Part shown: positions 1-64,000 of the stretch, piece after piece
Layout: each line of letters begins with the position of its first letter
Position numbering within the stretch: position 1 is the stretch's first letter
Assembly: GCA_022385755.1 (NCBI GenBank)
Contig: MU278354.1
Location: 310,001 to 374,000 of the forward strand
Reading direction: 5' to 3'
DNA: 64,000 nucleotides
Origin: Trametopsis cervina
Lineage: Eukaryota > Basidiomycota > Agaricomycetes > Polyporales > Irpicaceae
Made by a program: the position numbers and the translations under genes
The notes under the pieces: model-generated
Database searches by the model: none
Told to the model about the DNA's origin: nothing
Seen by the model: only the letters and a program-made list of their open reading frames with translations

Positions 1-1866
1 GACCAATCGTACGCATGCAGCATCCACCCGCTCACGTTCCTCCTGCGAGCGGTAGACCAGCATGGAGTGGAAGTTTCCATCGCCGATATGACCGCCGACA
101 AGTCCTTCCAGCTTCATCTCCGCATAGTCTTCTCTTGTGTCACGTATCAAGTCGGGCAAACGAGACATCGGTACGCTAGTTATACACAGGAGGGTAAGGT
201 TGCTTTAATAAACGGCTGATTAGGCGGCACATTACTCACCAAACGTCCGTGTAAACGTGTCCCAGTCCTGGGAGCAGCTTGAGCCCCGCATACAACGCGT
301 TCTTGCGCATATCCCAGAGGCCTTCTGCTTCCTCCTCAGAAGATGCATATTCGAAGTTGGTCCCTCCATGCTTGGCGGTCACCTCCTTGAGTATGCGTGC
401 GGTCTCCTCAAGCATGAGCGGGCTGGCGCCTTGTATCTTGATGAGGAGACTATCTGTTACTGCCCATTGACGCCTCCCTTCGGCGATGAGGTTTAAAGCT
501 CGTATGGACGTCGTATCCATGAGTTCGATACATTCTGGCATCGTCAGCATTTTGAGCCTCATTCAATATTTGATAAGTCACTTACGGATCCCAATGCCCC
601 GGTTCAGACTTTCGATAGCAGCCTCAGATGCCTTGTGAACATCGGCGAATTGGACAACGGCCACCCTCGTTGGAAGCAGAGGCGCGAGCCGAATAGTCAC
701 TGCAAGTTATGCATCGCGATCAAGAGCACAATCTATCGTGCAGCGGGTAGCGTACCTTCAGTAACTATACCCAACGTTCCCTCGGCACCGATGAACAGAT
801 GCGTGCTGTCGAACCCTGCGGAGCTCTTTCTGGCTCGATTTCTGGTCTTGATCACTTCACCCGATGGAAGCACAACCGTCTACGAAAGGTTGGTCATGTG
901 TTTGCATCATCAGTTTGTCCTTGCTCACGGCGTTGAGAAACCATTCAGCCCTGGCTGTGCCATACCGAACAGCGTTTGCTGTGCACATCATGACATATGT
1001 CAATTAATGTTTAAACTATCGGGCAGAGGTGCCACTCACTCCCAGAGCAACCTGTCGCCATCATACCGCCGAGCGTAGCTCCAAGACTGGGGTCAAGCTG
1101 CGCATATTCTTAACTTGAGCGGATCAAAACCTCGCCGCCCGACGTACCGGGAAGAAAAGCGGGATTCCTGGGTTCCATTGCGCTCAGCCAATCCGGCATC
1201 AAGTATGGACTAAATGGCTTACCTTTCTCTTTCAGCATTGCATTAATGTCTACCCATTTTGCTCCAGCTTGGGCAACCAAGTCTCCATCCTTTTCTATAT
1301 TCAGCGCAGGTTAAGTTCATCGCTGTAGTATTCGACGACTAACAGATCTTCACCGTTTAATTGGAGAACATTGTTCATAGCTGAGAGGTCGACACATATC
1401 CCGCCTTGATTTCCCTACCGGCTCAATTTACAATCGGGTCTCGTACCGGTCGCGACAGATTGCACGTACAACAATGTGGTTTCTTTCCAGACTTGTGCCT
1501 CCCGAATATGCAATGATTGGCACACGATGCTCCCTGGAAATATTGACCGATGTTACTACATCCTCCGTGCTCTTGACAAACACGACCACAGTCGGAAGTG
1601 TAACTGCTCAGGGTCGGTAGATTATTACATCATTCTGTAACGAAAGAAAATAATGGTATCTTACCTGCTTCTGATTCTCCGACCGCTTTGGCATGTGTCT
1701 CTAGTATGCCAGGGTCCGTAGATGTCAAACCAGGCAACGCCTCCTCAAGAGCTTTCACGGCATTCTCGTAGTCCTGTGTAGTGCCGTAACGGTCGTTCAG
1801 TTTCACCGCGGAAGAAGACATCGGGATATCTGCAGCCGTTAAGTTCAGCCACTTCAGCGTTTGCAA
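1..1866 (-). CDS. DLD1: D-lactate dehydrogenase (cytochrome), mitochondrial, partial
   Basis: This is an FAD-linked oxidase of the D-lactate dehydrogenase / glycolate oxidase family. It oxidises D-lactate to pyruvate and passes electrons to cytochrome c, normally at the inner mitochondrial membrane. Reading the minus strand through several short introns I see, in order: [20 protein letters not shown], the FAD-binding motif [12 protein letters not shown] (about 1475-1520), [39 protein letters not shown] (about 1030-1090), [19 protein letters not shown] (about 765-820), and the C-terminal motif [17 protein letters not shown] near position 50-105. The gene runs off the left edge, so its stop codon is missing. 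The 5' end is not settled: an N-terminal targeting exon should lie upstream of 1866, and a hydrophobic open stretch at 1930-2050 could be part of it, but I cannot prove the join. The family assignment is firm; exon borders are approximate. Confidence 0.85.
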
Positions 1867-1869
1867 TGC

Positions 1870-4800
1870 TTTTCACGCGGTCGAAATGTCTGTGACAATA
1901 TCTCCCCACTGTATCCGGAGCGCTTGACCTATTTATCAAGAGCTTGAAGGGCGTGAAAACCAGACTTGCCAACTGAGTCGATGGCGTGAAGTAAGACGAT
2001 CAGGATGGGAAATGCTATAGCAAGCCGGCACTTGATGATAGAAAAGGCGTTTGCAACACTCGAGTCGGAAAAGTATTCCCAGCATCGCTTTGTGATAAGC
2101 GCGTAGCTTTCAGGACCGCGGTAAAAGGGGAAGCCAGAGAAGTAGCTGAGTTCCTCCCAGGTATGTTCGGCGGCAGTCCGGATATGTGTGGGCCAGGTTC
2201 GGTCATGGAGTCTTCGCAGAATGATTAGGATCCCGCTGGAGTGACTGCGCATAAGACATGGGCACAAAGACTCGTAGATTCTGAACATCCACCGTTCGTA
2301 CAAAAAGGACCGAGTCAGAATGTGCGGCAAGCGCTATGTTTGGAAGACATACCGACATTATTTCCATACTGTAGCAGTTCAGATCAGCCTTCTGATGGGC
2401 CGATGCTGTAAGTGCATGTCTGGAATGCCGTGTTAGTATTGTGAAGGACAGCGGCGAGAATACAGAAGACGAGTATGTATGTAAACTTACCGTACTGATA
2501 TCAGCTCTCAACTTTGGCCCGACTGTCAGGAACAGGTACCGTCACTGAAAGCATTCGGTTCAACGCAGAATATAAGGAAGTTGGAAATGCAGTCCCATGC
2601 TGCGTCGTGCGCCTGTAGGTGTGAGCGTTCCGTTAGGCAGGACAAAAGCGTTCCATTTTAGAGGAAAAGGGACACATGCAGTCTCACGGTGTGAGCGTGT
2701 GAGTGCGCGGGAGTTCCGTACACTCACATCTTGCGTCCCGAACCGAGCCGTCAGGTATCACGTTAGGACGTATTCCCAAGCCACATAACTCCAAAATTCC
2801 AGGTACGATTCCATCTCCGAGCTCGTACGGGTGTTGGCCGTAACGTTCGTTCTTGTTCACGACCGTAAAAGGCAAGAATGTTAACGGCGTTGAACTCTAA
2901 AGTGTCACGTGCGCGCCTGCGGCATGTCGACGGCATGAGCTCCGTGCGCATCTACATCCGGTACCGTCATCCTACATTCAAGTTCGTGTTCAATTCACAG
3001 CCTGAACGCAGCGATAGCGGTATTACGATGAGCTATACAATACCGGAAATCCACTTCTTCGCCTCGGCTGGATATTGTATCAAATAGCACCCGTCTCTCA
3101 TTACCACACCTGCAATATCGCAGATCATCCAGAGCCATCGGTGAGTACAAGGTCACGACGCGCCAGGCAGCGAACTGATACATTGTGTGAGAATTTTTGG
3201 CCAGCATCTTACAACCCTCATATGCCAGATGGACCGTCTGGCGTTGCTTCCACTTCATGCTGAATGCCAGAGACGCCACAGAGGGTTCGCCACCGGAGTA
3301 TGAAACATGCCTCCTAACGGCCGGTAACATCGAAAACAAGCTTATGTGTTACTTACCACGCGTACAGTGCGCTCAATAATGTACGATTGATGGTAAGGCG
3401 TCATTCTCTGTTTAAACTTGCATATGCATTGACTCTTTGGGCGGCTAGATGGTCTCTTGCACGGCATCGCACCGCGATGGCCGCAACAGTGTGGACACAT
3501 CAGTCACGGTGTTTTGGCCACGATGTCAGGTCAGTTATGGCAGATGGTCGAGAATGATTGCACAACGTTTTACACAGCGCGGATCACGCAGTGGCTTCCT
3601 GTCGCTCACCCTGCCGGGATCACGCCCGTGCATGGTTGTGATATGGGAACGCAAGAGAAGGATCAATTCTAACTCCGCAAATATCCAAGACCTCTGCAAC
3701 CTTACTGCCTTCGTATCATGTCTTTGACTCAGTATTGTTGTATAGGTTGTAAGTTCCCTTGTTCGTTCGCACTGTAGTATATGCCGTCGAATCCGAACAT
3801 CGGATGCCGCCATGACTCGTAAATAATCTATCGGTCTTGGTATGCCAACCGTAGACTTGCGAAGTCCGCTTGGCTGTGTAAACCACTCCACCGATGGTTT
3901 GAACCGAGATGGATAACGAGTTCGAAACGAAGTAGAGCTGCTCGGCGTAGAGCCGAGCAAATACCAAGGTTCGCTGCTGTCAGAACCTCCTCTTTGGACA
4001 GATTGTCATTCCAAGATTGAGGTCTACTTAGCTTACTAAATATCACAACCATAGCCATCTAGACGTGCGCGCATGTTTGATCTTGTTCAGTCATGAGAGC
4101 AAGCATGTGGCGCTGTTGTCCTATTTGACCGGAGGCGATTCGTGAGAGCACGGGACGCATATCGCGAGCAATAGGACTGTGATGTGGATTGTCGGAAGCA
4201 AACCGCTCAATCGCGGTGAGTTTCAGTAGGATCGCGCTGCCTTCGTGGCGGCGAGATGATGGCCAAGTGGAGGTACACCGAGTGATTGATGTATAGGAGT
4301 ACAATCCACACACACCAAGTAGATGATGAAACCACAATCGATCCCAGCTTGTACGGACACTCCGGTCTGACAATGAGCGGTCCCACCGCGGGAGTCTCAT
4401 GGACGGTAGTGCTCCTTTCTCTGCGGATCTGGCAGGAAGGCTGCCAGGATGTCCAAAAACCGCCGAGTAATGGCGTTTGCACCTCCCGGATACGGTCGCT
4501 GAGGCGCAGCGGACGACTTACAATAATATTTCTATGCTCTGATTTCTCATAGAGATTGTTTGACATTGTAGAACAAACCTTAAGTCTCGCACGGTGACGC
4601 TCAACATTATTACAGATGAAGAGCAAAGATGGGTGCATCCCCCCAAACGCTGTCAGTCTGTAGCTTGAACCGCAACCAAAACCATCCAGCTCTCTGCTCT
4701 GACCCCAGCACCCCAAGCCCGACGTGCCCTTGTCCCCCCAGCGGCAGCCTACCGGGTCACAGCTTGGGTCTGCGCTATGTGTAAGTACACTGCTGCATTG

Positions 4801-6411
4801 TTGTTAGGTGGTCAACTGACGTTCATTCCGCTCAAGATGGCCCTCTCCACTTGTAGTCCCAGGATAGGGTCGACCGAACCACCATGGGGACTGAGCTTAA
4901 GCCAGAGAACCTTGCGTGGAAAAAAAACAAAACAATGGCACGACCGTATCAACCTATCAACGCGCTGGGCTGGCGGCACGACCAAATCGGAAGCTAAACT
5001 AGCTGCGGAACGTCTCGAAAACCACACCGCGGCGGTTGCCTACGACAGGACGGACGCGCCCATCCGGGTAAGCCTGCGGGCAGATTAAGCGCAACTTTGG
5101 CGCAAGTCGTGCCTCCCGTCGCCCTGAAAACGTGGCGCGGCAATCTGGATCTTTTGTCTATATCCTCCAAACGGATTGCGCCCCCGCACCGCGACTGGAC
5201 GACATCAGGCGACGTCGCTACGAGTTATGTAAACTCGTAGGGTACCGTATGCGCGTAAGGTATGCGGCGCGTTTTATCGTAGCCGCTACAGTTGACTAGA
5301 ACCCCGATCAGAGGACCCGGATTGCCACCACGCCCAACTGAGCCGCTCCCTGCGGCGTCGATTGATGTCAAGCGTTTGCGTTTGCACCCGAAGGAGAAAC
5401 AGATCTGACAGTGTGTTGGGTGGCCGACAGCACGTATGTAAGGGAGCTCGGGCTCCGTGCATGTTTTTGTTTTCCCCCCCTTGCTCTTGCTTTCCTGCTC
5501 CCCGACGGACGCCCAGTCAAGCCGCTACTCGATATCCCGCTCAAGCCAGCGCATTTCGTCCGAGAACATATTATTGTACGACAGATCCATACTTCTACAG
5601 GATGAAAGCGGAAAACAATAAACAACGGCGAGCGCAGCGACAAAACAAGGACTCTGCGTGGCGTAATAAACAGGTAACTTTTGTGGCGGCGAAGACAAGG
5701 GCCAGCGAATACTGATAATTATGCAACGGCATATACCACATGGAGGGGAGGGGGTGGGGGATTTGGGAGGGGATAAATATGCGGTAAGAAGGGCGATGGT
5801 ACAACATAGCGGGGTATGATCAGCTTCGTAAGAACAGGGCAGGAGACGTCGATGAGATGGACGTTCTCGGACCCGGGCGAATTTGGGTTCGTTGGAACAC
5901 CTAACGCCGAGTAAGGAGGCCGTAAATCTTGATGAGCAGGAGTGCAGAGGTGTAGCACAGAGATTGGCCTGCCAGATTTGGTCTGATTCAGAGCATGACC
6001 TCACGGATCTGAGGGAATAGCGGTAAGCATTGTAGATCGGTTACGCTGTTGTAGAACACCATCGGATAATAGACTTACATTCCGACTAATGATCGTACTA
6101 CGATCGAGGACCATAACCCATTCGGTTAGGAAGTAAACATTGAATTGATGGCAGGATCGGGTGGGGGTTCGCGTCAAAGAGAGGGAAGAAAGGCACATGA
6201 GTTTGCATGAACATCATTACCAAGGTCCAGAAGAGTGGGATGCGCAAAAACAATTACACGAAGAATATTTCGATAGAGTGCAAAAAAATCAGACGGCGAA
6301 TGAAAAATGAAAGACGACGCAACGAATCATATAGATGTAATAATGTACGACCAAAATTGCTGCATGGGCATGGCTGTGGCGGCCTTCATACGCGCACGCC
6401 ACATGATAAAG
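1870..6411. other. Stretch without recognisable genes
   Basis: Between the D-lactate dehydrogenase and the G-alpha stop codon I recognise no protein family on either strand. Open frames of 100-170 codons exist (for example minus strand 4207-4716 and 5525-6004) but show no familiar motif, no consistent splice structure and no codon pattern like the neighbouring genes. The part next to 6411 probably holds the 3' untranslated region of G-alpha. A G-rich block lies at 5742-5773 and is listed separately. Confidence 0.5.
5742..5773 (+). repeat. Guanine-run tract, potential G-quadruplex
   Basis: Five runs of three to five guanines follow one another within about 32 bases, separated by loops of one base or ATTT. 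This fits the G3+N1-7 pattern for an intramolecular four-stranded structure on the plus strand. It lies about 640 bases downstream of the G-alpha stop codon. Whether it folds or acts is unknown. Confidence 0.6.
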
Positions 6412-8065
6412 TTATATCAAGGCGGCGTTCTCAAGACTTTGACGAAGGACAATGCTGAGGATTGACGCGATAAGCGCGTGTTGTTGAGCGACGGGTGTTG
6501 CAAGACGCAAAACGAAGGGGATAGAGGGACAAGAAATGAAGGACTCACTCTGCAAGCAATAAGTCAGCAACGTCGCATGTGCATAGTTCAGTAGGCACGT
6601 ACCTTCAACTGCAGCCATGACTACGCGAAGCATGGCAGTATCTGTCGCCGTAGTGGTGCTTGACGGGCGAAAATGTGTCAGTACACCGTTCGGACTGTAA
6701 CCCGCAGGGAAATGCGGAACATCCTGAGATGGGTGTAAAGACGTACTGGATGTATATCTCGCGCTCCTTCTGGTTAGCCTTCTGGGCCAGCCTCGCAAAC
6801 CGTTTTCTGAAGTAATCACGGCCGGCGCGAGCATCAGCCGGCTCGCCATCAAAGTCCTTTCACATCACTCAGTACTGAGGCGCTAAAGCACAACGTGCTC
6901 GCTGACAACTCACGGGGAAGAAGTTCTTGATGTCTGAATGCTCAATCTTCTTCTGGAAGAGATCATCTTTGTTGAGGAACAAAATCTATTGACGAACAGT
7001 CAGAGTGAGTTGCAGCGGTGAAACAGCACGGCGTGACACGGACGATTGATGTTTGCTTGAACCATTGCGAGTGACATATTGAATCCCATATGGTCATGGC
7101 ATCTTGCATTTGGTTCTGCAATATTCTCACGTCGGTCAGCTGGCCAAGACCGAAAGTACAACCGAGCACTTACCGCGTCCTTGTCTTCAATCAGACACTG
7201 ATCGTACCCGCTCAAGCTGACCAAGAACAGAATACTCGTCACGTCCTGGAAACAATGTATCCACATCCGACGCTCGCTCTTCTGCCCGCCGACGTCAACC
7301 ATCAGCATCTCATGTTCGCGCAGGTGAAATACGGTCTCGGTGATTCCTATTGTCCGCGCGCGAGTATGAACGATGTCCTGCTCGATGGGGACGTATCCGG
7401 GGTCGAATAGTCGGTCCAGCTCCCCAAAGAAGTAGCTTAAGCTGCGAATATATGCGTTAGAGCGAGCAACATATGAACTGCGGAATATGACATACTTGTC
7501 CGGGAGTGCGGCTTCATTGGCTCTCTTCCAGCACTTCTGTAGATTCTCATCTTCCCAGAGCCGCCGTAGAGGCTCAAGATAATCCTCCGGGAAGGGTTGA
7601 CCATCTCTGATGTCCTGCGCGTCCTCGATCATGGGAACGTATTGCTGGTTATCCTCGGATACGTCGAGGTCCATGTCCACCATAGCATCCAGCACGTATT
7701 TAAGACCGTGCGTGAGATTGTTGAACACGAGCTGACGGTACGACTCGACTTCCTGCGGCGAGAAGGGCACTTTGTGGATGAGCCTCATCTGCTTCAGTAT
7801 CGTCGATTTCCCTGAATCACCAGACCCAAGTAGGAGGACCTGTCGTCATATGTGAGCGTGCGTCAAGACATAGACATGCTATGTTTCGTACCTTGACTTG
7901 GTGGGACATCTTCACCTTTGCCTACGTCGGGGGACATAGTCAGGACATAGAGCGCACCACTATTACGCAAGTACTCACCTCCTTCAGAGCCCGCTCTGCC
8001 TCTCGATGTTTCCTTTTGTCCTCCTCGGACACCTCGATGTGCCCAGATGACATACACGCGCCCAT
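6412..8065 (-). CDS. Heterotrimeric G-protein alpha subunit
   Basis: This is a GTP-binding alpha subunit that relays signals from seven-transmembrane receptors at the plasma membrane. My nine-exon model (8065-7979, 7921-7892, 7839-7174, 7115-7044, 6985-6914, 6856-6747, 6658-6603, 6549, 6454-6412) gives 378 residues, slightly long for the family. The N-terminus MGACMS has the Gly-2 myristoylation context and a nearby Cys for palmitoylation. The motifs are G1 GSGDSGKST, switch I RARTIGITET with the catalytic Arg, G3 DVGGQKSERR with the catalytic Gln, G4 NKDDLF, and G5 TTATDT where TCATDT is usual. The C-terminus reads LRQSLENAALI and has no Cys four residues from the end. Keeping that terminus in frame requires a one-base exon at 6549. 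Fungi of this group usually carry several G-alpha paralogues, and I cannot say which one this is. Confidence 0.93.
6549..6549 (-). other. Proposed one-nucleotide exon of the G-alpha gene
   Basis: On the minus strand the sequence reads TTGCTTGCAG, then A, then GTGAGTCC. A strong 3' splice site is thus separated by one base from a strong 5' splice site. The preceding exon ends GAA G (phase 1) and the last exon starts C ATT GTC. Inserting the single A makes GAC (Asp) and continues in frame into the conserved terminal helix. Direct joining without it gives an unrelated tail that stops after 12 codons. The flanking introns would be 53 nt (6602-6550) and 94 nt (6548-6455). Confidence 0.7.
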
Positions 8066-8480
8066 GATGGCAGTTGTGTCGCGGGATGAGGGAAAGAGAG
8101 AGAGAGGGTGTGCGGTCAGAAGAGGATCACCACAGGCGGAGAGTCTGAAGAGAAGGGACGCCGATTGTGCCGCTCCTATGGAATAACAACCGGGCGTGAG
8201 TACAGCATGTATGATTGACGGCCTGCTGAGCTGGGTCCGACTCCTCACCGGTCCTCAAAGGCGCGTACAAAGGCGCGTTTTACAGGCGACGCTGGTCTGC
8301 GGCAGGAAAAGAGAGGGAGAAAAAGAGAGGAAGTGGCGGGAGACTGAAAGGCCGTGAAGGATGGGAAAGAAAGAGCTGCGAGCCCTGTAGTTGCACGAGC
8401 AGCGGCGTGAGCCCTTTGGCAGCTCGCCGGAAGAACCGCTGATGGCGCTCCCTGATAAATATTCATTTCAGTACGTACCT
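8066..8480 (-). promoter_or_regulatory. Pyrimidine-rich upstream region of G-alpha
   Basis: Read on the minus strand, the region upstream of the G-alpha start has several CT-rich blocks (about 8086-8106 and 8305-8335), composed of repeated CT or TTTCTC-like units. Pyrimidine-rich tracts near the transcription start are a common core-promoter feature in filamentous fungi. I see no clear TATA box. The extent is approximate. Confidence 0.35.
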
Positions 8481-9265
8481 TTCATTCCATCCCTCGGAGA
8501 TTGAAAAGTGAATACTGATAGCTGATTACTTACTGTGCCTACTTAGAAATTAATGAAAGAACCAAAGCCTTTTCTCTCGCCAACGATTCGCGTACGCCTG
8601 CGAAAATTTGCTCAATTCACCGGACGGTGCATTCTATCTCACTTCGCTAGCGTTGCGAAATATCCACGATGGCAAAGGCGTTGCTTGACGACAACGGAAA
8701 ACCCAATGAGCATTACACGCTAGCGCGACGGCCGTGCGACCAGTTCACCCGCCCCTGGTCGCATTGATCGCAAACCAGCCACACCGCTTGTAGATTACCG
8801 ACGCATTAGCAGACTGTCAAGTATGCAGTCGCTACAGATACGTACGTACATGTAACAAACATCACACGGACACCCGCCATTATCAGCTTGTTGCAATATC
8901 TTCGTTCAAAACCGCCTCGGCTCCCAGAGTCGGACCATGCGAGTTCCATGCGATGATCGCCACTGTTCAAGCTACTCGATCTAAGATATCTTCTGCTCAA
9001 ATGTTCTCATCGGGCGCCGTCAAAATATACACGTCATTGCCTTATTGGCCATCAGTCGAAGTGTGAAACGCGGTAACGAAACGACGCATGCAAAAGTAGT
9101 ATACACGAGTGAACAACAGTAATCATTAACAATGGATAGAGCAGAGATATGAATGGTATGGTGAGTATGCAAGTGGAAGAATGGAAGCTATTGTACAGCG
9201 AACTATCAATGGAGGAGAGCAGGATAAGCGACAAACTGGTATGATCGTACATGTCCGCAGGCAAA
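8481..9265. other. Intergenic, nothing recognised
   Basis: This lies between the G-alpha promoter and the stop codon of the next minus-strand gene. No family-like reading frame is seen. The part nearest 9265 is expected to be that gene's 3' untranslated region. Confidence 0.5.
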
Positions 9266-10699
9266 TTATGCAAAGGTGCCCATCGCGGTACCGGGGACGC
9301 TCAAGCCCCTAAACACGTCGGACCCGACTCGTAAGAACGATCCAGGGCTAGGAAGATTCTGTAAGAAACTCTTCTTCCTTTGCGAGCCCGACGTCAATAC
9401 GGGGACAAAGTCCGCCAGCTCCGGGCTTGCGGTACTGGTACTGTGGGCATCGTAGTGTGATGATGAACGATGGTGCGGGGGCTCTTCGCGGTGTATTACC
9501 TCGGATACAGATGGAGCGAAGTCGGAGTACCACTGCTTGTGATGTGAGCCACCGTTGGGAATAGAGATAGGGGCCGTGGATGGAGCCGGCGGGGTCTTGG
9601 GCGTGTCAGGACCGGTGTCCTGCTCCGTAGGGGAATCCGAGGACGATAGATGCGGTTCCAAGGCCGGCAGGCTCGGCGATGAATCAGGTGTGTAGTAGAT
9701 GGTCTCACGCTGTACAACCGAGTATGAATGCAGGGTGTCAGGATCTTCGCATTCGCCCTCCAAATGCTGTGCGAGGAGGTTCGCATCGGCGAGGGCTTGT
9801 AGAAGCATAGGCGAAACGTGACCGCTAGTCGCATCAGAGGGATGCGGAAATGGATACTCGTCCTCCTCTTCCTCCACAATCCTTTTGGGTGATGCAGGAG
9901 TCGGTATGTTGAGACGAGAGAGTGATGGGAGAAGCTGCTCTTCGCCATCCGAATTGTCGTTGTTCGGGGCTTTTGGCGTGACCGCAGTGCGACTGATTCC
10001 ATGCCTGCGGTCTACTTCATCAACCGACACAACAGCGCCAAAACCTGGCAAATCATCGCGAACGGTCCTATGGCGTTGAGCGTGCTGATGAGCGTGATCG
10101 TCTGCGCTCGAATTCCTGCGCCTCCGTGCACCGCGCGTGAACTTTTCCTGCCAATCAGCGCCGCCTTTTAGCGATTCTTCCGTGATGGGATAGCATTCTT
10201 CGCAGCAAGGACGCAATGGCACTGTGGCAGCGTCCGGGCGGGGCGAGAGAGGTAGCGATGGCCGTCTGGCACCTGGACGCCTGGTATGGCTGGCGTCCAC
10301 GAGACACGGCATGAGCGGTGGATGCTGGTGCTCTCCGCGTGTTGGAGAGCGTGATCTAGCAAAGCTATTCATAGCGCTGTCGGAACGGTGGCTTCCAGAC
10401 TAACTTTTAACGCTGGGAACTAACCTAGGGACTGGGACCGTGATGGTCACACCGCCGTCCTTGGGAGGGCTCGCAGCGATGGCGGGGTCGAGCTCGGCGT
10501 CGCCTGCAGGCAGCTGTGAGCCGGCTCGCTTTTTCCAGAGGGGGAGCGAGTAGGATTTCTTGACGAGGCGAGGCATGCGAGACTGTGCGACCGGGTCCGG
10601 GATGAGAACGCACGAGTCGTCGAAGTGGACTTGGACATGGCTGGTGCACTCGATGACTGCGGGGGAGGTGGTGAGTGTGGTAGATGGCGAGAGCGACAT
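9266..10699 (-). CDS. Uncharacterised 461-aa protein with CCEEC motif
   Basis: The two-exon model is 10699-10425 and 10376-9266, with a 48-nt intron whose donor is GTTAGT. It gives 461 residues. The first exon has a short basic stretch (PRLVKKSYSLPLWKKRAG). The second begins SFARSRSPTRGEHQHPPLMP and carries a cysteine cluster PLRPCCEECYPITEESLKGG followed by a basic run ARRRRNSSADDHAHQHAQ. The remainder is rich in Ser, Pro and Asp/Glu, typical of a disordered protein, and ends FLRVGSDVFRGLSVPGTAMG. I see no signal peptide, membrane segment or known enzyme motif. The pattern resembles hypothetical proteins I associate with other Agaricomycetes, but I cannot assign a function. CCEEC could bind a metal; that is speculation. 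Confidence 0.75.
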
Positions 10700-12466
10700 G
10701 GTGGTCGTTGGCGAGAGAGACGAGGAGGGCTGTGCGCCGAGTGAATAGGCTCAAAAACGGACGTCTTGAAGGTCACAAGCACATTTCAAGCTCCAGGCTC
10801 CCGTGCCACGCCCGCGCTAGAACTTCTTCGGCCGTCCGGTGATCAGGCTAGTAAGGAAACCGCCGCCCTCACATCATCGCCCTCTGCCGGCGGCACCCGA
10901 CGCCACAATCCCTATTTCCGGCCCCGAGCACGATCGGCCACTTCCGGCCCTGCTACTACGCCTCCTCAACCTCAGCTCTTGACATCATGGCGTTGAGGAG
11001 AAAGATTGCTCACCAGACAGACAGCGAGAAGATATTCACGCCTCGCTCACTATTCTTCATCAAGGTGGCATAATGCATCCGATGCGGCATACTGTAATGG
11101 CTTCTGTAAATTAGCTCAGGGACTGTAATGTTTCAGCGTGCGCTCAGGCATGGGGTATGTGCCGTCCATTATGTCAGCAGGCGGGCTCTGCAACAACAAG
11201 GACTCGAGGCGCAGCTCTATCCGGTATTCCTCCAACACTTCCAGAAATCCATCCGTGAGATACAGGTTTTGTACATAAACAAGGCGACCTACCTGTGATT
11301 GCAGGAATTGACTGCCAGCATGCGTGTTATAGGGCTGCTGGTCATCGGAGCACTCCCTCAGCGGTCTTCATTCTCTCTACAAGTCACCGGCACAACAACC
11401 AGGGTTCTGTAGATGCGGTGGTGAGTTCGTCCAGCACGCTCGCACTGTGAATGTAATTCCCACTTACGTTATTCCATCTGTAAGTTTTGAGCATAGAGGA
11501 GCAAGAAAAGGCAGAGGTTTTTAAACACTGGAGTGCTCAAGGTTGTAGTTTTGCGTTACTCCGAGCCACGATTTGGTACATGTTGATTATATATTATTCT
11601 GAGTCAGACCTCCATTGCGCAGACGCTTCGGCAACGGCTTGCGCAGCTCTTAGGCTTCGTTTGATGCGCCGATGCGCTCGGAGACACGCGTCAGTCATGT
11701 GTACTACGCATCAGACTTGAGAGGTTCTCAAGGTCGCAGACAAATGCCACGAACCTGGAGTCAAGTCAAAGCATCAGGGACACATCAGGGGTACAAAAGC
11801 TGTACGGCACTCAGATCTTTCTGCATTCTGTTTGATGGGAACTGTATACAACCTGTGAGTCAATGTTCTCGCTTTTTATATCCTGGACGTGTCGGAGATG
11901 CGCAGTCGTATTTACTTTGCCATCGACTCTGATATATGAAAGTCAAAACGCGCAGTCGTCGGTAGAATATCTGCGACTTACGGTACGTCCACCCGCCGTT
12001 CTTGCCTTCAAAACGCTGAATATCTTCCATAGAACGAACGCTATCCAGGATCCAAAGAGATGCTGGCAGAGCGTGCGATATACACACACGCAATGTGCAT
12101 CGACCGTGGTCGACGCATCAAACGCTTACAACATCCCGTTCGTTACGGCACCCGCTCGTGAGGGACCTTTATTGCCGCGCACGTTCACGATGAGTCTTCT
12201 CGCCCGAGGCTGGACTTAGAGCTGGTCACTGTACCAGTCATCCTACCACTTGAAGTTGTTAAAGACAAGAGAAGCCTGCATCTCATGACTGGATGTTCGG
12301 GAAATCGTGCGCATACTACCGAATCCATCCATCGCGAACCAACGCTTCCGGTGCCGCACCTCGCGTAGGCACAAGGAGACATCGTTTAAGACACAGACTC
12401 AGTCTTGGCTATCAACTTTGCGGCATGCGAATGCCGTGAAAGCGCTACCATTGCCCGCCATTCGAC
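10700..12466. other. Intergenic, nothing recognised
   Basis: This holds the upstream region of the minus-strand gene starting at 10699 and the distal promoter of the LysM gene. Short open frames on both strands show no family motif. No repeat or mobile-element end was seen. Confidence 0.5.
12421..12436. promoter_or_regulatory. Short palindrome upstream of the LysM gene
   Basis: A perfect 6-bp inverted repeat, CGGCAT and ATGCCG, is separated by GCGA and lies 31 bases before the TATA box. CGG half-sites are typical of fungal zinc-cluster factors. Use as a binding site is only inferred. Confidence 0.3.
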
Positions 12467-12474
12467 TATAAAAG
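12467..12474 (+). promoter_or_regulatory. TATA box of the LysM gene
   Basis: TATAAAAG lies about 80 bases before the start codon at 12556, at a distance fitting a strongly regulated fungal gene. Confidence 0.6.
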
Positions 12475-12555
12475 AGGGCGGGAATTGGCACAGTATCGGC
12501 ACTCTTGTCTAAAGAGCACCCTCCCGGACACATTCCAACCCTCAGCTTCAGCATC

Positions 12556-13228
12556 ATGTTCGCTCGCATCTCTCTTGCTGCCTTCACGGTTGCTGCTGCG
12601 GTTTCTGTGTGCCAGGGCTATGCAGGTGAGCTTTCTTCTACATTCCATGTAAGACGACATATTAACCATGCTCGAAGTCATCTCTGCTCGTGCTATCCCT
12701 GCCAACTGCGCACGTACCTACACCGTCCGCCCTGGGGACACCTGCGACGCGATCTCTGCTATCGAGAGTGTCTCTTCGTGAGCTGTTGTTACCTCTTGTT
12801 TGTAGTTCAAATGATTAACCTTCCCTTTTTTCAAAGTTTCCAGCTGGCCGAGGTTAACAGGGACACGATCGACCCTCTCTGTGATAACCTCTTTGTCGGC
12901 GAGGCATGTCTCCCTTATTCCATTGTTACCACTGAGTATTCACACATAACAACCTGCAGCCTCTCTGCTTGGGAATCGTCGGTCAAGATTGCACAAGCGT
13001 TCATCAAGTGGTGACTGGCGACACCTGTGCAACAATTGCTACAGCGGCTGGCATCGAGCTCAGCACGCTGTTGGCAAACAACCCCAATGTGAATAGTGCT
13101 TGCACCAATATCCACCTTGACGAGGTTTGTGATTCGCCGAGCATTGGCTTCCTTGCTTGTGTACTTATAGCTATACCCTTTCACAGGTACTCTGCATTGA
13201 CTCCGGTGTCATTCCTTACACCTTTTAA
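12556..13228 (+). CDS. Secreted protein with two LysM domains
   Basis: LysM domains bind chitin and related N-acetylglucosamine polymers. Small secreted two-LysM proteins of fungi commonly shield hyphal chitin or hide chitin fragments from hosts. The five-exon model (12556-12625, 12678-12777, 12837-12903, 12960-13124, 13187-13228) gives 147 residues. Residues 1-23 form a signal peptide ending QGYA. LysM 1 runs from RTYTVRPGDTCDAISAIE to FVGEPLCL and LysM 2 from VHQVVTGDTCATIATAAG to LDEVLCI, each with the YTV/GDTC start and conserved cysteines. There is no other domain and no GPI-like tail. The third intron (12904-12959) must be of the GC-AG type to keep the expected linker PLCLGIVGQDC. A saprotroph could use this for wall protection, so a host-interaction role is not implied by sequence alone. 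Confidence 0.88.
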
Positions 13229-13733
13229 GTAGTTGTTCGTTGAACTGAGGTTATTGGCACCTCATGGTTCATGACATTCGGTAATCGGGGTTTGATACAT
13301 GTACCATCGTTCGTTGTACGTTGGACAGGACATAGTTCAATGTGATCGAATAGCGATCCTGCCATTCTTCAGCTTAGATTGCAAAACATGAATTAAATTG
13401 CGATAAGTATAAGATACTATCGCTTCCTGCGACCCCTTTCCGCCACGACATCTCCAGACTTCTCTGTTGGCAGGATGTGTTGCATCAACGCTCGAAGTGC
13501 GGCCGTCTACCCCAGTGCTCTGCCATCGAGCCCCATGCGTTCATTACTGATGACTGTAGTACCAACAAAGATACTTCACATTTCATGGGCGATTCGCGGG
13601 ATACGGAGTGATGATCCGGACTGTAGTGCATTATTGCGATTGGGCATCCCGAGAAAGGGGGTGACTGGCTTCTGACTTGCTGCCAGATCGCAGAGCACCA
13701 CAGCGGTGAGAATCGCTCTGTGAGCCTTCGAGC
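13229..13733. other. Convergent intergenic, nothing recognised
   Basis: This is the 3' flanking sequence between the LysM gene and Med21, which are transcribed towards each other. No coding family was recognised. Confidence 0.5.
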
Positions 13734-14384
13734 TTAACCAGGGTTGTCAAGGTTGTAGGGTTCATTCAGCATATTACGCAGAACCTCGGTAATCCTTTGG
13801 TGCAGTCCTCCTTGTGTAGGTATCAGCTGACTGGTAACTTATTCTATTTACATGAGACTTACTGGCACGAGCGACCGCTCGGGTGTATTCCTCGTTCGCT
13901 TGCGTCGTCTGAGCCTCGAGCGATTGTAATCGCAGAGCCTGTAAACGTCTGAGGGTAAGCCTCACAAGTAAGAAGCCGTTCCGATACACACTTGTGTTTC
14001 CTCGGGTTCTGGAACAGGCAACGCGTTGATCAGGTACTCCACCTGCTTCGCTTTTACCATAAGGTCTTGTACAAGCTCTTTTTTGTTCTCTACAGACATG
14101 TTGAGATAGCCGCCACATCGGATAGAACCATTGTCTCACCTTCAAACACCTCCGGAGGATCGACTTTCTCTGGGTTTCGCTGTTTAGTGATGGGCACATC
14201 GGGGCTGACTTGCACAAAATTGGACTTTGATGTGAGGTAAGCAATGCTGCTTGACATTATCGTAAGGAGCTGTGCCATTCAGTTGTAAGATATGCGTATG
14301 GTATGTTCACGATCGAAAACGGACTTGTTGGATCTCATCTTGAAGTTGTGTGATGCGGTCCATATGAGACAATTCCTGCAGCAT
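13734..14384 (-). CDS. MED21: Mediator complex subunit 21 (Srb7)
   Basis: Med21 is an essential subunit of the Mediator middle module, which links transcription factors to RNA polymerase II. It pairs with Med7 through a coiled coil. The five-exon model (14384-14325, 14269-14140, 14089-13992, 13938-13863, 13810-13734) gives 146 residues, the usual size. The N-terminus MLQELSHMDRITQLQDEIQQ is followed by LLTIMSSSIAYLTSKSNFVQ, then VPITKQRNPEKVDPPEVFE, KKELVQDLMVKAKQVEYLIN, ALPVPEPEE, and a C-terminal helix EEYTRAVARARGLHQRITEV. These are the signature segments of the family in the right order. The first intron uses an unusual GTCCGT donor. The gene is divergent from Rtf2 with 269 bp between start codons. 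The assignment is firm. Confidence 0.92.
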
Positions 14385-14653
14385 GACGCTGCTTGCGCGA
14401 GCAGTCCTCTTAACAAGTGACTGCGAGCCAAAAGAGCGAGAGGAGACGAGATGATTCGGAACTGCTGTAGTGAGTACACGGTGAAGCCACCAACGTGACT
14501 TTAAGATTCAGCCAGCTTATCACGTGCTGCTACGCCCCTTATGCACTTGATTATGGGCGCTTACTCAGCTGTCGCCTTCTCGCTTAATCCTCCGTCGGAC
14601 ACTGCCCGTCCTCATACACCTTTCTCTCAATCCACACAGTCGCGGTAATCAGC
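14385..14653. promoter_or_regulatory. Shared divergent promoter of MED21 and RTF2
   Basis: The two start codons face away from each other across 269 bp, so the promoters must overlap or abut. The sequence is of mixed composition. I see no obvious TATA box in either direction, which fits housekeeping genes. Confidence 0.55.
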
Positions 14654-15786
14654 ATGGGTAATGATGGTGGAAGTATTCCGGACAGGCGGGACCTGGTCAA
14701 GAGCAAGCCTAAGGTGAGCATCAGCCACAGCCTAGGAACATTCCGATATTCATTCTATGCGCAGGCGGAGCAAGCGGACAAGGCCAACCAAGTACGCGCA
14801 CAATGGTTCTTCTGCGCACTGTCCAAGGTAATACAATCAATCATTGTCATTGTTGTAACATAAACTCAACCATACCTCAGCGTCCGTTACAGGAACCGAT
14901 CGTCTCTTGCGCTCTGGGCAAGCTTTACAATAAGGATGCCATAATCGAGTACCTGCTGGACAAATCTGCTTACGGAGATGGAGAGGAGATATGTGGTCAT
15001 ATTCGGTCGTTAAAGGTATGTTCATCATGACATTCGTTCAGCATCCACATCTCACTGTTCGAATAGGACGTAAAGACCCTGAAGTTCACTCGTAACCTGA
15101 AAGGCGCTGCACCAAAAGCGGACGACTCTGCAGACCGTGCGCAATTCATTTGTCCCCTAAATCTCAAGGAGATGAACGGCGTGCAGCCCTTCGTGTACCT
15201 ATGGACATGCGGATGTGTTTTCTCCCAAGCGGGTCTGCGCGCTGTTTCGGGTGCTCCGCCGCCTCGAGAAGACACTCGAAAGTCGGAAAACGTACAAGAG
15301 GAAGGAGCAGGTGACGCTCAATCTTCCACTCAGCTGGACATATGTCCCCAGTGTGCTACGAAGTACAACCGTAGCGAAGACATTATGTTGCTCAACCCTC
15401 CCACTGAGCAGCTGAACGACATAGTGATTGCTATGTACCGTCGACGTGCTTCTGAGCCAGTAAAAGTCAAAGGTAAGAAGCGCAAGGGAGCGGACACGAC
15501 CTCGGACACCCCTGAGCTTCAGGCGAAGAAAGCGAAGAAGACGTCTCCTTCCACGCCCACCATCAATCCCAACATTGCAACGGCTAGCAGGGCCGTTGCG
15601 AGTAGTCTGTTGCAGGAGGAAGCCAAACGGAAGGCCAACATGAGTGATGCCGTGAAGTCACTCTATGGTCCCAAGGACGGTGTCAAGCGGAAGGAGACTT
15701 TTATGACGATGGGCACGTTCACTCGAGTGAGTATTCTGTTATGCCTCGTGACCAATGTCGCTGACTTTCACCTTTAGTATGCGTGA
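14654..15786 (+). CDS. RTF2: Replication termination factor 2 (Rtf2-type RING protein)
   Basis: Rtf2 is a nuclear RING-like protein, known in fission yeast for fork arrest at the RTS1 barrier and linked elsewhere to replication-fork restart and splicing. The five-exon model (14654-14713, 14765-14827, 14881-15015, 15067-15726, 15778-15786) gives 308 residues. The N-terminus MGNDGGSIPDRRDLVKSKPK is characteristic. It is followed by RAQWFFCALSKRPLQEPIVS, CALGKLYNKDAIIEYLLDKS, a second half FICPLNLKEMNGVQPFVYLW TCGCVFS, and CPQCATKYNRSEDIMLLNPP. Together these form the atypical double zinc-binding fold. The tail is lysine-rich (GKKRKGADTT, KKAKKTSPST) and probably nuclear. The last exon codes only Tyr, Ala and stop. 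It converges with separase, with 162 bp between the stop codons. Confidence 0.93.
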
Positions 15787-15948
15787 TTTCTCTAGGTTGG
15801 CCTGTGTAGCATATCTCCGGAACTGTATTGTATCCTTAAACCATTAAAAAATCTACATAATGCTGATTATAAACTACATATGGTCACGGTACGTCGATAT
15901 TGATACAAATGCGAGATGGTGAGATGAAATTTGTGGTAGGAGATTGTG

Positions 15949-18900
15949 TCAAAGATAGAATGGAATACCGTAAACTATCGGAGCTGCACCGGTGAGATAT
16001 TTCAGCTTACAAACATCCCTAGATTGTGCAACAGCGGAGACAATGGATGTGCGGTCGGGATTTGAAGTGTCGGGCTGCCATGCTTTCACGTCGTCGGCTG
16101 TGAGATGCATCTTATCGAATACGCTCTGGGAGAACTTGTCAATGTCGCGGTCTGTAACATCCCAGAGATTTGCGACCAGAGTGGGACTGCGGGGACAAAG
16201 TTCTTGTTCAGCACAGGGGCAGGAGACACATCATGAAAGCGTACCATCCAGCCAGCATGTAGTTATACGGTGTACCGGTGCGGTCGAAATCGCCCATTTC
16301 TTTCAATGCTCCTGATGAACAGCCCCACAGCATAGTTGCCGCACATTTGGGCAGATGACGGATCTTCCGCGACCGAATATACTGTTCCGCTCCGCCATGA
16401 CCGAAATAACTGTATACCCTATAAGTCGGAGGCAAAGTGGGAGAACAGAGATAGACACATACATGAATAGATCTTTCCTCATCAGGGCGTCGGCAACTTG
16501 AAGCTCGCTGGGAGCTTTCCCTACGATGCCAGTCCATCCAACACTCTTCATGTCTTGAAGCCAGTTGATGAACCGCCCTTCTGTGTTCTTGAGATCGCCG
16601 CTGGGATTGAGCACAAAGAACGTTTCTCGAGGATTGATCGTGAATGCTTCTGTGCTGGCCTCCGCGGTACCTCGTACACTCGATGCGTATTGAACTCGGT
16701 CCAAAAGAAAGTCGATGCTAGGAATGCGACTGACACTTTGGCCTCTCAAGATAGGGATCGACTCCCATGGGATTCCCTGGACATTCTTGTCGAGCACGAG
16801 GAAAAGATGCGAGTCTTCTTGGGGGACGCTCTGGCTTCGGTACCTCCTAGCATGTTCCTCCAGAGCAGTGCGGAAATCGATAACCACCTGGTCAATGTCA
16901 ATTTCGGCAATGGCGACCGGTATACCATGGAACTGATAGAAGTCGAGGATGAAGTAGACCAAATCCTCAAGTTCCTCGTCACGAGATTTAGAGGGAAGGC
17001 ACGCAAAGCACTCCAGAAGTACGTCATCAAGTCGCACTTGAGACATCTGCTTCTTGTCTCTTAAGGCAAAGTTACGGGCGAAAACCTTTTCAAGACGTGT
17101 CCTCAAGTCCTCTAGCGCCGCCTGGGTTATACTCCTTGGTTGACTAAGAATCGTCTACAAGGTTGCCGTTATTATAAGTCTAGGCTCCACGTGCTTGACT
17201 ACTCACCTTAAAAGCACCAAGCCAGCAGAACTCGATATTATCGAGGAGCTGCTTCATCCGCTTGTCAAGTGCCATACGGCCCGCCCACCAGGTTGCCCTT
17301 GCTTCGCGATTGTTCCGTACCCCGGCAGCCTCTCTTGTGCCATTGTCACTAAGTTGTATGATCTCCCTCAGTTCGGCCAGTGCGTTCTCAAACGTGAGAT
17401 ACTCCTCGTCGTCACCGTCTCTACGCTCCTTGAGTGGTAGATAGAGAATTAGAGGGCTCCTAGCTGAGGACTGGCGTGTCACTAGCATCGTATCTTTGTC
17501 TTCTGTGACACTGATGCTGATTACTGTCCAGTTCGGCGGAAGGCTTCCAGTCTGAGGATTTGATAGGTGAGAGGCGTCATACACCTGGCTTTGGTATCTT
17601 TCAGCCAAGGACTGCCAGTACCCTGTCAACCTGGATTTTTCGGACTGCTCAACCTCCCCATCGTCCTCTAACTGGAAGGTTATACCGCGAGCGTTCTGGC
17701 GTTTAGGAGGTGATAACGGAGAGCCATTGGGTGTAATCAATGGCCACTGTAGATCGTTGTGGTCGTCCTGATCTCCAAATTTGTACTGCACAACCTCTAG
17801 TACCTCACGGCGCAGTGTTATTGCGGTCGACTTGTCTGACGTAAACCGTCAACCCGCTGAATTTTTAATTACCAACCCACTCACCTAAAAGACGAGCAGC
17901 TAGAGTTGGTCCCTCAACGTCTGCCTTCCCGATGGTGTCCTGGAACGCTCTAATAAGGGCTAAAGAAATTGCCGCGTCTCGTACATGAAAGACGTTGCCA
18001 CGTCTGGCTAGCAAAGCGAGATCCGACCAAAACAGCTTCTCGGCGTTGTTGAGGATCCCCAGAATCTCGTGAGTGCTTGCAGATATTGTGGTCTTTTGCC
18101 GTTTCATGCCCATTGGAAGTGTTATGGCTAACCATCGGTATGATGAGTAACTGAACGGCTGAATGGTGCTAAAATCATACCAGATTCAGCCAATGAACTC
18201 AGAAACATGTCTGCCTGGAATCGAGAATAGGCATCCTCTAGCTTCAGTCTAGCCATCAGAGCATTTTCCTCGGCCTTAAAAGACGTCAGGCCGGAATCAA
18301 AATAGGACATGCAACCACAAACCTTTATTTCGGCAGTTTGTGGAAGATTACGGAGACGTTCAAGAAGCTGATGGTACTCTGCACCTTCTTCGTGTAAGAG
18401 CCAGACTGTACAGCTATCAGTAACACCAATTAGATCATAGACCAAGAAGCTTACTGTTTTGGCGTAGAATTGCTAGTAAGAGGCTGGGGGCTAGAGTATC
18501 GCCCATGGGCGGCGACTTTGGTGATTTTGGCGACATCACGTCGGATTTTCTGGAGCTGTTGCGCGTGAGCAAAATGCTGAATTGGAGTCGAGATACATAC
18601 CCGAGTGCATGTCCATCGATCGTGGTAAACTTCTGGTCCAGTTCTTCGAGCATACCAATGGCCTCGTCATAGAGTAGTTTAGCTTCTTTCTGGTTGGCGT
18701 TCATTCGACTATGCTCAGCGTGCAAACGGCGAATTTCCGCAGCGTCCGGTCCACTTGCATCTGAAACCATGGTGGCCGCTTCTGTAAGGCAAGAATGGCT
18801 GTCATTCAGCTCTCCAAGGTGCAGGTAGATTTCGCCTAAGCGCGCCAACGCTCGGCTGGTTATCGCAGGCATGTTGAGTACAATCGAAAGATCTTTGGCT

Positions 18901-21900
18901 TGTTGTGCGAAAAACTCAGCCTCCCGCGGCGAACCCCTGGAAACATATGCGCGAGTCAGAGAGAATAATGTGCTTAGTAATCCCTCGAGTATGCGCCATC
19001 CTATACCACGTAGGAAGGGTGATCTCTCAAAAATGCGCTGAATACTCTGGGATTCCGCGGTACTGCTTGACGGCGTATGGTTTGCGACCGGCTGTTTCTG
19101 CTCTTGCAAAAATGGATTATCCGCATCTGATGCAGTTGCTTTGCCATATATCGAAGGCGGCGAGAGGCGGGAAAGAGTGTCGAACGCCCGATTCCACAGA
19201 CGCAGCGATTGCAGCATGCCGTTGATAGAAGTCACGGGGTCGTCCTGTAGGGGGCGTAAACGGCAACACAGCCATAAGAAAATTGTAGTCCGTACCCGTG
19301 CATATTGGATCGAAGCGAACGTTGTTGCAGCTACCGCAGCTCGCTCCAGCAAGGAAGTGCGAGTCAAGACGCGTTGGGCTGATGATGAGCTGCCTTCATC
19401 ACTGTCTATCTCCTGCGCAAGGCTGCTCGCTTCGGAATATGACGTCGAGCTACAATACGAAGTCAGATACATTCTGAACTACAGTATTGGACCAACCTTT
19501 TCAGAATATTACCTACCGCGATGAGGGATTCTGAGTATCTCAGAAGAAACATCACGCGAGCTCCTTGAGACACATTCATGTTATCCATAGCGCTCCATGT
19601 ATGGGTGTAGATACTCGCGGCCTTTCCCGTCTTGCCGAGGTTCACGTACTCATGAGCCAAGTCGGTCGAAAAGCTGATATAGTCTGCAGTATACGGCGTG
19701 AGGGCGTAAAAACAGTGATGGTACGCTCAATTTACCGTCGGGTTGGCTATGAATTTGTTGTTCGCTTAGCCGCCTCCCTAGAAGCAGGACCTGCACCTTC
19801 ATGACGACCTGTCCTAGTAGGCTAAGCAAGTGCGAGGTTGAATCTATAAAAGGTTAGCTAAGGGATTACAGAGAACTGGGAAACCTACAGAGGAGAGCTA
19901 TGAGCTGGCCCGTATGCTCGATGACTGGCGGCGCGCCAAATGACAATCGGGGAATAGGCTGAAGTTTGCTTGACGATGCTATAAAGAATGAATTGACTGG
20001 ACGGCACCCAAAGATGAAATCGTGCCTACATCTTCGTGGCTTCGGGGTTACAGGCTGGGCAGCAGCAAGCTTGGTACCCCGTATTCGACTTCGTACTGGT
20101 GCAGCGCGAGCAACCAGTCCGGGACGCTTCATTGCGGTCTTCACCATCTGTGGTCTGGCCCTTGCCGGTGATACAGGTTTGGCGAGGGATTGCCTCGTTC
20201 TGGGAGATAGTATACTCTTAAGAATAGTGCAAGCTTCTTCCACATATTTTAAGACACCAGTAACCTGCTCCGCTCGTTGATGGGCAGCATGAGCCATTCG
20301 AAGCTTCAGAGCCGCGAGATACGGCAGACACAGGCCCGAGATATTCGTATCCAGTCCAAAATCCTGAAAGACAATGAGACAACTATACGCCCGTGACCCC
20401 AGAAAATCTGACCTTAGTCCGCAGCAGCGCTTCGGCCTCCAATGCTAGCTCCTCAGTTGTAGAAAGAGAAGTTGCTTTATCGTCGTTGGTAGACAAAGCC
20501 GTCTCCAAGTACTTGAGTATGACTCGTGCTCTTCGTACTGGCATATCCTGTGGGGTGTAGATCTCAAGAGCATCCTGTAAGAGGTGACAAACCGCATTGT
20601 GGACGGCAGGCTTCCACTTGCTGCTCTCTAGCCCTTCAGCCTGTCGCTCCAATAATGCCCCTAGAGTGGCCCGAGTCTGGGATTTGGCGTTGTTCTCAGC
20701 AGTCATCAAATGGCTGAGAAGCACCTTCAGCGAGACCTGCTCGATGGGTAGAAAGAGATCACAAAGGCCAATATAAGACATGCGATCAATGATAGTGACA
20801 AGGTGCTTGGTTGACGGATGGTCGGGATAAGGTTGAGTTTCGAAGCTGAATGACTTGACTGCATTTCCGAAGGCCTCAAAAGCACTCTATAGGCACCAGT
20901 CAGTTGGCAATAAATTTTGTCAAGAAATCGCACTTGCCTTACGGTCTCCCGTTTTTGAATGGCACACTGCTAGAATTTCCCACCTCCGATGCAGCTGCTC
21001 CTCTAGTGTCGTCCATTGACTTTCACTTTCACTATTGCCTTCCATGCTGTCGATATGGGCGACCGTTGCGCGGTGCCTCTTTAGTGCATCGTCTCCAACA
21101 GGGCAGCTCTTTTCAAAGAAACGGATAGCATGCGAAAAATGGCCTGCTTGGTATAATGCTGCGCCAAGATTGTGAAATGCGCCCGATATACACCGTAGAA
21201 AGTTGGCTCGATCGAGTGCGGATAATGAAGACGCTGGAAGAGATGCAACCAGAATAAGAGAGCTTGACAATGACTCAAATGACCGATCGAATGTGACAGG
21301 TCGTGAGACGACGAATGTTGCTTTAGCTAACACGAAGTAGGAATCAAGTGCGGACGCCAAAAGTTCTTCATGGCCAGTTTGAACCTATAATTTTCGTGAA
21401 GACTACTTCAATGCAAGGCCGCTAATGGACGTACCTTAGGAAGTACGCTCGTAAGCACCTTCAACATACTCTCTATGACTGGTAGCAAATTACGCGACTG
21501 CGGCGACTCTAGCGAGCTTGCATCGATAGTTTTGCCAGATATCCTCCGCAGCCTCTCGAAAGCTCTCCAGACCTTATTAGCGGCTTTCTTGACAGCCTGG
21601 TCATCTTGCGGCTTATCGTACGCTGCAATCAGAAAAGGTTCTATGTGTGGCATTATCTGGATCGCCTCTGATAGGTCGCAGGCTCCAAGGTCTTTGAACA
21701 AGGCCCCCAATGAGATTATAAACGACCACGCTGATTCTAAATTGAAGCTCACCACAACTGTCCCGTTGCTCCAAGAGCGCTGTAGTCTGAGCGAGGACAG
21801 CACAAAAGGCGGCAGCTTGTAGTGTGCCTGTGTCTTGAGGCCTTATTGAAAGTGTAACAGCAGTATCTGGATCACTTCCGGACCGATCTTCGCTGCCCGA

Positions 21901-23441
21901 GAGTGCGATGCGTCGAGTGTCGGATGGAGCTGCTGCTCGGATCAACAGTGAGGCTTTCTTGATGGCGTTCAGGTCGCTCGCCTGTTATGAAGTAAGACAT
22001 CGATCCAAAATCCATCAAGAAAAAGTAACACACCCGCTTGGCGAAGTCGATCCAGTATTCACAGAAAGCAACGAATGCATGGCCGCTCATCCATTCAGCG
22101 CTGTCCTGGCGTGAATTGACGGAGAGAACAATCAGATTGAACGCATCGAGAACCGCCGTAGTCGTATCCTGCTTGGCCTCGAGAGAAGGAGAATGCATAG
22201 ACCGTGGATTTGCGACACTCTTAATGAAAGCCACAGTAAACTTCACGGTTTGCTCCCAAAACATACTCGGCTTCAGCGCGGAGGGGGACGTTCCAACAAG
22301 AAGTAGAAGACTATAAAGTCTTATGTCATATATCTCCTTTGCACTGTCTGCTCTGCCAGACAACAACGACGTGGATTTGGTGAGAGCGGTGTAAACGCTT
22401 GTCAAGGTGGAGTCCAGGTGTCTAGATGACAATTCGCGTAGATATGGCAGCCAGCGGAGGAGAGTAGGCAGAGTTCGCAGGACGTCTGAAAACTGTTTCA
22501 GAAATGGAGTAGGATTCCCGGTGTCTTTGCAGAGTCTGGAACATTCGGTCCATGTAAATGTAGTCAAGGCATATGCTAGATATGTGGAGATCAAGGTCAA
22601 AAGGTTCGCTTTGTCGTGAATCGGCTCTTCCGGCAGCGGTAATGACAGCATGTCCAGAGTGCAAGAACTGATGGTCTTCTCCAGGGGTAGCGCATCCCTC
22701 GAGGGGTAAGATGAACGTAGGGCTGGTAGCATATCTAGTAGGATAGGTAGAGCAGAATGATACTTGGTATATAGCAACACTGTCAGCATGTACGACCATC
22801 TAATCAAGATTCGTACTCACACATTGTAGCGAGATGAGTTTTCCTGTGGCACTGCAAGCGGCGCGCTCGATGTCAATGTCCCCTGGACGCAGCTCCCGAA
22901 GGGTACAGAGCCCTGTTTTGATGGCTTCAGCATTTGCTACAACGCGACTGGCTACGTCTTCTTTTGCTGCCAAGGACGCCTTCGAAGCTTTAGGCGTTGA
23001 TGCGGGCTGGTAGTAGTCCTGGTTCTTCCACCCGGTCTCAGCCAAACTCGATAGTGCCTTGGAAGCTACATTTACTGCACGCATAACTTCCCCACAAATC
23101 TCGGAATCTGTTTTCATCTCCTTCGGCTTTTCCATAGAAATGGACAGCTTCTGCTTCATAGTAGCTGCCAAAGCATCCGCATCCGACTCTGCATCCGGTC
23201 TCTTCGCCCGTGTACCAGTTGGCAGACGGCTGACATGACGCTTCGTCACTGCTATGGAAGCCAGATTTTTGTCCTTCTGTGCATCCTTGTCCTTGCTAAT
23301 ACGCAAACGCGACTCTATCCGGCCTGCAAGTTCGTCTGTGGTGCGTAGCCCACCGGACTGTGGTGTTGAATGAGACGGTCCGGCCGTGCGTAGTCGTTGG
23401 GAGGCTCTAGGTGGTGGAGGCGGCTGTCGCTTGGGAGGCAT
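15949..23441 (-). CDS. ESP1: Separase, cohesin-cleaving cysteine protease
   Basis: Separase is a caspase-like (peptidase C50) protease that cuts the Scc1/Rec8 cohesin subunit at anaphase and is held inactive by securin. The gene spans 7.5 kb on the minus strand with many short introns and codes roughly 2,000 residues. The start is placed at MPPKRQPPPPPRASQRLRT (23441), though an upstream in-frame ATG exists at 23609. A disordered Lys/Ser N-terminal part is followed by a long all-helical region (22.8-17.2 kb) as expected for the superhelical domain, with TPR-like segments such as ARLGEIYLHLGELNDSHSCL. The catalytic domain is at the 3' end: RFINWLQDMKSVGWTGIVGK, then KDLFIYFGHGGAEQYI with the catalytic His (codon 16399-16397), then KCAATMLWGCSSGAL with the catalytic Cys (codon 16321-16319), then LVANLWDVTDRDIDKF. 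The last exons are 16409-16245 and 16186-15949. Both active residues are present, so an active protease is expected. Internal exon borders are not all resolved. Confidence 0.93.
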
Positions 23442-23986
23442 TCGTGGCGGGCGAAAGTATATCCCCTTCAAATAGGGTGTAGAGGATGTTGAAACTTGTA
23501 CAGACGCGGTGGCATGCGCATACCACGCGTATGCACGTGACCGTGTTGCAAAGCTTGGGCGTCTGCTACCCAGCGCACAACAGTACAGGAACTCAGACTT
23601 ATGGAACACGGCACAGCATTTGGAATGGAAGAGGGCGGAACACGTTTAATCGGTTTCGATGAGCTCATGGGCCCTCTCTCAAATGACTCTCGTTGAGAGA
23701 ATATAATATTTTGCGCGTAGAGGTCACCGTGACGCTATCCCGCGATCGTTCCTGCCGCCGGATTCATCTGACGGTCAAGCAAGTTGAAAAATCAGGGCCT
23801 GGAGTGCTTTTCAACGCCTTAGTTTGTTCCCCTTCGTATGAGAGTAATAGAGTTCGTTAATGCAATTACAGCAGTGCGAGATCAATAGTATGATAGGAAG
23901 TGCGATGGTGCTCTGACATGCGATAGCGCCACCATTTCGTGGAGAAGCGTGGAATGTAACCCGAAAGCCATGGCAGTGACGCGCGA
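23442..23986. other. Separase promoter and PSD1 3' flank
   Basis: This is a same-strand gap between PSD1 (stop at 23987) and separase. An ACGCGT hexamer lies at 23525-23530 and a CACGTG at 23534-23539, about 85-95 bp upstream of the separase start. The first is the core of the MluI cell-cycle box bound by MBF in other fungi. Single copies prove nothing. No coding sequence was recognised apart from the in-frame upstream extension of separase exon 1. Confidence 0.4.
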
Positions 23987-25878
23987 TCACCGGTCCTTCT
24001 TTGACTCAAGAGCAGGAGCCAAATCGCCGAGTGCTTGACCGACTTTGACCTTTTGCCCGTTCGTGACAGTGAATTGGAAGTCTTGTGGCGCCTCAAACAC
24101 AAGAACGACAGTGCTTCCCAGACAGAAACCACCCATTTCCTGAGCTTTCAGTAACGGCTGTCCGTCCAAAATCGGCGAGGCAGCGGAGTAAACAGCTTCG
24201 GTGTAGGTGCCCAGAGGATGACCACGGCGGGATCCGACATTGGTGCGCAGTTCCTTACAGACACGGGTTAGGCTCATTCTGGGAGAGATGCTCGTTCGTG
24301 GATGACGTACCTTGTCGAAGTTGATTTTGATGCTGCCAACGTTGGTAGCACCAACAGGGACCATGCTGAAAAATCCATACTTCCAGCGGCCAAGCAATGC
24401 CACGCGTTCATTCAGAACGAAGAGATTCTCGAGTCGTTTCGCCATCCATGGTGAGACGGAAAAAAGATCGCCTGTACACAGTTTGAACGTCCACACCTCA
24501 TGATAAATAAATAAAAACAGCTCACCGACAAAATGCCTCCTCTTCTCGACCACCCAAGCTGTCGGGCTGTGGAAACGATGGTAATCACCAGGTGCTAGGT
24601 AGATGACTGTGAAATACAGAGCGTTGCCCGGCTTTGTCAATGCAGCGGATGAACTGCGTCTTCGTTCCAGGGTTGGACGAACGCCCATTTCAGCAGCGAC
24701 GGATGTGTCGTGTGCAACGACCTCAGACATTGTGCCTTCCTGGGATACTGACGCATCGGTACGCTCACCAAACTTTTTCGCGCCTCCATCGTTCTGAGTC
24801 ACCGGTTTTTCGATAACCGGAGTGCTGGTGCCGGAAGACGAGGGGCTGTTCTGAGCACTCGTCCCGAGCAGTTCGTGAAGACTGTACTCGATGCCATTGA
24901 TATCCGCGAACTGCTTGTCGTTCACTTCCGCCAGTTCACGAGCATCAAATTCGATCCGGGTACGGTTTGCAGAAGATGAGTCTGTCCCAAGGAGTGCGTC
25001 AAGTGAATATGTGCTGCCTTTGATTTGTTCGACACGTCCACCCTTGATCGTCCCGAAATGCAGGACCGTTCCGTCCGCTGGACTGACCTGTTTGATAATG
25101 TCTTTGAGAGGTGTACCGAACAGCGTCAGATAGAACGTACCAGTACAGTCTCTGCTGTCGGCCTTACGCCGTCTTTGAGCCTTCTGTAAAAGAAATCACC
25201 AAGACTGGTGTACTCCGTGAGCTCTTTCTCAATTTCATCCAGGTTACACCCAAACGCAATTGAGTAGAGTTTGAAGCCCGCAGGACGAACCCAGATGGGA
25301 AGCTCGAGGGAGTTCATATATCCCCATACACGGGATAGATTGCGAAGTGGCAGTGCTCCCAGAACATGTACCTGGAAAGGTTATCAGACAAGAGCTGGAT
25401 CGTCTCATGTAGCAGACGTACAGTCCATGGGCCCTTCAGCTTCACTACCTCCTTGCCGTTCTCGTCAACGTGTACTTCTTTCTCAATCCTTTTACGATAT
25501 TGAATAGCAATGAGCAGGAGAGCTCCGACTGCAACCGGTAGAGGGTACCACTTTGTGGGTGTCTGTCTCCATGCGTTCACTAGCCGCTCTGTAGGACGGA
25601 TGTTGTAGCTTCGTCGGTCCTCATGAAGACATAATAGTACAGCGGCTGAACTCACGATGCAAAGGTACGTCATGTCCGCCAAACGACCCCGGGGGAGGCA
25701 CATTCCCGCCCGGCTGCGAGGAGTACAGCCTGTAATTGGCTCGGTGCAGCAAGGCACTCCCACGATGTATGCCACGTATACATCGATTTATTATCCTTCC
25801 AGAAACGTTGCTGGCATTAGAGCTCGTGAGGCCAAGACGATGTCTTCCACTGTAAATCTTTGCTTTTATTCCTAGCAT
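23987..25878 (-). CDS. PSD1: Phosphatidylserine decarboxylase proenzyme, mitochondrial
   Basis: This enzyme decarboxylates phosphatidylserine to phosphatidylethanolamine at the inner mitochondrial membrane and makes its own pyruvoyl cofactor by self-cleavage. The first exon, 25878-25669, encodes an Arg-rich mitochondrial presequence (GRHRLGLTSSNASNVSGRII). A 49-nt intron leads into DRRSYNIRPTERLVNAWR and a membrane segment PLPVAVGALLLIAIQY. The catalytic region shows CNLDEIEKELTEYTSLGDFF, VSPADGTVLHFGTIKGG, YLAPGDYHRFHSP, LFVLNERVALLGRWKYGFFS, VPVGATNVGSI, and near the end EMGGFCLGSTVVLVFE with LGST, where the chain is cut between Gly and Ser. A variable Ser/Thr-rich insertion (NSPSSSGTSTP) lies inside the beta chain. 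All catalytic parts are intact. Confidence 0.93.
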
Positions 25879-26369
25879 TTATGCATGGGTGTCACGAGAC
25901 AGAACAAGCGGGCTGAGGTGGATATAAAAGTTCGCGGTGAACGAGAGAAATGTCTGTGTATCAGGCAAGGCAAGGCCAGCTTGAGTGTGAGAGGCAACAG
26001 TGAATGTCGTGTGCGTCGTGGGGGGTTCCAACGTGGATGAGCACCCTAGTGGAGAGCAGGAGTCCAGGAACCACTTGAACTAAGAATTTATCACGTGCGC
26101 CATGTGGTTCCCCAGCACACGTATGGCGTACGGCGCAAGCTGCGGCGGCCGTATTGGCCTATATCAGGCTTTAGAGTAATGTAGAACATCGAATGCAAAC
26201 AGTTACATTTTATTAGAATTACAAGAGTGTGCTATGCATCTATTTTTTTTCCTCCGCGCTGTACCAGACAAAAAGCAGAAACGTTCTACAGCCGTTGTGT
26301 TCCGTAACACCGCATGGTAGCTCACGTAGTATACTTATGGTTTCCAGATACGGGACCAGAAATGCGACC
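25879..26369. other. PSD1 upstream region and BAT 3' flank
   Basis: No coding family was seen. This should hold the PSD1 promoter (minus strand) and the 3' untranslated region of the aminotransferase. A plus-strand ATATAAAAG at about 25923 faces away from PSD1 and has no recognisable gene behind it. Confidence 0.45.
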
Positions 26370-27814
26370 TTACTCGCAGAGCACCGACCAATCTCGGTAC
26401 TGGTCCCTACCCTCTTGGATATCGGTAATCTTCTGATAGAGCCCCCGGGCGACCGGACCTAGACAACCTTCGTGCTGTTGAAGATGGATGTCCTTTTTGC
26501 CTTCAGTACCAATTCGGTCTACGGAAGCCACTGTCACAGCTGTGCCAACAACGAAAATCTCAAGCAGTTTGCCCGCTTCGTATGCAGCGGCGATTTCTGT
26601 GACTGTGATCGCTCGCTCGTGTACGTGAAGCTTGACGTCGGTTGCGAGGCCAGGAAGAACGAGTTCATAACCATGAGCTTTTGCGAGCGCAATGCAGGAG
26701 TCACGAGTAACTCCTGGAAGGATTGTCCCATCTGTCGGTGGAGTGATGATATCTAATCCTAAAAACAAGAGAATAAAATTAGAGACAACCACATTGTCAG
26801 TCAACTGGAGCTTACCGCCGTCATCTCGCTTGAAAACCGCGAAGAAGTTCATAGCACCGGCTTCCGTTATCTTATCATCCAGCAACCAAAGAATCTGGTC
26901 ATAACCCTCCTTGTTCGCTGTTCGTTGGGGAGCAAAGGTTGGAGCGTAGTTGATGGCGAGCTTGTATCCTCCAGTACCTCCAGGCCATGAGCGCACGTGT
27001 TCGCCGACCGCCTTCAGCGATAGCATGCGAGAAACTCGGAAATAAGGACCAGTGGGGGAGCATACGACGTATAGGATAGCAGAATCAGATGGGCCTACAC
27101 CAAGGGCTGTAACCATGTCAGTATACGCGTCACTATCAGAAGCAAAATGAAATCCGTACAAGCTCTGGTGCCTATTAGAGTTGGTCTAATATACAGACTA
27201 TGACCAGTCACTCGGGGTATCCAACGTTCCTCGAGTGCAACAAGTCGCCTTATGATGGCCAAAACCTCGTTTGTATCCATGGGCGGGAGTGCGACGCGCT
27301 CTCTTGAGCGGTCCATTCGGGCCATGTTCATGTCAGGCCTGAAAAGACGAGATTTTCCATCGGCACCCATGTATGCCTACGTGTTTCCGTGAGTATGACA
27401 CTGGTGTCTGAGATATTCTTGGCCCACCTTCATACCCTCAAAGAGATTCGTGGAGTACTGGAAGCATGATGACAGCGGGTCAAGCGTTAGAGGGCCGTAA
27501 GGCTTAATTTCAGGATCCGACCAGCCATTTATGGGATCATAAGAAACTATCGCCATGTGATCCGTCGTGAGCTGGTCGTACAATGAGCACTTCTGCAAAC
27601 TCCATCTAACATACTATGAAGCTTACCTGTCCGAAGACGAGGTCTTCGGCTGGAGGTACAGACTTCAGCGACGTGGCTAACGTCATCTTTGTCTTAGATG
27701 CCTATTGTGCGTGGTTAGCATGAGCTCAGAGTGAACCTCTGAAGAATGAAGGCTCACATCGAGTGGTGCGGGAGAACTGGCGTGTCCGTTCACGGATACG
27801 ATGATATTGGCCAT
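26370..27814 (-). CDS. Branched-chain amino-acid aminotransferase
   Basis: This is a class IV PLP-dependent transaminase that interconverts Leu, Ile and Val with their 2-oxo acids using 2-oxoglutarate/glutamate. The start at 27814 gives MANIIVSVNGHASSPAPLD. Short 5' exons are followed by LYDQLTTDHMAIVSYDPING, YGPLTLDPLSSCFQYSTNLF EGMK, GKSRLFRPDMNMARM, GPYFRVSRMLSLKAVGEHV, and GTGGYKLAINYAPT with the Schiff-base Lys. Then come the substrate loop LDDKITEAGAMNFFAVFKRD, TDGTILPGVTRDSCIALAKA, and GTAVTVASVDRIG near the end; the last residues are RDQYRDWSVLCE. The length fits the family. There is no clear mitochondrial presequence in this model, so a cytosolic Bat2-like form is possible, but the very 5' exons are uncertain. 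At least five introns, all about 50-60 nt, are inferred. Confidence 0.92.
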
Positions 27815-28677
27815 AAGCGAGGCTGGAAACGTTCAGCTGTGTTGGAGGGTATGGGCAGGTGCTGAACGAGTAGTAAAAGACCAAGAGGAGCGGAATTATA
27901 TTCTGAAGGTCCGAGTCATGTCCTTATAACAGGCATGAAAAAAGGCGCCTGAATTTTTGGCCGAGCCTGATCGCCAGCGGATTTTCGCAGCATATCCGCG
28001 ATAAAGGAGGTTCGCATATCATCTTTTAATCAGCTGGGGAATGCTGTCGAAGTCGTAGCTTGGGCATGTGAGTGGGTCTGTGGGACGGATATGTGCCGTG
28101 AGGTCACTGCAGCTGGAAAGACGATGTGCACGGTCATAGACAGCGTCTCTGAGGGAGCTCCGGGACTTATAAAGATAGACGCGGAATCTAATCTTCGTGC
28201 GCCTACTATAATCTCTCATTCCTTCACCCAACTCATTTCTTCAAAGGAACACTGGAGAAGAGCCTCTACTAAAAGTAGAAATATGAAAATAGCATACGCG
28301 TTTTGCAAGCATTTCTCTGTACCGCGTTAGTTGTCACAGGCCGTACAGCGCGACGTGAGTGTTTCCACCGTGTTTCTCGGAGTTTGAGCTTTGCCCTACC
28401 TTTTATCTCTCTCTGAGCCTTTCTATCAGCCGGCAAGTACCCATACAAAATGTAGCGTGGTCACCGACATTCGAACTTGAATGTTCGAATGCTCGATTGA
28501 ACCGCCGGTGAGCGATAAGCGCCCAGGCACTCAACCTGTCCAAATTCGAACTACTCTTTGCACTACAACCACTGTTCGCTAGACATCCACCTGCTGCGGG
28601 ACGGCAAAAACTGCGACTTATTCACTTGCTCAACTCTATCTCAAGCGTTTCTCTCAACGTTCTCGTTTCCTTTGGTC
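27815..28677. promoter_or_regulatory. Divergent promoter region with palindrome
   Basis: This 863-bp region separates the minus-strand aminotransferase from the plus-strand membrane-protein gene. It contains a perfect inverted repeat at 28468-28491 (separate entry) and a plus-strand TTATAAAG at about 28166. No coding sequence was recognised. Confidence 0.45.
28468..28491. repeat. Perfect 9-bp inverted repeat, TTCGAA core
   Basis: CATTCGAAC and GTTCGAATG are exact reverse complements separated by six bases, about 187 bp upstream of the start at 28678. The same TTCGAAC core recurs as ATTCGAACT near 28546. It may be an operator-like site for a dimeric regulator or chance; there is no direct evidence of binding. 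Confidence 0.5.
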
Positions 28678-29346
28678 ATGTATCACGACGGTGCTCCCGC
28701 AGCAGAAACTCAACACTACGAGCGACGGACGCACCTTGGTGTCCACCACAGCCCACGCAACTCTATGCAGTCTATATCACGCTCACTCAGCTTGTCAACC
28801 ATCGCCCCCTCGAGCTCTTCCCATTCCAGCTTTCCAACTTCATGTTCATCTGGCTACTCACTGTCAACGACATACAGCGATGTAGAACTGGGCTCATTCG
28901 TTGACGACAATACAACCTACTACTCCACGAGGGAAGATGCAAGAACTCTTCATCAAGATTACGCATACCGTGTACATGCAAGTGAGACCAGACGTAAAAT
29001 TCCGCTGCCGTTCGAAGGCCTAGGGGCCCGAAATTCATTTGACCGGAGCCTTAGACGTCTCAGGAAGAAACTGGCCAGAGGAGCTCTGAACGGATACAAT
29101 CGCGTCTCGCTCAGCCCGTGGGAGTGCTTTGTTTACGCTTTGTTGGTCTTCTATGTCTGGGTTTTCTTCTGTACCCTTGTTGGTGATACACGCACCGTGC
29201 AAACCTGCCCTGCACTCCCCGGCTCCAACCTGTCCACCCACGACGGCGCTGTGCCATCTCCCTCAAGGATCATTGGTCCTCCAAGTCATATCCACAAACT
29301 CGTCCCCGATATTGTAGCAAAAGAGCATGCGAGGTCTCCTGTATAG
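28678..29346 (+). CDS. Uncharacterised single-pass membrane protein, 222 aa
   Basis: This is an intronless frame in an intron-rich neighbourhood. I place the start at MYHDGAPAAETQHYE (28678); the frame is open 40 codons further upstream but that part looks non-coding. The N-terminal half is Ser-rich (SISRSLSLSTIAPSSSSHSS) and probably disordered. A basic stretch FDRSLRRLRKKLARGALNGY precedes one membrane segment WECFVYALLVFYVWVFFCTL at about residues 155-175, followed by a short Pro/Ser-rich tail. The basic side suggests that the N-terminus is cytoplasmic. I recognise no family and no catalytic motif. Confidence 0.6.
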   Translation: MYHDGAPAAETQHYERRTHLGVHHSPRNSMQSISRSLSLSTIAPSSSSHSSFPTSCSSGYSLSTTYSDVELGSFVDDNTTYYSTREDARTLHQDYAYRVHASETRRKIPLPFEGLGARNSFDRSLRRLRKKLARGALNGYNRVSLSPWECFVYALLVFYVWVFFCTLVGDTRTVQTCPALPGSNLSTHDGAVPSPSRIIGPPSHIHKLVPDIVAKEHARSPV

Positions 29347-29762
29347 CCTTGGCCTGCGATGTAACGACCCTAGAAACAGTAGCCCCCCAAAGCCGAGGAC
29401 TCCCCTGAGGTGTGCCAGAAACGTAGCTGGGCACTGTGCGTGGTATAGATCAAGTTTGTCGGCTCAGTCATAGATTATCGGACATACCAATATATCATGT
29501 ATTGCGGAGAAGTATCAGTGACGATAACGTGTTTCATCGACTTGGGGGGCTAGGTGAGGACGGCGAACGTAGGCTACCCTGCACAGCGAGATACGAATGC
29601 ATTCAGTAGACTGGTGTAAGCTTGGGCGGAGGTTTCGTTATCCAACGGCTCAATCACCCGATCGGATCTTACGTTGCGGGTATGGGTGTGGCACCTCCTT
29701 TCAGTCAACCACATCCAAGCCTTCAGTCTCACATTTCATCTTCACGAGCGATACATCCTCAA
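29347..29762. other. Intergenic, nothing certain
   Basis: This lies between the 222-aa membrane-protein gene and the GPALPP gene on the same strand. The frame of the GPALPP gene is open back to 29622 with in-frame ATGs at 29622 and 29682, so part of this stretch could be coding if an earlier start is used. Confidence 0.4.
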
Positions 29763-30908
29763 ATGATAGGGCCAGAAATACCTGTACATGTCAAGAAAAA
29801 TAGGTCAACGACTCCTGACAGTGTTGAAGCTGAACTGCCACAGGTAGCGCCTATTGGTCCCGCTATACCTTCGAGCCGTCTGGTGAAGCAGGTTATACCA
29901 GTTCCTGCTAAACACGACGAGCACGATGACGAAGACGACGAAGACGACTACATGCCGGCTTTACCTCCCGACCTCAACCGATCACATCCGTCAGCCTCGT
30001 CTAGCACTTCAAAAAGGGTGCAAGGTCCTGCCTTCCCACCTTCATTCGGCCAGGGATACTATGATGACGAAGACGACGAAGATGTGGGCCCAATGCCTTT
30101 ACCAGCGGGGTATGCACATGTTGAGAAAGACGGTGTGACTGAGTTTTTGGAAAAGGAGGAGAAGCGAAGGAAACAGATCGAGGTGCGTTTATTGTGTCCA
30201 TGTCAAGAACTTGGGCCAAGGTCGACAAGGTTGTGTAATGTAACAGGAAGCTGCGAAGCCAAAAGCATTGAAGCGAGACGAATGGATGCTGGTACCCCCG
30301 TCCTCCTCGGACCTGTTGGGATGTGAGTATTACCAATACATTACGTGTTAGCGAGCCCACCGACGAGCGAATGCCAACAGCTATCGACCCTACAAAGCTC
30401 ACAAAAGGGCGTCAGTTCCAGCGAACCAGTGCGCCATCGAGGGACCAGGATAATTCTCTCTGGACAGAGACACCAGCCGAGCGTCAGCAACGACTCGCCG
30501 ATGAGGTATCCGGAAAGCGAAGACGCGCCGTGAATGCGGATCCAGATGCCGAGGACGACTATGAGGCAAAGAAACGCCGCAAGCACGACGAAGATGTGAG
30601 AAGAGGCGTGGACGAATACACCGTATGTCTCAGAGTTTTTCGTAGATGTGGGCATCTTCTCACCACAGCCTTTACAGAGGAAAGTTCGTGGCAGTACCTT
30701 GGTTGAGCAACATACCACCAAGAATGCGAAAGACGACGGTAAGCGCAAAGACGACGAGGACGACGGTCCTCCAAAGATTTGGGATCACGGCCGTGACATG
30801 GCATTATCTGGACGGTTAATGGACGACAAGTCCAGAGACAAGTTCATCAAGGACGCGAGGGGACTAGGCGATAGGTTCGGCACTGGGAAGAGTGGAGGAT
30901 TTTTGTAA
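29763..30908 (+). CDS. GPALPP-motif (DUF3752) nuclear protein
   Basis: The four-exon model (29763-30182, 30247-30322, 30381-30622, 30678-30908) gives 322 residues. The start at MIGPEIPVHV fits the family, whose members begin with a GP-x-(I/L)-P repeat. Further repeats are IGPAIPSS, MPALPPDL, QGPAFPPSFG and VGPMPLPAGY. The middle contains EEAAKPKALKRDEWMLVPPS, DLLGSIDPTKLTKGRQF, and LWTETPAERQQRLADEVSG. The C-terminus is very charged, with a DUF3752-like end IWDHGRDMALSGRLMDDKSR. Acidic repeats (DDEDDEDDY, YDDEDDEDVG) make up much of the N-terminal half. The role is not established; the family is nuclear and in some species linked to RNA processing. Using the acceptor at 30380 rather than an earlier AG is what restores the conserved GSIDPTKL. 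Confidence 0.87.
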
Positions 30909-31299
30909 CTATCGCTGCCGTTGTACGTGCAGTGGTATGGTGCCACCAGAATGCACATGTATGTCCGGTATACATAAAACTTAGCGCCGCAGAATAGCTA
31001 GCCCCAAGGACAAGACAAATTCCATGACCACTGCAGTCGTTTGTGTGGTTTGGGCTCTGACATTATTTTACCTATGCCACATCACATGTCTGTGTGTTCC
31101 CGCATCGCTACGACCCGACTCTTGAATGCTGAATGCCAGAATCACAGACCTAGAAATGGCTTCGGCTGCCGGTACGCTCGCACACCGGGGTTTGCTGAAC
31201 ACCGTGTATATACGACCGCGATGTCTGATTCATATGCATCTGTAACTCTCCCTTCAACTCTCACGTTAGCACCCAGTCGACTTCTACAACACCACAGCA
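30909..31299. other. Promoter of the short-chain dehydrogenase
   Basis: This is a same-strand gap. A TATATA-like element (about 31207-31213) lies some 90 bp before the start codon at 31300. No gene was recognised. Confidence 0.4.
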
Positions 31300-32561
31300 A
31301 TGGCCGACCGTCTCTCACAAGTTGCTGGACACCTGTCAAACAATTACAACCGTGGTCTGCTGAACGGTGAAGTGGCTATCATCACTGGTATGTTACGTGA
31401 TATGTATGACGTGGCGCAACTGAAAGCTAATGTCGCTCCTAGGTGCTGGACAGGTATGATAATCGAACACTCTATGAGTTTGAATTGATACTCAAGCTAC
31501 GTACAGGGTATCGGCCGCAGTGCAGCACTTCTGTTCGCGAAAGAGGGCGCTAAGGTCGTTGTTTCGGAGTGAGCTGGGCAACTCTAACTCCGTCTACATC
31601 CTCGCTAAGCGTTAATGTCATAGTTTGGACGAGAAGAAAGCTCAGTCCGTAGTAGACGAAATTAAGTCTGCAGGAGGGGAAGCGATTGCAGTCGGTGGGG
31701 ATGTCGGTGCAGACGATTTCCCGCAGAAGGTCCTTGAAGCAACGATAAAGTGGGCTTTCTTCCATCGTATTCAAATTGCATTGGGCTAAATACGCGCTCT
31801 TGCCTCGCTATCAGGAAATATGGCAAGCTCAATCACATCGTGAATAACGCTGGCTTCACGTATGATCGTATGCTACACACAACCCCCGATGATGCTTGGG
31901 ACATCATCCAAAAAATTCACGTCCGCGCGCCCTTCAGGCTCATCAGGGCTGCTGCTCCTTACTTCCGCATAAAGGTCCGTCCAGTGCTGCACTGCCCATT
32001 GTTCCCCATTGAGCCGCAGAGAACAGGGCGGAAATCCGGAGAACCGTTCTATCGTTAACGTCTCGTCAACAACCGGTCTGCACGGCAATGTCGGCCAGGC
32101 AAATTACGCCGCAGCCAAGGCTGCTGTCGTCGGCCTCACGAAGACCATTTGCAAGGAATGGGGTGGCTTTGGCGTCCGCGCTAATACCGTAGCTTTCGGT
32201 TACGTACTGACAAGGTGACTGTCAATATCTGCAACTCCAACGGAGCAATGAGACTCATGGTTTTATCTTATAGGCTCACCGCAGCCAAGGAAGATGGTGC
32301 CAGCATTGAAATTGACGGAAAGAAGGTGGTGCTCGGTATTCCGGGAGGTGGTAAGGGTGCCGCCAGTGGACCGACCGCTGGTATTCCTCTCGGCCGTGGT
32401 GCCACACCCGATGAGGCGGCAGCAGCAGTTTTGTTGTAAGTATCCGTTTCGTGCAGTTGATGACATGTCGCATGCTAATGCAACCTCTTAGCTTGGCATC
32501 TCCTCTTGCTTCATTTGTTTCTGGACATACTCTTGAAGTAACAGGGGGTGCAGGCATCTAG
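31300..32561 (+). CDS. Short-chain dehydrogenase/reductase (Fox2/FabG-like)
   Basis: This is an NAD(P)-dependent oxidoreductase of the classical SDR family, closest in feel to 3-oxoacyl reductases and the dehydrogenase unit of peroxisomal multifunctional proteins. The eight-exon model (31300-31387, 31443-31453, 31507-31568, 31624-31749, 31815-31974, 32027-32214, 32274-32435, 32492-32561) gives 288 residues. Motifs are the Rossmann TGAGQGIG (split by the 11-nt second exon), NNAG at IVNNAGFTYD, SIVNVSSTTG with the catalytic Ser, and YAAAK with Tyr and Lys. An insert of about 45 residues (ASIEIDGKKVVLGIPGGGKG) precedes the end, which reads LEVTGGAGI. No clear PTS1 peroxisomal signal is present. 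The fifth intron has a GTCCGT donor. The substrate is unknown. Confidence 0.92.
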
Positions 32562-33187
32562 GGGTGCGTTCCCTCCGTGTCGCCTCTTTTCGGATGAGTT
32601 TGCTGTATTATGGATCGTATCGCCATTTTTGTTTCATTCTGCCCATTGTGTGTCAAATCAAACATCGATGCTCCGGACAAGCTATTGTTCAGTAAGCATG
32701 GTATTGCAGCAAGGTAAAGTCATACATGGCTACCTGCAAGAATGCAAGTCTGGACCCCAATGCATTTTAATCCCGTTCGCGATCCTGTGCAATGCCGATA
32801 TTGACCATTTGGCCTTGTGCCCAGGCCCGGAGCAAGACACTCTCATACGGCATCTAAGAAGGCTCGTTGAGTTGTCTCTGATTCGGCGGGACTGGGTGGG
32901 CCATGCTGTACAGGTCAGATAGCTGCAAGGATCCATTAGGAAGGCTGGTAAACCGAGAACAGATAGATATTCAGCTGGGATAACGTGGGCATTGAGATTG
33001 AGCTTGATTTCCGGCTCCTCTTTCCAATGTTCATGCCTTCATCCCCACAGCCTTTCGGCCGCTTTCATTCCGCGCGTTCTTCCTTCTTGTATATTCTGAC
33101 ATAAATACATATCTAGTACGCTTTTCCCAGTTCGTCTTCGCAGTGAACCAAGGCATCTCGTATCCTATTGGCAATATTCCGAAGTTC

Positions 33188-33195
33188 TATAAAAG
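33188..33195 (+). promoter_or_regulatory. Isolated TATA-like element
   Basis: TATAAAAG, identical to the LysM-gene TATA box, lies in the gene-poor interval. A weak open frame (33143-33484) overlaps it but begins upstream, so it cannot be driven by it in full. It may mark an unrecognised transcript or be chance. Confidence 0.25.
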
Positions 33196-33210
33196 GGGAT
33201 CTAGGCTCTG

Positions 33211-33230
33211 GAGGAACGCAGACGTTCCTC
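33211..33230. repeat. Perfect 8-bp inverted repeat
   Basis: GAGGAACG and CGTTCCTC are exact reverse complements around a four-base CAGA loop, directly after the isolated TATA-like element. An RNA hairpin or a dimer binding site is possible. Confidence 0.45.
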
Positions 33231-35074
33231 GGCGACTTCATCGGGAATCAACATATTCAGTGTCGATCGGCACGTACCGTACGTATCTTGCAGTGAACGT
33301 AATCAAGGCCGTCGCTTTATACGCGCTCATATGCATGTTCACTGAGATTATGCGATTTACAATCTGTACCAGCGTAAACGATGTGAAGTGTCAAGCGGCC
33401 TTCCTGATCCTTTTAGACGACCTCTCTGATGGTCATTCGACAGATGAGCGGACGGTCCTACGGTCCTCTGTATACAGCATTTGACGTCGGAGTTGCTGTT
33501 CTGACCCCGTCGCATAGGTCCTCAATCATTGGCACTGTGCTGCAAGCGTCACACTGTATTGTCAGCAGACGCCGACGAGTAACCAACATCGCAACTGTAG
33601 CGAAGCCCCCAGAACTGTAAACGGAGCGGCACATCCACGTATGACGAACAGAGTTATAACAGCATACTGTGACCATCACCTGCATGAATCCCTTTACAGT
33701 GCGGTCCAACTATCGCAACGGGCCTTGCCTCAGGGTTGATGCTTCCGTCCTGCCAGGCTCGTCTGCAAAGAGCCCACTCTCACTCCGTAGCTATCATGTG
33801 CCGCGACGAGACAGCAGTACCCGACATACAATCACGCACCGTATGCTTACAAGGCGAATTCTCACTTGCCGCCTCTGGTCCTAAAGTGCCTGAGCGGCTG
33901 AGCGGAGGCCGCAGGCGTCGCTTGGCACTCGTATTAGGGTTCCCGCAAAGCTCGGGGTCGAGTCCGAGCCAGAAACGTCTCGCGCGACGCTATGTTGAAG
34001 AGGTCCCAGACAAGTTGGCGAGTTGGTCATAACTTGCAGGGGCGTGATCCTTTGCCACGGTTGATTCCGCGGGCCCTGCTCGGCGACCAGCGTACTGCGA
34101 CATCTGAGCTCCGGCGTCCATACAACTGAATGTATGTAAGATCTGCCATCTCGTCATCGCTATGCACTCCGCGTGCGGAGGTTCGTACGGATCTGTCATG
34201 CTCGCGTTCCATCCCACAATCGCCACAAAGACTTTGAATCTAAGTGGCACACGGGTAAGGAGGCGAGCGTCCGCAAAATTGGCCGTCCTGCTCAGGATCC
34301 GAGTTCGGGGAATGCCATATCCGATGATGAACGCCACGTATACAACGCAATAGCCTAGTCGCCTAGTGGTCCGTAAAAGCACTCTATTGCTGTTGATGTG
34401 GTTCGATACAAGAATGATTGACCGCAAGTGAATCACTTGTGCGCGTTGCTTTGATATCCTATCAGACTGTATGCTGGCATTGGGTAACCCGGAGACGCAC
34501 CTCTACAGAGTGATAAATATCGCGGAATATCGCTTGTCAGCGTACACATGGTTGCCCCGAGATCGCATCATGTTGAAAATAGTGACGCTGAGATGACAGA
34601 GGCCGCTGGGTGTGAGGTAAGTTCCTTCCTTGTAGTGTTGAAATTATACACCGAAACTAAGGAAAGTTAAGAACTGTGTGGAGGATAAGGCAACGGTACC
34701 CGGCGCCAAACGGCAGGTGGAATGGGAGCGAAGAGTCTAAACAGTCTTACATTCGATTGGCGACTAACAGAGCTGACCGGATGGGATAAATTAACTCATA
34801 TTATCCAATGTTTGCTAACCTGTAATCAAGGGGGATACGTGTTATCTTCCGATGCACTCAATCAGAAAGCTGCTTGTGCTGCGGTATCACAGTCAGTCAT
34901 GTATATGATTGGGCTTTAAACTCTACCTGCACGTGTCTGCATGTCTCTCAAAACCTACGCCAGAGGCACATGTGAATAACATATTGTAGATTGGTGGACG
35001 CGTATAGACCGCTTGCGTTACATATACACTGTCATCATATTAGTCAAACCTGAGAGCGATCGCACCTTTTCCGG

Positions 35075-36336
35075 TCAGTTTGCCCGGGAGAGTAAAGGGA
35101 AACGAGACTCCATGCTCATGCGAGCGATGCGCTCTACTTCTGTAGCAGATAGACCGAGACCGATCGGCGGAGCAGCAAGGAGCAACGCATACTCTCCTAA
35201 AAGGGAATTGCGGAAAGGGAGAGTATCATCGGTCTAGTAAGCACGATCGGTAGCAGTCAGGACCCTTCATATGTCAAAGAAGCGAGGTTTTACTCACACA
35301 GATAGCTATTGGGTGGTTTTGCTCCAAATAATGTTTGATGTGATGTTCCTCCAGGCTTCTGGTGGTTTTGCAGAGCAAGTTCGACGACAGACAGATTTCA
35401 ACTGGAACGTTCGAAGAAAAGACCTTTTGGCGTGCTGCGCCATCGAGGAACGTTGCATGGCCCAAACGATCGGGCCCATACGACAAGAGTTGAAGAGTAT
35501 CCTCTACAGAATTATCTGTAGTCTGCAAAGCCCTGCGCTAGTAAACAATCAAAAACGTAACAAATGTTCACGAACCTCAGCAATATGCATTGTAACAGCT
35601 AAACCTCCATCTTTCGCCAACTTAAAAACTTTCTCGAATGATTTCATGTCACCAGCCTGGAATACGATAAGTGAGTTGGACCATTCAAACACACAACAGG
35701 AAACCACCCTACCAGCGGGTCACCGCAGAGATCTACCGCAACAATTCGTCTGCCCTTCTGACGCAGACGAACCGCAATATCGACAATCTCTTCGGCCACT
35801 GCAGGATCCATTCTTCTGTCCAGGCTTACTATCAAGGCCGACCGCTGGGGCGGGTATTTTTCCACTTCGTCCAAGACAGTTTCAAGGTATTGGGTTCGAG
35901 TCATCTCCGTAGTTTCACGGGGAGTGCTTCGGAGCTCCAGGTACGCTGCTTGAGGCTGAGAGTTCTCAATAGTCTCATCGGACTCGAGGAATAGAGACAA
36001 CACCGCACGAGCAGCCGTCGCGAGTGCCTTTGGGTTGGATGTGAGCGCATATATGGCTGGGAAGAGACCGAAAAAGTCGTTGATTTCATTCAGGGTGACT
36101 CCTTCCTGCAGGAGCTGGATACTGCTTCGTACAGCGTCAGGGAGCGCCGAAGAATCGAGGAGAGGCTCTGAAAAGCGTTCATCTGCGATGCTTTTGAGTA
36201 CAGAGATAGGAATGCATCCGTTGAGATGTGCGTGCAATTCTGCTTTCGGTAGATTACGCAGGAACTGGACCTGGTCATCCGAAAGAGACGCGAGGGCCGC
36301 AGCAGCGTAACCTGTGATCTCGCCTGTGTTGGGCAT
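35075..36336 (-). CDS. Adenosine deaminase-like protein (ADAL type)
   Basis: This is a zinc hydrolase of the adenosine/AMP deaminase superfamily. The fit is best with ADAL enzymes, which remove the methylamino group from N6-methyl-AMP. The start at 36336 gives MPNTGEITGYAAAAL. Metal and catalytic residues are visible in order: LPKAELHAHLNG (HxH), VDLCGDP, VTMHIAE (His and Glu), RLGHATFLD (His), and ICTDDT (Asp). The first exon ends at GDPL near 35710. Short exons carry AGDMKSFEKVFKLAKDGGLA and then NSVEDTLQLLSYG. The last exon encodes TLPFRNSLLGEYALLLAAPP and ends RFPLLSRAN at a TGA ending at 35075. All key residues are intact. Plain adenosine deaminase activity cannot be excluded. Confidence 0.9.
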
Positions 36337-36783
36337 GTTGAAGAGAGCGTACGAATAACTTGTTTAGAGAGCCGGTACGGTTTATACGACCACGCACAGT
36401 GACTCACTGATTTTGGCCGGCAGCGTTGTGAGTGACTCAAGCCGGACGTGCCGTCGATATCAAAACTCCATTTGTCCTGTGAGGATATCTGGAACGCCGT
36501 TGACGAATGCTTCAGTGGTTCAGACAGTGCAGATCGCTAACCCAAGGCAGAAATTATGCACAAACTGTTAACTCAGCCGATTGACGAAGCGGGAATAAGA
36601 GAGATTAAGAGCACTTGTCCAGACGGCTGAAGCCTGATGCACAAATACTGCAGTGAATGAAGTAACGGTCAGATGTACAGGGCTATTCGGGATAATTAAG
36701 GATGCTATGTAGTCCGTATGTAGCAAACATGATGTTCATGAGAGTGAAGGCGAGAGGGTCTAAAGTCATGCAAGTTGCTTTGC
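36337..36783. other. ADAL promoter and CHS7 3' flank
   Basis: This is a same-strand gap of 447 bp with no recognised coding sequence. Confidence 0.5.
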
Positions 36784-38080
36784 TTAGTACTGCTCCCCTG
36801 GTGGTGGGTATCCACGTTTGCCACCTTGCGTATAGAGCTGACCACCGCTGACACCACCGACAAGGCTTCCGGGGCCATTATAGCCACTAGCTGTGTCCTC
36901 TATGTAGTCCGTTTCACCTGCAAGGAGGGGATCCTTGACTTCCCATACGGAAGCTTTTGATCCGACGGAGAACTCGAGATCCTCGCGCTAAGGCGACGAT
37001 GAGTGTCTAATGTGGAATCACGTAACATTATTCTACTCACCGTGATACTGTCCCAATATTTGTAAACCATCATCACACTGAGCAGCATGCAAAGCGTGAA
37101 GAAGAACAGGCCATCTATATAGTGCTTTATGGCATCGCATATGGTGACACTGAAGGCGAATAAGATGACTTGGGCGATGGTGAAGAACGCGGCGCCGAAG
37201 ATAATGTCACCGATAGGCCACCGGTCCTCAAGAGTTCGGAAGACAAGGACGAGTTGTGAGACGACGTAGATGACTGTGCACACAAGGGGCCAGAGGATAT
37301 AGATGATCCATAGTCCAATCGGTTTAGCAAATTTGAAGCCAGCAAATTCCTTGAAGGTCGCGATGGCGATGAAGAAGCTGACACCAAAGACCACAAGGCA
37401 TGATATACGCAGGAGCTAGTGTTCTCGAAGTCAAGAGGGGATGTGGCAGAGCCTGATTAACACTCACCCAAAGCGATAGTGGTGTACCGTCTTCCGCGAA
37501 TTGGAAACCAACGAAGCCATTAATGAGCAGACAAGTATATGCTGCAGCTACGAGACCGGTGTAGACTGCTGCAAACCACTGTCCGAATGTAAGGGAAGTT
37601 GTTTGAGACCATCTGCATATGACGTACCGGGTAGCTGACATTCGCCGTGGGGATAATATTCGAATCGAGGAAGATGGCAAGCAACTCGATAAGTGCATAG
37701 AGATAGAAGAATGGCATGATTTCCTTTCGACCTTATGGCACATAATTGTCGGTTTTTTCAGATCCTGAGGCAATGCAAGAGACCACGTACCAACAGCCGT
37801 GTACTTGCTGCGTATGTGAAAAATCATGATCGCGGTCATTATTATTGCTACTATGTGAACAAAGCATGTTGCTAAACGATTCAAGGGTGACTTCAGTTGT
37901 TAGTAAGTGCGGTCATGAGAACGGTAGCCACGCACAAGGCTGAAAGATCAATGTTCCAGAAATCTCCACATTCCTGCTATAACATGACGGCTCTATCCCT
38001 CTGTCTGGGCCTACTAGAGGGCAAATAACGAGTGCGGCGGTCTGGCAGATACTATCGAAGGAGCCAAATTGGACTCCCAT
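36784..38080 (-). CDS. CHS7: Chitin synthase export chaperone (Chs7-like)
   Basis: Chs7 is a multispanning ER protein needed for folding and ER exit of a class IV chitin synthase. The start at 38080 gives [20 protein letters not shown], then [20 protein letters not shown] with the family's invariant GIEP-CYSRN block. Several membrane segments follow in order: [108 protein letters not shown], and [20 protein letters not shown]. The cytosolic tail reads [18 protein letters not shown] and ends YPPPGEQY. Six to seven membrane spans are as expected, and several short introns interrupt the gene. It is complete and very likely functional. Confidence 0.93.
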
Positions 38081-41000
38081 GGTTTAAAGCTTCAGCTTTG
38101 TGAGAAACGAGGAACTGAACGAGTGAAGGACGGTCGAGCAGACGAGGAGCTTGAAAGATGAAAAGAGACAAGAGAAGTCCGTAATAGAAGTCGGCCCTTA
38201 GATCGCGGTCGTAGAGGCAGCCTTTGCCTGAGCACGATGCTCAAACGTTAGAGGGATCTGGATGGTAGTCGTAGTTGGCGACAACGGTTTGAGCACAGTG
38301 TGGCAATACGTCTGCTTTTGGAAAGCGAACCGCTGTGGAGCCGGCGAACCGGCTAATCGGACCATTTGATGGACACTTCAATAGTAAGTACCGAAGGGTT
38401 TGTTATGGTCAATGAACGACTTAGAATCATACAGCGACCTTTGAGAGCCCTTGGACCACTTCATATGCGAAACGGCCAGCCCATTCGATTTTTCGTAGCG
38501 CATGGGTTCGTGGAGTTTGCCTTGAGGCAACCGCAGGGCTTTCCTGGTGGTACAATCCTTTCTTTCGCATATATATGACTTCTGAACCCAGGCAATCTAG
38601 TGCAGTCGTCGGTTGAGAGCACCTCGGAGATTCATGCACTTGCGGTCTACCGACCGCTACACAGAGCACCTGGTGGGTGGGTCATTCATCAAGCCCGTAC
38701 TTCATTTCCGCCTGACACACACGGGAAACCACTCACATTTCCAGTGATACGTACCACGCAAAACGATTATGCGCTTTCAACGTTTCTGCATTCACTTAAT
38801 ACAGAGGCCCAGTGAAAGCTTTCTCTGACTCCGAGGGACAAACACTTGCGAGGCCGACTTCATGTGATTGCGCTGGCAATCCATCGTAACTGAGTACCGT
38901 CCCCGTGTTTTACTGTAAATCCAGGCACAAAAATCGTGGTACCCCTGGCGTAACGAGCACGGAAGAGAAAGCCTGTCCGTGTAGTGACACTGCCGTCTGA
39001 ATCCATTACAGTGCGTTCTACCCGCTACCTGCAATCAGGATAATTCATTGGTTACTTCTCGGAGATCACACACGAGGGTCCGGTTTCAACGAGCTGGGCA
39101 CTGTCATGCCAGAATTCATTTCATGTGCTACAAATCGAATCTCGTGCGGGTCTTGCTGAGCCACCGCAAGCCGTGAAAGTCTCCGCTGTCCAGGCACTAA
39201 GCAGGCGAATACTTCATGCAACCCGATGACAATAACAGATTCGATTCATTCCGCGAGGACCCCTCAACTGCTCCTTGCATCGCCGTACAGTAGCATACGA
39301 CATGCGCACCGCTTCGCGAGTTTCGGATGACTTGCTCAGACCATTCATCCAGACGCTGCGTAGAGCATGACTTATAAATGGAAGACAATATCATGATGCG
39401 GTCCGACGTTTCAACCTAAGTCTGGCGTGCAGGCTAGTGGAGAATTGACAGATGAATCGAAGTGCCGTGTGAGGCAAACAACTCTAAGCTTATGAGACAA
39501 GTTACCAAGTCTGATGTCTTACTATCAGCAGTACTTAGGGGCTTCGTGAATCAAGCAGTAATCAAGGTCTCGAAAATCCAGCAAGCGCAAGCGACATGCC
39601 TCTTCCTGCAGCCCAGGATCTAGAGCCAGAAGGTCGACCTTGTCTCTTATGCTTCTCAGGGGCTTTACATACAGTGTATAGAAAGGCATCGCATCGTATG
39701 GTATCGATTGACCGCATTGCAAACATGTTGCGCCCATTTGAGGGACCTCTGCCTTTGGGCACCGCGAAATGTATCTGATTAGACCTATCCTATCGGAGGA
39801 TCTCACTTGCCTTGAGGTCTCCGTTCAACTCTACCGTACTCCAATGTCGCCACATATTACTCACATACAACAGCTTTCTAGGCCCTGGCACGAGTAGCGT
39901 GCGTGCAGAAGATGCGACGCCCAGTGCACCAAGCCTCCTTAGGCGATATCAAGGGCGGCACTTTGCTAGCTCCTACCGGGTTAGCCAGATGCTGCCCAGA
40001 CATGCCATGATCAAGGAAGAACAGAGGTCAACGAACAAATATCGCCCATACGAGGGTAGACCATGCATAAACACACTGGCGACGGCAGAGGTCCCGCACT
40101 GCAACCACAGCGCCACGGATGGTGCTTTTTACAGCTACGTCTTTGATTTCGCTGTATCAGCCATGTGCAAAGGCCTCTAACTGCCGATGAGACGGTGGAT
40201 ATGGCCTCAGCGCCCATCATCGGTGTATGACCGGATGTCTAATGTCCCTGACGCACATTGGAGGTGAATGCTTGGAGGAACAAGGCAGGCTTTTGTTTCT
40301 ATACCGCAGTGACGAAAGCTAAATGCGCCGCAACAGGTGCCCGCAAGATCGTGGGTGCCTCGACCGCGAGATAATAGAATAGACGTTCGGGCGAGCAGTT
40401 CGGCTGTACAAGCCCCATGCGGGTGCACTTGTGAAGCCTCTCCGCTCCAGCAACCAGCTGTGGCCAGCGTGATGGTGGATTCGTGACGAACAGGCAACAA
40501 ACAGGAGTGTTGGACGGATGGACAGTACTGCTGACTCGGTACTGATGGTACAATCGCAATCTTGGCCGCCCTTCTTTTTGATCCTAGTTGAGCTGATCTC
40601 CGGGCAGATCTCCATTCACCCAGATCGCAGCGATTTTCGCCGGCGAGCGCTCACAGCTGCTCATCCGGTATTCTGATCGCAAGCACTCCCACTGCACCTG
40701 AGCTAACTGTAACATGGCGGCCGTCTGCGCAGGCCCGTGAAGTGAACGGAGAAGTTGGCTTGTGTCCTCCACAAAAGAGCAGTCTCTTGTACTCCACTCG
40801 GAACCTTTTACAGCTGTTCCTTAGGCTCGTTTCCGAGGCATCTCGCCCTCCGCAAGCTCTCGAATGCTAACGTTCGCCACGCTACGGCTAGTCCCATGCA
40901 GATGAAGAGCTCGAAGCAAGGTGTCATCTCGCTCTCAGACATGTCAGGGACATGCAGTAACAATTCTTCCCCTTGATCATTGTATCACCCGCTGTCCACT

Positions 41001-44000
41001 TGTATACCTCTGACTAATTAGGGTCAGAGCCTTATAATTATCCGTCGTTTTGACTTCGGTAGCTGTTTGTTACACCGTCTTTCATATGATCCATCAAACG
41101 GCAGTGGGAAACCTAATGGAATTGTATCCATAAGTCAACACCGCTTCCATACGCTGCAAGTGCCGCAATTAGCCAATAGATCCTGCAGCCATCCAGTCAA
41201 TTGCCCCGCCGAAGGGTTACCCGATCATACATGGATATCCGTCTTATGTGAGTCTGCAAGGAAACTTCGTGGAACATCTGCACTCGCACCGGCTCGTTTC
41301 TTTTTGTGCCGACCGACAGGCACATGTCTGCCTCCGTCAAGATCAGCCTGGCATCTCCATTAGCGACACTACTTACATACATACAACATCTTCACAACAA
41401 CCCGCAACTGGGACTACGTATGATGACCCTGCTGGAATCATGATGTGTTGCATCACACCCGCCGTTAGCAGGAACGGGGAATGGCGGCTGGTGTCCACGT
41501 AACCCACAGCTACAAGCCCACTCCTGTTCAGATCTTTGCTTCCGCCTTGTCTTACTTTCGCCCGTAAGGAAAGGATTGCTTTGAAACCGTGGCGTTGCAA
41601 CGGACCTAGGGGCGCGGAGCATTTTACTGTGCAGCCGTCATCGCGCGCACAAGGCCGCATGCGACAATTACACTCCGGCGGGCGCCAATGATCGCTCCGC
41701 CGTACGTGAATTCAATTAGTAAACGTAAAATTATTTTCCGCGGTGATAACCTACACAATTGGGGATGTCCTCGCGGACCAATTGAGATTTCGGGATGTGA
41801 CGGCATCCTGATCTGGTCTATATTGGGTCATGCGTTTCCGCACCAAAAGAAAGGACAGAGCACGGAGATTTGCCCATAGGCGGCGCTTACAGGGATGTGG
41901 CCGCACTCCTTGATAGCTCCCGAATTCGGAAGATGTAAACGGCAAACGTCTGGCTTACCGCCAGTAGCCTCTTCGAGCACTGAGCCCGCAGCCAGCTGTT
42001 GCTGCAGGGTCTGAAGCGGACTTCCCATGTTGGCAGTTTCTATGAACAGCGCTAGCCGTCGGCTTATGTTAGCCTCAGGCTTGAGAGCATGCTTCCGCTT
42101 GCCGGGTCCAGGGACACAATGGAATGCAGAAAAAACATAATAAAATTGCAGGGCAGCCGGTGGCACATCTTAATCGTAGTACGTGAGACATGGTCGCAGC
42201 GCAGGTGCAAAACGCTGCCTTGCGAACGCCGAGAGCGGAACCCCTGTGGCAGCTTGGATCAGCAGCAAGGTTCCAGAAGTTGCATGCGCAGTGGGACCGC
42301 TCAAAGGCGGGAAAACTTTGCATGGGGGCTGACGTCCTCCGCCGGATTGTTCATTATGCCAAACCGATTCATCCGACGGTCAAGGATCCGAAGGAGCTGT
42401 ATTGTGCGTGGGTGAACACATGAGGGACGTTGTGAGACACCACTCTGGGACTGACTCCTTGAAGGCCCGGCAGAGAACCGTTTGTCTGGCATGGGAATTG
42501 GGGCGGTGGACCCCCTGGCGAATGACCGGACCCACAAAGCCTTCAGATTTCATTTAACAACGAAGACAGGTGACGGAGGTCAGGCCATATATTCGCAGCC
42601 ATCTTCTTCTCCCTGGTGGCTCAGCTTTGTTCGTGTGTTCGCCGACTTGCAAGGTCCGAGAACGGTAACGGGGCTGGCAGCTGCGCTGGGAAGACCAGGT
42701 GCAGCTAAGAAGGCACTCGGCTGATGAATGGTTACGAGCTATAAAACGCAGTCCATAGAACAGTTGAATAAGTAAACTCAGGACGGATAGATGATCGCTG
42801 AACTTAGACCGACGGATACCTTGTTCCTGTGTAACACAGGAATGGGAACACCTTCCTTTTACACGTTCATATCACCCTGCCGTCACCGCATCGCGGTGCC
42901 TAAAGGAGACGATCAGACTGGGAGGGCAATATACTGAACTAACTGGATGTTGGTTTGCCCAGAGAGAAGTGCTCTATGGACGGGTGCTGCGTCTCCAACA
43001 TGGATTGAAGTTCTGAGCTTATCCCATCATAACGATTGATATGTTGCGGACTGGCATGAAGATGAACATACCTTCTCGCATCAGTTCGCGCAGAAGCGCG
43101 GGCTTACGTGAGAGAAAGCGCGCAGTCTGCGCTGCGTAAGACGTAGCACACAGCAGCAGGCTACACTACCCAGGATACAGGTAAGCCTGCGAGAATCTGG
43201 ATCAAGGCAGGCGAACTCGAGTAGAGTGACGTACACGCGGTGGAACATGATTCTTGTGAGTAAGAACACATCACTTTCAGCCGGTGCAGGCGCGCACGTA
43301 GGCAGATGGTCTCCGGGAAGTTCATTGTCTGCAGCGGAGTGTGTGGTTATTCCGGATACAATGGAGAGAGTGTCATGCCACATCCGATGCTACGTTACAC
43401 ATACCTGGGGGAAGTGCCATCTCGCGGTCTGTTCGATGCAAGAACAATCAGGGCGTGTGGTATCATCTATGACTGTGAGCATGTTGGTGGCCAGCGCCGC
43501 GATGGAGTTAGTTCTAGCGCTGCGAACGAGGCTCAACCATATCCGTTGCAGCATTAGAACGATGAGATGGATATCGTGTAGCTGAGCAAGTAATCATCAC
43601 CAGCCGATTTAGCACCGCTGTTGGGTAGCCGCGGCCTGGAGATGAGACCAAGATGAGGTGGACGGCGTGATCAAAAACCGAATGCGCGAACTGACAGTGA
43701 CTGGCGGACGAAGCGACGTACGTAGTGGCGGCCGCGAGCAGGTGGGTGGCCCGGCTGGCGAGCTGAAACCGGTGATCCAGAACCGGTTAGAGTGCGCACG
43801 CGCGAGGTCAGAAGTTCGCACGGTGGCATTGTAGGCAAGCCCATGTTGAGGTGCAGCAAGCTAGAGAAAGAAAGATCGAGATTGGACAGAAGGGATAGGT
43901 TATTTCAAGGCTAGACTGAGGGAGCACGATGATAGCGGTAAGCAAACAGAGAAGAGGGCATACCGAGGTGTGTATTGTGATAAGAATGGAAAGGTCAGGT

Positions 44001-44893
44001 TTCGGAAGATGAAATGGCGACAAGAACTGGGGTAAGCAGTGGGCCAGCATCTGCAAGACTGAGATTTGGGAAGACGAAGACAGGCCAGACGCCACTGAAC
44101 GAGCACATGTCAGTCAAGGGCCGTTTGTATGGTGTGATTGATATTCAGAATGCGAGAACAGAACAGAAGTTTAGCGAGATGCGCGCGAGACGAAGACGAC
44201 TCGTTACGAGAGTCCAGCAAGGGTGCTGCTGTGAAGGAACAGAGCCCTGCGCTGCCAGTCACGCTGACACGCTCTCAACTGCCACACACGACGGCTCCTG
44301 TTTTTGGACCCCAATCTCGGCCGGATGCGGTAGGCACCGTCTGCTGCCAGAGCACAGCTCGCAGGAGCTGATGCCGGAGATTGGCCGTGTGGACCTGCCA
44401 AACGCGGGAGGTCTTACGGCAGCACGTGAGCTCAGCTGCCATACAGAGCAGTAAACGTGGCAAAAACCAGAGGGAATCCCAGGGGAATCCCCATCACCGG
44501 GTGGCGGCGCTGCAGACACGGCCTGCCCGGAGGAGAAAGGGAGGAAATGGGCGACGAGAAACGACAATAAGGTTCGCCATCAGGGGTGTTGTGTGGGATC
44601 TGCGACAGAGATTCGGACGAAAAAGATGTGGCAGGAAATGGGCCGAAAAAGGCAACGCAATTTGTAGGTGGATTTTTTGGCTCCCGTTCGTCTGTTTCTG
44701 TTTCTAGCCGAGCACAATTTCACCATTTACTCAATTTTCCGCTCCCGAGCCCGAGCCGCCCTTCTCCTTGCAATGATCACCTTCGCATCCTTCACTTTAA
44801 GAGAACTACAAATCATCCCGCCCCGACTCATGTATAGCTCCTCTCCTTCCCGCCGCCTTCCGCACCGTCATTTCATACCTTAAAACACTGGTC
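38081..44893. other. 6.8 kb gene-poor region
   Basis: I recognise no protein family here on either strand. Frames reach at most about 120-145 codons, change constantly and lack matched splice sites. I see no reverse transcriptase, transposase, long terminal repeats or low-complexity arrays. A 7-bp inverted repeat AACCGGT/ACCGGTT lies at 43767-43788. The last 200-300 bp before 44894 are the cyclin promoter and leader, which are pyrimidine-rich. Lineage-specific genes or non-coding transcripts cannot be excluded. Confidence 0.45.
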
Positions 44894-46961
44894 ATGGCCT
44901 TATATACTCCGCCTTCGCTTCCTCACACACCTTCCTCTTCGTACTCAATGCACGCTACTCTACGACCTTTGCCTATTGAACTCGTCTCCTCATGGTCCAC
45001 TTGGAGGCCGAACAAGCATGAGCTGCCCCTGACACCGCCGCTCTCTGCAGTCCCGCCCAGACGTGTCGCGCAGCATCCGGCGCACTTGCAGACAACTCTG
45101 CCTCCTATAACGCATCTGGACTCGCATCCGTCGCGTATTTCACCTAGTACGTTCAGCAGCTTCTTTGGAAGCACCGGCCACACATACTTACTTGCGCGTG
45201 CAGTAACACCGCCGCAAGCGGACGATGCTTCGCAGTGGTATACGCAGGGCTCACAAGCGGTGAAGCTTCCGCCTATACAATCTCACGCGATATGTCCGGA
45301 AACCGAGGTGCAGGAAGAAGATGTCGCTATGAACCCGCCCATTCTTTCGCCGCCGCCAGAGCCGGTTGACTGGGTGATGCGCTCGACTCTGCGATCATCG
45401 CAGTTCCTTGCCGAAAAGACTTGCGAGATGATCTGCTACCTATGGTTCTCTTCGCTTTCGCGCGACGCCAAGCCCAGTAGGCCCGGCATGTCTTCAATAC
45501 CTGAGCCTACCTCAGCCACCGCATCTCTACAGCTTGCTGTATCCCCCGCCTTTGTGCGATTCATGCAAAAAGTTCTGGAAACTACGCAAGTCAGCCAGTC
45601 TGTCATAGTCCTCGCTCTACATTACATCTATCGCCTAAAAATCCGTAATCGCTACACTAATGGTCAATCCGGAAGCGAGTACCGCGTCGCTATAGCCGCA
45701 CTCATGATGGCGAACAAATTCCTTGACGAGTGAGATTTATTTATTTTCTTGCATGTATGCAGTATCTCATGGCGTCCAATAGCAACACTTATACGAATAA
45801 GACATGGTCAGAGGTCTCTGGCATCGGTCTTGAAGAGGTCAACCGGATGGAACGGGAGTTTCTTCTCGGAATCGACTTTGGCCTATACGTCGACAAGACC
45901 ACCTACGTTTCTTGGCTCAATTTGCTGAAAGGCCTCGTACTCGCGAAGGATAAAGATTCGCGGCATTGGAGACGGTCCCCTCGTGCTCGTGCCCCTGGCC
46001 ATCCCAGAACTCACCGTTCCATACAGCGCCAGCACCATACCCGTGTTCCGAGAGCGCGTTCGTCGTCACCGAATCGTGTATATCCTTCTCCCGTTTCACA
46101 ATATACCGCACCGTCAAATATGCCCGTCAACCACACCCCTCCACGCTCAGGAAGCAAACGGTCAGCCGCGGACGCGTTCTCACCGACGGCGACCTCTTAC
46201 ACTCCGAGCAAGCAAGCTAAGCGGCCTGCAGGACTTTCGCTTGCGATTCCGGAGCATCATCAGGGCCCTCCTTCTGCACACTCAGTCTCCCCGTCGGAGC
46301 CTCTACAGTCATTTGCCAAGCTTTCATTGGGTGCTTCCCCTGGTGTACTGCGACCGGCCGTGAGGCAGGAATCGAGCCCTGCATGGCCCTCTACACAGAG
46401 CCAGAACGTACCGCCACAGACGCTCGCATCTGCATATCGCGTGGATGAACAGCGTACTTACGCCGCTCCACAGGTACGTGTAGTACATCTTGACCCGTTA
46501 ACAGTTTTCTGATATTTCGTTGACAGAGCCTTTATTTTTATTCACTTGCGTGTTCACCGTCCGAGGACGAGAACAGGTCCCGCAAGTCAAGGCTGTGGTA
46601 CCATCAACCCCCCGCGACTTCTGCCGAATACGGGTACGCAGCACAGCCGTCGATGCCTATGGTTGTACATTCGGCGTGTGCGAGCCCTCATGACGGGCAC
46701 GGGCATCTGCGACAGCGTGTTCCTACCCTTCCACATTTGTCGGAAGTGACCTGGGAACGAAGTTGGGGCCCTGCACCTGTCTCGCAGGGATATCAACAAC
46801 AGTACCATCTTCAGCGCGCTCAACAGCCATCTGGCCAGCAGAGTGGCATCTCCTCCGCACCTTTTGCGAACGCAGGTCCGCCCGGCGTCCACTTCCACCT
46901 TGACGATGGTTTCAGCCGCTCATCACCACTTTATAATCATCTGCGAGGTCACGCATCGTAA
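44894..46961 (+). CDS. Pho80/Clg1-type cyclin with long disordered tails
   Basis: This is a cyclin of the Pcl/Pho80/Clg1 group, which activates Pho85-like kinases (Pas1 in fission yeast is similar). The three-exon model (44894-45729, 45783-46473, 46527-46961) gives 653 residues. Residues 1-170 are Pro/Ser-rich. The cyclin box follows at about residues 205-345: FVRFMQKVLETTQVSQSVIV, LALHYIYRLKIRNRY, YRVAIAALMMANKFLDDNTY, then TNKTWSEVSGIGLEEVNRME and REFLLGIDFGLYVD. This has the KFLDDNTYTNKTW core of the group. After WLNLLKGLVLAKDKDSR comes a long tail rich in Pro, Ser, Gln and Arg, including KRSAADAFSPT, with the end NHLRGHAS. The intron 1 donor/acceptor pair restores LDDNTYTNKTW exactly. The kinase partner cannot be told from the sequence. 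Confidence 0.9.
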
Positions 46962-49446
46962 TGGTCTTCTCTCAACTTCATCGGACAATAATTTACTTCA
47001 TCCGGCATGACTCGACACTCGACATCACGGTATCAACGTCCTCATTTGCGTGTTCACTAATAAATAGCATTTGTATTCTATCGTGACATACCACTGCATA
47101 GCACTTTCCCGCCATTACCTACAACTTTCGGTTTTATTTTCATCGCGTTTTCGTTCTTTTGTCAGAGCTCGCCGATCGCTCTGCATTCACGGTTATTCGT
47201 CGCATTTACCCTCTCATCGGTTTTCACGCATTTCGCATGGTACTCAGCACATGTTTTTTTGTCCGACATCGCATCACTTATTGGCATTAGAGCTCCTTGT
47301 TAAGTTTCGTTCTTCATCCATGATTCATCCGCACGTGTATTCATACGGCCTCTTGCGAAAGTGTAATTTCGCACGCATTACTTGCCTATCCAATGAAAAT
47401 CAAATGACCCGAAGTGTAAAAAAAGTCGTTCCACTGAGCCCGGGTGGCTTGGAGTGTCAGCTTGGCTCAATTTCACTATCTGTCTTGCGCTTATACCGGT
47501 TTTCCATCGAATGGTCACGACGATTGCCGACGCGGCCGGTGAAAGTTGTCGACATAATTGCCCTGCGCTCGTAGCGGGAAGCTAAAATAGATGGGTGTGA
47601 CGGGATCTCCAAGATTGTTGGGCGACACGAATCTTCGAAAGGGGTATTAGGGCCTCACACGTATATGTGCAACGATGTTTCCTGATATCCAGCGTAGCAC
47701 GAACATGATGGCTGGATAGCCTCCATTCACATGGTGGGCGGTACGTGGCCATCCGAGTGGGGGTGCTCCTGTCCTGACTAGATGAGGCCGACGCAGTGCC
47801 GGCATACACACGTTACGTGCCCCACCGGGGCTTTTGCTGACGGTAACATCGTATTGAATTGGATAAGAAGATGGCGTGCCACTAGTAAGTACTTCGAGCG
47901 CTGTGCTCGAGACCTTAGCCTGCTACGTTATCGCAGGGGATCATAGTAATTAGGAGTCAGTCCGATGCTTGGCCTCGTTTCTACTGACGGTCGCCCAGCC
48001 CCGCAACCACGTAAGACATATCGCCGACCAGGCGGCGGAGCCAATCGTTAGTGCAACGCGAGTAATTGGCCGTCGTCTAGCTGGGAACCAGCAGGAATGC
48101 ACACACCGCAACCACGCGAGATTAGAACACCGCTGGGGAAACTGCAAGCGAGACCTGCGGTGGGATGGACGGCACTTGTCATCAGCGTTATGCATCAGAC
48201 CTCAGGAGGACATGGAACGGAGGGCAGCTTCATCGCATCGGTGGCCATGAGGTGCCGTACAAAGTTGAGTGCGGTGCCAGTGCCACTGTCTTGAGATTAT
48301 CAAAGTTGGGTCGTTCTGTTCTAAGCCTTCCGATCGCAATGGGATGTTGCTCAAGATTTGCCGTGCCTCAAACTTTCATTGTGTGACCTGACATCTGTGT
48401 GCGCGAGTATGTGACCGAACATCAACTAGTTTGGTGTCCACCGCTCGCACGCACAGCTGTTGCTGCGGGAATCCCACTTTTGATTTGTTGTGGCACCAGT
48501 TGCACCTGATGACTTTAGCCAGTTGTGGGCCGACGGAATTCCGGTTGAGCCTACACAATGTCATCCAGGTCCGATGAACTAGCATCCCCCTTGCGGAGAA
48601 GACGTATAAACTTAGCATCGATTGCGGCTTGTATCAGCATGGTCCAGACCACAACTGGCACGCGTGGCTGGTCGTGAGTGATAATCTGTGCTAATTTCAC
48701 CTGTAACGAGCGGCCGTCGCTTGCGATATTTGTATAGGCAGCGGCGGAGTAGATGTCTCAGTTTGCCGCTTTCGCGACCAGTTGCAAAAACTTCATCTTT
48801 GTCGGCGTGTGCGCCGTCCCGCAGGTTTCATACGTCGCTTGTTTGGACGGCCCCATGGACTGAGCTCCAGCTCCAGTGACGAAAGTCTGATATCAGCACT
48901 GCTAGTTGCAGACCGCATAGCTGCGTGGCACCGACGTTGATCATACCGAGACGGTCTTGCTAGTTGGAGACGAACACAGGGTCTGCATGCTGTCCTGACA
49001 GAGAACAACGAGAAGAAGACGTGAGAAATGATCATTACCCTGTCTCCTCCCCATCCCCTTTCCACGAACCATAGTTGTGGGTATACGGAGTACCAGAACC
49101 ACTGAACAGGCCTCGAGTCCACAGAGGTGTCATGAAACGACGTCTGCAATCGCTCTGGGGTCGGAACTTTGGGTGCATCATTGCGTCAAATCCGGCCCGA
49201 TAGAATATGAACTTACGTCGGTGATTAAAAGGTGCTTTGCTGATTTCAGTACTGTGAACGCTCGGGCTAGATTCGGATACGCAAGAGAGACTAAGGTCGC
49301 AACGTCATTTCAAAGACGTACGGTACATGTCCGCAGTATGGTGGAAGATGCTCGAAACGAGCGTGAAGCGGGTCTTTTCTGGACCAGCCAGGGATGGAAA
49401 CTCGGACTTCACGGGCAGCATAAGAGATGGGCAGGGACAGTCGAGC
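46962..49446. other. Gene-poor convergent region
   Basis: This is 2.5 kb between the cyclin stop and the stop of the small minus-strand membrane-protein gene. The T-rich part up to about 47.6 kb, with an open frame 47071-47574, looks like a 3' untranslated region or spacer. No family was recognised elsewhere. Confidence 0.45.
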
Positions 49447-49979
49447 TTAGGTACGAAGGTTCTGCCCATCATGAGCCTCAGATGAGGCCGCCCCTGTCAG
49501 CTGCTGCTGCTCCGAACGCAAACGAGCGAGATTGGTAGCCAGAAAGACTTGTGTGAATTGATAACCAGCAAGAACACCAGTTGCTAGGAAGCAATTGAGA
49601 ATGAGCGTGACAGCCTCTAGAATCATCAGCAGGCAGTTAAGCACATACCTATCCCGCATAAGATCGCCTTGTTCCTGTTGAATCGATAGAACTTAGATCC
49701 TATGATGGCTACAACATACATAAAACAAGTGGGGAATAGTGTCAGCGGCATCTCGTATGTGGGTCCGATAACAGAGCAGCATATTCTGCAGGGGAGCATA
49801 CTGACCGCCAACAAGACCAGACGACAGGCCGGCAAAGATGCCGTCTTTTTGAGCCTCCTGCGAAGAGTAGTAGATCAATGTTGTTCGTCGCGATGCGTCA
49901 GATGGTCATTATCACGTACCCTAGTACATCTTGCTACAGAATCAATAGGAAGACTTGGCTCTGTTTCAGACGTCAACAT
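49447..49979 (-). CDS. Small conserved two-pass membrane protein, 102 aa
   Basis: This gene is recoverable only by joining four short exons (49979-49920, 49857-49806, 49708-49649, 49583-49447), all with phase-compatible GT-AG introns. It encodes MLTSETEPSLPIDSVARCTR, then EAQKDGIFAGLSSGLVG, then AIIGSKFYRFNRNKAILCGI, then ATGVLAGYQFTQVFLATNLA and a charged C-terminus RLRSEQQQLTG ending GQNLRT. Two Gly-rich hydrophobic segments (about residues 24-42 and 53-75) look like paired membrane helices with small-residue packing. I believe similar small proteins occur in other basidiomycetes but know no function. An organelle membrane location is possible. The perfect phase agreement across three introns is the main evidence that it is real. 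Confidence 0.75.
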
Positions 49980-50260
49980 TGTCACTGCTCAAGACGCGCC
50001 TGACGAGGGACGTTGGCCTTCCGGGTGTGGCGGGGGTGACAGGCGCCTGGTCACATTTGATGGAAGTGACGGAGACATGACGCGACGCGTCTGGTCACGC
50101 TCGGTGCCCAACTCTGCCTGCTACTCCCATCATCAGTGCTTGATAAAACAAACGAGAATGTCTGCTCGTAAAAGGAAGTTTCAGACTGAGGTAAAGCCGA
50201 GGTTCGAGGCCATCGTTGGTGCGCAGGCTTCGCTTCGACTCCGCGAACGATTGATTTAAG
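49980..50260. promoter_or_regulatory. Divergent region between the small membrane-protein gene and SPO22
   Basis: The start codons at 49979 (minus) and 50261 (plus) face away across 281 bp. The SPO22 5' end is uncertain, so part of this could be its leader. Confidence 0.4.
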
Positions 50261-53200
50261 ATGATTGCAGACATCCTCATGCAGATCAAACCCAAGCTGA
50301 ACGAGACCAAATGGAGCGCTTCGTCCTCACTGATATCAGACTTGCATAAGCTTGCTACGTTAGCTGAATCGATGGGTCAGCACCGGCTGCGAAGTAACCG
50401 AGATTGGCTTGCGGTGGCTGATACTCTGGATCGCGAGGGTACGTATACGCTCTAGAAAATACCTTTTCTTGCTGCATGCCATACCTCTGCGCAGGAGTCT
50501 ATCTATGGAATACCTCTAGTTCTATCAAGGATGGCGCAGACGATGCCAGTCGTGAGGTTGTTGCCGCATGTAAGTCATGCCTCTGGTATATCTCACGGAA
50601 TCAGATGTTACCATCGTTGTATGCGGGTTTATTATTCATTACACTCCGCAGTGAGGCTGGCAGGCTTTCGCCTAATCGAGGCGGGTTTGGAGCAAAACCC
50701 ATCTATTGACAGTTCGTCCGTTTGGTCCTTGCCCATCACTGTGAGATTGACCTACATACCTGGCTCAAAGCTCTCATCCATGTGTTGCAACTGGCAAGCA
50801 AGTCTGGCGCTAGCCTGTCCGGTACGTACCACGGAGAACCTGTGGGTGCTCACCACTAAGCGGGCTCTAGAGACAGCCCGGCATGATGCTGCTGCAGCAG
50901 TTCTGACTAGCGCAGCGAAGGTGTGATCTATGCAAACACATTCTCTTCATACCAAGTAGTTGAACTATTTTTCTTCGCAGTATGAGGAGCAACTGAGAAC
51001 CATTGATGATCCTGCGCAGCTCTTTCCCCAAGCGAAGTCCCAAGCTATCGTGCTGTATTTATCCTGTAGAATGGAAGCTGTACGTTTCTCACACTCGACT
51101 GCTTCTCGTTCTTAACCCCATCCTAATTGCTAGGCATGGAGAGAGGGCAACAATGCTGTGGCTGAATTCATGCTTCAAAAGATCACCGGTCGGTATTGGC
51201 TATCATGTGGAAAGATTCCGTTTATGATACTTCTGAACCTACAGAAAATGAGCAACGGTTGCGTGCTCTACGGCAGTCAGACGTGAGTTTGGTCGTTCAT
51301 GAGGACGCAAGCTCAAGCCATTCTAGAGAGAATCTCTTGCCTTGAAGTTGCTCGAAATCGGCAAAGCGGTTTTAAGGAACGTGCGCGAGGCTGAACCTTC
51401 GTCTGGGAAGACACAATATCATAGCGCTATTAAATGGCTGCAAAAGGCGTTCTTAGCTGCAGAAACATCTCCTGAAGAGAACGCAGGCTCTCAGGTTCTG
51501 AAGGTACGAGGCGAAACCGTTGAACCTATATCGATAAGCCCCTAACCGGCATACTTGACAGCATTCTATCCTCAGGAGCTTAGGTGCATTGGGATCGGAC
51601 ACCAGGACCACCCAGAACTAGGCTAAACTTCTATGACAGCTCGCGGATATTACTTATCCTCTTCCCACGACCCGGGCAACCTAGATCGGGCTGAGGCAGC
51701 TCTCAACGAGTTGATCAGCACTGTTGACATCAATATTGAGCCTGTAAGCGTTTTCCGACTGCCTATAGTGACATGCCTTCACATGCGTATGTAAGGGTGG
51801 TGTTCAACAACTTCGATGGATGCGGATTGCCATTCTCAAGAAGAGGAATGCAGCGGAGTCTGAATTACTCGATGGTGAGTAAACTCGCTCGCTTACTAGT
51901 ATCGGTGTTAACCCAAATGAATTGTTGGCTGCTCTACCCAGCCTTCAAGTCAATTGTGGATCATATGAGCTTTTCTGACATCGACGTTACTGAGTAAGGC
52001 ATATTTGAAAAGATCGGTTGTTCTTGACGAACGTCTCTAATCCGGCACAGCATCTTGCAGGAACTGAAATTATTGCAGGACCAATAGTGCGTGGCAGTGG
52101 AACCTCGTCGACATTTATTGGCATTTCTAACTATACTCATAGCCCTTTGGTGGCGTCGATTCATCGCTACGGTTTGCAAAAGGCGATTGGTTCCAGCAAC
52201 GACTTGAACACTTCGTGTGTGGACCGCTTGCTCCTTTCGCTACTCTTTCACTGCTCAAAAGATGCAGATCACGCTAGAGCAATGCGGGACATAGAGACCG
52301 CATTTGAATGTATGATTCTTCTTCTGATAGCTTACATGCCGCCGCGTAATACCCATACAGTAGTCAATAGCGCCGAGTCAGACGTTCCCAAGGTTCTCAC
52401 TATGGCTTGCCTAACGGTCGGTCCTTGACGTGTGCTTACTATTCCATATTCATTGATCTGACGGATTTTTCAGCTGCTGTGGCAGTTTGGTGACAGGCAT
52501 TACACTGCAAAACGATGGGCGGAAGCAGCGGACTGGTATCTGTGTGGGACACATCCTGTATTCACCAGTATCGCACGCTCGAGTCACGCGAAGTGTTTCC
52601 GTAAAGCGGCTCTTTGCCACATTCAAAGCAAGGAATATGTGACGGCATCCGCCGTTCTCCGACGTTGTCCGGGTACGGAAGCCGCTACGCACTATGTTGG
52701 TTTGTTATGCGCAGTTCATCGAGGTAATCTCCTGGCCTAATCAGTTGGTCTACATCCATTGATAAGACTTACTTTGTAGGACTAGAACACGAAGGTTATC
52801 ACACTATATCAATGTGCTATTCATAATACCCGCTCATTCTTTATCCATTCTAGCGATTGTGTTGGTCCAGAACATGGTCAAGGCCCCTGATTTCGATACA
52901 AAGATGCTCCTACTGGCCACACAACTGGCAAATGAGAGCAATATGAAAGCGCTCCTGCTCTCTGTCCTGGAAACACTATTAACGGAAACACGGAAGCAGC
53001 CAGGTCACGGTATCCACTACGAAAGCCTCGCATTGATCCGCTGTATCATTCGCCTAGTGGTGAAGCTTATGGGAGAACCTACGGCGGACATGTGCGTCAC
53101 CCTGTTTTTTGCTCCGTTATAACGCTGATAGAATGAACTGTCAAGCCCTAGCCTCGTTCCGACTCTATTGGGACACTTCTCTACAGGTGTGGCACATCTC

Positions 53201-54799
53201 TGTTCTGCTGGGGGTATTAATAATCCGAGACCAGCCAGGGCATTGGTTATGGGAATCTGCAACGGTCACCCAGAGACAATGATTTCCAAGGATCTTTCAT
53301 GGCTATGGCGGACTGCGTACAACTGTGCTGTGCAAGGGTGCATGGATTGGGGAAATGAAGAGGCGGTATCAAGCCTTTTCGACATCTCACGCGAAGTTGG
53401 TTCATTCCATCACCTCTTGAACCATGGTGACCTAATCCGCGACAGCTGCTTGAGCTTTATAACACGTTGGTTCTGACTGAGGCCGACACAGAACTGGATC
53501 TCTATATAGCAACCGCATCATTCGCGGCGGTAGCAGGTAGAGGTGCGCCGTGTTTCCTCCTCACCGGCAGACCTGAGTCTCAAGTACACGGAAGTATTTT
53601 CTCTGAGGAAACGCTGGGAAAGTACCACAGAATCCGATCGCGTAAGTTTCCGAAGCTCGCTGTCACGATGCGAACTCATATATGCCGGGACAGCAAGCTT
53701 TGCTTGTCCGTGTGTCGGAGCAGACTACATCGTGCCTAGAACGGATGAAGAAGCTGTTGCATAATGGTGGTGAGGCTCGCGAGCGTGTCAGTTCCTTTCT
53801 CCGTGCGGTGCTGGTTTTCCATGCGGAAGTTTCGTGTCATCTCAAGAACTGGAAGGATATCATGAACGTGATCAAGGTAGGCCGCTTAATTAATGAGACG
53901 AATCGAGGTTAAGATTCCTGTGCACAGGAGGCTACTGAATTCAATACGACGAACATGGATACTTTGGAGGCCATCGCTGGTATCCTGGTTGGTAGTTTAT
54001 TGCGCTTCGTTTGTATACCCTGACATTGGTCTGTCTCAACAGTGGGTTGAGAAGGAATGTCCAGTACAAGGTCCGTGTGATTTGTTTAATATTTTGTTTC
54101 TTTCGTATCTAACGCGCGCCTCGTAGTCTTGTTCTCAGCACTGGAGGTACCTCGACATCCTGTATACACCGAATGGTATTCGTATTTACCTACGTGACTT
54201 TCACTCTCAGGCTATACTTCATGCGAGCCTTGAACAGGAGACGATGTCTGTCCAAAAATTCTCGAGGTGGCTACGGGCGATATGCACCATCCTTCTCTCG
54301 CGAAATACGGAAGATGACCGTACGAGGGCTATTGGATATGTGGAGCAGGGTATTGTCGTCCTTGAGGAACGCCTGTCTCATCTGGCGGATGAGCATAATG
54401 TGAGTTATATATTGACATCGTTGTACTCTGGTTGGACCACTCTTTGTGATAGCTTTACCCTGAAGACGAACGACAATGGCTTCTCGGCATATCTTACAAT
54501 ACGGGCGTGGAATGCTTCCAGTGACGACATTCCTTTTCCGACTTCACACATGTGTATGCGCACTAAATATTCATATTTTTTGCAGCGCGTCGCGAGCTGA
54601 AGAGGCTAAGAGGTGGTTTGAAGCCGCCACCGTCATATGCCGTTTCATACCTGAAGGAAAGATGCGCTCCGCAAAGGTGTGTCCCAAGATGCCGTTCATA
54701 GTACAGTTGAATAAGAATACTATCAACCAGATTGCTGAGACTTACTCGCACCTACTGGCCCGGTTCAATTTCAGCTCAACTCAACATGCCGACAAATGA
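50261..54799 (+). CDS. SPO22: Meiosis protein Spo22/Zip4-like (TPR)
   Basis: Spo22/Zip4 (TEX11 in animals) is a TPR scaffold of the ZMM group that promotes meiotic crossovers and synapsis. The gene has many short introns over 4.5 kb. The first exon reads MIADILMQIKPKLNETKWSA to RLRSNRDWLAVADTLDREG. Later coding blocks include ARGYYLSSSHDPGNLDRAEA, RWMRIAILKKRNAAESELLD, LLWQFGDRHYTAKRWAEAAD, WYLCGTHPVF, IAIVLVQNMVKAPDFDTKML, LLATQLANESNMKALLLSVL, and WLLGISYNTGVECFHASRAE leading into EAKRWFEAATVICRFIPEGK. The gene ends FNFSSTQHADK. The repeated helical pairs and the late SYNTGVEC motif fit the SPO22 domain. The start codon and several middle exon borders are not proven. It should be expressed mainly in meiotic (fruit-body) tissue. 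Confidence 0.82.
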
Positions 54800-56050
54800 A
54801 CTATTATGAACCCTCTACGGCTGTTGTGCTCGCCTCTGTTTTGCTCTAGCTCTGCGCTCTTGGGAAACTTAACCTGCATTCTAAAGTCTTGTGGTCCTAT
54901 ACGATATCAAACTCTTGACGTCTGTGCCTATGTCTGTGGCTTGTCCTCTGATGACACTTGGTTCTCCGTAATACTATCTGGCCTTTTGGACGATCCTGCG
55001 TGTTTGCAACGATGGCGACTTTTATATTTAGCCTTCATCGGTCAGACTACAATTTCAGCTCGATCTATCATCAAAATGTGAGTATTTGGAATGTATCAAT
55101 ACCAATTATGAAGAGAGATTTGTCCTCAGATGAACAGCATCTGTGATTTAAAAAGAGCCCAGTGCAAATTCGGGAGTGCACCTTTCAGCGACGCTGCATT
55201 CCTCAACCCTTGGCGAATATTGATACAGGTACAAGGCGGTTATCCGGATTCCGTAGAAACGTGGTCAGGGGCATATTGAGCGAAGTCTAGGCAGACTACT
55301 TTCGTATTGAACTCATCCTTTAGCAATCTGCGGTTGAGAAGATTCGATCCGAGGGCTGGGCTGTTCAAGTTGAATCTGCTACATCTGGCATCGTCAACGT
55401 CGAGGATCGTGCGGCGATGCAGGCACGAAAGTCATGTGCTCCAATATAGTTGAGTCCGCAGCGAACTTTCCCGCCAAAATATATGATTGACTAGCATACC
55501 TTTGCGAAGGACGATTCCACGGATTTGAATATACGGCCGGCGTCCTGGGCGACTAGAATACATATCTCAACAATGGACCATACTTGGCGCATATGTCTGC
55601 CAGGGTGTACCATTCGAGCCGACTCCCCATGGGCCCACTCCGTAGAAATAGCCCCCAAGTGCACGACTTCGGTGAGCACGATCGTCAGCTTCTTAAGATT
55701 CTACTAGAGGGATGTGTTTTCAGCAATAGACCGAATGACGACCATCTTCATACTTCGCCTAATGTAAATATCATCAATGAATAGCACGTAATGAGCGCAC
55801 TGCGAACGTTCGAGGTATCAGGATGATGGCGGCCATGATGTCTAAGGGTACGCATCAACTCTGCAATCCGTCGCGGCTTTGCATGCCCGCTGTGAATGTA
55901 CTAACGGCCATTGACCCGGACAATAACATTCTGAACATGCTCGGGACCTGCAAGTCATTTAGCAGCGGGCAAGAGCTCCGCCGTGGGCATACCTTTCTTC
56001 ACACCATGGGCGCGAAGAGCGCTGTGATCGTTCTGGGGGAGTGCTTTGTG
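54800..56050. other. Intergenic, nothing recognised
   Basis: This is 1.25 kb between Spo22 and the small secreted protein. Short frames on both strands have no family features. The right part is the upstream region of the secreted-protein gene. Confidence 0.45.
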
Positions 56051-56058
56051 TATATAAG
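56051..56058 (+). promoter_or_regulatory. TATA box of the cysteine-rich protein gene
   Basis: TATATAAG lies 70 bp before the start codon at 56121. Confidence 0.55.
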
Positions 56059-56120
56059 ACAAGGAGATTCAAGCCTCCTGTCTCCATAGCGCATCTGGCT
56101 AAACGAAGACACAGGTCCTT

Positions 56121-56445
56121 ATGAAGCTCGCACTACTCCTCCCGGTCTTACTTTCTGTGGTTACCTACGCTTTGGCATCCTGTCCTATCGGTGACTGTGA
56201 TTGTCAGTCACCGACTGGCTGCCCTGGTCAGTGCATCCAAAGCACAAACACGTGAGTCCCTCCTTCACGCTCATTAGTACCTCCAGTAACTGAGCGACGG
56301 ACTGTCGTGTAGTGGCCCGCTTTGCGCAGGCTATTGCGGCGATGCAGGAGCTCAGCCGTGCGCGGCGTGCGCAGGCCAAGGAAATAATCAGCAGAACTGT
56401 CTTTTCGATGCTTCGGGCACAGTCTGTTCCCTCATCACTGAATGA
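56121..56445 (+). CDS. Small secreted cysteine-rich protein, 87 aa
   Basis: The two-exon model (56121-56251 and 56313-56445, with a 61-nt GT-AG intron) gives 87 residues. Residues 1-19, MKLALLLPVLLSVVTYALA, form a typical signal peptide. The mature part of about 68 residues has 11 cysteines. The first exon gives CPIGDCDCQ and GCPGQC; the second gives LCAGYC, PCAACAGQGNNQQNC and VCSLITE. The odd count leaves one cysteine unpaired, or paired between chains. The pattern is not that of a hydrophobin (no CC doublets). The size, a well-placed TATA box and the cysteine spacing resemble fungal effector-like or antimicrobial small secreted proteins, but no function can be assigned. The phase-exact intron supports the model. 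Confidence 0.75.
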
Positions 56446-57012
56446 TGCCGCCGATACCTGAGATGCGGGTGAGTAGATAGCTAGTTCGTCTGTCTGTGTA
56501 TAACCGCTGACTTGCATCGGGTGTAACATTTGCACACCTCGTGTGGACTTACGTAGTTGCACCTGTACTCTCTAATATAAGCCAAGTTTATATGTATCTA
56601 TCTCATGTCGACACTTCAATGCAAGTTGCATTTCGTCTACGCGGATAGGAACGTATGGGTCGCTCAAGGAGCTTCCCCCACCTCATACTAGTCTTTCTGT
56701 TACCAAGCTATTTAGTCTTATATTTTTAATCTCATACGAGGGCTCTCATACAAGGGCTCACTGTCTGGCACACGACAGCTGCTCTATATATCACTTACGT
56801 CAAGGAGCACTACGATAGCTTGATGATTCGGATACCTCCGAAATGGGCGCTTGAATTGGTCAGTACGCTTGTAAGAGTCGAAGGTTCAAGCAGAGCTACT
56901 TGCATCCAGACGTTCTCGAGTGACGACCGGCCCAAACGTATCGTACGTTACAAGACAGCTTCGCTACTGTTTATCTGTCTTAAGTGACCGCCCTGAAACG
57001 GGTCTGCTTAGG
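56446..57012. other. UBR1 upstream region
   Basis: This lies between the secreted-protein gene and UBR1 on the same strand. A possible upstream in-frame ATG for UBR1 occurs at 56920 (93 bases before the chosen start); that extension looks poorly coding. No gene was recognised. Confidence 0.45.
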
Positions 57013-60000
57013 ATGTCCGGTCTGTCGTCATTCTTTCCATCCAAGCTGCTAGGATCCATGCATCCGCGCGATCGCTCGTCTGCCGAACCTCTTGCTCGGC
57101 TTCGTTTCGCTCTCGACACGATGCCGGGGTCCAGAAAGTATGTCTTTACACCTGCAACGCGTGCAGAGATCCTGTCAGAGTTGTACGACGCTTTCTGGGG
57201 GCCGTATGCCCACCTCTTTCTCCTCAACTCGAACTCCAGCCTACCCCTACATGCGCTGCTCAGCGAGGTACAAATCCGTATGGGAGCATCAAAGGAGGCC
57301 CTCGTAGTACCAGGAAGACCTTGCGGAACGCTGTTTAAGAAGGGGGAGGCATGCTTCCGTTGCAAGTACGTCAGAATATCTGTTATTCCCGTGTTCGTCA
57401 CCTTACGGTGAAACAGGGATTGCGCCCTGGACGAGAGCTGCGTACTCTGCTTCAGATGTTTCGAGGCCACGGACCATACGAACCATAACGTCAGCTTCTT
57501 CATTGCTCAACAGTCGGGTGGCTCCTGCGACTGCGGCGACTTTGAAGCCTGGAGACATACTATCAATTGTCCCCATCACCCACCGTCACAGGAAATCGCT
57601 GATTATATCAGCTCATTCATTGCGAAGAATATTCCAGCTACACCCAAAGTTATCCCCAAAGTCATTCCTGGCTCAGAGGTACCTCCCGTCAGGAACTACC
57701 CGGGGCGGATGGCCGTCCCTCAAGAATTACACGAATCTATGGCCAGGACTATTGGATATGCCGTCGATTACGTGCTAGATACGCTCGACTTTTCACCGGA
57801 AGTCACCGCTGCTCCTCTGAGCGAGGAGATGCTCTGGAAGCAGCCGTCCGGTGATCCTATGATGATGAAAGATCAGTTCTGTGTGGTGCTATGGAACGAC
57901 GACAAACATTCCTTCGCAGAAGTAATCCAGTTGTTGCAGGATCTGACCGGCCGTACCAGAGAGGAGGCATCCGAGGTCGCAAACAAAATAGACGAACAGG
58001 GCCGAGACATAATCGAAATGAACAGTAATATCCCTCGGCTGCTTGACATAGGCCAAACCATATCGCAGATCGAGTTAGGGGTCACCGTTCGACGTGCATA
58101 CGACACTTTCCGCGAACAGGTCAGCGCAGTAATCATTGAGTGGCTATTGGATTTGGTGCGGTGCTGCCTCGGATCCGACCAGATCATTCTACGCGAAATC
58201 ATTGCCGCCGAATTATTGTCTCCTCGGAGACAAACATATCCACGCGGCTTTACGGATTCCAGTCCCATTGTGGCGGATGTCAGTGATCCTGCAAGAATCG
58301 ACTGGCTTTTGTTGTATCACACCAAGCTGTGGAAGAAACCAAGGCTCGACCTGAAGGAGGTCTACGCATCGTTAATAACGCTTAGCCATGCGCATAAGCT
58401 CGCAATCGGTAAGCTGCGAAGCACAATGCCTCCTGCGACGCTGATCATGTCCCAGCCTCGCATTTTGCGAATGTTTACAGCAGAGTCATTGATGCATATC
58501 TGCTCACTGATCGTGAGGCTGAGACGTCTATCAAATATTTCGCTTTGCAGCTATTCACAGTCCCGTCCGTTTCTCTCTACCTGGTCCGACACCAGAACAT
58601 CGTATCACGACTGCTCTCAATCATCACTGCATTCTTTACGAACCAAATACAAGACAATAGGATAGTCTACCCACCCAATCCCCAGGCCGACGTCGACGTC
58701 GACACTTTCCCCTTCAAGTCGAAGCGTTTTATGACCATATTCAGTGACTTGCGTAATCTATGTCACAACGAGCCTGTCCAGCAACTGATAGCCCACAACC
58801 GCGAATTCATCGTTCAATTCGCACGGACATGTCAGCTTTTCATGTGCGTCAACCCCAACAAACGCGCCGCATCCAGCCACGTTGAATACGAGACCGACGT
58901 ATGGATAAGCGTGTTCAATGTGACATTGTCATTGTCCCGAGTTATCAAGGTCTATGGAGAGGCATTCTCTCGATCCACAGTCGCCGAACTTGTCTCCGCA
59001 ATAACAACGGTCATGCATCAAATCCTGATGGTCTCCGCGGTGCACAACGAGGGTAGGGACTCGTCGAGATTCCCTCGCGTATCGTTCCATCACGTGGCTT
59101 TTGGCGACACAGCTTATGAAGTTGTCGACTTTGAAGTAATGGAAGGCTGGGTCAGTTTCCATCATTCATTGCAGTGGTTGCTGGCGGAACTATTCAAGCA
59201 CGTGGACATCCTTGATGATGCGATGTTGCAAGAGGTAGGGGCAAGCAGTTTAAGGGAGGTTTGCTTGCGCAATGCGAGCGTCCAGGCAATACAAACCATT
59301 GTAGATTTTCCTTTGCGAGGTTGGTCCTCTCCCCTCTTATTTTAGCTCAAAGGAATAGTCACTGACTCCATACTAGTGATTGCCATGGTTGCCCAAATCC
59401 GCGCAGGCCTGTGGGTCCGTAACGGGTTTGCTATTAGGGGGCAAGTAATGCACTATCGTGACTTCATGTTACGCGAATTGTGCTACGACCAAGACCTTTT
59501 CATCCTACAAACAGCTCTGGTCATCTTGGATCCGAACACTGTCATTGTGACTATGCTCGATCGTTTCTCGCTGGCGGGTTACTTCGCGGGTGCAACGCTA
59601 CACCACGTATACGACAACACACAATTGGCAAACATGGTGGAGGAGTTCCTTTACGTCTTGATCACTATCCTCACCGAACGCGCGAACGCGACGAAGATGC
59701 CTCTGCCTCAAGCCGTGCGGCGAGAGATTGTGCATGCTTTGGCGTTGGGCCCTTGTACCTATACTGAACTCATTAAGCGTGTCGCTGAGCGGAAATCGGA
59801 GGATATCTGTTTTGATGGCGTTCTAAAGGAAGTGGCGAACTTCAAACCTCCCGAATCTACCTCGGACTCTGGTCTCTACGAACTGAAGGATGAGGCTTTC
59901 GACGAAGTTAACCCCTTCTTCTACCATCACACCCGAAACAAGCGCGAGGAGGTTGAGTTGGTTTTGCGCAACCGTTTGAAGAAGAAGGCTGGAATCGACG

Positions 60001-62721
60001 ACCCAGTGCTCGTGCCCAAACCTACGGAGATTACCCATGGGCCCTTCCGCGTCTTGCCGGCCGTGTTTGAGTCCGAGGTCCTCGCTCAGATAATGTTCTA
60101 CGGCGTATTCAATGTAATAGGTATTACCGACGCAATGGGCTCCGCGCCTCCGTCGGCAGAAGCGATTCTCGACCAGTCGCTTCATCTTATCATGCTCGCT
60201 ATTGTTGAACGTCCATTGGCTTTCAGTACTCTCGCTGTGGAGAAACTCTTCGAAGGAAACCAAACTTTGATCGATGTCCTTTGCGCTCTGGAACACAACA
60301 ATAAATACAGCAAGATCTATAAGGCCCGGATCCAGTGGATACTGTCGCAAATCGCTCAATATCGCCCACATGAAGTCCGAGCTCGTTACACATCAGCTCC
60401 AACTACTTCACTTGATCCAGAGGACGCCAAGAAACGGGCGGCAAAGGCTCGTCAAGAAGCTCTGATGAAGCAGATGAAAGCTCAGCAAGCAGATTTTGCA
60501 ACGAATTTTAATGACATGGGCGATGACGACGAAGACGAGAACACCGAGGATCCTATGGACCCGGTCTCGTACGGGACATGTATCGTCTGCCAAGAGGAGT
60601 TGAATTCATCACGGCCATTTGGCTCCCTTGGTCTTGTACAGCCCAGTCGTCTCCTGCGCAGATACCCCGACACTCAATCAGATTCACTCGGCGATGTTCT
60701 TTCCGCTGCTGAGTCTTTGGACCATCCGGCTCCTACCTCCCATATTCCATCATTTGCTGCGGCGGTTGGGTCATCTGACGCTAAAGCTCGTACCACAAAC
60801 TTCGAAGGGTTTCCTCCTCAGTTTACTCGGTTTGGACTGCACTCTTCAACATGCACACACATGATGCATTTAGATTGCTTTATTGTTTACAGCGCGTCCG
60901 TACGGCAGCGTCACCGGGCACAACCAATGAGAAATCATCCAGAGAGTATTCCTCGGAAGGAGTATATCTGTCCACTTTGTAAATCATTGGGAAATGTCAT
61001 TATCCCTGTCGTCCCTTCGCCTCCTCCACAGCTGAACACAACACCATTTGCGGAGTGGATACGTTCAGCTGGTATCAACATTCTCAAGTCCAAGCCCGAC
61101 CTGCTGTTAGACTCTCTACAATTGCGTACCGGGACAGGAGAATTTGCATTTTGGGCAGCTCAGGACCAGGGCTATCAGTCTTACCTTCGCACACCTGATC
61201 AACCCGATTCTGGTGAGATGCACAAGATGGTGGACACCCTTATGGTCGTAGCTAAAACCGTATCCCAACAATCGCGACATCTACGTGATCGCGTTGAACC
61301 AGACGCGGGAGAGAGAGGTTCGGGGATGTATCTGCCGGAAGACTTGGTAGGATACACTATTGCTTGCCTCGAAGTGTCCCAGCGAGGGCAAAGCCAACTC
61401 GGGACCACAGTCGCCGACACCCTGACAGACTCTCAAGCAAGGATGATACGGGGCTTAGTAGCTTGTCTCGCGAAACTGGCCGCGTTGCAATTCAAAACTC
61501 GTCCAGATGAAGGCAGAGATGCCGTCCGTCAGGCCGTTATCAAGCGTTTGCTACCGGAATGGACCCGATCCTCCATGGCGTATTCGTTCCCTCTGCTCCT
61601 CAGGGATCCTTTTACAATACTGATAGAGGCCGCGGCTGTTGCCCCCGAGATGCTGCACCATATTCTCATCTTCGCATACTATGCGTTTCTCGCGAGAACA
61701 GTAGTCGGTCTGCTCTACGTATTGAATAAAGCAAGACCGCCGACAGCGGCGTCCCCTGGTCCTCGTCAATACGAAGATATCTTTGGCGACATACGGATGT
61801 TTTTCATGTCCGTCATACGTCCCTCTCCGGTATTTGAACATGCGGCCGAGGTCGCTTTCCAAGCGTTTGGCGATGCAAGAATTGAAAAATTACTCTACGT
61901 CTTCACCCTACCGTTCCTTCGTCGTGCTGCCATCCTCTGCCGTGCAATCCATCCCGACGCGTTTCCGAGCCCCCCTGCGGCAAGCGATACGTCTGAATAC
62001 AAGAGGCTCCTTGTCATGCTGAATATCCCTCCCCTGTCCGACCTTCCCAATCAAGAGACCTTGCAGACCGCATTGGGTGGGTGGTGTGCGCACTATGGTC
62101 ACTCACAAGCGGCATCGCAGTTGAATTGTGGGGTTGCACTCGATTATCCTATTGTCTACCAGATCGCGAAGCTACCCATCGTTCTGGATACGCTTCTCAT
62201 TGACCAAGAGAAGACGATGACATGCCCCCGGTGTAAAACCGTTCCTCATGACGCTGCAATTTGTTTAATGTGCGGAACAACATGTTGTCTACAGACACAT
62301 TGCTGCATGGACTATGAGAATCAAGGAAGAGGTGAATGCAATATGCATATGCGAGAGTGAGTTCGCGTCCCATACCATCATGGACTAAGCTAAATGCCTT
62401 TTCAGGTGCTCGGGACCAATTGGGATATACTTCTGCGTGAAGCGCTGTGCGATGCTCTACTTGTATGCCAATAACGGCACCTTCGGTTCGCCTCCTTATC
62501 TAGACGTACATGGCGAGGCTGACATGTCGATGAGGTGAGCTATACTCTGCCATTGGCTTTCTACGATATTGACGTTGCGTCTTAGACGTGGTCGTAGGCA
62601 GTATCTACACCAGAGTCGTTGGGAAGAGATTCGACGAATATGGCTGAACCATGGTATTCCTACGCTTATTGCACGTAAATTGGAAAGCACTGTCGATAGC
62701 GGTGGATGGGAGACGATGTAG
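57013..62721 (+). CDS. UBR1: N-end-rule E3 ubiquitin ligase Ubr1
   Basis: Ubr1 recognises proteins with destabilising N-terminal residues and ubiquitinates them together with a Rad6-type E2. The six-exon model (57013-57365, 57417-58408, 58456-59319, 59377-62356, 62406-62534, 62586-62721) is phase-consistent throughout and gives 1817 residues, normal for fungal Ubr1. The UBR box lies at about residues 98-170: RPCGTLFKKGEACFRC, then CALDESCVLCFRCFEATDHT, then GSCDCGDFEAW. The ClpS-like domain for bulky N-termini follows (FCVVLWNDDKHSFAEVIQLL, then TGRTREEASEVANKIDEQGR). A RING-H2 finger lies at about residues 1137-1270 (CIVCQEEL, STCTHMMHLDCF, CPLCKSLGN), with an acidic stretch DDDEDENTEDP just before it. 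The C-terminal cap has CPRCKTVPHDAAICLMCGTT, then CSGPIGIYFCVKRCAMLYL and the end WLNHGIPTLIARKLEST. It is complete and very likely active. It converges with the glutamyl-tRNA synthetase, 123 bp apart. Confidence 0.95.
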
Positions 62722-62844
62722 TGTTTTGGGTCACATTGTCGCATTCTGTTTACTTTACTGTATTGTTATATCAAATCATAGAAGCTCGCACATGTATAAT
62801 GCCAATGTAGCCTAAAACGTGGATGTACACCTGCCCGAATAATT

Positions 62845-64000
62845 TCAAGAGGCTCGAGCCGTCATCAATCTGGCTAACGTTCTATCTTTGCCAATAATCT
62901 GCATAACGTCTGCGACGCTTGGTCCGGTCTACCAAATTTTCGGAAGGCTCAGAGCGCGCCGTTCATGACAAGAGACAAGAGGACACACCTTCATCCCAGT
63001 CAAGGCTCTGCGAACAACCGTCATAGGCGCCTTCGATTTCATTTGATGCCTGGCAATCTCGTCATGGAGGATATCGTTCAGCACCTTGGTATCCCAAAGA
63101 ATCAGATCACCGGAAAGGCGAGAGATGAGACTGTCAAGGAAAGCATCTGGTCACATAGTGAGCCGGTGAAAGGCAAATATGTAGCAATGAACCTACCGTG
63201 GGTTGCCTGCGGGACTGATTGGAACATGCTCATCGCTTCATTGGATGAGAGGTCCGGTTCGATAAAAAAGAAAGGCGCGAGGACTGGAAGGTCTTGCAAG
63301 TTTGTCACTCGACCCTGCAACAAATCCATCACCTTCACTACTCGAGAGGGCCTAAAAAGGCTGCTCACCTTCAACGACAGGATTACCTGTTCGATGTAGG
63401 GGACAGTGGTATACTGACTGAGTGAGTCAAACTGATCATTATCGAGCGTAGAGATCAGGAACAGAGTGAATTACCTCGACGGAAACGCAACCTTGACGGT
63501 CGCATGAATGCGCTCTGCAAGCTCCGAAGCACCGTTGGGCTCCAACATTGATCGCATAAGGTGGTGTTTGTTGAGATATTCCAACTTCATGGGGTCAAGT
63601 ACGGTGCGCCGGTGAGTAATCGAGGAAAGGTCAAACTATTGGACTGCGGCGTTAGCGTATCTGATGATTTGCATAGGGGATCACGACGTACAGCTTCAAT
63701 CATCTCTGTCACTGACATGACCGTTGTGCTGTCTGGTGCAGACCTGAGTGCTGTCCTATCGGCTCCCTGCGAGGTATCGATTTCAGATTGGGCACCCCAG
63801 CCAGCCAACGCAAGCCAATTGAGAATTGCAGCAGGTTCCCATCCCCGCCTCTTAAGACATGAGATCAGAAGACGATTGACAAGCACTGGCATGCATGGAT
63901 GAGTACCTTGTAATCGAAAACTTGCACGTCACCCTTCCTTTTTGACATTTTCGTACCGTCAGGGTTTAGGAGTAGAGGAACATGCGCAAACGCAGGAGGC
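62845..64000 (-). CDS. MSE1: Glutamyl-tRNA synthetase, mitochondrial, partial
   Basis: This is a class I aminoacyl-tRNA synthetase that charges mitochondrial tRNA with glutamate (EARS2/Mse1 type). Only the 3' part is in the window; the gene enters from the right edge. The first visible exon reads [20 protein letters not shown] with the KMSKR ATP-binding loop, then DVQVFDYK and an intron. Next come [54 protein letters not shown] and [14 protein letters not shown]. The final exons give [40 protein letters not shown] and [10 protein letters not shown] before the stop at 62845. The anticodon-binding C-terminus with [18 protein letters not shown] is the bacterial/mitochondrial type, not the cytosolic one. 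Exons are joined by short introns; the exact borders are approximate. Confidence 0.92.

Follow-up and report, generated by a model that had tools for sequence, protein, structure and literature searches.

The window, which is the whole analysed stretch of 64,000 nt from Trametopsis cervina (contig positions 310001–374000), contains a complete gene for a G-protein alpha subunit (G-alpha) on the minus strand, extending from 8065 to 5988. In a spliced model, eight ordinary exons lie at 8065–6603 and are separated by seven introns of 52–88 nt: exon 1 with the ATG at 8065 (7979–8065), exon 2 (7892–7921), exon 3 containing GSGDSGKS (7496–7839), exon 4 containing DVGGQ (7174–7441), exon 5 (7044–7115), exon 6 containing FLNKDD (6914–6985), exon 7 (6747–6856) and exon 8 (6603–6658), all on the minus strand. 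Exon 8 encodes TTTATDT...AAVE, the first half of helix alpha-5, and its letters end in GTT GAA G. Residues 1–328 of the predicted protein, beginning with exon 1, are identical to those of an annotated T. cervina protein (P0001). The G-alpha motifs are present as GSGDSGKS (the P-loop), DVGGQ, NKDD (NKxD) and TATDT (TxAT). With either of the two C-terminal endings described below, the spliced product matches the profile of the G-protein alpha subunit (PF00503) over positions 1–333 of 333, with 386.5 bits for tail A and 387.4 bits for tail B (cut-off, 48.8 bits).

Downstream of exon 8, the minus strand carries in order a donor GTACGT from 6602, TTGCAG ending at 6550, a single A at 6549, GTGAGT from 6548 and CCTCAG ending at 6455. 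These sites would delimit a 53-nt intron (6550–6602; GTACGT...CTGAC...TTGCAG), a one-nucleotide exon (exon 9; 6549) and a 94-nt intron (6455–6548; GTGAGT...CCTCAG) before a last exon (exon 10; 6412–6454), whose TAA ends at 6412 and which encodes tail A, (GA)C-IVLRQSLENAALI-stop. The first-pass annotation had already proposed a one-nucleotide exon at this site, and its letters and coordinates (GTT GAA G at 6603, A at 6549 and C ATT GTC from 6454) are correct; its exon 7 is exon 8 in the present numbering. As it had also claimed, G from exon 8, A6549 and C from the last exon make an Asp codon with A as the middle base, and the frame then continues to a G-alpha end, so that the protein ends in VEDIVLRQSLENAALI. 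When A is left out, the frame shifts, and 12 unrelated codons (ALSFVKVLRTPP) are followed by TGA. The Asp completed by A6549 has an aligned Asp counterpart in the Gt/Gi1 chimera 6oya. In CAG-A-GTGAGT the base is preceded by AG and followed by GT, and the flanking introns of 53 and 94 nt are of workable size. The further claim that the frame can be restored in no other way has to be withdrawn: among 149 single-intron GT/GC-AG joins of at least 20 nt, the ENAALI end (six residues) is preserved by 40, of which 15 use GT donors, and full retention is also open. None of these 149 joins, however, combines AAVED with the ENAALI end, and a one-nucleotide exon is the sole reading found that would give both the Asp and the conserved helix length, which supports the original proposal.

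A second ending, absent from the first-pass annotation, was located downstream of the tail A stop by scanning the window for an ML-type tail, one of two kinds of tail found in homologues (see below). Tail B consists of a first part (6079–6097), (GA)T-TIISRN, and a last part (5988–6008), IREVML-stop (TGA), separated by a 70-nt intron (6009–6078; GTAAGT...CCCTCAG); on the minus strand it reads GATCGTAG|T ACG ATC ATT AGT CGG AAT|GTAAGT...CCCTCAG|ATC CGT GAG GTC ATG CTC TGA. Scored as a spliced motif with a stop codon at its end, tail B reaches 36.2, compared with −2.3 for the next best of 752 window candidates and 1.2 for the best ML-type motif in ten block-shuffled windows, of which one strand each was scanned. 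Tail B starts 314 bases past the end of the tail A stop codon and one base ahead of a codon, and the missing GA corresponds to the G of exon 8 and A6549. Splicing from GTGAGT to tail B would require an alternative intron of 451 nt that bypasses tail A (6098–6548; GTGAGT...CCTAAC...GATCGTAG), and the protein would then end in TIISRNIREVML. The gene thus has two alternative sets of 3′ exons, both intact and in the same phase; tail A has 13 residues after the Asp and tail B has 12, one fewer. Both tails need the same A6549, and each is in frame only when this base is included.

The strength of these sites was compared with that of 85 reference introns, i.e., 78 introns from alignments of paralogues in the same genome (from codon 150 on, with a maximum length of 135 nt) and the seven other introns of the G-alpha gene, so that the reference partly derives from spliced alignments of diverged paralogues made in the same analysis. 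The donor and acceptor of the 53-nt intron score at least as high as 82 and 71 of the 85 reference sites, respectively, and the donor GTGAGT after A6549 at least as high as 27. The acceptor of tail B is ordinary (at least equal to 49 of 85), as are the sites of the intron inside tail B (donor, 74; acceptor, 53). The acceptor of tail A equals or exceeds only three of the 85 reference acceptors; it is weak and counts against the reading as a one-nucleotide exon. At 451 nt, the intron leading to tail B is also long; a length of 147 nt or more occurs in seven of 86 paralogue introns. Of the 422 AG-N-GT sites that the window contains on its two strands, only A6549 itself reaches its combined acceptor and donor score, corresponding to an expected rate of about 0.0005 in the allowed part of the gap, a figure derived from that single site. 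The arrangement is more than chance.

Homologues point to the same Asp. Three protein searches, from which the best 120 of 2626, 196 and 7983 matches were taken, provided 182 distinct proteins, which were classed by source, entered by hand, as transcript-like (81 proteins; jgi, lgn and ena) or annotated (101 proteins; ncbi, uniref and nr). The transcript-like proteins lie on contigs no longer than 3167 bases, and they are probably products of spliced transcripts; some of these contigs are too short for introns, such as that of P0048 (357 aa on 1213 bases). VED is present in all 81 transcript-like homologues listed; the tail is of the AALI type in 47 of them and of the ML type in 34. The two kinds of tail among the listed homologues have the approximate forms D-[IM][IV]LRxxLxxAALI and D-[TAS][IV][IV]SKNIRxIML. 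Also, a long insert (TAYTAVYPEDDPEGRAGY... in P0128) occurs in the transcript-like proteins P0128 and P0148 and is missing from the other 15 rows of their alignment. G-alpha DNA of relatives was sought in viral and genome contig collections, with no match.

Two of the annotated proteins (P0162 and P0172) stop short of the junction. In the other 99 listed models, the residue after VE is G in 55, A in five, V in four and D in four, and 31 end in VEE*. G is the outcome of reading on into GT, and VEE* is the product expected from splicing of the first intron only, when A precedes GTRA (GTGA or GTAA). P0001 of T. cervina ends in VEE*, as the window sequence predicts, and models with this ending are found among the listed proteins of polypores, Russula, Coprinopsis cinerea, Agaricus bisporus and three Tulasnella. 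Three of the five Ala models decode one frame over as an AALI tail: Daedalea P0031 (DIVLRQSLQTAAL; score 38.4), Heterobasidion P0045 (DIVLRQNLEV; 32.9) and Somion P0138 (DIVLRQNLESAALL; 40.7), compared with maxima of 34.9, 22.3 and 19.6, respectively, in sets of 2000 random peptides matched for length. This is the frame slip expected from omission of the A. For the other two Ala models (P0091 and P0160) and all four Val models, neither tail was recovered one frame over. In addition, among the 95 annotated models that lack Asp, 27 reach a recognisable tail through another join, which counts against the one-nucleotide exon. Asp is followed by an ML-like tail with no frame problem in annotated models of Mycena (P0132, P0135 and P0139), in which the one-base exon may be absent, or may have been lost or absorbed, and by a different ending in Serpula P0084. 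Dacryopinax, which belongs to the Dacrymycetes, has an AALI-type tail with G where Asp is expected, hinting at an older origin of the arrangement.

The frame could be kept instead by a single 144-nt intron from a donor GTGCCT at 6598 to the acceptor at 6455, giving VE-Gly-Thr-IVLRQ with no one-nucleotide exon. This join is open and is the one otherwise nearest to keeping the helix length, and annotated models of other species similarly have two residues in place of Asp (VEGS, VEGN, VEGA and VEGY). However, its donor scores 3.05 (at least equal to five of the 85 reference donors), whereas GTACGT at 6602, four bases earlier, scores 10.45, and the product would have an alpha-5 helix longer by one residue and lose the Asp of all 81 listed transcript-like homologues, which makes this join very unlikely. 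The same homologues, with VED and a tail of usual length, bear on retention of the 148 nt from 6602 to 6455 (both introns and the A), which contain no in-frame stop and are part of an open reading frame at 6412–6852 on the minus strand. Retention would split helix alpha-5 with a 49-residue insert; as the explanation of the locus it has very little probability, and the retained form would be at most a minor isoform. The frame would equally be repaired by a one-base change. In this reading, an assembly error has removed a base from either exon 8 or the last exon, which are separated by a single ordinary intron of approximately 147 nt. In a last exon, such an error would have had to occur twice, as two separate endings require the same extra base, and this is a strong argument against a sequencing error there. 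Moreover, the T. cervina model ends in VEE* as predicted, as do 31 of the 99 listed annotated models, from many genera, and the flanking introns are of usual length, with sites that are ordinary to good except for the weak tail A acceptor. An assembly error is considered extremely improbable.

A different question is whether the one-nucleotide exon is real but each species uses only one tail, the other being a relic or part of another transcript. The 314 bases between the two tails would be compatible with this, as would some lineage structure in the kind of tail. On a tree of 72 of 76 transcript-like proteins, those longer than 330 aa, the kind of tail changes 19 times, compared with a shuffled mean of 24.4 (four of 300 shuffles as low). 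When the five most distant rows, all with ML tails, are left out, 18 changes are counted on 67 rows, compared with a shuffled mean of 21.8 (20 of 300 as low). Against this stand differing tails on near-identical bodies. Suillus P0103 (AALI; annotated, without Asp) and the transcript-like P0124 (ML) have bodies that are 99.1% identical, and the transcript-like P0128 (ML) and P0148 (AALI), which have an unusual insert in common, have bodies that are 96.4% identical; the two members of each pair may come from different strains. The nearest neighbour has the other kind of tail for 36 of the 95 proteins with a readable tail (from 157 proteins). In T. cervina, both tails are intact and in the same phase, and the sites of tail B are ordinary to good. 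Overall, the kind of tail is nearly, though not entirely, scattered, a pattern expected if isoforms were sampled from a gene with both tails, with some lineage bias or loss. The partial structure on the tree suggests that some lineages may favour one tail or have lost the other, and use of only one tail in each species is considered unlikely.

About a dozen further G-alpha-like loci (L032–L044), most of them strongly diverged, are present in the same genome (29.4 Mb assembly). Ten of 14 own-genome stretches could be aligned to the C-terminus of the query, with Asp in six and Glu in four at the position of the Asp, which defines what is expected of the protein at this place; the distance from that residue to the query end, the limit of this comparison, is unchanged. 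These ten reach the C-terminus without needing a one-nucleotide exon, in alignments by a spliced aligner that has no means of modelling two introns within one codon and so could not display such an exon in paralogues. With the same aligner, no intron was found at the Asp codon among the aligned own-genome stretches; in five loci (L036, L040, L041, L042 and L043), query codon 345, which lies two codons before the Asp, is interrupted by a phase-1 intron. L045 looks like an Arf rather than a G-alpha.

Taken together, A6549 is very probably a real spliceosomal one-nucleotide exon that can be joined to tail A or tail B, so that the gene would encode two G-alpha proteins. In this arrangement, the Asp in the middle of helix alpha-5 would be composed of G from exon 8, A from the one-nucleotide exon and C or T from the next exon. 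The donor GTGAGT after the A would be joined either to tail A (6454–6412) or to tail B (6097–6079 and 6008–5988). The sequence, the frame requirement of both tails, the splice-site scores and the protein evidence are direct observations, and from these we infer splicing and its order, production of both tails in T. cervina and a change in receptor choice. The likely route is intron definition with removal of the introns in sequence: the introns of 53 and 94 nt on the path to tail A are of ordinary size, which is compatible with intron definition, and simultaneous use of a single base by two spliceosomes is improbable, which makes stepwise removal likely. As exon 8 ends in AAG and the 53-nt intron in CAG, the donor context AGA|GTGAGT would be unchanged by removal of the first intron. 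The combination of a weak tail A acceptor and an ordinary tail B acceptor would allow tail A to be skipped.

Helix alpha-5 of G-alpha contacts receptors. The tails would form the second half of this helix, and the two predicted products would differ only in their last 12–13 residues, the part expected to contact receptors, suggesting that the tails might differ in receptor choice. In a broader form, the arrangement would be ancient, extending from Tulasnella to polypores and perhaps to Dacryopinax; an obligatory one-nucleotide exon would join two interchangeable receptor-contact helices, the choice of acceptor would switch receptors, and annotation would have missed this almost everywhere. The chances of this broader proposal seem to us about even. 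Asp is missing in 95 of the 99 listed annotated models, 68 of which also lack a recognisable receptor-contact tail; if the reading is true, nearly all genome models listed mis-annotate a core signalling protein of mushroom-forming fungi. The gene would also offer a conserved natural substrate for the study of how the spliceosome handles a one-base exon. Mushroom-forming fungi have many receptors, and a splicing switch for receptor coupling would be suggested in these fungi.

The introns of placozoan mitochondrial cox1 are not spliceosomal. Like the gene described here, placozoan cox1 has an exon of a single base, but it is a mitochondrial gene with trans-spliced introns (PMC5436844). Spliceosomal one-nucleotide exons are known from plants: for the APC11 microexon, intron definition and stepwise splicing were proposed by the authors of the Arabidopsis study (PMC4674806), and VPS55 contains a further one (PMC8831610). 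As described in these reports, the plant microexons resemble A6549 in having been omitted from annotations, and they are widely conserved in plants; unlike A6549, they were confirmed by RT-PCR and constructs, and their alternatives are inclusion or omission of the microexon, in contrast to two last exons here (PMC4674806; PMC8831610). The statement in the first-pass annotation that one such exon had been reported, in Arabidopsis, is therefore out of date, given VPS55 and Fusarium CYP621A. According to its authors, the exon in CYP621A is the second such exon to be reported and the first from a fungal gene (PMC12940212). By their account, it is similar to the present case in that a fungal nuclear gene has a one-nucleotide exon within one codon, with short introns on either side, which was missed by annotation and revealed by a frame problem in a conserved motif; CYP621A differs in encoding a P450, in that its exon is the central base of a Gly codon, in having one ending and in having SRA reads as proof (PMC12940212).

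In the open-licence literature, part of whose results were covered by first matches only, no paper was found on a one-nucleotide exon or alternative C-termini in Agaricomycete G-alpha. Alternative endings of G-alpha have a precedent in vertebrate GNAO (G-alpha-o), in which mutually exclusive final exons alter the receptor-coupling C-terminus (PMC5896119). As in T. cervina, one G-alpha gene has alternative 3′ exons for the receptor-coupling C-terminal region; unlike in T. cervina, the gene is vertebrate, its last two exons are swapped and the passage concerned mentions no one-nucleotide exon (PMC5896119). One-nucleotide exons and swapped G-alpha C-termini are each known, and their combination is new as far as the literature was searched.
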